64,000 nt of DNA from Romanomermis culicivorax (taxonomy: Eukaryota; Nematoda; Enoplea; Mermithida; Mermithidae). The DNA lies in assembly GCA_963922205.1 (NCBI GenBank), contig CAWUHX010000020.1, positions 434,001-498,000 on the forward strand. The letters run 5' to 3'. This document shows, one piece after another, positions 1-64,000 of the stretch. The notes below the pieces were generated by a model that was not told the DNA's origin, made no database searches, and worked only from the letters and a program-made list of their open reading frames with translations. Both the position numbers and the translations under genes were made by a program. Position 1 is the first letter of the stretch. Each line of letters begins with the position of its first letter.

Positions 1-204
1 CCGTTGAAACTTCTGAGTAAAAAATTCTACAATAAAAACATCACCTTTGAAGAATAGTTTTTGACCATACCATTTGACAGAAAACGGTCTAGCAGTGCTA
101 GAACATCGTTAGGCAGGCCGCTTCTTGAACCACCCTGCACATATATGTAGAAAAAGCCAGTCCAACATGACAACTGAGAAGATCTTGATTTTTTCTTTTT
201 TTAG
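1..204 (+). other. intron sequence upstream of the first K2P exon
   Basis: No coding signal is seen. The stretch ends in a T-rich tract and TTAG at 191-204, a good splice acceptor for the exon that starts at 205. Positions 1-55 resemble the inner right half of the 250-bp TA-flanked MITE family found elsewhere in the window (compare 13670-13730). The upstream channel exon with the M1 helix and the first half of the filter must lie outside the window or be lost. Confidence 0.5.
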
Positions 205-851
205 GTTACGGTGATCTGTTCCCGTGCAGCACATATGGTCAGCTTTTGACCCTACTGCTATCGCTCACAGGCATCCCGGTAACTATGGTCTGCCTAGCTC
301 GTTTGGGGCAACTTCTGGCTTCCGGTGCCGAACGACTATGGCTAATTTACATAAAATTAAAATTATTCATCGCTCATTTTGTGAAAAAAACGTCGTTACT
401 TTTTTCGCAAAATCGGACGACGAGAAATGTCGAAAATTACGACGAGTTCGTAGTGGTCACTTTGTCCATAATGCCTATATCTTTCGGTCTATTTCTGGCC
501 GTCCTTTGGTTACTGCTTTCTTCGATTTATTTTTATTTTGTGATGTCGAACGATGGCGTCACTTTTTTCGACGCTTTTTATTTCGTGGTTATTTCGGTTC
601 TAACTATCGGCTTGGGCGATTTCGTACCCAAAAATTTCGATCTTGTTTGGATCAATTTTTTCTTCATCGTAATCGGGCTTGCTCTGGTCAGTATGTGTAT
701 TAGCATAATTCAAATGCAAATGGAAAATATGTTCGAGCAAGCCTTGGATAGGATACAACTGGAATACAAACAAAGAATGATCGCCAGCAGTTCCGATCAA
801 GTAAAGGTCCAAAAAAATTCTTCGAATGTCAGCAAGCTGCTTATAGTATAG
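205..851 (+). CDS. two-pore-domain (TWK/K2P) potassium channel, exon from pore 1 to M4 (partial gene)
   Basis: This exon encodes most of a K2P leak potassium channel, a plasma-membrane protein in which two subunits form one K+ pore. It opens in phase 1: a G from the missing previous exon completes the first Gly codon, giving GYGDLFP, the second half of the first selectivity filter. M2 follows (around GQLLTLLLSLTGIPVT), then a basic loop, M3 (FGLFLAVLWLLLSSIYFYF), the second pore helix and filter TIGLGD, and M4 (INFFFIVIGLALVSMCISI). The same phase-1 intron splits the same filter codon in the second K2P gene at 8410-12324. The frame stays open to a stop at 849-851, but a CAA|GTAAAG donor after 800 could splice on to the tail exons near 4.8-5.3 kb. 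The exon with M1 is not in the window. Family assignment is secure; the 3' structure is inferred. Confidence 0.9.
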
Positions 852-1449
852 TGAAATTTCACGAGGCAAAAAATTCAATCCCCCACCACAATGTTTCATT
901 CTCGCTATCTTATTAAAAAATACAAATGCTACTAGGATGACCAAAAATGGTCGTCTAAAAGTATTATATTACAGTGAGCAAAACAGACCTGAGGTCCCGC
1001 ACATGTGCATCCGATTACGAAACTACTTTATTACCATATCAAAATCTCATTCATTTTTGAAATCCCCAGATTAATCGAGAGATCTTATCGTCAAACGACT
1101 TAATTTTGTGGTATGTACTGCAAATTTTATGGAAATTTGTCCTCGATGATCAAATCATATGACTGTGTATCGCTGAGGGCCAGGGGCTTATAGTTTGATT
1201 AGTTTAATTTGCATGAATGATGAGATATTTTTACTGCAAGGGTAACCTATCCGAATACACTGATTACTCAATTTATAGATACCCACTATAACATTTTAAA
1301 CAGTAGAAAGCTATGATTTACTGAGGATGAATTCGATTTCTCTAAGCGCAATGAGTATTGTTAAATAAGTTGCTCTTGCCAGGGCGCAATCTACACTAAA
1401 AGTAGCATAAAGTGTAAATACCCCTATACCCGGAACTGGTTTCATCGAA

Positions 1450-3515
1450 AAGATTGACACGATTTCTGAGAGATTCTACCTTCTGCTCCATTGACCTATG
1501 ATAAGTCGAAAATTGATAATATCTGAAAAAGAGATATTTTGAGTAGTTTTACATGCTGAGTATCGTGACAGCATTCATTCTGCGCAAAAATCAAAATTCA
1601 CATAGCTACAGTACTCCAAAGTTTGGAATTTTTACATTTTTTGGCATTTTTCAGTCTGTACACGTGTTTCGAATTATCACAGCTCCGAAAAGACTCTGAA
1701 GCCACATATTGAATGCATGCAGAACACCATGCTCTATATACCGGTATGAAGAACACTTTCTAATCTCTTGCTCTACACTTTTTATTCCATTTTAAAGTGT
1801 CAAAACCGATGTCAAAATCAACCGAAAAAGTCTTTTGGGGCCTATTTTTGGCACCTTCCTATAGGACGCCGCAGAATTTTTTTCTGATTTCTGTAACCAC
1901 TAATGTCTGACATATTGTGTAAAAATTTCAATCAAATTAATGTACCGTTTTGGGAGCTGTAGGTGTCTGCACATTCTGAAAGCTGATACAAAAATGCTGA
2001 TTAATTTCACTAAATATGCCATCAACGAGATGCAGGAAAAATTAAAAACGTTCAGATTAGACGAGTAAAAATAAAAGATGTGAGTCGAATCACTCCAAAA
2101 ATTTTATGGATCAATTTACAATAGTTGTGCAACAGGATGCCTCAGAAGAGATGCATCAAAAATTTCTCTTTTCAGTAATTTGACCGGAAAAAAATTGAAG
2201 CTGAGAGTTTAATATTACAAAATAAATGTCGGCTGTCAGACTATGACCTATGTTATAAGCTGTGCGAAAGTGCTCTATAGTTGAGGGCATCCCGTTTCAC
2301 ACCAGGTGATGTTGGCCGAAAGCAAATAGAGCAAAGGATTGTGGATTGCAGTGCCCTTCCAACAAAGCTAAGAGAATCCGAATAACCCTTGCCGTTTTTC
2401 TGAAAATGGATTTGAAACAATAGCTCAATTTCTGAAATTTAGTGAAAGTTTTCGAATTTTTCGATTTTTCATTTGGAGCAATTCGTTTACAAACCATCAA
2501 ACCTAGATCAATGAAAATTTGCCAGGACTTCAAGTCACATTTTTTCTCATAATATGTCGGGCTAGGAGGCATCCTGTGTTCCCAGAACTTCATTGATGGG
2601 GCATTTATCCAGATTTACAAATGCATTTGAATAGCAGTGCAGTGTATGCAAATGTCTACAGCTGCCAAAACGGCACATGATGATGAGATCTTACTTTCGC
2701 AGCTACTATAAGAATGTATTAACTAAAGAATAAAGAGATAAAATTCTGCAGAATCGTAGGTGAAGCTGCTAGGGAGTGCCTCTAAGCAGGAGTTTTCTTT
2801 ATTTTTACTTCTAATTTTTGACTGTTCAAACTTTCTTGCAGAGTGTAAAATATTTGCTTGTGAAACAATTAATACATCAAACTATAATCTGTTAGTTATT
2901 TGATAATTCTACAGTATACGTAATGAATATATCACAAGAGGTAGACAAGGGCCACCTGGCACATAGAATGATTTCTATGAAATTTTCGTAAGTATGCCTT
3001 CTTCAGGGCAGTGCAGCTCCCAAAACGGTACAAAAATTTTGATGAAAATATAACCAATGCAGTGAAAATGGATGAGCTACAATATAAGAAAACAAAATTC
3101 AGCGGCTTCTGATTAAAAGGTGCTTGGGAGTGACCATGAACAAAATTTTTTCAATTTTGACAGCTCACTTTTGACACTTTAAACTTTATGAAAAAGTGTA
3201 ATATGCAATTATTTGCTGTAAATATTACATCAAAATAGAGCTTATTCTGTACTCTGTAAAATGAGTGTTCATTCATCAAGTAAGATCGATCCGATCTTGA
3301 GATATCGCTTAGCTAGCAAGACCTCTGAAAAATGCCAAAAAATCATCAATTTTCAAACTTTGGCGTACTGTAGCGACGCGAATTTTGGTTTAAAAGCAAA
3401 ACGAATGGTTCCATGGAACTCAGCGCACGAAACTACCCAAAGTATCTGATTTTAAGGTATGATTAATTTTCAACTTATCATAGGGAAAGTAGAACCTCTC
3501 AGAAATCGTGTCTTA
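1450..3515. mobile_element. ~2-kb non-autonomous element with diverged terminal inverted repeats
   Basis: The left end (around 1453-1510, GACACGATTTCTGAGAG then CCTATGATAAGTCGAAAATT) reappears inverted at the right end (around 3460-3512, TTTTCAACTTATCATAGG then CTCTCAGAAATCGTGTC). No transposase is visible inside. A second, shorter copy in the same orientation lies at about 48073-49150, with recognisable matches along its length (for example the block around 1560-1650 against 48170-48260). Superfamily and exact borders are unknown. Confidence 0.6.
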
Positions 3516-3616
3516 AGCTTCAGCTGAGCTGCACCTTAACTTAGCACTAAATATTATATCATCAACGATAAGCTGCAGCTCAGCTGGAGCAAATCTCTTT
3601 GATGAACTTGGTCCCA
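3515..3616. repeat. small palindromic repeat, AGCTGAGCTGCA family
   Basis: Two inverted blocks (AGCTTCAGCTGAGCTGCACC and AAGCTGCAGCTCAGCTGGAG) flank an AT-rich centre. A related but longer arrangement is at about 14300-14516, and both end in a GGTCCCAG motif. It is probably a short MITE. Confidence 0.5.
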
Positions 3617-3633
3617 GATATCAGCGACTACGA

Positions 3634-3884
3634 CTATAGTTTGTTTTTCTTGAAATGCTTCAAAATTATAAGAGTGGAAAGCAAGTACTATTTTTGTTTT
3701 TTAAGATTTTCTGCTAAACCATTCGTCACGTGAGAGTGAAAATTTGTGAGATTATTCAATCAACCTTTAGCAATTTTTTGAATGAATAATTCTACCGTGA
3801 AAGTTTTGTGTATTGAATTTTGACGACATAGTTGATTTTTGTTCTTTTTCAATTTAGAAGCATTTTATAAAAAACAAACTATAG
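3634..3884. mobile_element. TA-flanked MITE (family A), copy 1
   Basis: Starts CTATAGTTTGTTTTTCTTG and ends with the inverted form AAAAAACAAACTATAG. This family recurs about eleven times in the window at about 190-550 bp, usually near 250 bp. The termini TATAGTCTG/CAGACTATA suggest Tc1/mariner-type insertion at TA. Confidence 0.75.
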
Positions 3885-4817
3885 TACAAACATGCGGGAA
3901 ATTAAATTTGACAGAACACACAAGGGTCCTAAAGTTGCACTAACTGTTTTCGGGTGGCGTGGGTGGACTTACCGTCATTAAAGCAGTTTGTGGAAAATCC
4001 AGAGTAAATAACGTCTACTGAAGTGAGAAGAACGCCTAGTGAAACATTACTTGGATCATCGAAAAACGGTTCCCGGTTATAACGCTTGTAAATTATGAAA
4101 CTTGTCAAGCAAGTGGCATATTTCATATGTCAGTAATTTTCTGCCAAGTACGTCACAGGAAATAAAATTTATGATGAACCCACTGCTCAGGAGAACGACT
4201 GCATTGTGCTAACAGTTTTGAAGACAGTACTTACACCTTACACCCACACCTAGACTGCACTGTCTCAATATCAATGCTGTACCAGAACAATACTCGCGAA
4301 AAGTCAATTCTACAGAGTGGTAAAAGAACGGTCCACGTGAAAGTTCTACCTTACAGTAACCAGAGCAGATCGGCAAAGCCACACAGTTTTAGGATTCTTC
4401 ATGAATTATTATTCTAGAAAAATCAACAAATTCAACGGAAAATGTCACATACGAGTTTAGTTTTGAAGAGAAAACGCTCAATGAAATCATTACCTATGAC
4501 AGTTTGATTTCAATTTACTTTAAAACTAATTTCAATCGTTCTATTGCTTTCAGTCAGAAAAGTATTGCAAATTTCAGAAAATGTCGAATTTTATTGGAAA
4601 TAGTATTTAAGGTCATGAATTTTGCTTTTATATAGTTCAGAAACCAAACGATCAGTGTTTATTTTGTCCAGTTATAGGCGCGCACGATAAGGTTTCATAG
4701 TTATAGGCGAATACTGCTTTACTTGATTTTGAAAGAAATGACTTAAAAATTGACTTCGCAAAGCGGTAGTTTACTGTGACTGATGGCATAGAGTAAGCAT
4801 GAAAATGAAACTTTGAA

Positions 4818-5284
4818 GTGAGAAGTGTGGATAGGCTATCTGATAAAGAAAATCGAACACTTCAACGTGACTGGCCGAAGTGGAACAGGCCCCTTTGGTG
4901 GACCGTTTTTTTGGACCACCCCGTAAGTAGTTATCAGAAGTTTATCTCGCTGACGACGTTGAACATGACTTTTCGTAGAATGACGAAGAGAACGCTTACA
5001 CTCCCTCCAATGAAGTCGCGGCTAGTCAGAACGTGAGGCGCTTATTGGTGGAAAACGGCAAAAGCACGAATCGTGCGTGGTCATCGCCCAAGTATTTGTC
5101 TGGTTTAATCGGCGAACATAAAAAAAAGCAATTGGCTAAGGAGTGGACTCATGCGGCCAACATGGTTTGTCGAGGATCGCAAGTGGAACCCGAAATGCGG
5201 GATAAGTCGATCGGTACCGACCCGGCACCTAGTACGCGGGACCGATCTTCCTGGGTTCAACTAGATACACAATGGAAGGATTGA
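4818..5284 (+). CDS. probable C-terminal tail exons of the first K2P channel
   Basis: Two exons are read: one ending at 4922 (donor CCC|GTAAGT; its 5' end is uncertain, somewhere after a stop at 4806-4808) and one from 4979 to the stop at 5282-5284 (acceptor TTTTCGTAG|AAT). Both meet in phase 0 over a 56-bp intron. The second encodes 101 hydrophilic residues whose order resembles the tail exon of the K2P gene at 8410-12324: S-E-A-S then VRRLL against VRRVL, EHKKKQLAKE against SHKKQRQLKK, and EMRDKSIGTD against KMQDAQTQTV. This supports a cytoplasmic channel tail. The splice joining 800 to this block is not resolved, since no acceptor of matching phase is obvious. It could instead end an unrelated gene. 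An AATAAA lies at 5577-5582. Confidence 0.5.
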
Positions 5285-8200
5285 AGTGATTATTGAAATG
5301 TGCATTATTGTTGCTGATGTTTTGGATAACAAAAGCTGTGCTTTTTCTTTCACTGCAACTCCTCTATGCCCTATCCATTTTTAAGCGATCGATGCAGCGA
5401 TTCCATGAGACTAAGTTCAATGTGGAAAAACAATACTTCGTACATTTTCCAATGATCGATGCAACGATCCCATAAAGATAGGTTCAAAACGAAAAGAAAC
5501 TCGTGGCTTACTACTGTAATCAATGAAAAAAAATCCGTCAGTGAGCGACAAACAGAACAGCTGAAAACTTTTTTCAATAAACCGATAAGCTGGTCAAATT
5601 TTGTCAAGTAGCACTCAGGTATCGACGCAGTTCTGTCTGAATAAGCATGATGTTTTTTACATGATTTTTGCCTTCCCATTCTCGCAAAGAAATTTGGCGT
5701 TTTCCTTTAACATATTAACATAATTACTTAAACATATATATTTAACACCTTTAACATAATTTAACATACACTAAGTAAAAATGTCTCATCATTGCACCTA
5801 CTTTTTTGGATTTTGCGACTTCTATCATTTCGAACCTTACCTTTAAGTAGTTCGACCCAGTTGGGTGCATGATAAAAGCCTTTTTTGGCGGAAGGGGGTG
5901 AGCAAGTGTTCAAAAAATGCGTTTTTTCGACCAAAATTAGGCAAGACACACCCGTTATGAATTAAGTTTTGTTTCAAAACTGATGTTATGCATTATTTCG
6001 ACGCGAAGCGTCGAAAATTTTTTGCTTTTTGACCGATTTTTGCTCCAAAAAGTCATTTTCGACCAAAAAATAGGTACTTCTCGTCGATTTTAGGCTGGCT
6101 GACAGGGGGCAGCTGTCGACAAATAAAAGTTGGGAGACGGAGTCGTGAACTGCCTGATTAAAAATTTTGGAGGGACCTACCCCCAATCACCCCATCTACA
6201 TATATGTTTTAAATTAAATGGACTGTAGTATTAGGCATATGCTGTAATCAATGAAAGATTTTTTCGTCATTGAGCAGCAAACAGAATAGCCGAAAATGTC
6301 TTTCAATAACATGGTTAGGTGGTCAAAATTTATCGTGTAGTATTCAGGTATCGACGACGCAGTTCTTTCCAAATCGACAGTGGATAAGCTCGATGTTTTT
6401 TCAATAACTTTGGCCTTTTCTCCATTCTCATGAAGAAATTTGGCGGTTTTCTACAGTATGAAGTTTTCCACCAAGTGAAAATTGTGTATTAAATTAAGAC
6501 TACTTCTTTTGGTTTTCGCTTATTTATCATTTTAAATTAATGAGCTGTAACAATTCGCTTCTCGCTTCCAATGCAGCACCGAATTCTGTGATCGTGTTCA
6601 CATGACGCATTTTGCATACTTCGATTTTTCAAACGGTATTATAATGTTTGTGTAAATGAAGCTGTCTCCGAGTACACAGGAAAATTTGGGAGTCGAATAC
6701 CGAGACGTGAATTTTAATACATTCTAGAAAGCAAAAATGCCAAAATTTTCCGTCGCTTGATGTTGAATTATTAAAAATGATCTGATCTCTTCCGCTTCAA
6801 ATCACTCTACTTTAATCCTGTGATCAGCTCTTTAGACTATTCTGAGTTAGTTTTAACTATTGAATTTTACTTTCAAGTCATGAAAGGGACATCCTGTTGA
6901 AAAACATGCTGCTTTGTATTGTTTGTGAAAGAAAAACCGCAATCTTACAATGACAACGTTTTCACACTCGAAACGTCGACAAATAATTTCACACTTAAAA
7001 TGTATTTTATTTTCTACAGACTTCAACAAGGACAGTTTCAATGTTGAAATAAGATAATTTTGATTTTTGAAAAGGATTGCATTTCAAATGCAGTTAAGCT
7101 ATTTATTGAATTTATGATCAGATTTCTATATAGCCCATTTACTTTGAAACGATTGACACAGCGACAGCCAAAAACGTATAGTCTGTTTTTTATAAAATGC
7201 TTCCAAATGGAAAAGTGACACAAATCAGTATCGTCATCAAAATCACTTACATAGAGCTCTTACTGTAAAATTTTTCACTCGAAAAATTGTTAATGGTTAG
7301 TTCAGTATGCTCGCAAATTTCCATTGCTCTATTATATACGGTATATCAGAGAATCGTAAAAATCTGAAATACTAATTGCTTTCCACATTCATAATTTGGA
7401 GGCATTTCAAGAAAAACAGACTATAGGTTTCAGTTGGCACGCAATTTTCAAGTAGTGAAAAACTTCATACTGTACGGCAACACTGAATTTTGTTACCGAC
7501 AAACTAACAGGCCGAAATCACAGAATCATTATGCTTCCACTTTTGACTTTGATAAAATTGTCGACTCTAGAAATGGACAACCAAAAATCTTTTGAGAAGA
7601 GTCTAGAAGGGAAAATTCAAGGGAGGTGTAAAAATCCGCTTCAAAAAGATCAACGTTGACCTAGCTTTTAGTCAATTTTTTATCAGTTTTTCTATTTTTT
7701 CAATTTTTAAAAGTCGGAGTTTCAGATAGGAGGTTTTACCAACCCATATCCTCCCCTATGTGTATCAATGGTCGACACGTGAGTGCTTCTGGATAAGTCT
7801 TGGCTATTAACAGGATTACTGATGGGAATATGCAGTTGTTCTGTTTGCTGCTCATGGACGATGGACCTTTTTCTTTGACAGTAAAGATCGCGTCATCTAT
7901 CATTTCAGGATGAATAGACTGTAGACTCTCCTTTTTAGTGCTTATTCATTGACCTTCTTTTTTCAAATGAGTTCTCGAAGGTATGAGGTAAAATCCTTAA
8001 TTTAATTAACTTGGGGATCGATGACATGTTGCAACTTTGTCCACAAAAACAGTTACCCTATACATTCACAAGTCCTAGAACTATTTGTTGGACGTTGGGT
8101 ATTTCGATTATGAGGAACTCAAAGATGCAGGACAAGAATTATTGGTTTTTTATTTGTTTTTTTGCAAATTTCAAACAGTTGAGGTGGTATATGACCCTTT

Positions 8201-8409
8201 CGGAAGTCCAGGTAGAGGTATTATCTCCTAATCTTATATGAATTTATGGTGGGATTTGTGACCATCACCCTTTCTCATGTAAATTCACAATGATTAGCAA
8301 ATATCGCCACATGAGTTATACAGTAAACCAGACGTTCTTTCATCTTGAATTTCCGTGATTGTTTTTCGTCTCCAGTGCTAATAACTCGGGGAAATGTAAT
8401 CGTTTCAGA
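5285..8409. other. intergenic region between the two convergent K2P genes
   Basis: No gene is supported. The stretch holds one family-A MITE (7177-7425), a palindrome CGACGCGAAGCGTCG near 5999-6014 of a type seen again near 42.6, 62.0 and 63.1 kb, and motifs resembling hAT-MITE ends (CCCCCAATCACCCCATCTAC near 6180). Open frames are short and AT-rich. Confidence 0.5.
7177..7425. mobile_element. TA-flanked MITE (family A), copy 2
   Basis: Begins TATAGTCTGTTTTTTATAAA and ends TTTCAAGAAAAACAGACTATA, 249 bp. It is nearly the same as the copies at 15142 and 36874, which share internal words such as GTGACACAAATCAGTA. Confidence 0.8.
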
Positions 8410-11400
8410 TCATCTGATAAAACTTGTACGCTTTTTGATCAGTGAGTGTCCATCCACAATGGCCGGCGGCGGTTTGCCAATCGCTGAATAATCGATGGCG
8501 TAGTAGACAAAATCTTTAGACGCGACGGTTTGCGTTTGGGCGTCTTGCATTTTGGGTGCCATCGTTTGGATCATACGGCTGATGTTCCGCCGCCGATCCA
8601 GTGCCAACTTTTTCAATTGGCGTTGCTTTTTGTGCGATAGCAAGGGGAGCAATATTTTGGCGCCCACGCTGGTGCTCGTCGGGCCGCCGCCGCCCTTCAG
8701 CACGCGCCGCACGTAACTGGAAGCCGATTCGGATGAATGGGACGTTGTTTCGCTTGACTGTTTGCCGCCTGTAAGAAAAAATCGTTCCAAAGTTTTAGCC
8801 TTATGCTTCTTTTCGAAAATTTTTTTATTTCATTTTTGGCAAGGCGACTTTTAGATGTTTATCTCATGTGACACGCGATTTGGCGTCAGCAAGATAATGT
8901 GAATACTAAACTTTTTCAGAAGTTGATTGTACGTTCATGCATGGAAATCTCTAAAGCCCATTTCAGTTTAAGGTCCTTAAGGTAAGTTTATGTCCGTAAT
9001 TTATCATGTCACAATGTCGTATAGTCATAGTCTGCTGCGTCGTAAAGCATAAATTTTCGAATTATCACACTGTCGAATAAATGATCAGTATCATACCCAA
9101 GGTCATCAGTGATGCTCTTTAGGTATTCAGAAAAGACGGCTTAATTAAGTCAAATCGCTTTTCTAGAAACAAAAACATTTTCAGCAGGTGAGACTGAATT
9201 GAATAATGAACTGAAAATTCATCTCCCATAATAATAGTAGCAGTGAAGTCAAGATTACGGTAGCTTGGTCAATTTTCATCACATTTTACTGTTGTAAAAT
9301 GATTTTCTGACCAAGTCAAATTCTGCGGAAAAATGTAAAGTTATCATTTCCTTGCTCCTATCTTATATAACATTGATTTCCGAAATTTCAGATTTTTAAA
9401 TTCAAGTTTCTGTCATACAAGCGTCCAGATACACGAATTCGTGTGAGAATACATCACACTGCGATTTCCTGAATGTATGAAAATCAAAGAATATCAAATT
9501 GTCTGCGAACAACAATATTATTTCCGTCCCAAACCAAAATATCCATTTTTTGTAAGTATCTCTATTAAGAGTGAACATTATGAATCATAACGTATTTGAA
9601 GCACCATATGATTGACAGGTTTCTACAGCAACCTTTGCCCATTCCATATATCGAGCAAACTCATTTGGCTTCCTTGCAAAAAAATGATGGCAGAAATTGG
9701 ACGACCCAAGAAATTTCGATCATGATGTGGTAATGATAAGCATCATTTGAACTCCCATTTTCCCCCAAAATTCCATAATTTAATTTTTCGTTCATATTAC
9801 GTGCCATACAACGTCACTAACTTTGAGCTTTTGTTATTGATTCAGATGTGCTTTTCCCTTATTATATTTCCATATTGTGATTACGATATACAATACAGCA
9901 TGAAATCGATGTTGTGAACAGAAAAATATTTTCATTGTGAAACCGCGTTCGTTTCTGATAATCAGGGTTGCAGGGGAAAGAAAAACTGATTCCTGACATC
10001 AGAACAATGAGCGCTGCATAGCAAGAAATATCGAGATAATTGGAATTAAAACTAAATAATCTGGATAATTATTAATTAATAATTGATAATTATTAATAAA
10101 TAATTAAAACTAAATAATCTTTTTAGACCTTTCGCTCTGAATTCGCCAAGCACTTATTGAAAAAACTTTGGCGAAATTATAGATTTGGGGACCTCAGTCC
10201 GATTCCAGTTTCGAATCATGATATTTTCAGATCTTATGGAAATGATCTTACTGTCATTCTTCTCTAGAATCATAGCCGCCACATCATCGAATAACAGTTC
10301 CAATTGATTTTGAGTCAAATCGATGCACATGGTGAATAAGGAAAGGCCCACCAAAAGGAAAATGAAATTCGGAACTATAAGTTGATGTCGCAATGGCGAT
10401 ATATCGCCGAAACCAACAGTCAAGAAAGAAATCATAGTGAAATAGAAAGCGTCGAATAGAGTGATATCCCGCTCATTCTCGTAAGCTCGGGGTAGAATGT
10501 TAGAAAAATACAATGTGCTTAACACTATCCATAATATGCTAATTAGACAACCGATCCAAAGAGGTAAGTAATGCCTATTTTTCAGCATTTTGTTTTGGCG
10601 CATGGTGTAGGGTGGTTTGTGGCTTCTTGTGTACAAACGAACCCATAAACTGTGGAACAACAAGCCGAAAAAACGACCCAGGGAGGCCATAGAAGCCAGG
10701 AGAATGGGTGCTCCGATCAATGTAAAAATTATAATAAGGATTTGTCCAGATACTGTACGGGGGTATACGTCGCCGTAACCTGCAAAAATAGAAAAATAAA
10801 ATTACGGCAGTGGATGAAAAACAAAGAACAATGAAAATACAAATGTATATGATAAAAAATGTAACGGGAGAGGAGAGGAGAGGAGAGGAGAGGAGAGGAG
10901 AGGAGAGGAGAGGAGAGGAGAGGAGAGGAGAGGAGAGGAGAGGAGAGGAGAGGAGAGGAGAGGAGAGGAGAGGAGAGGAGAGGAGAGGAGAGGAGAGGAG
11001 AGGAGAGGAGAGGAGAGGAGAGGAGAGGAGAGGAGAGGAGAGGAGAGGAGAGGAGAGGAGAGGAGAGGAGAGGAGAGGAGAGGAGAGGAGAGGAGGAGAG
11101 GAGAGGAGAGGAGAGGAGAGGAGAGGAGAGGAGAGGAGAGGAGAGGAGAGGAGAGGAGAGGAGAGGAGAGGAGAGGAGAGGAGAGGAGAGGAGAGGAGAG
11201 GAGAGGAGAGGAGAGGAGAGGAGAGGAGAGGAGAGGAGAGGAGAGGAGAGGAGAGGAGAGGAGAGGAGAGGAGAGGAGAGGAGAGGAGAGGAGAGGAGAG
11301 GAGAGGAGAGGAGAGGAGAGGAGAGGAGAGGAGAGGAGAGGAGAGGAGAGGAGAGGAGAGGAGAGGAGAGGAGAGGAGAGGAGAGGAGAGGAGAGGAGAG

Positions 11401-12324
11401 GAGAGGAGAGGAGAGGAGAGGAGAGGAGAGGAGAGGAGAGGAGAGGAGAGGAGAGGAGAGGAGAGGAGAGGAGAGGAGAGGAGAGGAGAGGAGAGGAGAG
11501 GAGAGGAGAGGAGAGGAGAGGAGAGGAGAGGAGAGGAGAGGAGAGGAGAGGAGAGGAGAGGAGAGGAGAGGAGAGGAGAGGAGAGGAGAGGAGAGGAGAG
11601 GAGAGGAGAGGAGAGGAGAGGAGAGGAGAGGAGAGGAGAGGAGAGGAGAGGAGAGGAGAGGAGAGGAGAGGAGAGGAGAGGAGAGGAGAGGAGAGGAGAG
11701 GAGAGGAGAGGAGAGGAGAGGATAATGGCAATAAAAAGAGGAGAGGAAAACAGGTAAGAAAGAAGACAGGAAAGGAGACATGATGGAAATAAAATCACTA
11801 AAATTGAAAAACTGACCAATGGTCGTCACAGATGTCGCAACGAGGTGGAAAGCATCCCAATAAGTGAGTTTTGGAGCATCGAATCTAGTGTCATTAGATA
11901 GTATATCATTGATGAATCGAGCAGTTCTTTTGGGAACGTAACTGCTGTTTCCAAATACATTCACTTCGGGACGACTTTTCAGGGCAAAAATGGTAGCCCC
12001 AACGCAAACTTCCGAACAAAGTACTATTTGCCGTTCGTCTTTTTCAATAGCATAAAAAATCCAACCGGTCAAAGTTATATAAATGACCAATATGAAAGTT
12101 GTCATAGAATATTTGTAAATTTTTTTGGACAATTTTCCCAGGATTCCTCCTCTTCTGGCATTTTTAGACCATTTTTTCATCAATAATCTATAAAACCGTA
12201 TCAACTTGTGGAGGAGATTTGCGGATTTCGACCTTTTGGTGATATTCGGAACGGACTTATTTGGCGAATTGGTTGGAGCGACTTTGCCCGTACTGGATTG
12301 ACCACTAACTGTCTTGATGTTCAT
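8410..12324 (-). CDS. two-pore-domain (TWK/K2P) potassium channel, complete 3-exon gene
   Basis: Encodes a K2P leak channel of 464 residues setting membrane K+ conductance. Exons on -: 12324-11817, 10779-10252, 8768-8410; phases 1 and 1 agree at both junctions. M1 is at about residues 74-94 (TTFILVIYITLTGWIFY). An extracellular cap with NSS and NDT glycosylation sequons follows, then pore 1 with filter TTIGYGD (167-173, the Gly170 codon split by intron 1), M2 at 181-208, M3 at 241-264, pore 2 TVGFGD (290-295), M4 at 303-328 and a basic Ser-rich tail. Intron 1 (10780-11816) is mostly a (CCTCT)n array. Donor 2 is ACA|GTAAGA. If it is not used, exon 2 reads on to a stop at 10154, giving a 377-residue form without the tail. 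The acceptor TTAC AG|GC at 8769 fits the tail exon. The fold is certain; the subfamily number is not assigned. Confidence 0.92.
10867..11722. repeat. 856-bp (AGGAG)n / (CCTCT)n pentanucleotide microsatellite
   Basis: About 171 tandem copies of AGGAG on + are interrupted only once, near 11091-11096, where one unit lacks two bases. The array lies in intron 1 of the K2P gene and ends about 87 bases before the exon 2 acceptor, so the transcript carries (CCUCU)n. Because 5 and 3 share no factor, all six frames are open through the array (SPLLS or GEERR repeats); these are not genes. Such purity suggests recent expansion, and the true length may differ in the animal because assemblers collapse such tracts. 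Confidence 0.97.
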
Positions 12325-13544
12325 TGTGCTACAAATTACAGAGAAAGTACATATTTCATTGTGCTACAAATTCGAAATTGATACCGAATACAGGTGCCCG
12401 AATTCTAAAATACGATGAAGCCGGATCACATATGGACGAGGGAATTTGGTCAATTCACAGAAATTTTTTGTCTATGGCGCAATGCTGCATCCCGATTCCG
12501 TTTTGGTCAAAGTAAATGTCACGGATAAACAATGTGAAAATGTTACAAGGTAAACAACGTCGGTGGAATACCTTTCTACATTATCAGTATTCCTGTAACC
12601 TCTTGAAAATTTTCAGAATTATATTCAATATGAGTGAAGCTTCCTTAATGACCTTAGAAAAAGCATTGGTTCCGTAGTTCACATAGTTTTGAATACTGTA
12701 CACCTGATCATATCATCATGATCATATTCCCTGATTAATACATTGTATCATTCAAAAATAAATAGGATAGTGGCGAATGTCTAACAGTGGGTTTTACAAA
12801 CAAGTTATCTTAGTTTTTCAAGTAGTCCGTTGCTTTCTGACGAAGCGTGAGCTATATAAAAATGTCAGTTTTTTAGTAATCACTCTAGTGTCAATAAAAA
12901 ACCGAAGAATTTCGCCACCGTCACTATTCAAGTTTGCTAATACTACGAGAAACATAAAAATCCCTTGTGAAAAATATCAACACTAATTTTACAAGATTTT
13001 ACTTACCTATTCCTCGGATAGGAAAGACACACCTAGTTGCTACCACCCAACGGTAAAAATTATAAGTTGATCAAAGAAAGAGACTATAGCTTCGCGGGAA
13101 GAGCAAAAGAGGCGATAAACTTCTAATTTATGGAATTTACTGGGGTACTGTGCACCATGTCTAGGAAAAAACGACATAGGTATTCATTTGCATAAAGGTA
13201 ATTTTTCAACCTTTTATGCCAATAATTTATCCCTCTAGTTTCATGAGCAGCATTGAAGCCGCTATCGGAGATTTTTTTGCCAAAAGACTGAAATTTTTTC
13301 CCAAAAGAAGCAATTAGTGATTAATTTTTAATTAGCATAATTCACAGAAACGTGGGTTTTTACGGCTAGCTCACGATTGTAGCTTCCTTGTCAAGTCCAA
13401 GTCCTAGCCATTAAAGTAACATATCGTGTTTACCTTAAAATCTGCCAAGTTTTTCTGAAATATACGTTTTCCCTTGAATGGTCGATTTTACGCTACTTGT
13501 AGCTTGGATAGATTAGACGCTTACAGTAAACGGGTAACAAGGTT

Positions 13545-13793
13545 TATGGTCTGTTTTTCCTAAAATGCTGTCAAATAATGAATCCGGGAAGCAAGTACTA
13601 TTTTATATTTTCAGCAGCATTTTCTGCCAAGTCGTTCGTCATTTGGAAGTGAAAATTTGTGACAGCACTCAACAACACTCGGAAATTTTTTGAGTAAAAA
13701 ATTCTGCAGTAAAAGATTCGTGTAGAAGATTTTCAAGTCACCGCATATTTGTGTCATTTTTCATTTTAGGAGCATTATAAAAGGCAGACTATA
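13545..13793. mobile_element. TA-flanked MITE (family A), copy 3
   Basis: Begins TATGGTCTGTTTTTCCTAAA and ends AGGCAGACTATA. It abuts copy 4 so closely that the two share the bases CTATAG, as expected if one inserted at or next to the terminal TA of the other. Confidence 0.7.
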
Positions 13794-14033
13794 GTTTGTT
13801 TTTTATAAAATGCTTCTAAATTGAAAAAGAAGAAAAAATCAACTATGTCATCAAAACTGAGTACACAATGCTTTCACAGTAAGATTTTTATCCAAAAAAA
13901 TTGTTGGAGATTGATCGGACAAACTCACAAATTTTCAGTCTGAGGTGACCAGTGGTTTAACCGAACATTGTAAACAATAGTACTTGATTTCCACTTTTAT
14001 AATTTAGAACCATTTCAAGAAAAACAGACTGTA
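13790..14033. mobile_element. TA-flanked MITE (family A), copy 4
   Basis: Begins TATAGTTTGTTTTTTATAAA and ends TTTCAAGAAAAACAGACTGTA, directly following copy 3. Confidence 0.75.
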
Positions 14034-14299
14034 GTTATTTTTCCTTTTTCCCTTCAGAAAGATGATGCACTGAAAGTATACGAAATTTGAAGCTTCCGTT
14101 TTGTACCGATTGATAAATTAAAAAATTAGAATTATATTTTTATTCGATTTTTTAACGCGAATACAGTTTCGGCCATAGTCCATTTATTTTCAAATGAGCT
14201 TCAAGTGCCAAACGCAAGACGTAAATGCGAAAAAATGAGAAATCAAACAATGATTTCATCGCGTAGCACAAATTGAAATTCTCGATATGTTTTGTATGA

Positions 14300-14516
14300 G
14301 TTAAGCTGCGGCTGAGCTGCAACCTAATCGTAATGATGTAACATGTACAGTTAAGCTACAGCTTGCTGCAGCGTTTCTTCATTCTCGATATATTTCGTGT
14401 GTATGAGTTTCGCTGCTACTAAGCTGTACCATAACTTCAATGATAAACGAATTAAGTTACAGTTTAAGCTGCAGCTCAGCTGGAGCTTAAATCTGTTTAA
14501 TAAAACCGGTCCCAGG
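14300..14516. repeat. AGCTGAGCTGCA palindromic repeat, second copy
   Basis: Repeated inverted words (TTAAGCTGCGGCTGAGCTGC, then TTAAGCTGCAGCTCAGCTGG near 14475) and the ending GGTCCCAG match the element at 3515-3616. It contains extra internal units. Confidence 0.5.
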
Positions 14517-15141
14517 TCTTTCATTTGCATAAATATATTTTTGCATTGTAGTACCTTTGTGGAATAAATGAACTAAAATTTCAAACAGTTTGACTTGATA
14601 TGATGATCTATTTGTTTCCCATAATTAAGCCTGGAATTCGTTTTTATTGTAAAACTGACTATATTCGGGTAGTCTTGTATACATTTCGTGTTTGAATATT
14701 TACGGGAAATAATATCAAGAAAATTCGAACTATATTGAAATACTATTCCCGAATGTCTTCGACCTCGTAGAAGTTTGAAGGTCGTCAACATTCTTGAAAC
14801 CATTTGGATTATGCGAATAAATTGGGAAAATAATTTTTTAAACAATAATAATGGTTTGGATGTTTTTTAGACATGCCACAACAATTTTCGGCGAAATTTA
14901 CAGGGTAACTTCATATTTTCGACAGTCACAAAAATTCGAAATGCCTATTGGCCACACCTAGAATTTATCTGCTAACGACATATACAAAATCAGGTATAGG
15001 TTCACTTTGTCCAAACCTATCTTCTCAATTATGCTTGATAGAGAATGTATAATTTATTCTCTGTGCTTTTTTGGCACATCTATAGCCCATTCTTTCCGAA
15101 TAAATCCAGGAAAGAAAAAATGATTCGAATAATACGCAACC

Positions 15142-15389
15142 TATAGTCTGTTTTTTATAAAATGCTTCCAAATAGAAAAGTGACACAAATCAGTATCGTC
15201 GTCAAATCGCTTAAATAAAGCTCTTACAGTAAAATTTTTCACTCGAAAAATTGTTAAAGGCTAAGTCAGTATGCTCACAAATTTTCATCCCTCTATGATA
15301 TACTGTTTATTAGAAAATCGTGAAAATCTGAAACACTACTTGCTTTCCACATTTATAATCTGTAGGCATTTCAAGAAAAACAGACTATA
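15142..15389. mobile_element. TA-flanked MITE (family A), copy 5
   Basis: Begins TATAGTCTGTTTTTTATAAA and ends AAGAAAAACAGACTATA, 248 bp. Closest to copy 2 at 7177-7425. Confidence 0.8.
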
Positions 15390-15826
15390 CGTTCCCAGCC
15401 GCCTTTTTCGATTTGACTGTAGCAGTTCTTGCGACGCGAGGTCATCTCCTGTCTACAGGTTTCTTGGGATTTTTTTGCATTCCGTGGAATTTGAAAATGA
15501 ATGTAGTCTATTGAAAAGGGTGTGGCAAATTCTATGGTGAACCAGTGTCACTGAGGTGATTATTTGAGCGAATTTGTCAGAAATACTACCATCATATCAA
15601 GTGAATATTTTCTGGAGCCATTGACGTCTTTTTCTATATATGCTGAGGGGACAAAACACAAGAACTAATGCTGCGACGAAGAAATTATTTATCCAGGAAT
15701 GTACTATAGAATGCATTTTTGTATAAAATCATATTTGGAAAAACAATATAATCACGTGATTATATCAAAATTCCACGAATACTGCAAAAGCTGGACACGT
15801 AAATTAGCATATTTGGAAACATGGAT

Positions 15827-18800
15827 TCATTTTCCGGAATAATAAGGCGCAGGTGGCCCGTACGACGGTCTCAATATAGCCGGTGCCAAAACTTGCGAAA
15901 CTCCACAATCGGATGGACAATATGTTCCTGGTAAACCTGGTTCTCCTGGTGGACCCCACGGGCCTTGCGGTCCTGGAAACAGTGACAACATACAGGACAA
16001 ACATTAGCTGTGGTTTAAAAATTTACCAGGCGGTCCAACGCGGCCTGGAGGTCCCTTTGGCCCCGGTTGACCAGGGACTCCTGTAGGGCCCGGAATATTT
16101 GACTGAAAAGTAGTAAAAATGAATAAATAGAAAATTCGATGGCCACGAAAAAACATTGAGATATCAAAAACTTACTCTCACAGTAATTTCTCGTAAGTTT
16201 CGCCACACCAAATGAACTTTTATCATGGACTACTGTGTGTTTATATACGATGCACAAAGGGTGCATTCCTACATTTTTGTCTGAAACCATAGACTTGGTG
16301 ATGCATATATAAGTCACGTGTCCAGAACACAATTTTTATGACACTACCGCAGTTGCAATGGGCGACGCAGGGCCGTGCGGTGGTTGATAGAGCAGCTACC
16401 ATACATGAGAAAATTTTATCGCTAACTTATGGTTCCATGGGCTAGATTACGCGTTTATGCTCGGCAATTAAGTGGAGATTAAGAATTTTTCCTACAGAAT
16501 TCAAGGCTAAGTGTGTGATTTAGACAAATTTTTGTGATCTGAACAAACTGCAGAAAAAGGTTGTACTGCCCAAATTCAGCTTACTTTAATTAATCTTTAA
16601 ATCATCCACAACGTAGAGGCAGGATTTGGAAGTATTTCCTCTAATGATTGTACTCAGAAGTTAGCAAAATCGTTTTAACCATACAAATCGAACCTTGATA
16701 TGCAATTTTGAACAAAGAAATTATGCAGCCGCCATGACCAATTAGATCTTTGCCCATGTATGGCAGGTACCTCCCAATATTCGAGAATTGTTACATGGGA
16801 AGCAAAAAACTAAATATTCACTTACCGGTTTACCAGGAATACCGGGTGGCCCTTTCGGTCCCATGGGACCCGGCTGACCTTTCGGGCCTTTGATACCGAA
16901 ACCACCGATACCCTACAAAAAATTATATGTATAGTGCGCCTGGAATCGATGGTCAATCTACAATTACCGGATCGCCAGGTGGTCCTTTTGGACCGTAGTT
17001 GCCTTTCGGGCCGCGTCTACCAGGGGGTCCCTGCGGTCCAGGAGGACCGGGACGCGGCGAAGCCACGCCTCCAGGTGCACCCGCCGTACCCTTGGGCCCT
17101 GGAGTGCCGCGTTCTCCCTGATATCCTCTCGGTCCTAGAAAAATAGTTTTGGATAGGAAATCATTGGCTGAAATATGTATCGAAAATCATTTGATAAACT
17201 TGAAAAATATGGTCGTGCCCACATGCAAACAGAATAATGTCTTTTACAGAACTGTAAACCTTCACAACGATCTGGTATGTAATGAAACTTTTGAAACAAC
17301 AATTTTCCGGTGTGAATTTTGGGTATATTTTGTAATCTACGGTGTTGTTATACATCTCTGGTACAAGCAAAAATCTTACAGGTTGCTGTAAAAATCGCAG
17401 TCCTCGTTTGCCACGAGCTTCACTCTTCAGGAGACCCATGACATAGATATTCTTATTCTCATTTCCCTATAATGATCCGCACCTGGTGGTCCGGCCAAAC
17501 AGATGATGCATGGCAAATCAGGATGAGCGCCGATTGATACGTCGCCTCCGTCTTGTCCGGGCGGCCCGGTTTTACCCGCGTCCCCTACAAAACATTAAAG
17601 AAAGTCATTCAGTAATAATAAGCACACATTTTAAAGACGTAACTCAGTGTATGTTTTCTGTCTATGATGACATGTATCTAGTTCATGATCTGAGAGACAC
17701 TGTTTCAAGCAATAAGGATTCTTATTGTCAGTGGCCTAACCAAGAATTCAGCTCGGAAGAGACGAGCCGCCATAAATTTTCACGGAATTCAAACTATACT
17801 TCACAGAAGTTTATGAAAACTACCATTGTTCCAAGTATATATCTTCGTCAAAAAATCCAGATGACCCTGGTGACCAAAATATTTCACTGCGGAGGAGCAG
17901 GTGTCCATTGTGTCCTCGCATAGCTACACCTATGGTTATGCTTTGAAAAATGCTGAATATCAATCGACAGATTTCACAGAGATCTTCTATCAGCACATAT
18001 GAACAGTGTTACGTAAATCTCTTCTTCCAAAAATTAGCGTGTCATTTCAGAATCCTTGAGTGATGAGTTTTTAAGCGAGGTGATTTACCTGGATAGCCAT
18101 CATCACCGGATATGCCCGGTCCACCGGGAATGCCAGCAGGGCATAGCAGAGATAGGCAACCTAAAAAGGCAAATTTTCAGACGAAATTTCTTTCTGAGTG
18201 ATAAAAAATTTACCTGTGCATCCAGCTACTCTGCTTTGATCGTAAAACGATCGTTTTACGACAGGTGCCTTCCTCTGCATTTCCATGATTCGGTTCCATA
18301 CAGCATCAGATGCTTCCTAAAAATTTCATCGGATGAATTCTGTCCGAAAATCGTGGATAAAGTGAACTGTGGAATATAATATGAACAATGCCAAGTTGTG
18401 TCAATTGATCTTGACGATATACGATATTCTCAGAGTTGGTGTAATGTCACATCCATCCGATTCTGAGATAGTGTATTCCGGCTAGCATGGAACTGACAAT
18501 CAGGCACAGCATTTGAAATTTTTATTTGAAAATGTTCTATAGTCCGTTTTTCTTTAAATACCTCTGAATAAGTGTATAATTTCACACATTTGCGATTTCC
18601 TGCTAAGCCGTGTGTCACATAGGGCTGAAAATAAAGTTGTGAACTAACATTAGAAAATTTTTTGAGTTAAAAATTGTATAGTAAAAATTTATGTTCGTCG
18701 TCAGAGCCAATGCTCGTCATTTTTCAAAGTGTTATCTTAGCCATTAAAAAAAAATTCTCCTCATAGAATGAATGCTACTGAATTCAGCGAAGAAACCGCA

Positions 18801-19118
18801 TTGAAATTTATACTGGATAAAAAAATGGGCGAAAAAATTATTTCTATCTACGATACTAATTTTCAAAAGTCCTTGATAGTGTTAGGCATGAATTTTAATT
18901 TGAATCCCTCTATTAATCATTCGTGAGATATCTGTACTCGAATTTACCTTGAAATTAGAACTTCTCTCTACCAAACTTTGTTTCTCTTGGCTAACATTCA
19001 ACAGTATGGTAGGAATAGTGATAATCAGCACAACAATACAAAAAGTACTCAAAAGAATACTGAATAAAGCAAATTTATAGTAAAAATCGTCTGTGTAAGA
19101 AACCCTGCTGGCGGACAT
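15827..19118 (-). CDS. nematode cuticle collagen, complete 8-exon gene
   Basis: Encodes a 307-residue cuticle collagen, secreted by the hypodermis to build the exoskeleton. Exons on -: 19118-18948, 18316-18214, 18160-18089, 17584-17483, 17134-16968, 16912-16826, 16102-16027, 15972-15827. All phases agree. Residues 15-42 form a hydrophobic N-terminal membrane segment; [12 protein letters not shown] follows, with a Lys-Arg at 78-79 that suits furin-like processing. Then come Cys clusters (CLSLLCPAG at 93-101, CIICLAG at 141-147) flanking short Gly-X-Y blocks. The main Gly-X-Y region runs to 275, broken at GGVASPRPG and at GKP-SNI-PGP. The C-terminus has TYCPSDCG and a Pro/Tyr-rich end. Size and Cys pattern match the family; seven introns are many for it. 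One long intron carries a decayed family-A MITE near 18538. The start was chosen as the ATG heading the membrane exon. Confidence 0.93.
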
Positions 19119-20497
19119 CTCTGTGACGACTGCAATGCAATGGAAGAAATGATGTGAATTTATTTCTTTCCGTTAATAACGAGTTGTGTGGAAGTGAAAC
19201 CCAAGATGACCTAGTTAATAATTTCCAGGAATTCGTTACCTTTGATAGTGGGAACAAAACATATAAAAATCTAAATACGAACCCATATGTTATTCATCGA
19301 AATCAAAAGAAATGAAACACTAAACTTTCGCGAACGTTCCATTAATTCGAGTTTTCACTTGAATTTAGGTACAGTTAATGAATGACAACAAGCTTTTCCC
19401 ACGTACTCGTACTATATTTTTCGCTCCCCGTGAAGTGAGAGAAGGAAATATCACAATTCTTCATCTCAAATTGAAGGAATATCCCCCTAATAAATTCAAC
19501 GATTTTTCTGACTCTGTCAAAAATAATAAGTGAAGATCAATGCGGGATGCATTTTAGCATGAATAAAACGCTGACAGTAGTCTCATCTTCGAATGTGGAT
19601 ATCGAGAGATAGCGAACTGAACTTTCACAGAGAAAGGCGAAAAATTCACTCACTACAAAATATTTGCAAATGTCGCTCACTTGTTCATTCGAGAAATTCT
19701 CAAGAAATTACTCGAAATGATGCTGTGCAATTGATCAATGACGGAATATCTGGTCATGTCCCGTTTGAACGTGCAATTGCACAATACGTCGTTAGGATAT
19801 ATGGCGAAACGGTGGGTGATCTGAAGAGCGCAAGGTTTCAAGATAAAGTAAAAGGTTGGGTCGGGTGGAAACGACAAAACAATGAAAGTTTTAAATGTAG
19901 TTGAGTCGCTAGTTACAACAGTTTTTCTACGAAATAAACATTTAGGTTACTATTATACTGTCTGAATTCTACCTGTGAATTCACTACCTTTTGAATTCAT
20001 GCTTACCACTGACTTCTACGCGTTATTTCAAAAAATTTTATGCTGCATTATGAGTTGATTACAATAATTTTTATCCGCTGCTGTGCTTCAAAGCCTTCGA
20101 TCTACAGTATCACTTCAAGTAATTTTAGGAGTTTTAATTCATGGGGAAAATATGATGTACGGATTGACAATGAGAAAAAGAATTGAGGATGACATGCATA
20201 TCTGTATGGTGCGAAAAAACTCTTTTTCTTACAATGAAAAATCAACGTAATGGATGTTACTCTACATACGTCATTATCACCAGAAAATACAGTAAACCAA
20301 AGTGCCGACGCATCATAATGTTAACTGCTGAAGAATATACTGCTAAATAGGTACCCTAAACATCAACTCTCGTCAAATACTGAGTTTTCCAGCCAAGCAC
20401 GACTATGTAGAACGAAAAGACAGCCGACTTCTCAAAGTCGCAATCAGGCATTTATTCAGGGCATTGTGCAGAGCGACAACAGGCATTAAAACCCATC
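19119..20497. other. spacer between collagen start and twin-UBA gene end
   Basis: Should hold the collagen promoter and 5' leader. A 103-codon open frame on + (19593-19904) is listed separately; nothing else is recognised. Confidence 0.4.
19593..19904 (+). other. open reading frame of unknown nature (103 codons)
   Basis: Starts ATGTGGATATCGAG and ends TAG. The second half (AVQLINDGISGHVPFERAIA, then IYGETVGDLK and a basic stretch) is more protein-like than most AT-rich frames here. It is vaguely reminiscent of transposon polyprotein fragments, but I cannot name a family. It may be a transposon remnant or chance. Confidence 0.2.
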
Positions 20498-20503
20498 TTT
20501 ATT
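20498..20503 (-). terminator. polyadenylation signal AATAAA of the twin-UBA gene
   Basis: AATAAA on -, about 80 bases beyond the stop codon at 20584-20586, is well placed as the cleavage/polyadenylation signal. Confidence 0.6.
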
Positions 20504-20583
20504 ATACTTAAATTCTAATGTAAAAATTGGATGATTATTAGTACATCAAAATGTAAATGAAAAGAATCACCTTCCCTGGCAAT

Positions 20584-23570
20584 TCACGAAGCAGCCTTTT
20601 CTAGCAAAAATGTCAAAGCCCCGTGTTCGTCTTTTTCTGCTTGAAAAAAAGCTTCGACGACCGATGTTCTATCGAAACCCAAGTTAACGAGCTTAACGAT
20701 AAAAATGTTGCGAGCCATCTATACTTCATCCGATGCACTCAGAAAGAGTAAAGCGCCAGAATGGCGGGAATAATAGAAGGACGAAGTAAGAATGTTTCAT
20801 TCGGAACCCTAATCAGCATACGGGTATCGCGTTTCCCCTTCAGAATGATATTCTGATGAAGTATAGATCAGGCTTAACAAGAACAAACAATTCTTGGGTC
20901 TGAAAAACGATCTGTATTCTATTCTATAATGTCTGGCCTCGTAAAGAACAGCAAGTTGCAATTTTTTGTAACGCAATGCCCAGAAAATATTCGTCGAATT
21001 GACAATATTTTATGAAGTTTTCTGGCAGGATTTTATAGTTAACTTTGCCAACTAGGGCAATTTTCTAACAAGTATAGATTTATAAAGTTATAAAGTATGT
21101 AAATCGTTCAACCATCGACGTGTCTGCACATACGGTTAAGCTGAGTTATCAGATTGAGCTACGTAGAAGACTAAATTGCATCTGATCGATTATATCAACG
21201 ATGCACTTCGATATGAAACTTTGGCACAAGATAGGGCTAAAAATTTTTAATGATAAAAACCGTTATGATGTAAATACTGATGTTCTTGGTTGGTCGACAT
21301 GCCATTTCTGATTAGTCAAAGTTTCAGGAGAGAATTTCTGGCCAGTCAGATTCTACACTATGATGTTCAGAAACAGGAATTTCATGTTTGCAATATAACA
21401 TTCATGTGACACTTTCATTTGTCCTACCCTAGATGAAAGTAGGTAATATGTTGAAAGAATCAAACTTAGAAAGCAAACATCGCAGTTTATGAGCGAATAT
21501 CGAAATGCTATTTCTTCAATGTAATAATATATGGGATGGCCCAACTCATTTTTCACCATGTTTTGAATTACAACAAACAAGAAAATCAAAAAGAATGACA
21601 ACTTTTACTTAATCATGGTTTTAATTGCGAACATTGAAGAATATTTAACACTAATTGAAATCCAAACGGACAGTTTACCAAAAAATTTGTAGCTCTATTG
21701 GTTCCAGAGATATTGAGGCAAGCACAGGTGTTTTCTGAAGCTTGTATGATCAGATATTCAAATCCGGAAAATGGGACGACTATGTCCAATAGATTTGTTG
21801 TGGTAGCAGAACATTACTAAATCAAATGTTGTTGATACCTGACAGGGCTGTAAAATGAAAGTATTTGTCCAATATACCCGCTGAATGATGATTTCATCTT
21901 TAGCGTCGATATTGTTTGTGGATTCACCGCCCTTTTCTTTTACTTGAGCATTGATCTTTGTGGCTACTTCCATAAGAGCCTGTAAAAGCATTAAATTAGG
22001 CAATTCATGTCTCAGGGCATGTGATATGCCTGAGGTGGATATATCACCGAGTAAGAATTTCGAGTGACACAGAGAAGAAAATTCGAAATCCATGGAACTG
22101 TCTAAAAACTGACTTCAAATTTTGGAGTTTTTCACTCTACACAAAACGAATCAAGCGTTTTAGGACAATATTCATCAACTCACTTTTTTAAATTTATCGT
22201 CATTTCTAAATAAACGGACGACTATGGATCGCACCTGGTTCCGATGAGTCTCTAACATTTCGCAAAGACGAACCAATTCGTGCGGAGTTGCGGAATCATT
22301 CGGCTGATCTGCAAATGTGAAGCTCATCGGGAAATGGGATTTGCATTCCAATAAATAATAGGCGGTGTGCATGTAACGGCCAAAAAGTGAGCTTATCGAG
22401 CTTGAAAATTTTACTGTCGGATGAAAACGACTCAGGAAGCCCTGATCTGATATCCTCGAATATCCTAACTGAATTTTCACTTTATCGTTGAACTCGTCGA
22501 CTCGAAAAACTAGATATGCTCTGTCTGGTGGGATAACGTAACATGCTTGGATGTATGAGAGCAGTTATCACAGGAATTACACTCTGTTTATTTGTATATA
22601 CAGTGCAGTTCAAAAAACGTCCCATATTATAAACTGTACCTCTGAAAAAATTACCATGCCCCCAAAGTTTGGCTGAATTTTACAGTGTCCGTATTTTAAA
22701 AACAGAATTACTTTTGGACAACCAATAGATTTCAAAAGATTTTACAGAAAATGTTTGATTGTTCACCATTACTCTGCTGATCAGGCTGATTCAAAGACGT
22801 GGAACCTTCAGTTCAGACTAAACCATTGAGCTCATGTGGAATAGCAGGCAAGTGTAATGCTGAGTTATAATACAATTAATTCCGGTTCGAATATAAATAT
22901 GTGTACTTTCAGCCAGGTTATCCCAACAGAAATCAAAAGTTAAAAGCTACCACTTTTGATAAATTATAGTGTTTTTTGTGAAATGCTCTTAAATGAAAAA
23001 TTGGTAAGAATTGATACTGTTGTCAAAATTATTCACACGAGACTTCAACTATAATTTTTTTAACGTACGATTTAGCAGAAAATCGTAAAAATATGGAATA
23101 CTTCATTTCAACTATATTATTTTGGAGCATTTCAAGAAAAGCAGACTATAGACCCTGACGCCACGCAATGAAGCACGGCTACGTTTTAAGAACACATTAT
23201 AGACACTTCGGCTAAAATTTACGAAGAATCACAGTATGTTGGCAATAGTGGCTCATCCTAGGTTTTGGAAAATAAAGATGTGGTAGGTTGAGCTTTTAAT
23301 TTACATTTGATCGCAATTTTTTTGATGAAAGTTTTACACTGGAACTGCTGATACGGTAAACTCAGAAAATGGCGAATCAGCATCTAGCTGACCCTTGTTA
23401 TGATGATGACGATCGTCGTCGTCGTCTATCGCTCTTTGACCGTTGTTATTGCCCGTAGTCAACATTTCGATAGCTCTTTCTAGATTATTGTCCGAAGCGT
23501 GTAAAGCGTCGACAGCGTCCTCACGTTTGAATCCCATGGACAATAATAGTTTGCAATTTTCGTCGGACAT
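20584..23570 (-). CDS. protein with UBA domains at both ends, 4-exon gene, family not identified
   Basis: Predicted 251 residues; exons on - 23570-23393, 22524-22184, 21979-21878, 20718-20584, with matching phases 1, 0, 0. Residues 4-40 form a UBA fold (MGF loop at 12-14, then DAVDALHASDNNLERAIEML), which binds ubiquitin. An Asp/His-rich linker (DDDDDRHHHNK, 49-59) follows. Residues 60-207 are an alpha/beta-looking region I do not recognise (DRAYLVFRVDEFNDKVKIQ near its start, HELVRLCEMLETHRNQVRS later). Residues 215-248 form a second UBA (LVNLGF, then VVEAFFQAEKDEHGALTFLL) ending the chain. Weakest junctions are the donors AAGG|GTCAGC and CGG|GTATAT and the acceptor TATAG|ATG. A UBA at each end recalls Rad23-type shuttles, but no ubiquitin-like or XPC-binding domain is visible. 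Intron 1 carries a family-A MITE. Confidence 0.72.
22965..23150. mobile_element. TA-flanked MITE (family A), copy in UBA-gene intron
   Basis: Begins TATAGTGTTTTTTGTGAAAT and ends TTTCAAGAAAAGCAGACTATA; 186 bp, an internally shortened copy lying in intron 1 of the twin-UBA gene. Confidence 0.65.
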
Positions 23571-25372
23571 ATTTTAATGAACGTCGAAAAATACACAGCG
23601 AAAGTGACTTTGACTGTACTGCTCAAACTATGTAATGTTACACTAAGCATATTATCATTGTGGGTTCGTGTTTACATGTTTACACTGTAATTATAAATGT
23701 AATAGGTAAATTCAGGTTCATATCCAGAATATTTTTTGGGGTATGAAATTTTTGGGTTTGTCGCCGGAAAAATTTCTGACTTTTGAAATGATAGAATGCT
23801 GAGAAATGACTCTTCTGTACCCACTTATTCCTGGATGAAAACTTCAAATTTACAATCCACAACGATATTTTCGTCGTTTTTAAACACGACAATGTATGTA
23901 CATGAAGTTTGGTTAACTGGTGAGTGAAGGTATAGTCTGATTTTCTTGAAACGCTTGTAAATTAAAGAGTGGAAAGCAAGTACTAATTTCATATTTCTGC
24001 GATTTCCTGCTAAGCCACATGACGCATAGAATTTAAAATTTTTAGGCTTCTCACCTAACCATTACAATTTTGTGAATAAATGATCTTACAATAAAAGATT
24101 TGTAATTTTGAACGTGCTGTCATTTTTCTGCTTACAAGCATTTTATAAAAAACAGACTATAGCTACGCATACAGCCGCCAGGGCCGTTCTTAGGGTTTTA
24201 GCGGCCCTGGGCGAACTCAGGTTTAGCGGGCTTCATTTTTTCCAATAATTAGTATACACTGCGCCATTTTTAGATAATAGATCATGCACTACTTTACATA
24301 CTTTAGAGTATCTAAAAACGACGCATAATTCCATTATTACAACATTTAATTCACTAAAAATAACACGTTTATTAACCGTTTGACTGGCTACAACAGGTTT
24401 TTCAACTCTGTGAATGCTCATTCATAGTAAACAACATTACACAGCATATACCTTATATGTAATGAAACGTCTGCATATAATACCTCAATAAAACGCCAGG
24501 AACAAAAAGTAGAACAGTTTTTCCATGTGAAATTTCCAAATTCTGTAGGGTCTTTTTCCAGAATTTTCCAGGATATTTTTAAAGCGGAATTCAAATCGCA
24601 AAGCGTAAAAATGTGTGTACCATGCAGACCTGAGCAGTGTGTCGATATTTTCAATCGCCGCCAACAAACTAGAAAACCAAAAACATCAACTAGAAATCAA
24701 CAATTTTTGATAATTTGGTTGAAACAACAGGAATCAAATTTGTTTTGAACTGAAAAAGGCAAGTAAAATTCATAAATCAGGCAACCACCAATAAATAGAT
24801 TCTTCGACTATCAAGAACTTTTGTCATTGCCGAATACTAACCAGAAGTTGTAAACACGTATAACATCATGTATAAAGCAGACATGATAATTAAAAATTCT
24901 ATAAAATTGATTGTAAAATATTTTCTCAACATTTTTTTTAGATTCTACGACGCGTGAGCTCAACATTTTTTCCGAAGATACATTTTTTCAGTATTCGGCA
25001 ATTTCTTCAGCTGCCACATCTTTCCGTTTCAGTAGCTGTCTACTTTTCTTTGAGTAATTCGATTTCAACTGTTAGATGGCTTCTTTGTGTTGAGGATCTG
25101 TTTTTTGCACTTCTTGTCACAAGGAAGAACAGAGTGGAAAAAACAGATGCCTTACACAACTGTGGAATTTGTGTGTTGGGATGCACAGTCCATAACTGTA
25201 TAGACTGTAAAGCTCCCAATTTTTTTCCCAAGTAGGAATGTTTTTTTAAAACACGTTTCTGCTAAAAAAAACTTATATAGCTGCTGTTTGTGTACAAGTT
25301 AGAATGAAATACTTCTTGCGTTAGCGTTTTGAGTAGTGTACTCATTATGTACTCAAGAGGACTTCAGTACCT
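23571..25372. other. intergenic, repeats only
   Basis: Upstream of the twin-UBA start. Contains a family-A MITE (23931-24161) and, from about 24181, a GGGCCGTTCTTAGG end that recurs inverted at about 36160-36200. No gene is supported. Confidence 0.45.
23931..24161. mobile_element. TA-flanked MITE (family A)
   Basis: Begins TATAGTCTGATTTTCTTGAA and ends TTTATAAAAAACAGACTATA, 231 bp. Confidence 0.75.
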
Positions 25373-25785
25373 GGGGGCCGTATTCATAAAAAGGTTAAAG
25401 TCTATAGACCGAAATCGAGAAAAAATGGTATTCATAAAAAGTCTGAAGTCTTAAAGTCGGTCTAAATCTGTCGACTTTTAGATCAAAAACTTAGCCTGCT
25501 TCCCTAGCGGGCTAAATGTATTTAGACAAAAATTTTTCATTGAAGTGGTTGCTTTTTCGAAATTTGGGTGTTGAATATCAAAGGGCATTGTGGCGGGAAG
25601 GAGTTTTTCGAGATATACGGAATCCCTTAGCTTTGTCTGATACGAAACTCATGCTGAGATTTGGTTTTAATCGTCAAGATGTATTCATCGTTATTAGTTT
25701 TTGTTTTTTGCACATGGTGAAGGCTATTTTTAACTTAATTTATTCAAACTTGGAAGTGAGGCATAGCGGCTTTTATGCCTTTTGA
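25373..25785 (+). pseudogene. PIF/Harbinger element fragment: terminal repeat plus transposase N-terminus
   Basis: A GGGGGCCGTATTCATAAAAA end at about 25374 is typical of PIF/Harbinger termini. About 140 bp downstream, the frame 25516-25785 encodes EYQRALWREGVFRDIRNPL then LSDTKLMLRFGFNRQ, which matches the conserved start of Harbinger transposases (RDRxNPL, then DxELxxRFRFxRE). The frame stops after 89 codons, before any DDE catalytic residues, so the gene is truncated. Its right side runs towards the left Helitron-like copy. Confidence 0.65.
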
Positions 25786-25949
25786 TCAATGATCAACATA
25801 ATATATTGGAGTATTTTTTACTTCTATGCTTCATTTATAGATGTGAAAAGCCTATAAAAGCATATCTTACTTTTTCTCTTCATTGATTGAAAGTGGAATT
25901 TTTTTACAAATAGCAACGTTATTGTGAACATTTATCATTCAGTGATGCG

Positions 25950-28048
25950 GCCTCAAAGGTTCAAACAAAATTAGTTTTTGCAGCATAATGCACTACTAAT
26001 TTTTTAGCCGTTTCAAATAAACCTGTAGCCTCATTGGGATTTTTGGGCTGCAAGGGTTTTCGACTATTGGGAATTTGATGGACGCGGTCACTTGACACGA
26101 AAAATTATCCCGGGTGTAAACACGCGTATTTCCGTGATTTTTCAGTGGAGGAAGTTTTCGACTGCGGGGAATTCAATAGACGTCCTCACTTTACACAAAT
26201 AAATTATCCACGGTGTAAACAAGGGTACTGCCGTAATTTTCTTGTGGCGGGGATTTTCGACGTCGAGGAATTCAATGAATGTGATCACTTTACACCAGAA
26301 ATTATCCCGTGTGTAAACAAACGTATTTTCGTGATTTCCCGGTGGACGGGGTTTTCGATCACGGAGAATTTGATTAATGCGATCATCTTACAAAAAAAAC
26401 TATCGCGGGTGTAAACAAGCGTATTTTCGTGATTTTTATGGAGGGGGTTTTCGACTACGGGGAATTCAATGGATGTGTCACTTTACACAAAAAAATTATT
26501 CCGGATTTAACCAAGCCTGTTTTCGTGAGTTTTTTTGTGGGAGGGGTTTTCGACCACTGGGAATTTAATGAAAGTGATCACTTTACACATCAACTCATAT
26601 TGAGTGTAAACAAATGTATTTCTGCGATTTTTGAGGGAAGATGTTTCTGACCATCGGAAATTCAATGGACGGAGTCAGTTTACACGAAAAAAGTCATTTG
26701 TGTAAACAAAGGTATTTCTGCGATTTTTTGGGTTGAAGGATTCGAAACCATGAGGAATTCAATAGATATGGTCACCTTTCAGTATCTTTACACCGTTTTT
26801 AAGTACTATGCGGTTTACACATCCTTTACTTTTGCTGGAAGTGAGAATTCATTGCTTGAAGTTTTTTTTATTGTTTTTTTGAAGTGCAGATGACCAAATT
26901 TAAGACTTCAATGTGCTTCTATGAAAGTTTTCGTGCATGATTGAGGCCCACTAAAAAGAGGTGAACTAGTTTATTAGAAAATGCCCCGATGGGGCAGAAA
27001 AAAGGAGAATATACTTGCTTCGACAGTTGCCATGGTAGAAAAAGAAGTGGACTAGATTTTTGAGAACTTGGGTCAAAGTTGGAAAAAATTCACTTTCTTT
27101 ATATTGGATTTTCATTATTTCTCAAAAAAATTGTCTATGTCTGTGAAAAAGTATATTCTGCAGCTGAGTGCATCAACACACTTTCCAACCAAGCATGTGC
27201 ATCTCCGAAATTTTTAGGAGAGTACAGGCGTGGACCTTGTTGTTTTAGCATTTTGTGAGACAAAAAATTCAAAAAAAGTTGACCAAAAAATTTTTTGTGT
27301 AACAAATTTTCCAGTTTCAAAACCCTTGTGGAAATTTGTACTCCCGTGTCTCCTCTCACACATGTTTGCTTCCAATGGTGTTAAACATTTCACTGAATTT
27401 GGTGTCAACAAAAGGAATCAAGCGACATTTTCGCATAATTTTCTTGTCTCTAAAGAAAATAAATATGAAAATTTCTGTGATTCCCAAACTCGAACTAAAA
27501 CCTCAGTTTTAGTTAATCCTGAAGTGAGTATGATTTGTGCATTGGAAGAAAATAATTTGGACATTGTGAATAGCTTAAACTCAGGATCATCAATTTAATC
27601 CAGATGTTGAGATTATCCTCATGTTGGGTTAGTGCAATGAACCTCAGGTTCCTTTATTGTTCTGAAAATGACTATAATATGCCTCCCTCACTCTTTTCAG
27701 TTAGTGTGAAAGGCAGGAGTTTTGAATTGTTCGGAAGTTAGAATGCTATCGGTTTACCATTTCTTTACACTTGAAGTCAGGTGCATATAATTTTCATATA
27801 GAAAAATTCTACTGTAGTTGATGCCAGTTGAAGGACAAAATGCACGATGCTGCAGAATATACTTTTTCACAGACATAGAGAATTTTTTTGAGAAAGAATG
27901 AAAATCCAATATAAAGAAAGTGAATTTTTTCCAACTTTGACCCAAGTTCTCAAAAATATAGTCCACTTCTTTTTCTACCATGGCAACTGTCGAAGCAAGT
28001 ATATTCTCCTTTTTTTCTGCCCCATCGGGGCATTTTCTAATAAACTAG
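25950..28048 (+). mobile_element. Helitron-like copy, + orientation, 5' part missing
   Basis: Ends on + with a TGCCCC-ATC-GGGGCA hairpin (28017-28031), 13 bases of spacer, then CTAG at 28045-28048, followed by T. Hairpin plus CTRR is the Helitron 3' signature. Nearly all of it matches, inverted, the complete element at 37784-41946; matching stops near 25950, so the 961-bp 5' part of that element is absent. A second, opposite 3' terminus sits at 26966 (CTAG plus the same hairpin on -). No Rep/helicase coding is seen. Confidence 0.7.
26040..26775 (+). repeat. minisatellite, ~97-bp unit, about 7.5 copies
   Basis: The landmark GAATTCAATG recurs at about 26071, 26170, 26271, 26366, 26462, 26561, 26657 and 26754. 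Each unit also holds TTTACAC and, about 17 bases on, GTGTAAAC, forming an imperfect hairpin. The inverted counterpart is at 40085-40870. Short open frames here are repeat-derived. Confidence 0.85.
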
Positions 28049-28987
28049 TTACCTAATGGTTGGCAAAGTGGAAAAATAAATATTTCTCAAAGCATGTCAT
28101 AAAGTTACTGGATTATTGTTATCCTGAGAGAATGCTATTATATCTAGATACCTTTGAAAAAGGAGAGTACTAATTCATATTTTCATGTTATATAAAAATA
28201 TCTTCTCAAAAACGGATGTTGGAAGGCTTCTACCCCATCATGCAGTCGACCACAAGATCAGGTGAAAACTTGAAACTAAAAGTGATATCGAAAAATTCTC
28301 TCAACATTTGAAGCAAAACTCTCATAGTTTCGTCTGTAATAATTGGGTATAGCTTTGGTAAAAAAGCTTGATATCAGACAGATGTAAATTTACTGTCCTT
28401 TTCGACCATGTACAGCAAAATGTGAAATTCTGATATGGAATGTATAGTATTTTTACAATTCATTTGTATACCGCCCACTATTGATTTTTTTTTCATTTAT
28501 TTTTCTAATGTCCCTTGTTCCTTTTTTAATGCAGCTATAATTATAATATCATTGTTCTTATTTTCAAACCCATTTTTTCAGTGCACTGTAACTAACATGG
28601 AAAATTTTCAAAACTAAGGAAAATAGAATCTTCTGATATTCGTTTTAATTTCATTATGTACAGAGAAATTGTGATACAAAGCATCTCTCGTAGAAGTATC
28701 ATGCCTTATGTTCTTCAATCAGATCACAAAATCTTATTGCATTATTGGCTTTCTGTACCTGGAAATTGTAACTAAAAATAGGCTTCCCAAATGTTTCTTA
28801 GTATTCATTAATGATGATGTTATAAAAATCATCAAGTTGGCAAAGATAATAATATCAGCAGAAAGGTTGAAATCCTAATTACTTTTCAAAAACGTCAAAT
28901 ATTAATTAGAGACAAAATAGAACTACGGCTGCACTAAAAAATGTTAATCGAGTAATGATTCTAGAGTCTAGACTTCCTATGTGCACT
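28049..28987. other. AT-rich spacer between Helitron-like copy and LTR element
   Basis: No gene or recognised repeat. Only short chance frames occur. Confidence 0.4.
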
Positions 28988-29480
28988 TGTGAAATAGACG
29001 AATTTTGGGGATGGTAAACATGAAGAAATAAATAAAGAAATAAAATAATGAATGTGGATGGAAGAAAGCTCGAAATTCAATGTGGAAGTGTGTAGGAATA
29101 ATAAAAATAATCAATGGATAAAGCAAATAAGTAAATATAAGAAACCAAATAGAATAAAAAACAATAATGAATAATGGCAGAATTTGTGCATGGTCAGCCA
29201 GGTGGGACGCCTTTCCAGAAAAACTTTATTACATTGAGGAAAAATGTGGCATAAAAAACGAGCAAAAAACGAACTGAATAAACTGGCCAAAAAAAGCCAC
29301 ACCATGACAAAAAGCACAAAACAAATAGTAATGCAAATTTTACAAAGACGAACCAAAAATATGAACAGATTCCCATGAACAAATGTTATACAAGATTGGC
29401 TGTTTCGAAAAGGTTTTACTGTAGGGGAAATTGGTGGAAAAAATGGTAGTATCAGTTTAGCTAGCAAGTGGTATCTAACA
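28988..29480 (-). repeat. 3' LTR
   Basis: In element orientation it starts TGTTAGATACC right after the polypurine tract at 29481-29492 and ends CTATTTCACA at 28988. It matches 35314-35805 with scattered substitutions. Confidence 0.88.
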
Positions 29481-31360
29481 CCCCTCCCCCTGGGTGAAAC
29501 AAAATGTGACTAGGGCAGAAAAGAAAGAAAAAGGAGGATAGAAAGTTGTGGTGGTGGTCGAGTGGGTTCGGAGGTTTAACGTCTCAGGGACAGACAAAAG
29601 AAGGACTTTGGGAATCACATGACGCCAAGTTCTTAGGCCACAGTGACCCCCGGGACCCATCACTACTACGTAGTTACCCCCAAGGCCAGCCACTCCTTCG
29701 AGTTGATGGGACCCCTAAAAATGTTCAGAAGTAAGGTGGAGGAAAATTGAAAAGATAGGAAGAATGGGCACTAGTCACATTTTGTTGATAAGTGGAGAAT
29801 TTAAATAATGGGAAAACTCAGGGACCTACTTATAAGAACCTTAAACTGATATGTTTGGGTGGGAGTAAATTTGAAATTTCAATATCCATAGATGAGGGAA
29901 AATAAATGTTTAAAGCCAAAAATAAACTTTCAAAAATATGCGGCAAAAATGATTTTCTAAACACAAAAAATGGAAGCCACAAAATACAATAATAATTCTT
30001 CACATTTTTGTCCGATGTTGGTCAATAGAAAATAATATGGTAATGCCGAACCCCATGGGTTGGCAAAAAATTTGCCACATTTTTGAGTCGACACAGCACG
30101 ATGGCCTCGGGGCCTGCAGCCTGATATTTTCGATTTCGGAAACAACTTGTACGGCGCAACGATCAAAAGTTCAACAATTGTTCAAAATATTTTTGGGTTG
30201 GTGATAACAATGATTTTGGGCTCGATCCTGTCGCTTCATAAAACTATTTATTTGGGTGTATGGTTTGGTAATTGATCAAATAATCTATGGTTCTGCTGAG
30301 TAGACTAGAGAGAAACCTCTATGGCTACTGAACTTGGAAAACAACCTGAGCTCATTCATGTAGGAGAACTGAAAAACAGAATGGCTGATTGCATTAGGTA
30401 TAAATAATATTCATAAAGGAACGCAGGCACTCTTCCAAATATGCAAATACCTGGAAAAAAATACGGCCGACTTTTACGAATTTGCACAAGTTAAAAGAAT
30501 TTGACGTCGATGATTTACATAAATCACTTGTCACGAGACACACGACAATGCATAACAACAAAGGAGGAATGGAAGTGACACTAAAATTGGAGGATTGAGA
30601 ATATTGAGGTTTTGGAGGTGAAATTTGGTGGAATAATTGAGAATTTGAAAACATTTTTAGTGCCAAGACATGATTCACAAATAACACATAAACACGTGAG
30701 TTGAGCATCACATGACTAAGATGCTGAGCACAGGCAGAAATTGAGCATAAAGTCTCCAAAAACAACAAATCTGGCGAACAGGATGAGGTCTTAGACAAAT
30801 GAGAAATTTTGACGCAAAAATTATTAAAAATGTACAAACCAAATTTCGGATGGATGTAGAAAAGAAAAGAAAAGAAAATTGACAGGCTACAGTAAAGATG
30901 GAAAACGTTTAAGGTACGGCTTTAGTCTACAGATAGCAACTATGCAGGAATTCAAAACATTCTTAACATCCGCAATAGTTATAACATTCTTGTCTTGCTT
31001 ATCGATGAGGGTTACAATAAACAGACCACTCCAAAAGGATTGCGTTTTGCTTTTTCGGGTCTCAAATCTCAACAAGACTAAATCTCCTACTACATAATTT
31101 TTTTCTTTTGCTTTGAGGTTGAATCGTACCTTTGACTTTTCCTCAGATGCCCATAACTCTACTTGAACCTCTTTGTGAACAGTTATGAGATTTTCGAAAA
31201 GAAGATATTAGTAAGAATCATAATTGCTCACATTTGCAGCTAAGGTAGCATTGAGTTGTAGGTGAGGCTTGCTGCTAAATAAAAGGCTGTGGGGCGAATG
31301 TTTGGTGAACTTGAGTGGAGTGGCACGATAGGCGAACAAGGCTAAGTCGAGGAATTTTGG

Positions 31361-33003
31361 TCATTCTTCAGTGTTGTTGTAGGCCAATTTTCGAAGTTGA
31401 TCGATCAAGGTGTGGTTAAAGTGCTCCACCATTTCATTGCCTTGAGGATGGTAGGTAGTTGTTTGAATTTTCTTGACCTTCAAAAGATCTGAAACATTGC
31501 TTGACAATTGGGAGGTATACCCTGAACCAGGGTCACTCAGGAGTTGCGTTGGAGTACCATACCTGCACACAATTAATCTTACACAAGAATCAATGATGCT
31601 GGCTGCGGATGTGTCAGGTATCATAGCATCTTCGATGTATTTTGTAAAATAGTCTTGAAAGACTATGACGTAGGGCATTTTTTCGGATACCTTTGAGATG
31701 TTGACAATGTCTGTTGCCACAATATCAAAAGGACCTGTTGGGTGGTGGCTGTGAGTCCATCATTGTTCATTGGCAAATGTCACAGTATTTTATCCAATTC
31801 TGAATATCTTGCTCCATCTTAGGTCACCAAAAGTGATGTTTGACCAAGAGTGTGATTTTGTTTATCCCTTAGTGACCCAAGAGGTTGGCACCATAAAAAT
31901 GATGTAAGACAAGTTTATGCAATGATTGAAGAATGATGAGCTGGTCAGCTTCACCTTTGAACCCTTCCTTGTACATGACACCAAATAATGAATAAAAACC
32001 TTTCACCACTTTTTTAATTTTCTGGCGGGTCGTTTCCAAGGTGGGGTCATTCTTCTGGCCCTCAATGACTTGTTCTTGAGTGAATGGCCAACTAGCATTT
32101 TGATCTGACGAGTTGGCAGGGTGGACAAGGGCTGGCTGCTCTGATGGTTCTGCAACCTTTTTTTGCCTAGCAAGCTAGCCAAAAAGTTTCAACAGCACCA
32201 ATATTGGGTGGTTTAGAGTTTTGATCTTTTGTGCTTGTTGTGATGTTGGAAATGGGATTTGTTTGATCTTCATCTTTTCAGCTTAGAAAGTCTGCAAAAG
32301 CATTCTCCCTCCCGCGAACATTTTCAACTTCATAATTAAAAGAATTAATAAAAATAGACCATTTTTGCAATCGAAGGTTCTTTTGAACTAAAGAATTCTT
32401 AAACATACCCATAAGCAGCTTATGGTCTATGCGAACAATTACCTTCGAACCGAATAAGTAATGGCCATACATTTGAAAACTGTAAACTATTACTAAACAT
32501 TCTCTTTCAGTGGTCGAGTGTCCGGTTTCAGGTTTTGTCAATTTCAGGCTGGTGTAGACCATTGTCTATTTGTCTGAATCATTTTCTTGGTAAAGCACTG
32601 CTCCAATGGCTGTTGAGCTAGCATCTGTTTGGATCACGAATTTGGATTTTGAGTTGTAGACTGGGTAATGTAAAAATGGCACTGATGTAAAGGCTGCCTT
32701 AATAGACTTAAAAGATTCAAGTTGTTTTTCAGTTATTTTCCATTTGACATCTTTTCCCAAAAATTTGTACAAAGGATCAGTGAGATGAGCAAGATTTCTA
32801 ATAAACATTTTACACCTCTGTACCATGCCCAAAATTGTTGTAGGGCTTTCTTGTTTTGCGGAAAACGAATTCCACTACAGCTTTGATTTTCTTTAGGTCT
32901 GGGTGGATTCCTTCAGTATTCAATATGTGACCTAAAAAACTTACCTCTTTTGGCAAAAACTCACATTTTTCAGGTTTGAGACTCAAATTTGTATGTGACC
33001 TAA
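31361..33003 (-). pseudogene. pol remnant: RT thumb, RNase H and integrase core, frames broken
   Basis: Read on -, 33003-32810 carries the end of reverse transcriptase (LKPEKCEFLPKEVSFLGH). 32832-32278 follows, with the connection/RNase H region (FVIQTDASSTAIGAVLYQE, then STTERECLVIVYSFQ and HKLLMGMF). 31720-31361 is an integrase core (FQDYFTKYIEDA, then LLSDPGSGYTSQL and YHPQGNEMVEHFN). Frames change between blocks. The protease and the reverse transcriptase palm with its YxDD active site are absent: at about 33010-33060 the gag-side sequence runs straight into the RT thumb, pointing to an internal deletion. The copy cannot be autonomous. Confidence 0.85.
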
Positions 33004-33099
33004 ACATATGAATATGTGACCATAACCAATGTGGTTTCTCTATTGTCGAGCAAGGCCATTCCTGTCCAATTTTCAATTTGGGCTTTGACTTCATAGGCT

Positions 33100-35179
33100 C
33101 CTGTTGGGTGATATTTCTCAAAAAATTTGGTTTCTTGTGTTGTAAGTGATCAATAATATCCAGCAAAATTGTCTCTGGCACTGCTGGTTTTTGCTGGAGG
33201 GATGGGCAATTTAATCCCTGAAAAATACAATTATTTTTAAAATTACTTCTTGGGATTAAATCATTTGATGATCGACACAAATCGTCCACAGGGATTTGAT
33301 GGAATAAAATTGTTCCATTGTGATCAGCTTGATGATAGCTCGACCATTGAGGTCCTGTAGAGGATGTTGCTTGATGACTGGATCCATCTTGGCACACTGT
33401 ATTGCTAATTGTTGGTTTCTGATTTGAGATAAATGAACTAACAGGTGGGGGTGCAAAAGATGCATTAGGAAATTTAGAATTGACAAATTGTTGATTCTGA
33501 AATTGATTTTGCTTACCTTGTGGTTGACTTTCATATACCTGACTTTGTGGAACATAGGCACTTTTATTCAAAATTTGTTTTGGGTTTGGTGGTCCCCATG
33601 GAGGTGGAAGATTGCTCCCCGTCCCTCCATGAGCTGACCATGGGCTGGAAAATCGTGGTTGCTGTTGACCAATATTTGGCCCTCGAGGGTTGTACAAATT
33701 TTGAGGAGTCTTCCAGTAGAAAATTGAAGTGTCAACACCTGGATTTTGGGCAATATATTCTCTCAATTTGATGCATCTCTCTGTGGAACGCCCAAACATA
33801 CAATGAAAACTACAATATAACTTACTTCTGTCCATGGATGGTTGAGATATGGCTGTGCTTGGTGGTCTCAAATTGTTCTTCAATTAGTCGAATTTCTCTT
33901 CCAATTTGGACATGTAGGACAATATGGTGGCTGTTGGGTCCTTCAGGGATTGATTTTGACTTTCCAGTGGGGCTTGCTGACGCCAGGAATTGTAACTGTA
34001 ACCTCCACGATTTTGGTTGAAATTGCCTGTACCCCTAGGAAAAGAGTTATCAAAATTACACTTATAATTATTACCTCGATTTGGGCTAATAGATTTGGCT
34101 GATGCTGCTGCTGGTCACTTGCAGATGTCACATGTTTAATTGGCTTCGATTTTGCAGTTTCATCAATGGCAATAGGAGTATGGCCTCTTAATTCGGCTTG
34201 GATCAATTAGGATTTATTGTGGATCATTTCTTCTAGGTCATGGCAAAATGCAGCTAATTCGGTGATGGTGGTAAACGAATCGATTTTCTTTTCAAGTTCT
34301 TTCTGAACTCTGCTTGGTGCTCGATCATAAAAATTTTTGATCATTAGTCTATCATGTTTGTGTTCAGGTTTGTCATGGAACAAAATAGAAACATAAGAAT
34401 TCAAATTTTGCAAGAAGGGGTGCTAAAAATTGAAGCATAGTTTGTTTTACCTGATCATAGTCAGTTTTATCACCAATCAAATGGAGGGTATCATCACTTG
34501 TCAATTGGTGGAGAGCATTGATTTTGACTCGATCCGTCAAGTCTGGTAGGGATCTAAACTCTCTTTCTAATCTAACAAAAAATTCTACTACCTGTTATGG
34601 TTTTATTCCTTGGTATAGCTTGCTGACACCCATGTTTTCCTTGATCGTGTGGATTTGTTCTTTTACATCCTTGAGAAGGGATTGTCCATTTGGTGTCCAA
34701 TTTTCATCTTTGTGGTACTCTTGGGGAACAGGCAAGGGATGTCTGTAGGGCAGATTTTCTCCATCACACCCTTGCACTGGCTCTCTACCTATGGTTTGTT
34801 GCATTCCATTTGGTGGTGGGTTAATGTAGTGGCTCGATGTTGGGAAGTTGCCTGTTTCGACGTCAGCAACACAGTTTCACAAAGTGGTCACTTCAGTTGT
34901 CAATCACTGCATCTGTTCCATCATCTGCTGCATGATCCACGTTTAGGCAGCAATAATTGCAGAAAGAGATGAATCGGGCATTGCTGATGTCAATGGTGGC
35001 CGAATTTCTTGTTGCAACGTGGGTGGTGGAACTGTTGCTGATGTCATAACTGGATTTCTTGTGGATTGTGTAGGGTCAACCGCAGAGGCATCAATAAAAT
35101 TGTCCTCCAGTTGTTGTTGTTGTTGCTTTGAGCCCTGCATTTTTGACATTTTTGATTTGCCTGGTGGAAGGCCAAGCAA
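33100..35179 (-). pseudogene. gag remnant of the Ty3/gypsy element
   Basis: On -, frames starting near 35179, 34804, 34413 and 34206 carry a gag-like protein: a Gln-rich start, a helix-rich centre (DRLMIKNFYDRAPSRVQKEL), and at about 33810-33760 the Cys-His motif CSFHCMFGRSTERCIKL that precedes the protease in many invertebrate gypsy elements. A long Pro/Gln/Ser-rich stretch follows. Frames are interrupted. Confidence 0.7.
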
Positions 35180-35313
35180 TCTTCCAAGGGTTCGTCTCGT
35201 CCAAGCGATGCATGTTTTGAATCAATAATGAAAGACACAAAAATACGCAAAAAAACACAATAAAAATCAAAAAACAAACTTACCACACTTACACAAACTG
35301 GTATGGTCACCAG

Positions 35314-35805
35314 TGTGAAATAGGCGAATTTTGGGGATGGTAAACATGAAGAAATAAATAAAGAAATAAAATAATAAATGTGGATGGAAGAAAGCTCGAA
35401 ATTCAATGTGGAAAAGGGTGAGAATAATAATAATAATCAATGGATAATGCAAATAAGTAAATATAAGAAACCAAATAGAATAAAAAACAATGATGAATAA
35501 CGGCAGAATTTGTGCATCGTCAGCCAGGTGGAATGCCTTTCCAGAAAAACTTTATTACATTGAGGAAAAATGTGGCATAAAAAATGAGCAAAAAACGGAC
35601 TGAATAAACTGACCAAAAAAGGCAACAGGATGACAAAAAGCACAAAACAAATAGTTATACAAATTTTACAAAGACGAACCAAAAATATGAAAAGGATCAC
35701 ATGAACAAATGTTATACAAGATTGGCTGTTTTGAAAAGGTTTTACTGTAGGGAAAATTGGTGGAAAAAATTGTAGTATCAGTTTGGCTGGCAAGTGGTAT
35801 CTAAC
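35314..35805 (-). repeat. 5' LTR
   Basis: Direct repeat of 28988-29480. The inner border is followed on - by C then TGGTGACCATACCAG, a candidate primer binding site. The outer border lacks one terminal base and meets the CACT duplication. Confidence 0.88.
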
Positions 35806-36458
35806 CACTTTAGCCAAAGCCAGATAAATAATGAATACCTAAAGCTGGTGCCAAGCACAGAAAAAATTTTGAGGTTGTGAATTTTAAAATGCAAATTTAG
35901 CTTATCATGCAATAATTCGGGCTTATCTTGCAATAAAAGCAACTACATCATATCAATCCAAATCGAAATTCCCTAATTTTCCCAGGCCACTGGACATTCT
36001 GCTAAGAGCAGATGAATTCAACAAACTGGCACCAAAATTATGTTCGTGAAAATCTTGTACTGTTTACATACAAAGACAGAATTTTATTTTGGGCATCTAA
36101 AAACGGATATTCTTCAAGAATACACTAAAAGATTTTCAGCAGCCATAAATTTTCAGTGGCGCCGGGCGGCCGCCCAGTTCACCCCCCTAAGAACGGCCTT
36201 TTTTTCCTAAGAACCCCACTGTTTGCAGCATTCCAAGGGCACACCCCACTGGCCCTCTTTGGCTCCAGGACTTTTACCACAAAAACATTGTTTTTGGTTT
36301 TTGGGGTACCACAAAAACATTGTTGAGGTGAAAAATAAAAACTTGTCCAACCAAGAAAATCTACCATCCAAGATGAGTTATAAAAGGGCCAGAATTTTCT
36401 CAAGTTTTAAAAATTAGTGTCTTAATCAAATCCAAATTGCACAAGTCAGTATGACTTA

Positions 36459-36736
36459 GGGGCCAACTATACTTTGCTGTACGGTGGGGTACAGCACCAC
36501 ATTCAGCTGCTATACTTTGCCGGTATGGCAAAGATATAATGAGTGGCTGCAATACTTCATGCTGTAAAGTGGTAAATGATAATAAGTAAATGAAAATGAT
36601 AAGTAGCTGCTATACTTATGTGCCATATGGTGCTGTAGGGTGCTGTGTGGCACCGCCCAGTGCATGATAAATAGCTGATATACTTACGTGCTGTACAGCA
36701 CCGTATGGCGCCATACGGGGAAGTATATTTGGCTCC
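36459..36736. mobile_element. PIF/Harbinger-like MITE with TTA duplication
   Basis: Starts GGGGCCAACTATACTTTG and ends with the inverted form AAGTATATTTGGCTCC; TTA flanks both sides (36456-36458, 36737-36739). The interior is built of palindromic GTACGG/CCGTAT words. No coding. Confidence 0.75.
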
Positions 36737-36873
36737 TTAGACAGACAGTTTGTCGATTGCAATTCTCAGAATACCATAGTTCAAGGGGTTATTTATGCAT
36801 TTTACAGTGTAAAGATGGCTCTCAGGGAAAGAAAGAATATCATTGCTCAGGGACTGTGAGCTATTAAACATAC

Positions 36874-37121
36874 TATAGTGTGTTTTTTATTAAATGCTTC
36901 CAAATAGAAAAATGACACAAATCAGTACTGTCGTCAAAATCATTAACATAGACTCTTTCTCTAAAATCTTCTGCTCTAAAAATTGTTAAAGATTAGGTCA
37001 GTATGCTCACTGGTTTCCAGTTCTATATGATATATTGTTCATCAGCAAATCATGAAAATCTGAAATACTACTTGCTTTCCACTTTCATTATTTAGAAGCA
37101 TTTCAAGAAAAACTGACTATA
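36874..37121. mobile_element. TA-flanked MITE (family A)
   Basis: Begins TATAGTGTGTTTTTTATTAA and ends AAGAAAAACTGACTATA; 248 bp. Confidence 0.75.
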
Positions 37122-38278
37122 CATGTGTCATTGCAGAATTTACACAAAATAAGCTACCACATAGGAATTTGTTGGATTCAGTGCGATGCACTAGCTTGCC
37201 CAAAAAACATTCATAAAATACAATAATAAGCGAAAATGCATGGATTACATTTTTGTTCTATTGTTTACCATGCTATAATCATTTAGATCGAAACCTACAG
37301 TGAGTCCTGACGAGGGAACACTTCCAAATGTAAATTCTGGAATGGCATATGCTATGATGCATTCAAATAGAGTTATGCTGCAAAAACCATTCACCCCATA
37401 GGTCTTCTTTATACAGAAATTTTCATAAATGTGCAAAGCAATAGGAAGTTAGACCATACTTGATCTCATTTGATAGAACCAACTAATATCAAATTATTAC
37501 CATATGGGACAAAATACTGACTTTACATTGCTACACAGTTATGAACCTTTCGAATTTCACCGAAATTCAGAACTGCATATCTCAGACACTACTAGAAGTG
37601 GATGGTTGGTCATATGAAAATTATAGCAGTCCTCATACATGGACAGTATAGGAGTTCTGCTTGTAGTCAGCCAGGACAGGGGATGGAACAGAAATTTTTT
37701 TCATTCTCGATAATGAAAAGGAAAGTCTTCCAACATCCAAGCAGCATATCCTTCAGCTTTTATTAGTCAAATATGTTAAATTACTAGTTTATTAAAAAAT
37801 GCCTCGATGGGGCAGAAAAAAGAAGAATTACTTGCTTCGATAATTGCCAAGCTAGAAAAAGAAGTGGATCAGATTTTTGAGAACTCTGGTTAAAGTTGGA
37901 GAAAATTCCATTTCGTTACATTGAATTTTCATTTTTCCTCAAAAAACTTTCCATTCCATGTTCTGCAGCATCATGCATTTTGTCCTTCCCTGGCATCAAC
38001 TACAGCAAAATTTTTTTATTCAAATCTAAAGAAATAGTAAACAAATAGCATTCTAACTCCGGACTGATTCAAAATTCCTGCCTCTCAAACTAGCTGAAAA
38101 ATAGTGAGGGAGACATATTCTAGTCATTTTCAGAACTATAAAGAAATCTGGGATCGGATGCACTAACCCAACATTAGGATAATCACAACATCAAGATTAA
38201 ATTGATGATCCTGAGTTTGAGCTTATCGCAATGTCCAAATTATTCTCTTCCAGTGCACAAACAATACTCACTTCAGGA

Positions 38279-38708
38279 CATACATGTAATGGAGCCCTGA
38301 GGTCTGGGGAGAGGTCAGACGACTTTTTGGGCCAGGGTCAGTAACTACCAAAATTTGGGGGGGGGGTCACTCAAGGAAGAAAATCGATATTTTTCATGAA
38401 AAAAGTCCAGAAAATAGTTCAAAAATTAGTAATTTTTTTCTAAAAATACCCAAAAAATGTATTCATGGTGCGAAGTGCCCTGAAAATTCACATTTTTGAC
38501 CATTTTCTGTTCAAAAATTGACATTTTTCATCAAAAAATTGACATTTTTTAGTATTTTTCCGATTAAAGTATGGGGGTTTCTAGGACTACTATATGGCTA
38601 GCCATAGGATTGGAAAATCCTGGGGGGGCAGTCACCCAATGGCTAGCCATATGATCCACAATTTCTGGGGTGGGGTTCCCATAGCACTTCCCCCCAATTA
38701 TGTGTATG
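38279..38708. mobile_element. hAT-like MITE (CATACATG family) inside the Helitron-like element
   Basis: Begins CATACATGTAATGGAGCC and ends CCCCAATTATGTGTATG; flanked by CTTCAGGA on both sides (38271-38278, 38709-38716). The homologous place in the left Helitron-like copy (around 27510-27530) has one CTTCAGGA on - and no insertion, giving a direct empty site. Its interior resembles 49690-50010. Confidence 0.9.
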
Positions 38709-40084
38709 CTTCAGGATTAAATAATACTGAGGTTTAAGTTCGAGTTTGGGAATTGCAGACATTTTTATATGTATTTGCTTTACAGGTAAGAAAATTATGC
38801 CAAAATGTTAGTGAAACCCCACAGCTCGAGCTGGGGATAATCTGGACATTGAGCTCATTATAATTGTGATGACATTCAAATTATACCGAACTTGAGATCA
38901 AATCGAGTCACTTTTTTGTTCCAAATTATTTTGAGCTGAAGCTCAGACCCCTTAGTGCAACTGGACCTTGGTTACAGTCATTGGTCATCAATCTGCAAAT
39001 GGGAGAACATGGTAAAGCATACAAAAATTCTCCTGATTCAGCTGTGCCTATATTACAGGGAGTGCTAAATTCAGTACCCAGTTCTCTAGGACTCTACTTG
39101 CACTCCAGCTGCAACAGTTTAACTTTTTTGAAAACAGGATGACAGTGACAGGGATGGGTCAAATTGCTTCCTGTCTGCAATCCCACAAAAAAGCACTCTT
39201 CCTGAAAATTTCAGTTTAAAACCAAAGACTGAATGAGGCTATTTTGTTGACTAGTTAAATAGAAGAGAATAAATTTGTTTATAGCTTGTAATCAGTAGAA
39301 CTTACAGAGTGAATAATATACGATATGTTATATAAAATGAGTAAATTACATATGTTGCACAATCGATTTAGTTCTTGGAAGACTTTGTGTTGTAGCTTTT
39401 TTTCTAAAGAAGCTGAGTACGATTTTATGTGCCACTTTCCCACAGTTGATTCCTTTTGTTGACATCAAATTCGGTAAAAAAGTTCAACACAGTTGGAAGC
39501 ACACATAAGTGAGGGGGACATGAGTCTACAAACTATGCAAGGGTTTTAAACTGGAAAATATGTTATGGAAAAAAAATTTTTAGTCAAGTTTTTTAACTTT
39601 TGTGTCTCAAAAAACGCCAAAAAACTAAGGTCCACCCCTGTACCCACCTCGAAATTTCAGAGATGCACATGTTTGGTTGGAAAGTGTATTTATGCACTCA
39701 GCTGTAGAATATAATTTTTGAAAGACATGGAAAATTTCTTTGAGAAAGAATCTAAATCCAATATAAGGAAAGTGAATTTTCTCCAACTCTAACCACAAAA
39801 ATCTAGTCCACTTCTTTTTCTAGCTTGGCAACTATCCAAGCAAGCATATTCTTCTTTTTTCTGCCCTATCGGGGCATTTTTTAATAAACTAGTTCAGGTC
39901 TTTTTAGTAGGCCTCAACCATGCATTAAAATCTTCATAGAACCACATTGAAGTTTTAAATCTGGTCATCTTTCAATCAAAAAAACAGTAAAAAACTATCT
40001 TGAAGCTATGAATTCACACTTTTGGTAAAAGTAAAAGATGTGTAAACAGCATAGTATCTGAAAAATGTTGTGAACATAGAGAAA

Positions 40085-40870
40085 AGTGACCATATCTATT
40101 GAATTCTCCATAGTCATGAATCACTCAACCCAACAAATTGCAGAAATACCCTTGCTTACACACATGATCATTTTTTGTGTAAAGTGATGGCATCGATTGA
40201 ATTCCTCATGGTCAGAAACCTCTTCCCTCAAAAATCGCAGAAATGAATTTGTTTACACTCAATATACTTTTGTGTATAAAGTGATGACATTCATTGAATT
40301 CATGATGGTCAAAAACCCCTTCCAAAGAAATGTCACAGAAATATGCTTGTTTACCCTTCTGAAATAATTTTTTTGTGTCAAGTAAGACATCCATTTAATT
40401 CCCTGCAGTCAAAAACCCCTTCCACCAAAAAATCACGCAAATATGCTTGTTTACCTTGGGGATAATTTTTTGTGTAAAGTGATCACATTCATCAAATTCT
40501 CTGTATTCAAAAATCCCTTTCACAAAAATGTTAGGAAAATAGGCTTGGTTACGTCCAGGATAATTTTTTGTGCAAAGTGACCACAATCATTATTCCCCGT
40601 GATTGAAAACCCCTTTCACAATCATGAAAATATGCTTGTTTACGCCTGAGATAATTTTTTTTGTGTAAAGTGATGCATCTATTAAATTCCCCATAATCAA
40701 AAACTCCTTCTACCAAAAAATCATGAAAATATGTGTTAGTTTTTGTGTAAAGTGATTGCATTCATCAAACTGCACATAGTTGAAAACCTCCGATACAAAA
40801 AAGTGAAAATATGCTTATTTACACCTGGGTTAATTTTTTATGTGTAAAGTGACCAGATGTATTGAATCCC
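40085..40870 (-). repeat. minisatellite, ~97-bp unit, about 8 copies, inverted to the left array
   Basis: The CATTGAATTC-type landmark recurs at about 40095, 40192, 40290, 40388, 40488, 40587, 40678, 40760 and 40858. Units carry the same TTTACAC/GTGTAAAC hairpin as the array at 26040-26775. Confidence 0.85.
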
Positions 40871-42350
40871 CAATGGTCAAAAACCCTTACAGCCCAAAAA
40901 TCCCATTAAGACTACAGATTCAATTGAAATTGCAAAAAATTAGTAGTGCATTATACTGCAAAAATTATTTTTTGAAGCCCTAGGTATTACCTAAGAAAAT
41001 TCGGGAATTTGACATTTCCCAGGACTTCGGACCACCATATAATTGAATTGAGGCCATATTTAAAAAAAATGAAAAATCACATTTGAGATTGGCTGAAGTA
41101 TGAAGCTTGGATAGGCCTGTCAAAATGGGACTTAAGCTAGAAATAAAGAGAATGAAAGGACCTAATCAGCTACTCGCTAATTTACCTAATCAGGTGGAAA
41201 CCTTAGGTAGAAATAGTGTGCAACAGTTTAGTCAATCCCAATCTAAACAAATGATCAGCTGCTTTTGTTCTAAAGAACTGTGGGTGATCTGATAACTCCA
41301 TGAGCTCAGGTAACTTCCAATCAATGGGCAAAACTGAGAAGTCAAGCCCAGAATTGAGTTGTAAATGTAGACTTGCACGCAGGGTGGTTCTCCAGAAATC
41401 CAGGTCCTAACCTGCATTCCCTCCACTGCAAGAATATCAATAATTGTCCAGGCGAAGGACCTTGTATTTGGGTGAAATATCTCCATAAATATCAACCAAT
41501 AATAATGTAAAAATTGGCCAGTCAGGCTGCCGACTTTGTTCTTTAATAAAACAAACAAACATAGAATGACCAAGAACATAGACGAAGAGGCCTTTTATGG
41601 GCATCATCCATGCAAACCGGCATCTACACAAATTGTGTCGACTTTGGCTAATTTGCACAACCATGAGATAGACTGTGTCCATCCCCAACATGACACACTC
41701 ATTGTGAGGCATGGTGGGACTGAGGACCCTTAAAATGCATTTGTTGCATGTTTTTGGGGCCCCACCAAGCACTACTTGTAGATAGAGGCGAAATGACAAA
41801 AGGCATCACATAGTTTGCCCCTATGCCCAAAATGACGAAAAAAACTCGAAGGTTCTAGCTCGTACCATTTTGGATCTAGGGTGGGGGGGGACATAAAATT
41901 TGGGGGCCAAGTATATTATAGGTTGACACTATCGCACCACCTATGATTTGCTTAGGTAGCACTTTTTAAAGTTTTAATGTTACTTCTTTGAATGGATCAA
42001 AACCCCCTCCCCAAACCTTCCCCACGTGCATGTATGGCAGTCCTCAAGATGTTCTATGGAACTCTCGTTTTTGCCATTTGATGTGTATTGGTGGTTGCTG
42101 AGAGCGAGTATAGGCAAAGTTTACCAAGCTTATGCAAATCTCAGTGTAAAAAAGGTTCATGAACGGGTAGTGTAACATCACTCCATTTGCCGTTGGGAAA
42201 TCATTTGCAATTCAAGAATTTACACTTAGAAACGTTCCCTTGTGAAGCGTACCGGTCCATCGCGTACTCTACTGCTTGGCATTGATAAGACATTCCAGAG
42301 GAAATCAAATTACTTGCGAATCTTCTTATAACGTTATCGCACGGCGGTTC

Positions 42351-42902
42351 TATAGTCTGTGTTTTTCAAAATGCTTGTAACGGAAAAAGGATGAAAGTAA
42401 GTACGCATGCAGAATTTCGTGCCGAGATAATATCGTTGTTGACTGTATGTTTAGGAATCGATTAACCGGCGGCGGTAAACTGTGACTAAACTCTTAACTA
42501 AACTCGATAACTCTTTTCAAAATAATTTCCGTCCAGTGCGAGAAATGTCAAAAAAAAAATTCGGCATGGCTAAAAAAATATTTGCTGTGCGCAGAAAAAG
42601 CTCAGTAAATTGCCAGTGCTGAGGCGCGATGCGCCGGATTTTGAGATTTCAACTTCCCAAAGCACACCAATCACGATCTTGACTCATACATTTTTTCATT
42701 AAATGAGAACCATGTTCAAAATTTTTTCTCTCATTTCCAACTTTTTTCTCAACTAATAACCTTCCATTTCGTCAAATTTCAATTGCCGCGTTTTTCCTCG
42801 TAATACAGTCTAGTGTGCGCGTGCGCAGTAATTAAACGAGCAATGTGTACTTTATTTCATCTTTTTTTCGGTTACAAGCACTTCAAAAAAAAACAGACTA
42901 TA
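42351..42902. mobile_element. TA-flanked MITE (family A), long 552-bp variant
   Basis: Begins TATAGTCTGTGTTTTTCAAA and ends TTCAAAAAAAAACAGACTATA. It is about twice the usual length, either a longer relative or a copy with an insertion. Confidence 0.65.
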
Positions 42903-43208
42903 GGACAATTTGCCCCCAACACAATTCGCCCCTGGTATTATACTTACGCAGGTTTTAGATTCAAAAGCAACTCCATGATGCAATATATCTCCAAACATTT
43001 CCCGTATTAAGCAACCATATTGTGTGTGAAGCATAATGGAGATGAAGAGGTGATTTTTCACTTCGCCCTGCCTCCTCTGTTTTCCTTTTTACTCTTTTTA
43101 TACATTGTCTTTTTCCTTTTCGTTTTTCGTTGCATACAAATTTTCTTTTTCCAGCTTCATTTCCTGTAACTTTTGGGATCTATGGACAGCAATTAAGATT
43201 ATAACTAA

Positions 43209-43446
43209 AGGATCATTTATACATGCCTTTTTTGGCGGAACGGAACGGAAAGAAATCGACACAACGTTTCTGAACGAAAGGGAAATTTTCGTTCCGTTCG
43301 GTTCGGATGGGGGTTGCCGTCGGTCATTTTCTAGAAAATTGCAGTTTTTATCTCCGATCGGAAGTGGATTTTCAGGCTGAACGTTTCAAGCTGTTGGCGA
43401 TCGGTTCCGTTCCGTTCCGCCGAAAAAGGCAAGTATAGATGACCCT
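43209..43446. mobile_element. PIF/Harbinger-like MITE with TAA duplication
   Basis: Starts AGGATCATTTATACATGCC then a GGCGGAACGGAACGG block; ends inverted with CCGTTCCGTTCCGCC and GGCAAGTATAGATGACCCT. TAA on both sides (43206-43208, 43447-43449). 238 bp, non-coding. Confidence 0.8.
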
Positions 43447-43838
43447 TAAGATCACAATTATTCTACGTGTGACTCTATCGTGTTCTTTATCTTTTTTGTG
43501 ACAATTTTGCGGTGTACCAAAAACAAAAAAGAATAAAAATAGAAAAAACAGAAGAAAAATATAAAGGAAAAAATAAGAAAAGGAGAATGTTTAAAAAGTA
43601 ATCAAAAAATATAGAAGAAACTAAACAAGAAAGATGAAAGACAAAAAAGTGGAATACAAGAGAAAAAATTAAACGAAAAAAGGAACAAAAAACATAAAAA
43701 ACAAACGCAGATCGAAGAACATAAATGACTCGCAATTCTGCTTATGATATCCGTCTTACATATTAAAATTCTGCGTTAATTCTCCCGGGTATTCACGCCA
43801 TTAGACTAAAATTTGGCATGGTTTCTGGGGATTAGGAC

Positions 43839-44227
43839 CATACATGTACAGCATAGTAATTCTGCGGGGGTCAGCTAGGACAGGGGGTGGAATACAAATT
43901 TTTTTTTGTTCCTGATAACGAAAAAAGATCTTCGATAGGTCTTGTAATATCCAAGCAGCATATTCTTTATTTTATATTAGTCAGATATGGGAAATTATTT
44001 GCCTATACTACACTTTTTAAAGTTTTAATGTTACTTTTTTGGACTTCAAGTATGCTTTATTTAGAAAAATTGTTCAACTACACCATCATTCCTATTTTTA
44101 TGATGACTTTCTCTTCTCACTTGCTCACTTTTCCTTTGTCATCTTCTGGATCACTGCTGGGGTGGTCAAATCTGCTGGGGGTCAATCAAAGTCTGCTGGG
44201 GGTCAAACCCCCCCACCTGCATGTATG
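43839..44227. mobile_element. hAT-like MITE (CATACATG family), 389 bp
   Basis: Begins CATACATGTACAGCATAG and ends CCCACCTGCATGTATG, flanked by ATTAGGAC on both sides (43831-43838, 44228-44235). It contains the uninterrupted GAAATTATTTGC used to rebuild the Helitron target. A GCTGGGGGTCAA word is duplicated near its end. Confidence 0.9.
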
Positions 44228-44235
44228 ATTAGGAC

Positions 44236-45190
44236 ACCATCATTACAAACTTAAAAAATATGAATTTGCAGCCAGTGTTGAGATTTTCACACATTTTTGG
44301 TCGAAATTGATTATTTTTAATCAGATAAACTTTAGCTGCAAGCTTTCGTTTTGAACTCGAAGCCACGCATTTTATTAAAAGGGGAAAAATCACCGGCCAC
44401 TTCAATTCCAGAGAACTACTGCTCAAACGCCTGTATTGCTGACTGTACGAGTAAAAAAGGCTTATACTGACTTAGTACTAACTGCACCAGTAATAAAATC
44501 TTATATTTAAAGAAAGTTAAAGAAATTATTTGTGGACCTTTATTTGGAACACTGCTGTGGATCTTTTTCTTCTTGTACATAATACTTGCACTCTGCATGC
44601 AGAATTCATAAATAAACATGCTATTTCGGCGGGGAAAAATCTCTAGGTTTTGTATATGGATGTTAAGAAATGCTATTAAATAACTGCTAACAACCTAGTT
44701 TAATTATTTTTAAATCTAAATGTTTTAAATAAAAAAACAGTGAATTGGAGGCCAATTGTACGTATCTATCGTACGGCTTCCTCTACATACAGCATGCAGA
44801 AATTTGAAGAAACTTGACTAATCATGTTGAATCACCCTCTTCAAGAGAGAAATATTGATTTGTTCGTCACTGAAACTGTTCCATTTTTTATGAGTTTCTG
44901 TTGAACACATGACGTGGAATTTGGGATTTTAGCCCACAATAAAACCATTAGGCAGTATCAGTAAAAAATGCTTGAGCGATGTTTAAAGGCAGATTCATAC
45001 TTCGTCGGGCATCCAGCATCTGAAAAAAGTCTATTTTTAGATTTTTCATCCCGCAAATCGTCCGGCAATCTGTTACCGGATGACGTCATTTTTTTCCTTT
45101 TCTAATCTCGGTTGTTTTTTTTTAATTTTTAATCGTTTAATTTTTGATTGCTGAGTATTTTGTATGTTTTTTTTCGTTCTTGAAAGCATA
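44236..45190. other. AT-rich spacer
   Basis: No gene or clear repeat between the hAT-like MITE and the mariner element. It ends in the TA target base pair at 45189-45190. Confidence 0.4.
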
Positions 45191-46580
45191 TAACGGGTGT
45201 CCACTAAAAATCTGCACAACTTTTAAAACAAATTTTAATTTACAAACAATAAATAAAGAACTACAATAAATACACCATTCGAAAGCCTGAGAAAAACTGA
45301 ACAAACAAAAATCACGAACCACTTTCAATCACACCATTGTAACGAATTAAATTAATCCTTTTTCGAGTACTAGCGCATAAACGTTGTACAACATTTTGGT
45401 CACATTTACTTATACAATATTTAATACATTTGATTAATTGATTTAAATTTTTAGCTTGCCATCCCTTGGCGAGGATTTTAAATAAGGATTTTAAAGGTTT
45501 TTAAGGATTTTAAAGGATTTTTGGATTTTAAATTTTTTTAAAAGGATTTTAAATAAGACCAAAAATCTTCAATAACTCGAATTTCTGGAACATTGGCTGG
45601 ATTAAAATATTTATCGACAAAAGTGATGTTTTCGGCCTTTAAATGTTCCACGACTATTTTGGCATGATGGGAACTAGCCTGATCCAGCCAAAACACGTAA
45701 TCACCATCTATGTAATTCTGTCGTATGTAAGGAATGAGTTGGCATTTAATGCACTCGTTTAAATATCTTTCAGCATTGATGGCATAGCCTGATTTACGAA
45801 TAAACGACTGGCTTATTCCCCTTGGTCTGATAGCCAACCAGACTAGTACCTTTTGTTTGAATTTGGCTTTTTTTGTATATTTCATGGATGCTGGGGTTGA
45901 AGAAATGTCGTTGGTATAAAATTCACTGTTTCCATTGATACTTGAGTGGGTACAGGTGAAATACGACTCGTCATCCAAAATAAATTGACGGGTGCCAAAT
46001 TTGCGAATCAGCCGTCCACACTTCGTTTTTGCCAATTTTATTTGAACGTTAGATCGAGATGGAATAACTAATTTCTTTCGGTATTTCAAATTTAGCTTAT
46101 TTTTGACAATTTTTTGAGCGTAAGACTTGCTGATTCCAAACCTGCGGGCGCATTGACGAATTGACGTCGAGTCTTTGCCATTAATCATAACGTTCAAGCG
46201 TTTAACTTTTGGTTTTGGCATTAATACAGCTTTTCGACCGGATCCAGAAATTCGAATCGCACCCTGGCCGTTTGAGAAGCATTGGAGAATATTATAAATT
46301 GTTTGCTTTGAAGATCCTTCTTCTTTAAAATGTTTGACGGTGAAAGATTTGGGCTTATCAGAATGAGTATTATAGAAGTTGTACACACGTAAATGAAGAC
46401 TATCTTCAGATGAACTCATGTTGAATGGGACAATTAAAAGATCAATTAATAAAACAAACACTAGCTTGTAGAGAATTTTTCGCGCTATCTATTCATATAA
46501 AAAACACTGTATGCAATTTACAACGAAAACAAAAAATTTACAGCGAAAAAGTTGTGCAGATTTTTAGTGGACACCCGTTA
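45191..46580 (-). mobile_element. Tc1/mariner-superfamily transposon, DD37E type, 1390 bp
   Basis: Perfect 34-bp terminal inverted repeats, starting TAACGGGTGTCCACTAAAAA at 45191 and its inverse ending at 46580, with TA on both sides (45189-45190, 46581-46582). One transposase gene is read on -. Perfect repeats suggest fairly recent activity. Confidence 0.96.
45538..46419 (-). CDS. Tc1/mariner-type transposase, C-terminus disrupted
   Basis: Cuts and pastes the element at TA sites in the nucleus. From the ATG at 46419 (MSSSEDSLHLRVYNF; an upstream in-frame ATG at 46461 is less likely) the frame has about 293 residues. An N-terminal helix-turn-helix pair (KHFKEEGSSKQTIYNIL, then SIRQCARRFGISKSYAQKIV) comes first. 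The catalytic domain follows: first Asp in ILDDESYF, second in VFWLDQASSHH, Glu in RVIEDFW. There are 95 residues between the Asps and 37 between Asp and Glu, the DD37E spacing. The frame stops at 45538, in a run of imperfect GGATTTTAAA-like repeats (45477-45550). Beyond it, at about 45300-45470, a shifted frame reads as the expected C-terminal tail (Lys/Arg-rich). Repeat slippage therefore seems to have broken the end of an otherwise intact gene. Confidence 0.9.
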   Translation of the reverse strand: MSSSEDSLHLRVYNFYNTHSDKPKSFTVKHFKEEGSSKQTIYNILQCFSNGQGAIRISGSGRKAVLMPKPKVKRLNVMINGKDSTSIRQCARRFGISKSYAQKIVKNKLNLKYRKKLVIPSRSNVQIKLAKTKCGRLIRKFGTRQFILDDESYFTCTHSSINGNSEFYTNDISSTPASMKYTKKAKFKQKVLVWLAIRPRGISQSFIRKSGYAINAERYLNECIKCQLIPYIRQNYIDGDYVFWLDQASSHHAKIVVEHLKAENITFVDKYFNPANVPEIRVIEDFWSYLKSF

Positions 46581-46582
46581 TA

Positions 46583-47983
46583 TGTGCAGGGTAGTCATAT
46601 AAAGACTTTTTTCTAGGCATGATTATAGTTTAGTCATATATTATTATACGCCTATGGAAGACTGACAAATTTCTCTTCAATAAACAGTACAAAATTGCCA
46701 GATCAAGCATGTTTTCTTCGTCTGACATCGTAATAATTACGAGTAGACCTGGAAAATAATATTATATATATTTTCCATACACAATTTCTCCTGAAACAAA
46801 ATATTGCACAGATTTCCAAGTATTTTAAGATAGTAAAAGCAAGAATAAATTGTCATCCGGCATTTCTGGCGCCGGAAGAAGTATGAATTGCCATCCCATA
46901 AGTATGAATCCGCCTTAAGACATGCACACGACAAATAGAAATACGTTTTAGTCAATTCGATTTGAAACAAAATAGTCGGCTAAACTTGCAACGTAGATCC
47001 ATTTTTTCCACATTCGAATCTCACAGGGGATATAGATCTGTATTGGATCCACAAATTTAAAATAAAAAATGTAATATTTTCATTATTTGGAGCTATGGTT
47101 TCCTTTTAAAAAATGCGTCACATAAAGTGGAGCAATGCCCACAGTTATCACCTCATTCTCCGGCTAAATATCCTTTTGCGCTCCAAGTCTGATTTACAAG
47201 AACGACCATAGTAAAACTTTTATTATATGAATCGTGTTTCCGGAGAAAACGTAATCTTTGCGTACCATATAAACAGATATGAGATTATAAGCGGAACAAT
47301 ATGAACACTATACTAATTTGAGCTCAAACACTATTTACATGAATCACAATGATAATTATTCATGGCTAATCTACCACGTATCTTCCAGCAATATGGAGAA
47401 AACCCTTTCCAGCTACGAAGCAAACAAGGCCAAAAAATAGGACGCGTGATTAACAAGTTCTAATTGTGCAATGTGGTCATGGTTTCTATAAACATAATAA
47501 ATCATCAGATTTTTCGCAAACAAATTTTCCCGAAAATGAAATCCTTTAATGATAAAAACGGTGAAGGCAAGAGCGGCAAAACACGTAAAAATAGGAAAAA
47601 TGACGCCCTCTAGTTATGTTACGAAAGTTTACCGCCAACTGGCCCGCAGCGACTTGATCGAAAATGAGCAACACATCTAAAGAAAAACAGCCAGCTTCGA
47701 TAATCAGCAAAAAATCATTTTCTAATAAGGGGACAATACGCAAGATGCATAATTTGTTTGAACGAAAATATAAAAATTCAGTATACTCCAAAAATGGTTG
47801 ACCGATTCATCAAACCAGGACGGCTGCGCTCACATACTTTTTAAACAGTTTGCCTCACCATACGGCCCGAACATAGAAAAAACAGAGAAATGTGTTCCTA
47901 CTCTGATTTTTAATGCCTATTTAAATGACTTGACAACCAAACCATACATATAACGGAGGTTCGAGGTCCGAGAAAGTCAATAG
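46583..47983. other. intergenic region with one small K-rich frame
   Basis: No recognised gene. A 45-codon frame at 47664-47801 is listed separately. Confidence 0.4.
47664..47801 (+). CDS. possible small exon or ORF, 45 codons, unknown
   Basis: Starts ATGAGCAACACATC and reads MSNTSKEKQPASIISKKSF onward, Lys/Ser-rich, to a TGA. The local sequence is less AT-rich and more codon-like than its surroundings. It could be a first exon, since a GTATAC donor-like site lies near the end, or chance. No family recognised. Confidence 0.2.
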   Translation: MSNTSKEKQPASIISKKSFSNKGTIRKMHNLFERKYKNSVYSKNG

Positions 47984-49696
47984 GGATGTATCGGGTCCAG
48001 CAAAATAGTCGGGTAATTTCGGGTCCGGGTCCACTACGTTTTTCAGCATGTTATAGTGTGTGACATTATTCAGAAACGATTTCTGAGAGATTCGACCTAC
48101 TGTTCCATTGACCTATGATAAGTTGGAAATCAGTAATATCTGAAAATGAGACATTTTGAGTGATTTTACATGCTAAGTATTGTGACAGCATATATTCAGC
48201 GCAAAAGTCAAATTTCGCATACCTACAGCACTCCAAAAGTTGGAAGTTTTACATTTTTTGGCATTTTTCAGTCTCTATGCATGTTAGGAAATATAAATCT
48301 TCAAATATTCATCATATGAAGAAGGTATGAAAGAAATTTTCTGACATCTTACTCTCTCAAGTGTCAAAAATGAAGTCGAAATAACATGAGTCATTTGAAG
48401 CTTTTTTTGGCACCCTTCTATAAGGTGCCACAGAATTCTTCCTCTATTTCTGTAGCCACTAGTGCCCAAGACATTGTATTACAATTTAAATCAGGTTTGT
48501 GAACCCTTTTGCGAGCTGTAGATATCTGCACATCTTGAAAATTGATACAAAAATGATGTTTGCTGCCATAAAATATGCCATCAACGAGATGCAGGAAACA
48601 TTAAAAACGTTCATTGGAATAATTCTTGCGTTTTCCTGTAAAAAATGAAAAAATTTAAATTTTTTAACCTTTCATTTGAAGCATGCCGTTCAGCAAATAT
48701 CAAAGTTAGATAAATCGAAATTTATCTAGCTTCGATTGAAGCCACATTTTTCTTCTTATTTATTATATAGGTGATGGCGAATCCTGTTTTCTTAGAACTT
48801 TATTGGTTGGGGATTCATTAGGACTCAAAAATATACTTGAATGGCAGTGCAATGTGTGCCAATCCCAAAAAATCAAAAAACGGCACACAAATCGTATTGA
48901 AATTTTAACATTATGTAATAAAATGATGAAAAGATTCTAGGGCATCCTATGGGAAGGTGTCCGGAAAGAGGTCCAAATGAGTTTTTCGGTTTTTTCCGGC
49001 TACTTTTGGACACTTTAAAATGTGTAAAACGTGAAAAGTACATTAGAAAAAATTTTCAAACGCAGTATGTAAAACCACACAATATACCATATTTTCGAGT
49101 ATAATTCATTTTCAACTTATCATATTCATATTCGAACTTCTCACAACTGCATCTCAAAATGGATGTGAGAGAAACAACATCATATTGAAATCGTATGGTT
49201 TGATTGCGACACAATAAACCGATTCGAGTACCTAATCTCTCGTGAAATATTAGTGAGTTAAGCATCTTTATAATTTAATTTTTGATCCTTAAATTAATAT
49301 TATAAATAAAAATCAAGATTGAAAAGACGACGACTACAAGAAAAACTATTTATTAAATATAACTTGGGTGCTGCAGATTTTAAATCTAAGTCAGTCTTAA
49401 GATGATCTAAACAATAAACTATCGATTTGTTACTTTTTATATTTGATTAGTTAATTGATGTGTCATCAAATTATTTAACATGGGTATTTGTTTTCTGCTG
49501 AATGACTATGTTATACATCAGACCCGAATCAAAATTGTGACAGTTTCTCCGGTCCGAGTCCAAAATTTTAAAAATATCGGGTCCGGATCCGTGTCCGGGT
49601 CCAAAATTTTGAGAATATCGGGCCCGGGTCCGGCTCCAGCAAAATGGTCGGGTAATTTCGAGTCTCATTTCGGGTATGGGTACCCGATACATCTCT
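47984..49696. mobile_element. element with GGATGTATCGGGT ends, holding a nested second element
   Basis: The left end AGGGATGTATCGGGTCC (47984) is mirrored at the right end GGGTACCCGATACATCTCT (to 49696). GGGTCCGGGTCC words repeat inside both flanks, with AGCAAAATAGTCGGGTAATT on the left and an AGCAAAATGGTCGGGTAATT block on the right. Between them, about 48073-49150, lies a shortened copy of the 1450-3515 element, so it probably inserted into this one. No clean target duplication was found. Confidence 0.55.
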
Positions 49697-50279
49697 AGAA
49701 GTCAAACGACTTTTTGGGGGCGGAGAGTCATCGATCACTCAAAGTTTTAGGTAGGTCTTTAAGAAAGAAAAATTTTACTTTTTGCTAAAAATTGCGAAAA
49801 ATTGTAATGTTTTTCTAAAAAGCCGTGAAAAATTGATATTTTTAACCGTTTCTTGTTTAAAAACATTCCCCAGTTTTTCCCGACCAAGAGTATGGGGATC
49901 ACCGTATGGCTCGCCATATGATTGGCAAATCTTGCGGAGGTCACCATATGGCCAACGATTTCTGAGGGGTTTCTTATGGACTTCCCCCAAAAACAAGTTT
50001 GGACCGCCGTTGTTGATCTTCCGTTAATTTTTTCGATTTATTCGCACAAAAATTTCTATCTTGCTTTCTGAAAAAGCCCTGTTAATTTTGGTCAGACAAT
50101 GTCTCTTCTATCTGCCATAAAATTTACAAGTCTCAAATCCTATGGCTTTCTGTTACATTTACGAAATTTCATCAGAATTTCACATACGCTGAGACATTGA
50201 AAGCAATGTCATAAGATGAAAACTGACACACCGAAACTTGAAAAAATAAGTTACAAGTTAAATCAATAAAAAAAATCTC
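49697..50279. other. diverged hAT-like MITE relative and spacer
   Basis: About 49700-50005 matches the interior of the MITE at 38279-38708 (AAACGACTTTTTGGG, the CGCCATATGATTGG palindrome region, ACTTCCCCC near the end). Clear ends and target duplications are missing. The rest is AT-rich. Confidence 0.45.
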
Positions 50280-50287
50280 ATCAGCGA

Positions 50288-50735
50288 CATGCTGAGACAA
50301 CCTGTTCCCGCTACTCGGGGCTTCAGTAAAAGTTAGGCTCGGTCTGGGACTTGAACCCTGGACCTTGCGGCTACCGTCCGCACGCTCTAACCAACTGAGC
50401 CAACCGAGCAGCGGGAAAGGCGCTCTTTTATTGCAGCAGTTCGTAGTTGAGGTGGCTGCTTTGACCACTCTCAACAGACAGACATGCCCGGTAAAATTTT
50501 CTCCAGTGGGGAGGGTCCTTGAGCTCTTATCCAGGGGGTAATGGTAAAGCAAAAAAACAAAAAAAAAGTTCACCAAGCTTCTTTTTCATACAAAGTATGC
50601 AGAAAAATCATCAAAAGAACTGTCTTGGAAAAAGTTTAGGAGGGCGTTTGACGATTTTTTTGGGCTAAGGGGAATGGCCAGGGTCTCTGGTAAGAGGGTT
50701 TACCCCCCCCCTACCTCCACTCATGTGCATGTATG
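50288..50735 (-). mobile_element. hAT-like MITE carrying a tRNA-like segment
   Basis: Flanked by ATCAGCGA on both sides (50280-50287 and 50736-50743). The right end ...CATGTGCATGTATG, preceded by a C-rich tract, matches the CATACATG family; the left end is CATGCTGAGACAACC. The 73-bp cloverleaf lies at 50337-50409. The 8-bp duplication suggests hAT-type transposition of the whole 448 bp. Confidence 0.6.
50337..50409 (-). tRNA. tRNA-like sequence (pseudogene or tRNA-derived repeat), anticodon position GGT
   Basis: Read on -, 73 bases fold as a full cloverleaf. Acceptor GCTCGGT pairs with ACCGAGC; the D arm is GCTC/GAGC with loop AGTTGGTTA; the anticodon stem is TGCGG/CCGCA with loop ACGGTAG; a 5-base variable region follows; the T arm CAGGG/CCCAG has loop TTCAAGT. 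Internal promoter A- and B-box sequences are present (GGCTCAGTTGGTTAGAGC, GGTTCAAGTCC). Position 33 is C instead of the near-invariant T and the T stem has one A-A mismatch, so a working tRNA-Thr is doubtful. Confidence 0.6.
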
Positions 50736-51112
50736 ATCAGCGATACTTTTTGGCCTCTTAACATTGGATTAAGAAGTTTTGGTTCGTTTTCTTCTAGATC
50801 GTTTTATTACGATGTATTTTTCGAGAATTTTTTAGAATTTCGAGTTCATCTAGTGTAAAAAAATTAAGAAAAAAGTATTAGTTACAAGAAGTGAAAAATT
50901 TTAAGGACGCAACTTGAAATAGTCCAACTTTTTATAGCGTTGTATCATATTCAGTGCTGATAATTGTATCAGACGGCATTAAAATACGGCTCACATAATA
51001 TGAATTCGAATAAAAACCTTTTCACTGCTTATGACGTGAAATCGCGACTGCGATCTTAAAATCACTTATCTAACAAAAGGTGCAAATATTAGTCTTACTT
51101 GGCGCTGACAAA
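50736..51112. other. 3' flank of the sphingomyelin synthase gene
   Basis: AT-rich. AATAAA on - at 50803-50808, about 305 bases after the stop, is a candidate polyadenylation signal. Nothing else is recognised. Confidence 0.45.
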
Positions 51113-54100
51113 CTAATTATTCAATTGTTTCACAAATTTTTTAATTGCTTTTGGTCTATCGAACGGCCATTCCAAGACACGGGGCAGTTTAGTTTTTGGC
51201 ACATTTCCTTCGAAATATTCTACTAAAGGCAACAACCAAAATGCCGTCAAAGCGTAACCGCGCCAAAATTTGTGCCGAAAAATCAACAAATATGCGTAAT
51301 AAGCGAAAAAATAGACCGTCGTCAACATAAAAGCCAAAAGTACGTCGACCGTATAATGCATGCGGCACATGACAATAAAAATCATGCCGCTGAACGTAAC
51401 CATACAAGCGGCTAATCGCAACGGGCGGCATTTTTTCAACGGCACGTGTATATCGATGCTGTACCAAGTTAATACTAGCATTAACGTATGACCACTGTAC
51501 AAAAGATCACCGCACAGTATTTCGTCGCCTTCGGTACCGGCCGACAGGCCGAGTGACAACATAAACCTGAAATAGAAAATATACATAAAGTTAGAAAAAT
51601 AAGCAAACACAAACGCTACGAAAATAAGATTTTGAACATGGTTACAGACAAAATACCAAAGAACAAACTTTCTGGTAATACATGATTCAGAATGAAATAA
51701 GCCCACGGAGAGTCTGAGTAAGATTCTTTTTCCAGCAGTTTTTGGCATTTTATCAAAATCATGCATTTAAAAACCGACAAAATGTGGGGTTAGGCAAAGA
51801 CCGTCTTAGCTGTCAAAAGACGTAACTTTTTCATTGGTTAACTGGTCTCATGAATAATACGATCAATAAATTGAATCAAAAAACATTTTTTATCAATAGC
51901 TAATCGAAGAAATCCTTCAGTTGCTTAGAAACATCCACACGTCATCAAATTTAGTATAAAAATGTTTATTTGCGAATGACCTTACGAATTTCGGTTGCCA
52001 TAAATTTTGACGTTTTTCTGGAATTCGTTTTAATGGTTGATTGTCAACTGATTTTTCATCTTTTCTATAAGGATTACCACACCATCTGGCTGATTGGAAA
52101 TATCAGCACGTGAGAGTCAGGTAAGTTGACAATGTTTTAAAAATTCGAGTGCCGACAAAGTCTTTTGGGTAAAAATTCTTTTTTGTTGGGATAATCAAAA
52201 ACAAAAATATACGAATCAATTTTTTAATGTTCTGCGAGGAGTGAACCGAAAGCAGAGGTCCACTGAAAATCAATTATTAACCAATTACAATGTTCTGATC
52301 GAATAATTTTTGGAAACGTGGTTTTCTTCATATTACTTTTTAATGTATATCTGAGATAAAAATTTTCGAATTTTATAGCAAGTATGATCAATACGAATCT
52401 TGGCGAAATCTTCAATGTTCAAACCACTTACCTTGATACCCGTATGATAACCGTAGACCAATACTCCTCTATGCTAGCCGGCTGGACACACCTCGACGCG
52501 TGGTACTTCCCTGGCACGGCCATCCATGTGACGCCCATGCAAACGCCCCTCAAGAGGTAAAGTTGTGACGAGATGAGGCAAAAACGCCGCGCCATTATCC
52601 ACCGATGTTTATGAATTAGCACCACAATGATGTGCGTCAACGACAAAAGCATGGTCAGGGTGTCGGACACCTGCCAGGCCCACTTTTGCTCGGGCACGAA
52701 TTTGAAAACGACGTCGGGCATGGGCGTACGGGGAACGAGGTCGGTGATTAAGGCAGCAACGGCCCCGTTGAAACATGTGCAACAGAACATTAAGCAGAAC
52801 GCCAAAACTGTTTTATACCTGTGGAAAAAAACCGTTAAGAATCGCGTTTTGGTAAGCAAAGTAAAATTTGATGATATTCCTGGCTGGAAAAAGAGAGCGA
52901 TCAACATGTATAAATTTGGTAAATATCTTATTTTCATTTTGAATTGCAGTGAAAAGAAGCTAACCAATTTTTCATTTCACAGAACTAATGAAATTAATTG
53001 AAAGAAGTAAGTTCTCCCATTAATACTCGTGCTAACGAAAATATATTTCATTAGCACAATTACCACGGTTGACAAATGGTGCTTCATTGGTCTGAAACTA
53101 ATGTGTGAGTTTGAAGATTCCAATAACCTGCTTTTATTCTATTATCGATTCATAAAGTCGCGCTTTATGTTGGTACTTTCAAAAGGATTTTTAACGAAAA
53201 AGAAAGCATTCAGAATGAATTTTTCATTCCGAGAAAGTTATGGAATAAAAGTTACAAATGACGATTTTTGATTTTTTACCACAATTTGTTAACATCTTTC
53301 ATCTAATTTTCTCGTCGAACTTTTTCTAAAAATTTTTCACTTGCAGTCATTAGCACGCAAGCTAACGTATGACATTTATATTAGCACGGCTCTGGTGCGC
53401 TTAAATTGATGAAAAAATTAAGGAAAAATTAAATAATTCTTCACAGAGGCGTAACCCGACTACTTTCAACAATATTCACTCATAGCTTAGTGTTTTTCCG
53501 ACTCAGAATAATGTGATTCTATCAACTTCATTAAATTATTCAGATCATCCATAAAGTAAAGCAAAAAGCTGACCGTCCGCGAAACGGAATTTATGATTAC
53601 TCATTTAGAAAAAACATGTCGGTGTTGACACTAAAATAAGTTCAATTGTAGAAAATTACTTCAAGTAAAAGTATTAACGCTTTCTAAGGAAATAATTCAA
53701 CATTAGATGAATTTTCTGATCGTAGATACAAAATCGTGATACTTTTATCATATTTTTTTAAATTTAAAATTTTGATTTTTTTCACTTTTCAAGCAATAAA
53801 TATTCAAAAATGGTAATGTAAATAAAGCATGAACGATAGAAATAAAAAATATTTGGTTGACTTATGGGCAGCGATATAATAATGAATAATCCTAAAAGAT
53901 TTAGAATTTTGAAAATAAAAATAAGGCATAAATCCCACAAGGCCGAGGAGAGCAAGAGGAAAGCAGTAATCGAATAGGAGCATAGCAGGAGCAATCCTGG
54001 ACATGAAAAATCTCGCTAATTTTTTTAGATTTTCTTAAATTTGTTGTTATATGTCACAGCATTGCGAAACAGGAATAGTTTTAAAGAGAAACTTTTTTTA

Positions 54101-55484
54101 ATATCACAGCCGGTCAATAAGTTTTTTGTGGTTGACAATGTCCAGTACAAACGGACGGGCACAGCACCACCAGTGGAGAACAGCATACAATACCACGCGC
54201 ATAACAGCAATCACAAAAATCGGCAATTTGTGCTCCAATTTTACTTATAGGTATGTCTAAAAGTTTTGAGACTGTATCTGCTATTAATGTAATAATGAAG
54301 ATAACGACTTAAATTTTGTTTTGTTTTGTACCATAACACTTTTGAAGTTTCTTCTCTCTACGCCAATTTTATTTTGTGGCTTTGTGTTTTCAGAACCTTA
54401 CTTTTTGAACGATGAAAAATTCCAAATTTGAAGTTTGATCCAACATCAAGTTTTCACTGAAACTTCGTTGAAATTCAACTTCCATCATTGAAGGAAGCTT
54501 TGCAGAAAGTTTACGGGGACAATGCCCCTTGCAGAGCCACAGCATTTCGTTGGATCAATAAATTTAATGCCAGTCAGAAAGAAATCGATGATGAGGTTCG
54601 GGCCAGTCGCTCAGCAACTGCAGTCAATGAGAAAAACGTCAATGCTGCCCAAGCTGTGATTGAACATGATCGTCGAGCATCCATTCAGACGATAGCCAGA
54701 AAAGTCGACCTTCCATACACCTCAGTTCAATAAAGACGTCCAGAAAATTATGTGATTTTTTAAGAAAGTCGTTTAGAAGCGTTTCAGATCGGTACATTTC
54801 CATGAGATATCAAGTCCGGAAGTAAACTAACCTACATATTAAGATAATTCGAATACTGCAATCGTAGGGAACTATTTCTTATCTGAACATTCAAGTGAAA
54901 AACTCAAAAATAAGCGTGATTAAATAAAATATAAGAATAATCATAAATCGAAGCACATATTATTGGATAATTTTTCCGAGAGAATCTGTCGTGAATTGTT
55001 CAACTAAGATTTTAATTTTCCGATACAAATACTTGGAACAGAAAAGAAATTCAAATTCAAAAATAGCGCATAAAAAACGTGAAAAATAGAACATTCGAAT
55101 GTAAAATGAACCTAAATTTCACGAGCAAATTGGAAAGAGTTCTTTCTGAGCATTTTAGGTCACTTAAATTACGAACACAAGACTATAATGAAAAAAAGGG
55201 AATAAAATGGATAACTACCGAAGGGCAACTTCTTTATACCTTTCAACCGGATAAACGGGAAAAATCGTCGGCTCCGGCTCCTCAACATCATTCCATTGAT
55301 AGTCCCAAGCGTTTCCCGTTGAAGGATCGTCGGGTAGAAGCGGTAAACAAACGCCGACGTCGCCTTCTTTACTATCATTACCATTTATCGAAGCGAAATT
55401 CGAACTCGATTCTCTAACCAACATTGTCGTCATTTCGTCGTTGACGTTGTCGTTTTCATTTTCCGAATCTACCACGACAACCAT
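51113..55484 (-). CDS. sphingomyelin synthase family enzyme, complete 3-exon gene
   Basis: Transfers the phosphocholine (or phosphoethanolamine) head group between phosphatidyl lipid and ceramide, in Golgi or plasma membrane. 361 residues; exons on - 55484-55240, 52818-52432, 51566-51113. Both junctions are phase 2 with good sites (AAAG|GTATAA, CCACAG|G, AAG|GTAAGT, TTTCAG|G). The first 82 residues are acidic and cytosolic, ending FPVYPVER-YKTVLAF, the usual entry to helix 1. Family motifs: PRTPMPD (111-117), RRFCLISSQLYLLR (159-172), CGDLLYSGHT (229-238) and HYTVDV (281-286). His237, His281 and Asp285 form the lipid phosphatase-type triad. Six membrane helices are plausible. There is no SAM domain, so it is SMS1/2-like rather than SMSr by architecture, though the head-group donor cannot be read off. 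The second motif has SSQ where Gly is common. Intron 1 (2.4 kb) carries a mariner fragment. Confidence 0.93.
54488..54733 (+). pseudogene. mariner-type transposase fragment (N-terminal DNA-binding part) in SMS intron
   Basis: On +, 81 codons resemble the start of mariner transposases: KVYGDNAPCRATAFRWINKF (first helix-turn-helix), acidic linker, then AAQAVIEHDRRASIQTIARK (second). A stop follows and no catalytic DDD/E is present. It lies antisense in intron 1 of the sphingomyelin synthase gene. Confidence 0.75.
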
Positions 55485-58129
55485 TATGGCTCGAAGCGAA
55501 TTAAGCGGAATATCTAATAATGACTAATTTGAAGCGAATGGCTGTCCGTCCAATGCTATGATAGACTTTCTGGAGCCGATTATATTAATGTATAAAACGG
55601 CAGTAAATTTTTCGTTGGCGCCTCGATCGTCAAAAACAGAAGATGAATGAATATAAAAAAATACTAAATAATAATATACTCGTGCATACTAAACGTTTCC
55701 GTCGTAGGAAATTAATTTTTCTTTTTTCTCGGCGTATATATCAGTCTATAGACGGCGATGGGTAATAATTCTTGTTTCGATTGATCGGTGACTATAACTA
55801 GTAGAATTAAGTATTGTCGTCGTAGTCACCTTCAAACATTTATGCGAAAAAATCCATAGTAACGACAAAAAATGTTCGTTATGTAACCTAGAAAAAAAGT
55901 GATATAACAAAATGATTCTCACTCAGTACAACAAAAATGGAAAAAGCGAGGGGCGGCGCAAGGACCTCCGAATTTTAAAAAAATGAAACCGGCAGGAAAC
56001 GGAACGCCCAAGTGTAACAAAATTCATTAAAAGTTTTAATACATAGCTAATCTATTTTCCCCTAGCATCCACCAAAGGCTTTCTATCCAAGTCTTATAAT
56101 AACTTTTGGTTATCGATCTAATGAAGATACAGCACATATTACCTCTAAACAAGTTTATGTTTTGTTGCAAGTTTCAGACAATCCATAAAGCACTGGTAAA
56201 GTGCAAATGTATATTTTTGTCCTAGTAGAAGCTCGTTGATCTACTAAGAGTGTAGAGGATTGCTACTTTGTCTATGTTGAATAAAAAACTAATGGAGTAA
56301 TGATAAAACCTAGCTTATGCTCTGGTAACAACTACCAAGCAGCTACCGAAATTATAGTAGTGCTTCTAATTGTTGAAAATTACTTAACCAACCCGATCCT
56401 TAAACTTCTTGAATTGGATAGAATCATTTCAGCCGACTGATAGGCTTTACATCAGAGACCCGGTGTAATTAGCTAGCCAAAAATACACAGATTCTGCACT
56501 TAAAGTCTATATAGTCATATACAACATAGCTATTGAGTAGTGCTCTTCCTCATTCTTTCAGCATGTTATCCAGCTGACATGGTGCGAAATTGGTCAAAAC
56601 ATATAAGATCAGTGAATATAGATATAGTTATCTTTTACAGAATCAACTTTTACTGTAGTTGCAATTTGAGTGATGGTTTTAGCAGCTCTATTTGAATTCT
56701 GAAAAAAACAATTAATTCCTGGAAAAGTAATAAGTACTATCAGAAGTAATGAAGGATTCGTTTCCACAGTAAACACAAGTTGGTTGACTCTTATTTTGAT
56801 GAATTATATAGTATTTACTGAGAAAATGGGATTCTACGGGCTGGGCAGGGCCAAGAGGGCGACCCGGGTGGGTCGGCCGCCTTCTTGCGGCCAATGGAAG
56901 TCACTAGCATCGTACCTTTTATTGTAAACTAAACGAATAATTAAATCTTCAGTTCAACTAGTCATTTTAATCACACTAGATTAAGACAGGCTTCAAGAGC
57001 CAGACACGATGTTGTCGAAACATGTTCCCTGCTGAATATGAGGAATAACTTAACAGAATAAATAATATGTAGAATTGTTCGAATAATGTACTCTTGCCAA
57101 GAAATTGTTGTCTCACTCGCACAGTACCTCGTTTTATGGAAGAAAAGCATTAAATTTTTGCTTTATTATCGTAAAAATAAAATGTTATCAAATCATGTTT
57201 GATATCAAAACTTCGATTTCAGAAAAATTCTACGATAATTTTTATTTGGCAATCGGAAGAGTAAATTTACAAAAAAAGATCACATCCGCATATAGGACAA
57301 ATAGATATTAAAAAACATTCAGCAACGTTTACATGTCGAGAATTGACAAAATTCTGAATAGTGAAGGTCAAATTTTTCCGAAAATTGATCCAGTTGAGCA
57401 ACCTAGGGAACATCGGATAGGTCGACAGGGAAAGTAAAGAACAAAAGAGTAAAGATAATAAAAAATGATAGAACAAATGTCGAATAAAATCGAATATTTC
57501 AAAGGACAATTGTTCACAAATATGCTCACAGCACCCAACAGCCTGATGATAATCAGTTGAAAGATTCATAGTTCATTATTGACTTATAAGACTTCGACGC
57601 CTAGCTGGTAAAATGACGTCAAAAAACAGAAAGCATTTATAAGACCAAAAAGTGTAAGTACGTGCCTACCGACCGACGTATTTACCTTTGTGGGTATAGA
57701 AAAGGGCAAAAACTTGTTTTATGGACAAAAGTTTGAAAACTGGCCATATTAGAAAGTCACCTGATCGCCCATTTCGACGTCTTAAAGCACCAGTTTTGAT
57801 AAAAGAATCAAGAATTACATCAATCATCTATTTTTTGGAAACGATGCGTCACACATGCCATTTTCACATTCCAACCAATATGAACGGAAATGAATATTTT
57901 ACTATGAAAAAATGCCATGAATGAATCGTGATAATCGTATATTTTTCAAATGAATAATGCCCAAAGAATGTTATCATTTTTATACTAACAACAGAAAAAA
58001 TACCGGTGGAAGTCGTCGTTGATCCAAAATTTCTCTTTTTTCATACAAGAAAACACTGCTTATAATTTTTCGAAAAACATTTTGTTTTTCATAGATAGCA
58101 TTACTGATTTTCCTCCAAAATTCATATCC
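55485..58129. other. upstream flank of the SMS gene, no gene seen
   Basis: The promoter of the - strand SMS gene should lie near 55485-56000; no distinct element is recognised. A short GC-rich patch is at 56835-56885. Frames are short and not convincing. Confidence 0.45.
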
Positions 58130-58540
58130 TTTAAGCACCGATTAAACTCACTGCGCTGGGCTGGGCTGCGCCAGTGGAGTCGGCCGGTGTCGGGCGAAGC
58201 TATCCGTGTCTGGTGTCGGCTGACACTATCCGAAAAAGTATAGCGGGACATCTGACACTATCCGGCTTCATTGTATGTGTTCATTAACGGACGGGGCTTA
58301 AACGCAGAAAACTGAAGGATTTTCTTGACTGCCGGACAGCATCGGACAAAAAATTTCAACTCGATCGAAATTGCAATCCAGTGTCGGCCGACGCCGGCCG
58401 GTGTCGTATAGCAGTTCTGTCCGAGTGTCGGCCGACTCCGACCGAAGTCGGCCGGAGTTACTCTCCGACACCAGCCAGAGTAAATGGACTCCGGCCGGTG
58501 TCGGCCGACACTATCCGACGAAGTATGGCAGGGCCTTTAA
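58130..58540. repeat. GC-rich palindromic GTCGGCCGGTGTCGG repeats (MITE-like)
   Basis: Words such as TCGGCCGGTGTCGG, GTGTCGGCCGAC and GACACTATCCG recur in both orientations. The right end reads AAGTATGGCAGGGCCTTTAA, resembling the ends of the PIF-like MITEs at 36459, 43209 and 62905. Strikingly GC-rich within AT-rich DNA. Confidence 0.6.
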
Positions 58541-58554
58541 TCGTGACAAGGCGT

Positions 58555-59490
58555 CAGAGCACCCCATGGGGAGTATTACCCCGAACGTAGACTTGAAAAT
58601 TCATTTACTACCCCGGTAAAAACAGCTCACAATATTGCAAAAAATTTGGAAGGCCTCATCCTCAGCAGGGGTATTGTAATTTGAGAAAAATTGCTCAATG
58701 TGTGCTTGAGAGGAATTACTCTAGTCTTTTTGACACATTTACTGGGCAGATGATTGTGGGAAAGTACTTCTGTGCCAGTATAGCTATTTTTTAGTGAAGG
58801 ATATCAGCACATTTATATGTACTACTTGTAGAATATTATTTTATATATAATTGGGGGAACAAATAATGAGTTATGTAAATATGTGATATATAAGACAAAA
58901 AGGTAATCTGAATAAATCGTCCCATGTTGAAAAAGACATTATGTTCTTCTCTTCATCCTATTCTTTCCTTTTTTTCCGCTTCTGCGTCGGAGTTTCTGTG
59001 CGCATATGGTTATATTTTTCACCCAAGCTCTGGCGTACCTTCCTGCTTCGAATTGGGACATCTCAGTTCATTGATGCTGATTCGCATCAGTTCATTAATG
59101 GTATCTGTTTTAAAACTTGGGATTCATAATCCTAATCGTGTCGGATTTTTAAAATCTGAAGGAATCAGTTGATACAAAAATTTTCACCAAAAAATTGACC
59201 TTTCTCTACTCGTAATTCAGTACATCTAGCAGCATTGGGAGGACTGAAACAGTGGGGAAATTTCGAGTGTTGCATGAATATTTAAACACGCTTTTGACCG
59301 TAAAAAATGTAAAGCAAGGGCGCTATTCTTTTTGTGAGAATTGTTTTGTGAGGCAATTATCCACACCGTCCCCTCCATGACAATGGAGCAAAAAAGGTCA
59401 TGGCGCGCGGTATAGAATAACTAAGACTTTTAGCATTCACGATCTTACCACCTCTACCTAAATTTTCGACCTTAGGGACCGCTGCTACTA
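58555..59490 (+). repeat. ~0.94-kb direct repeat, copy 1
   Basis: Starts AGAGCACCCCATGGGGAG and ends near CTTAGGGACCGCTGCTAC. It matches 60339-61518 along its length (TGTGCTTGAGAGGAATTACT, TTTTTGACACATTTACT and others). It shows the empty site for the 175-bp MITE in copy 2: TCTGTGCGCATATGG at about 58995-59010. Confidence 0.75.
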
Positions 59491-59700
59491 GTGTCTATAA
59501 AAAATAACCATAATGAATGCTTTTATATGATGCTTAACTGCTCAATTTTGCGGTAAATACCGCCATTGAAATCTAAATTTGGCGCTGAAGTAGTCAGCCT
59601 GCGCATAACACATCAAGTCACTCTCATTTTTGAATCATATTACGTACAGAGTTCAGTTCAATTATCGGTTACCGGCGTAAAAGACTAAGGTGATGCCACG

Positions 59701-59832
59701 ATGACGACATCATATTCGTTAATACCCCGTACGTATACGACCAAAACTGAAGAAAAACTACAAAAGGATGGGAAGCCTCGAAAATCGATAATTAAGGCTC
59801 CTATTTCGATGAAGAAAAATAAAGTCACATAG
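59701..59832 (+). CDS. possible small exon or ORF, 43 codons, unknown
   Basis: ATGACGACATCATATTC to TAG. It reads MTTSYSLIPRTYTTKTEEK and ends with a Lys-rich tail. It lies between the two direct repeats, and composition is locally less AT-biased. No family recognised; could be a first exon. Confidence 0.2.
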   Translation: MTTSYSLIPRTYTTKTEEKLQKDGKPRKSIIKAPISMKKNKVT

Positions 59833-60142
59833 AATACGTGAATAAAAAAATAGAAAGAAAGCAACGTATAAAAAATATATAATAAAATTTAATTAAGCCA
59901 AGGGAGAGATAAAGCTGGAATTGTGATTTGGATGACTTCAAAAAGAACGAGTGGAAAACAGTGATAAGTCACCAATGTAATATAGAATAGGAAAATATTG
60001 AGCGAAAACGAAGAATACGTATCGAAATAGGAAAAGGGTAGATTTTCGAAGGGAAAATGTAAGAGACACATCCAACCATAACGGAAATAAGGAAACAAGG
60101 TATTTGAAAAAGCACATCTAAAAAACCTTCATTTTCGAAGAT

Positions 60143-60335
60143 GTTAAGGAACTGTCATACTCCACCGCGAGGTACCGCGCGGCGCCGCTTTTTTACTTTC
60201 GGATTTTGCTCTCTGAATAAAAACTTTCTCGAAAAATTTGCAAGCACTCTTGTTTTTTATCGTTTTTGGAGCTGCTAATTGCACTTGGCTTATTGCTAAG
60301 ACACCATCAAGTCGTCGAAACGTGTTTACACCTAC
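60143..60335. mobile_element. GC-ended PIF-like MITE (left end clear)
   Basis: TTAAGGAACTGTCATACT followed by CCGCGAGGTACCGCGCGGCG matches, inverted, the element ending at 62907. The right border is unclear. Confidence 0.4.
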
Positions 60336-60338
60336 CTT

Positions 60339-61518
60339 GCAGAGCACCCCATGGGGGGGGGGGGTATTACCCCGGTCTTAGATTTGGAAATTCATTTACT
60401 ACACCCATAAAAACAGCTCACTATAGCAAAAAATTTTGGTAGACCTCATCCTCTCCTCAGTAGATTATAGTAATTCGAGGAAAATCGCACAATGTGTGCT
60501 TGAGAGGAATTACTCTCTGGTCTTTTTGACACATTTACTAAGCACATAATAATGGAAAAGTATGCAACTTCTGTGCCATATAGCTATGTTTATCAGCACA
60601 TTTATATAGTACTTGTAGAATATCATTTTATATAGAATTGGGAGATCAAATAATGAGTTATGTAAATATGTGATTGTGATTTATCAAAAGAGTCGCTCTT
60701 CGGGAAGAAAAACATTATATTCTTAAAATTCTTTCTTTTCATCCTCTCCTTTTCTTTTTCCCGCTTCTGTGTTGGGTCTTCTGTGCGCACAGGGATTTTT
60801 TTCCGCACAGTGCGGATTTTTTAGGGTCGTGCGGAAAATTTTTTGAGTTTTCGGCACGAAACGGAAATTTTTTAATGTTTTTAGTGGTTTATGATGGTGG
60901 TGCAAAAATTTTTCTGGCCGATTTCCGCAAGATGCGGAACGACCGGTGCGGAAAGAAAACCCTGTGTGCGCATATGGTTATTTCTCCACCCAAGTTGTGG
61001 CATACTTTCCTGCTATGAGTTGAGACATGCGAGGTCCGTTGACGCGGATCAGGAGTGGTACCTAGCTTCAAACTCGTGGTTCATAATCTAATGGGATCCA
61101 CATTCGGCAACAACACTTTCAATTGGAAGCACTGTTACAACCCTTATCAATGATGGAATAAGCTCATACTCCTGAAGATGCTGGTTCAAATAATGTTTTT
61201 AAAAGTATGTTGTGCCCGATTCTTGAAATGTGCAGGAATCAGTTGACATGACAATCTTCAAAGTCTTACTATTCTCTGCGTATAATTAGTACATTCAAGT
61301 TGCATGATTGAGAGCTGGAAAAAGGGGGTTGAAATAGTAAATGGTCTTTGAGCGTATGAGAGTCGCTTTGTGTTGAAAGTAGTACACCACCCCCCCTCCG
61401 CAAAAAAGTTGAGAGCAAAAAAAAGGTCACGGCACGACGAGGCATAATTCAAGTACTACTCTTACAATTTTCGATTTTACCCCTACCTAAATTTTGGACC
61501 TTGGGGACCTCTGCTACC
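60339..61518 (+). repeat. ~1-kb direct repeat, copy 2, with a 175-bp MITE inside
   Basis: Starts CAGAGCACCCCATGGGGG and ends near CTTGGGGACCTCTGCTAC. Same orientation as 58555-59490. It is longer because of the insertion at 60790-60964 and some small differences. Confidence 0.75.
60790..60964. mobile_element. hAT-like MITE with CAGGG ends, 175 bp
   Basis: Begins CAGGGATTTTTTTCCGCACA and ends TGCGGAAAGAAAACCCTG. TGTGCGCA is duplicated on both sides (60782-60789, 60965-60972), while direct-repeat copy 1 has a single TGTGCGCA and no insertion. CAGGG-type ends and an 8-bp duplication fit hAT. Confidence 0.9.
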
Positions 61519-61580
61519 TTGCATATTAATAATTTTTTCACATTCAAATCTCCATTGTACATTGTAATCACAACAGAACC

Positions 61581-61790
61581 TATAGTCTCTTTTTCTGGGA
61601 ATGCTTGTGGATAAAAAAGTTGAAAGCAAGTATTATTTTATATTTCTATACTTTACAGAGTTTGCTCAACTGATCCTCACGATTTTTGACGCCAAAAATC
61701 CTATAGTAAACGGTTTGTGTAAACGACTTTGAGGGCGATCCATTTTTTGTCCATTTTCAATTTGCAATTATTTCATAAAAACGAACTATG
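61581..61790. mobile_element. TA-flanked MITE (family A), diverged
   Basis: Begins TATAGTCTCTTTTTCTGGGA; the right end CATAAAAACGAACTATG is eroded. Confidence 0.55.
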
Positions 61791-62288
61791 CATATTTTCA
61801 ACCCTCCTGAAAATCTAGTTCTGAAAACGTAATTAATAATACCTCTTGGATAAAATTATAGGAAAAACTTCACTAGGAAAATTTCTTAGTGCATGGCCAA
61901 AACTTGCCCATCATGGATTTTCAGAATGCAAGGTCAAACATTCATCCATAACTTGCTGATGTAACCGCACAACACAAATGATATCAAGAATTATAAATAA
62001 CTTGAAATCCGGCGCGAAGCGCCAAAAAATTTTTGGCATTTTTTAATGCGCATAAAAATGCATCTTTGGACAGGAAACTCTTTAACCCATACCTGTACTT
62101 GGGGGGCATACCCCCCAACTTGGCCAACCCTGTACCCAAAATCATTTACCCCCCCCCCCAGTTGGGAAAAAATTAAAAAAATTTGGCAAAAAGTGTATGT
62201 TTTTTGGCCTTTTTTTGGGAAAAATTTCGACTTTTTTCTACCCCACCCCCCAACTGGTCGGAGGTCTTACAGGTATGGAATGATAGCA

Positions 62289-62592
62289 TTCATGCACGTG
62301 GAGGAGTGTTTGGGAGTATTGACCCCCCAGCAGATCTGACCCCCCTGCAATGATTGAGAATATGACGAACGAAAAAATGATCAGGAGAGAAGAGAAAGTC
62401 ATCATGAATGAAAATGATAACGTAGTTAAACGATCTCTCCAAACGAAGCCTACCAGGTTCAAAGAAGTAGCATTAAAACTTTAAAAAATGCTGTCTAAGC
62501 AAATAATTTCACATATTTGACTAATATAGGTTGAAAAACATGCTGCTTGCACTGGCTGAGTACCCACAGAATTTCTATGTTGTGCATGTATT
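62289..62592 (-). mobile_element. hAT-like MITE (CATACATG family), inverted copy
   Basis: Inverse of the 43839-44227 element: CATTCATGCACGTGGAGG end at 62287-62305, then ACCCCCCAGCAG words, the uninterrupted AAATAATTTCACATATTTGA block, and a CTATGTTGTGCATGTAT end. Target duplication not recognisable. Confidence 0.65.
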
Positions 62593-62756
62593 ATTAAGAG
62601 GCTTGATAAAATAATACCTGAAAAGTGTCATAATTCACAATTCATGTAAAAAATATGATTGAACTGCATATACAGATATTATAGTATGTTATACAACAAT
62701 ATATTACAGCTTTATAACACACGAGTTGTTCGAAAATTCCGTTTCAGTTGAACTTC

Positions 62757-62907
62757 GGAAGCTGGACCGCGCAGCGCCGCGAATATTAGAAAAATCTATC
62801 CATACATCCCAGGCGGCACCGGCCAGCGCCGCGCGGCGCCGCTTTTTAATATGAATAGGACAACCGGCACCGCGCGGTACCTCGCGGTTAAGTATGACAG
62901 GGCCTTA
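62757..62907. mobile_element. GC-rich PIF-like MITE
   Basis: Ends AAGTATGACAGGGCCTTAA preceded by CCGCGCGGTACCTCGCGG. GCGCCGCGCGGCGCC palindromes fill the centre. It matches the element end at 60143. Left border uncertain. Confidence 0.5.
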
Positions 62908-63974
62908 ACACTAGACAAACGACACCTGCTGACAGTGTTTTTTTTGTACGAGACAAACATTTTTGGCTCCGTACCAAGATTTTTTTTGGAATCTTTGTAC
63001 GGAGTACAAAGAGATTTTATGGACATTATCTGGTCAGAAAATGCTTCTCCAGGCTCTAGTATCAGAAAACACCAAAAGATTTTCCGGCGCTTCGCGCCGG
63101 ATTTTATAATCCTTCGCGATGGTCTATATACTATTTTTCTACAAATCGTGCTTTCTGGAGAAATGATTTCCGGAAAAGGGAAAAAATGTTGGCGGTCCTG
63201 TATGGAAAAGACGAATTTTGGTCCATTTCAGAACGTCAAAATCTATTTTTCCAACTTTTTTGCAACTGTAATTTTAAACATGAAGCCGAGTTTGAATTGA
63301 GATGCATCATAGAAGTGATTTTCAGAAATTTCAGGTTTAACTTGGAGTTTTTCAGATTCATCAAAGTTATGAGTATATTTTCTTAATTTTTAAGATGATT
63401 ATGAAGGACGTGAACACGAGTGCTATTAGGAAGAAACTTTGTGCGAAAATACATGGTTTTTTCGGTGTACAAAAAAATTTTCTTCCTACAAAGCGGCTTG
63501 TACAAAAAACACTGCCGGCTGATTATTTTGTAGGAGGAGTATGTACACATATATTTAGGGATGTATCGGCACTTATCGCCAGCGAATTCGTTCGAAAATG
63601 CCCACCGATGCTTTATTATATAATTTAGCTTGTTGATGTTTTTTGGAGTAAACTAATTTGCCATAAATAAGGGAGAATAAAAATTTTTGGGCTCTACCTA
63701 GGTGAGATTATGATGAGAATTACACCAAAACATGCGAGATTTTCGATTCGGCCGCTGACGTTTCTGGGATGAATTATAGATTGTATTTTATTCGATCTTT
63801 TCGCGCCGCGAAAAATTCGCAGGTTTTTATACTTTACAACGCAGGAATATCCCAAAATTTAAGGTTTAATTTTTTAGCCAAGAATTCGGTTCAGACTTAG
63901 GTAACATTCTGGTGTTTTCAATCAGCCAAATAAAACCCTCAACAAGCTATCAAACCAAGAAAATTAGCTAAAAA
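62908..63974. other. diverged repeats, no gene
   Basis: Contains the palindrome CGGCGCTTCGCGCCG near 63086 and chance frames only. Confidence 0.4.
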
Positions 63975-64000
63975 CAGGGCTTTTTCCGCACCGGTCATTC
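63975..64000. mobile_element. start of another CAGGG-ended hAT-like MITE, cut by the window end
   Basis: CAGGGCTTTTTCCGCACCGG at 63975 matches, inverted, the right end of the 60790-60964 element. Confidence 0.6.

Follow-up and report, generated by a model that had tools for sequence, protein, structure and literature searches.

We analysed a window of 64,000 nucleotides of Romanomermis culicivorax (contig CAWUHX010000020.1, positions 434,001 to 498,000), in which a non-coding Helitron of 4163 bp, here called W37, lies inside a split MITE and itself carries a further MITE. The 3' end of this Helitron is found twice, at its terminus (T arm) and, inverted, in its interior (I arm); the segment between the arms is referred to as the loop. 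A second copy of the same family (W26) is also found in the window. The features are as follows:

25967..28048, plus strand: second family copy (W26), with its I arm from 26966 and CTAG at 28048
37626..37633, no strand: left TSD GCAGTCCT of the outer MITE (8-mer match)
37634..37783, plus strand: left half of the outer MITE, with the CATACATG end (alignment to sister MITEs)
37784..41946, minus strand: non-autonomous Helitron W37, 4163 bp, with 5' TC at 41946 and a 3' CTAG that ends at 37784
37784..37950, minus strand: terminal 3' arm (T arm), with an imperfect hairpin at 37800-37814 and CTAG at 37784-37787
37951..39731, minus strand: loop between the inverted 3' arms, in normal orientation in W37
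38271..38278, no strand: left TSD CTTCAGGA of the inner MITE (flank identity)
38279..38708, plus strand: inner MITE, of a family other than that of the outer MITE (sister-Helitron comparison, BLAST)
38709..38716, no strand: right TSD CTTCAGGA of the inner MITE (flank identity)
39732..39892, plus strand: internal inverted 3' end (I arm), with a hairpin at 39862-39876 (one mismatch) and CTAG at 39889-39892
40074..40901, minus strand: tandem-repeat array within the Helitron, unit ~98 bp
41947..42036, plus strand: right half of the outer MITE (alignment to sister MITEs)
42037..42044, no strand: right TSD GCAGTCCT of the outer MITE (8-mer match)

The MITE-Helitron-MITE locus

The nesting of the Helitron in a MITE is ordinary and was correctly read by the first-pass annotation. 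The TSD GCAGTCCT which it reported is present at both ends of the split MITE (37626-37633 and 42037-42044); CATACATG begins at 37634 and its reverse complement finishes at 42036. The insert between the two halves measures exactly 4163 bp, as had been stated, and on the minus strand it reads A|TC...CTAG|T. The GCAGTCCT 8-mer has 3 matches in the window against 0.91 expected, which is weak evidence taken alone, so the structure of the outer MITE is settled by the alignment to sister MITEs and not by this count: the rejoined halves (37634-37783 and 41947-42036) can be aligned to the MITEs at 43839-44227 and ~62287-62591 right across the junction AAATTATTTGC. CATACATG itself has 8 matches in the window against 1.44 expected, a number reached in 0 of 100 shuffles. 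Concerning the flanks, the 8 bp are identical on both sides at 37626/42037, 38271/38709 and 43831/44228, and differ in one base at 16392/16763. This TSD length agrees with the hAT superfamily, but TSDs of 8 bp occur in P-type elements too.

The inner MITE is bordered on both sides by the TSD CTTCAGGA. Several sister Helitrons lack this MITE and are uninterrupted at its site, with an 8-base overlap, which supports that it was inserted last; the order MITE, Helitron, second MITE, as proposed originally, is thus backed by the sister copies and by the rebuilt empty site. The later MITE is real, but its assignment to the same family as the outer one does not hold: BLAST found no similarity between the two at E 1e-3, and they have in common only the CATACATG end and the TSD length. 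Two MITE insertions do flank the Helitron event in time, but the families are different and their hAT origin is putative, and the idea of a hAT source active both before and after it is only partly supported.

Termini, class and candidate partners of the Helitron family

The family was studied in 22 elements, namely 20 regions fetched from the genome and both window copies; the 20 regions were chosen for two exact hairpins in opposite orientation, so that most of the sample was selected for intact paired hairpins. A 5' end is recognisable in 19 of them (not in L023, L027 and W26; the start of W26 at 25967 is the onset of BLAST homology), and these 19 copies are 2372-4565 bp long. The genome search which had been suggested for further copies found A|T flanks without target duplication in nearly all of the 19: the 5' flank is A in 18 and the 3' flank is T in 17, although the pattern used to locate 3' ends contained the flanking T and tolerated five mismatches. 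The outcome named beforehand as refuting, copies that continue past the borders, was not seen: sister alignments reaching the ends begin at positions 3042-3057 of the W37 piece and finish at 7214-7230, against borders at 3055 and 7217, and so lie within ~13 bases of the borders originally drawn. The 5' TC is present in 18/19 copies (degenerate in L022) and the 3' CTAG in 15/19 (CTGG in L021; mutated in L016, L017 and L022). The 3' hairpin had been given as perfect, which is right for the family form but not for W37, whose own hairpin TGCCCCATCGAGGCA carries one mismatch and is degraded (DNA-fold z 0.25). The 15-base family hairpin has 836 + 828 = 1664 exact matches in the 359-Mb genome. No inverted pair joining the 5' and 3' termini of W37 is found among the listed inverted repeats; the 3' end has its inverted partner in the interior and not at the 5' terminus.

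The family is a canonical-type (Helitron1), non-coding and non-autonomous Helitron. The canonical Helitrons Helibat and Helraiser are described as having a 5' TC, a 3' palindrome followed by CTAG and insertion between A and T without duplication, and their ends as free of inverted repeats (PMC4778049, PMC5876387). The W37 family is like them in its TC start, its end of palindrome and CTAG and its A|T target, and unlike them in carrying a second, inverted copy of the entire 3' end in its interior and in having tails that appear to exchange sequence. For Helitron2/Helentron, HINE and DINE-1, non-coding forms are described in which tandem repeats separate the conserved blocks and which also have palindromes and inverted repeats; the inverted repeats at or near the termini measure ~11-16 bp, and DINE-1 prefers TT (PMC4067079, PMC5148889, PMC7492417). 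Related elements with transposase genes in opposite orientation are described in PMC5148889. The W37 family resembles the non-autonomous Helentron/HINE forms in being non-coding and in having tandem and inverted repeats. It is distinguished from Helentrons and HINEs by its A|T insertion, its CTAG and an inverted repeat of ~165 bp, against 11-16 bp, which contains the complete tail. Galileo-type foldback DNA transposons have, like the W37 family, long inverted repeats that could recombine; they move by cut-and-paste with target duplications and not by rolling circle, whereas the W37 family is a rolling-circle Helitron.

The genome contains 44 matches to Helitron_like_N (PF14214), among which intact frames of 1997 and 1954 aa combine Helitron_like_N with PIF1. 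The ends of the W37 family were not found at the 12 of the 44 places that were examined, the sequence read being 10 kb at three of the 12. Two of the regions, L042 and L043, have ~7.7 kb in common, finishing ~30 bases past a different hairpin; a terminus of these two at hairpin plus CTAG|T was rejected, as the common sequence runs ~30 bases beyond it and L043 is without that CTAG.

The inverted internal 3' end and its relation to the terminal one

In W37 the inverted arms were located by repeat search at 37783-37950 and 39732-39893, in three blocks which are 81-96% complementary. Its I arm shows CTAG and then interior sequence TTCA..., common to other copies. The family copies carry an inverted copy of their last ~165 bp, including hairpin and CTAG, 1.0-2.5 kb inside the 3' end. 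In the other copies the arm at the true 3' end adjoins unique flank, and its counterpart adjoins the common interior TTCACCTCTTTTTAGTGGGCC or a variant; in L010 and L007 the inner arm finishes CTA, with a different interior after it. The inverted internal 3' end at 39732-39892 is absent from the first-pass annotation.

Based on patterns with 2-3 mismatches allowed, the genome contains 3683 3' ends, 1873 5' ends and 1262 internal junctions (reversed-pattern controls 0 each). There are thus 1.97 3' ends for each 5' end, a rough figure since the patterns differ in strictness, and one consistent with the inverted-tail layout being usual in the family. Neighbours less than 3 kb apart among the 100 exact 3' ends listed form 25 outward pairs (-,+), no inward pair and one (+,+) pair. 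With its inverted, apparently exchanging tail the family is an unusual Helitron variant; no description of such an inverted internal tail in Helitrons was found, by title and abstract start, in the open-licence literature of PubMed Central, though one may exist.

The arms of the 22 elements were compared with each other. The mean arm difference is 0.066 within an element vs 0.104 between elements, and none of 20,000 permutations of the arm pairings gave a value as low as 0.066. The nearest inner arm of a terminal arm is its own partner in only 10/22 cases, which places much of the sharing at the level of subfamilies or close relatives. L023, whose I arm does not align, was retained in this permutation test and left out of both the arm tree (42 arms, 21 elements) and the count of private letters. 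On the tree the T/I label changes 14 times, vs 14.2 for shuffled labels, and constraining the terminal arms of the 21 elements to one clade is rejected (lnL 132 lower, p-AU 2e-59). In 23 cases an alignment letter is private to the two arms of a single element, vs a permuted mean of 0.5 with 6 as the maximum (2000 permutations, 21 elements). Most of these (18/23) belong to the diverged copy L010, where gaps and one stretch of adjacent letters are among them; the other five are found one each in L016, L018, L019, L021 and W37. A further 127 letters are private to a single arm only. Subfamily-specific and some copy-specific changes are common to both arms, and by these comparisons the two tails appear to evolve in concert.

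Differences are also found in the orientation of the loop. In 6/22 elements (L015, L016, L018, L021, L027 and L028) the loop is inverted and the outer part is not. In a tree of the outer sequence these six form one clade (support 100/99), so a single flip event suffices, and the reciprocal inversion is seen as one event only. When a 550-base query spanning the flipped inner junction was used, 40 of 4128 candidate matches were scored and all 40 are full-length with 96-100% identity, i.e. at least 40 copies; both ends were examined in the six flipped copies only and the inner junction alone in the 40 matches.

A less selected sample consists of 25 internal junctions, the first 20 in genome order (five already-sampled ones were skipped) and five further down the list, two of which were picked for an older variant. 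The listed junctions are exact CACCTC matches, and this largely omits the flipped subfamily (CACTTC). The inner arm has its normal flank in 17/25, including L054, where a tail remnant lies close to the inner arm and the loop is hence short; an arm of at least ~70 bp is found behind the junction in 22/25. Two elements carry the flank of one arm on the other. L047 has a T-type flank (~336 bp) on its I arm, in the direction T to I, and was rejected as a flip, since its own T side is normal and its I arm has received a copy of the T-type flank. On the terminal arm of L057 lies an I-type flank (~375 bp), in the direction I to T, a state which could instead be a flip followed by a deletion. In both, the copied flank runs ~160-200 bp past the shared arm. 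In L060 the loop is almost gone, leaving a long hairpin. L044 and L045 are 2.4 kb apart, with only ~35 bp of arm left in each; L055 has a remnant joined to an inverted 5' end, L056 retains ~70 bp of arm, and L050 has lost its inner flank and was rejected as a flip since its T side is normal. L044, L045, L050, L054, L055 and L056 are thus shortened or rearranged, and ordinary decay could produce such states.

Explanations for the two tails and what they imply

The two arms resemble terminal inverted repeats of ~165 bp, and 37784-39892 might accordingly be taken for a TIR transposon lying in unrelated repeat sequence, with no Helitron at all. This reading can almost certainly be set aside: unique flank is found at one arm only, the interior continues past the internal arm to a recognisable 5' end in 19/22 copies, and A|T flanks without duplication argue against a TIR transposon. 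It is very unlikely, too, that the inverted tail is no more than another, related Helitron which inserted tail-outward and was amplified together with the first; recent common ancestry and constraint would then account for the similar arms, and exchange would have been slight. In most copies a T comes after the inner CTAG, as expected of a Helitron insertion, and the loop-side flanks of the two arms are unlike each other; however, changes common to both arms, the rejection of separate arm clades and the flip all need exchange after the structure arose. A whole nested Helitron at the inner arm was also rejected, its 5' terminus being found in none of the 22 loops, which gave one weak 31-base match (bases 193-223 of the 5' region) and not to the terminus. 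As the origin of the layout, insertion of a second Helitron is possible.

Exchange itself could take place outside the transposition cycle, through ordinary host recombination, by crossing over and gene conversion, between the inverted repeats of resident copies, which would both homogenise the arms and flip the loop. We regard this as a serious possibility, though less likely than not. With their ~165 bp and, in many copies, 95-99% identity, the arms could plausibly serve as substrates for recombination, and the flip is reciprocal with its breakpoints somewhere within the arms; on the other hand, the flank in L047 and L057 was copied ~160-200 bp past the arm, which conversion limited to homology would not yield, and the flipped inner junction, which recurs at separate sites in at least 40 copies, was therefore present in a mobile lineage.

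On balance we lean towards a foldback exchange between the tails, which would homogenise the arms, sometimes invert the loop and sometimes rebuild the ends. A canonical-type Helitron entered a MITE between A and T, with a later MITE landing in the Helitron, and the element is presumably moved by a RepHel acting in trans. At a single-stranded stage or during copying of the element, the 3' tail may pair with the internal inverted tail; synthesis switching templates between the arms would then make them alike, and the same switching would at times flip the loop and at times rebuild one end from the other. Synthesis is favoured over plain crossing over because the copying extends beyond the arm. 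For Helraiser, circular intermediates are described and taken to suggest replicative transposition, and the 3' hairpin is reported to act as a terminator (PMC4778049, PMC5876387), which makes a foldback stage plausible, not proven.

A stronger version of the foldback exchange, in which the inverted tail is a working part of the element, seems to us rather unlikely: the displaced strand would fold tail to tail, the 3' end would be copied again from the internal template and the loop would flip. If true, the element would carry within itself a spare terminator for repair, and its interior would flip-flop as in hairpin-ended replicons. At a practical level, annotation tools may label Helitrons with an inverted tail as TIR transposons. 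The inverted-tail family bears on an unsettled question, namely by what means the 3' end of a Helitron is recognised, bypassed or renewed: it would be a natural record of the possible fates of the displaced Helitron strand, and it makes testable whether foldback synthesis accompanies Helitron transposition.

Tail arrangements in other copies of the Helitron family

The Helitron family is represented by another copy in the window (26966-28048), in which both of the inverted arms are present and the loop between them is short; no 5' end was recognised for this copy. Elsewhere in the genome the arrangement of the tails varies: the copy at L009 carries, ahead of its single 3' end, an internal tail in inverted orientation at 1312 and another at 2867, and the copy at L060 has a near-palindrome of ~220 bp at its 3' end, with the tails joined and the loop almost absent. 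L047 and L050, which were also sampled outside the window, share a similar stretch ending TTTAATAATCATCATTAGG next to the inner arm, on the side that faces the loop.

MITEs and other features of the window

A member of the inner-MITE family is found in another Helitron copy (L025), in the opposite orientation and ~100 bp away from the site occupied in the window. A MITE-like element with CATACATG ends is located at 16400-16762 of the window; its interior is unrelated, and the flanking 8-mers differ by one base (GCAGCTAC vs GCAGGTAC). The window also contains a long simple repeat (10802-11757), which several frames read through and which adjoins a potassium-channel-like exon. Further fragments in the window are retroelement integrase-like (31361-31720) and DDE_3 transposase-like (45538-46461).

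RepHel frames of other families

Among the places with Helitron_like_N matches, examined as candidate autonomous partners, intact RepHel frames are found in L041 (1068-7061) and L043 (3313-9177); these belong to other Helitron-type families. The N-terminal part of these frames appears to resemble a cysteine-protease-type domain, for which neither frame gave a Pfam match. L042 and L043 may be of the Helitron2 type, because the homology they share stops at ...ATTTT.
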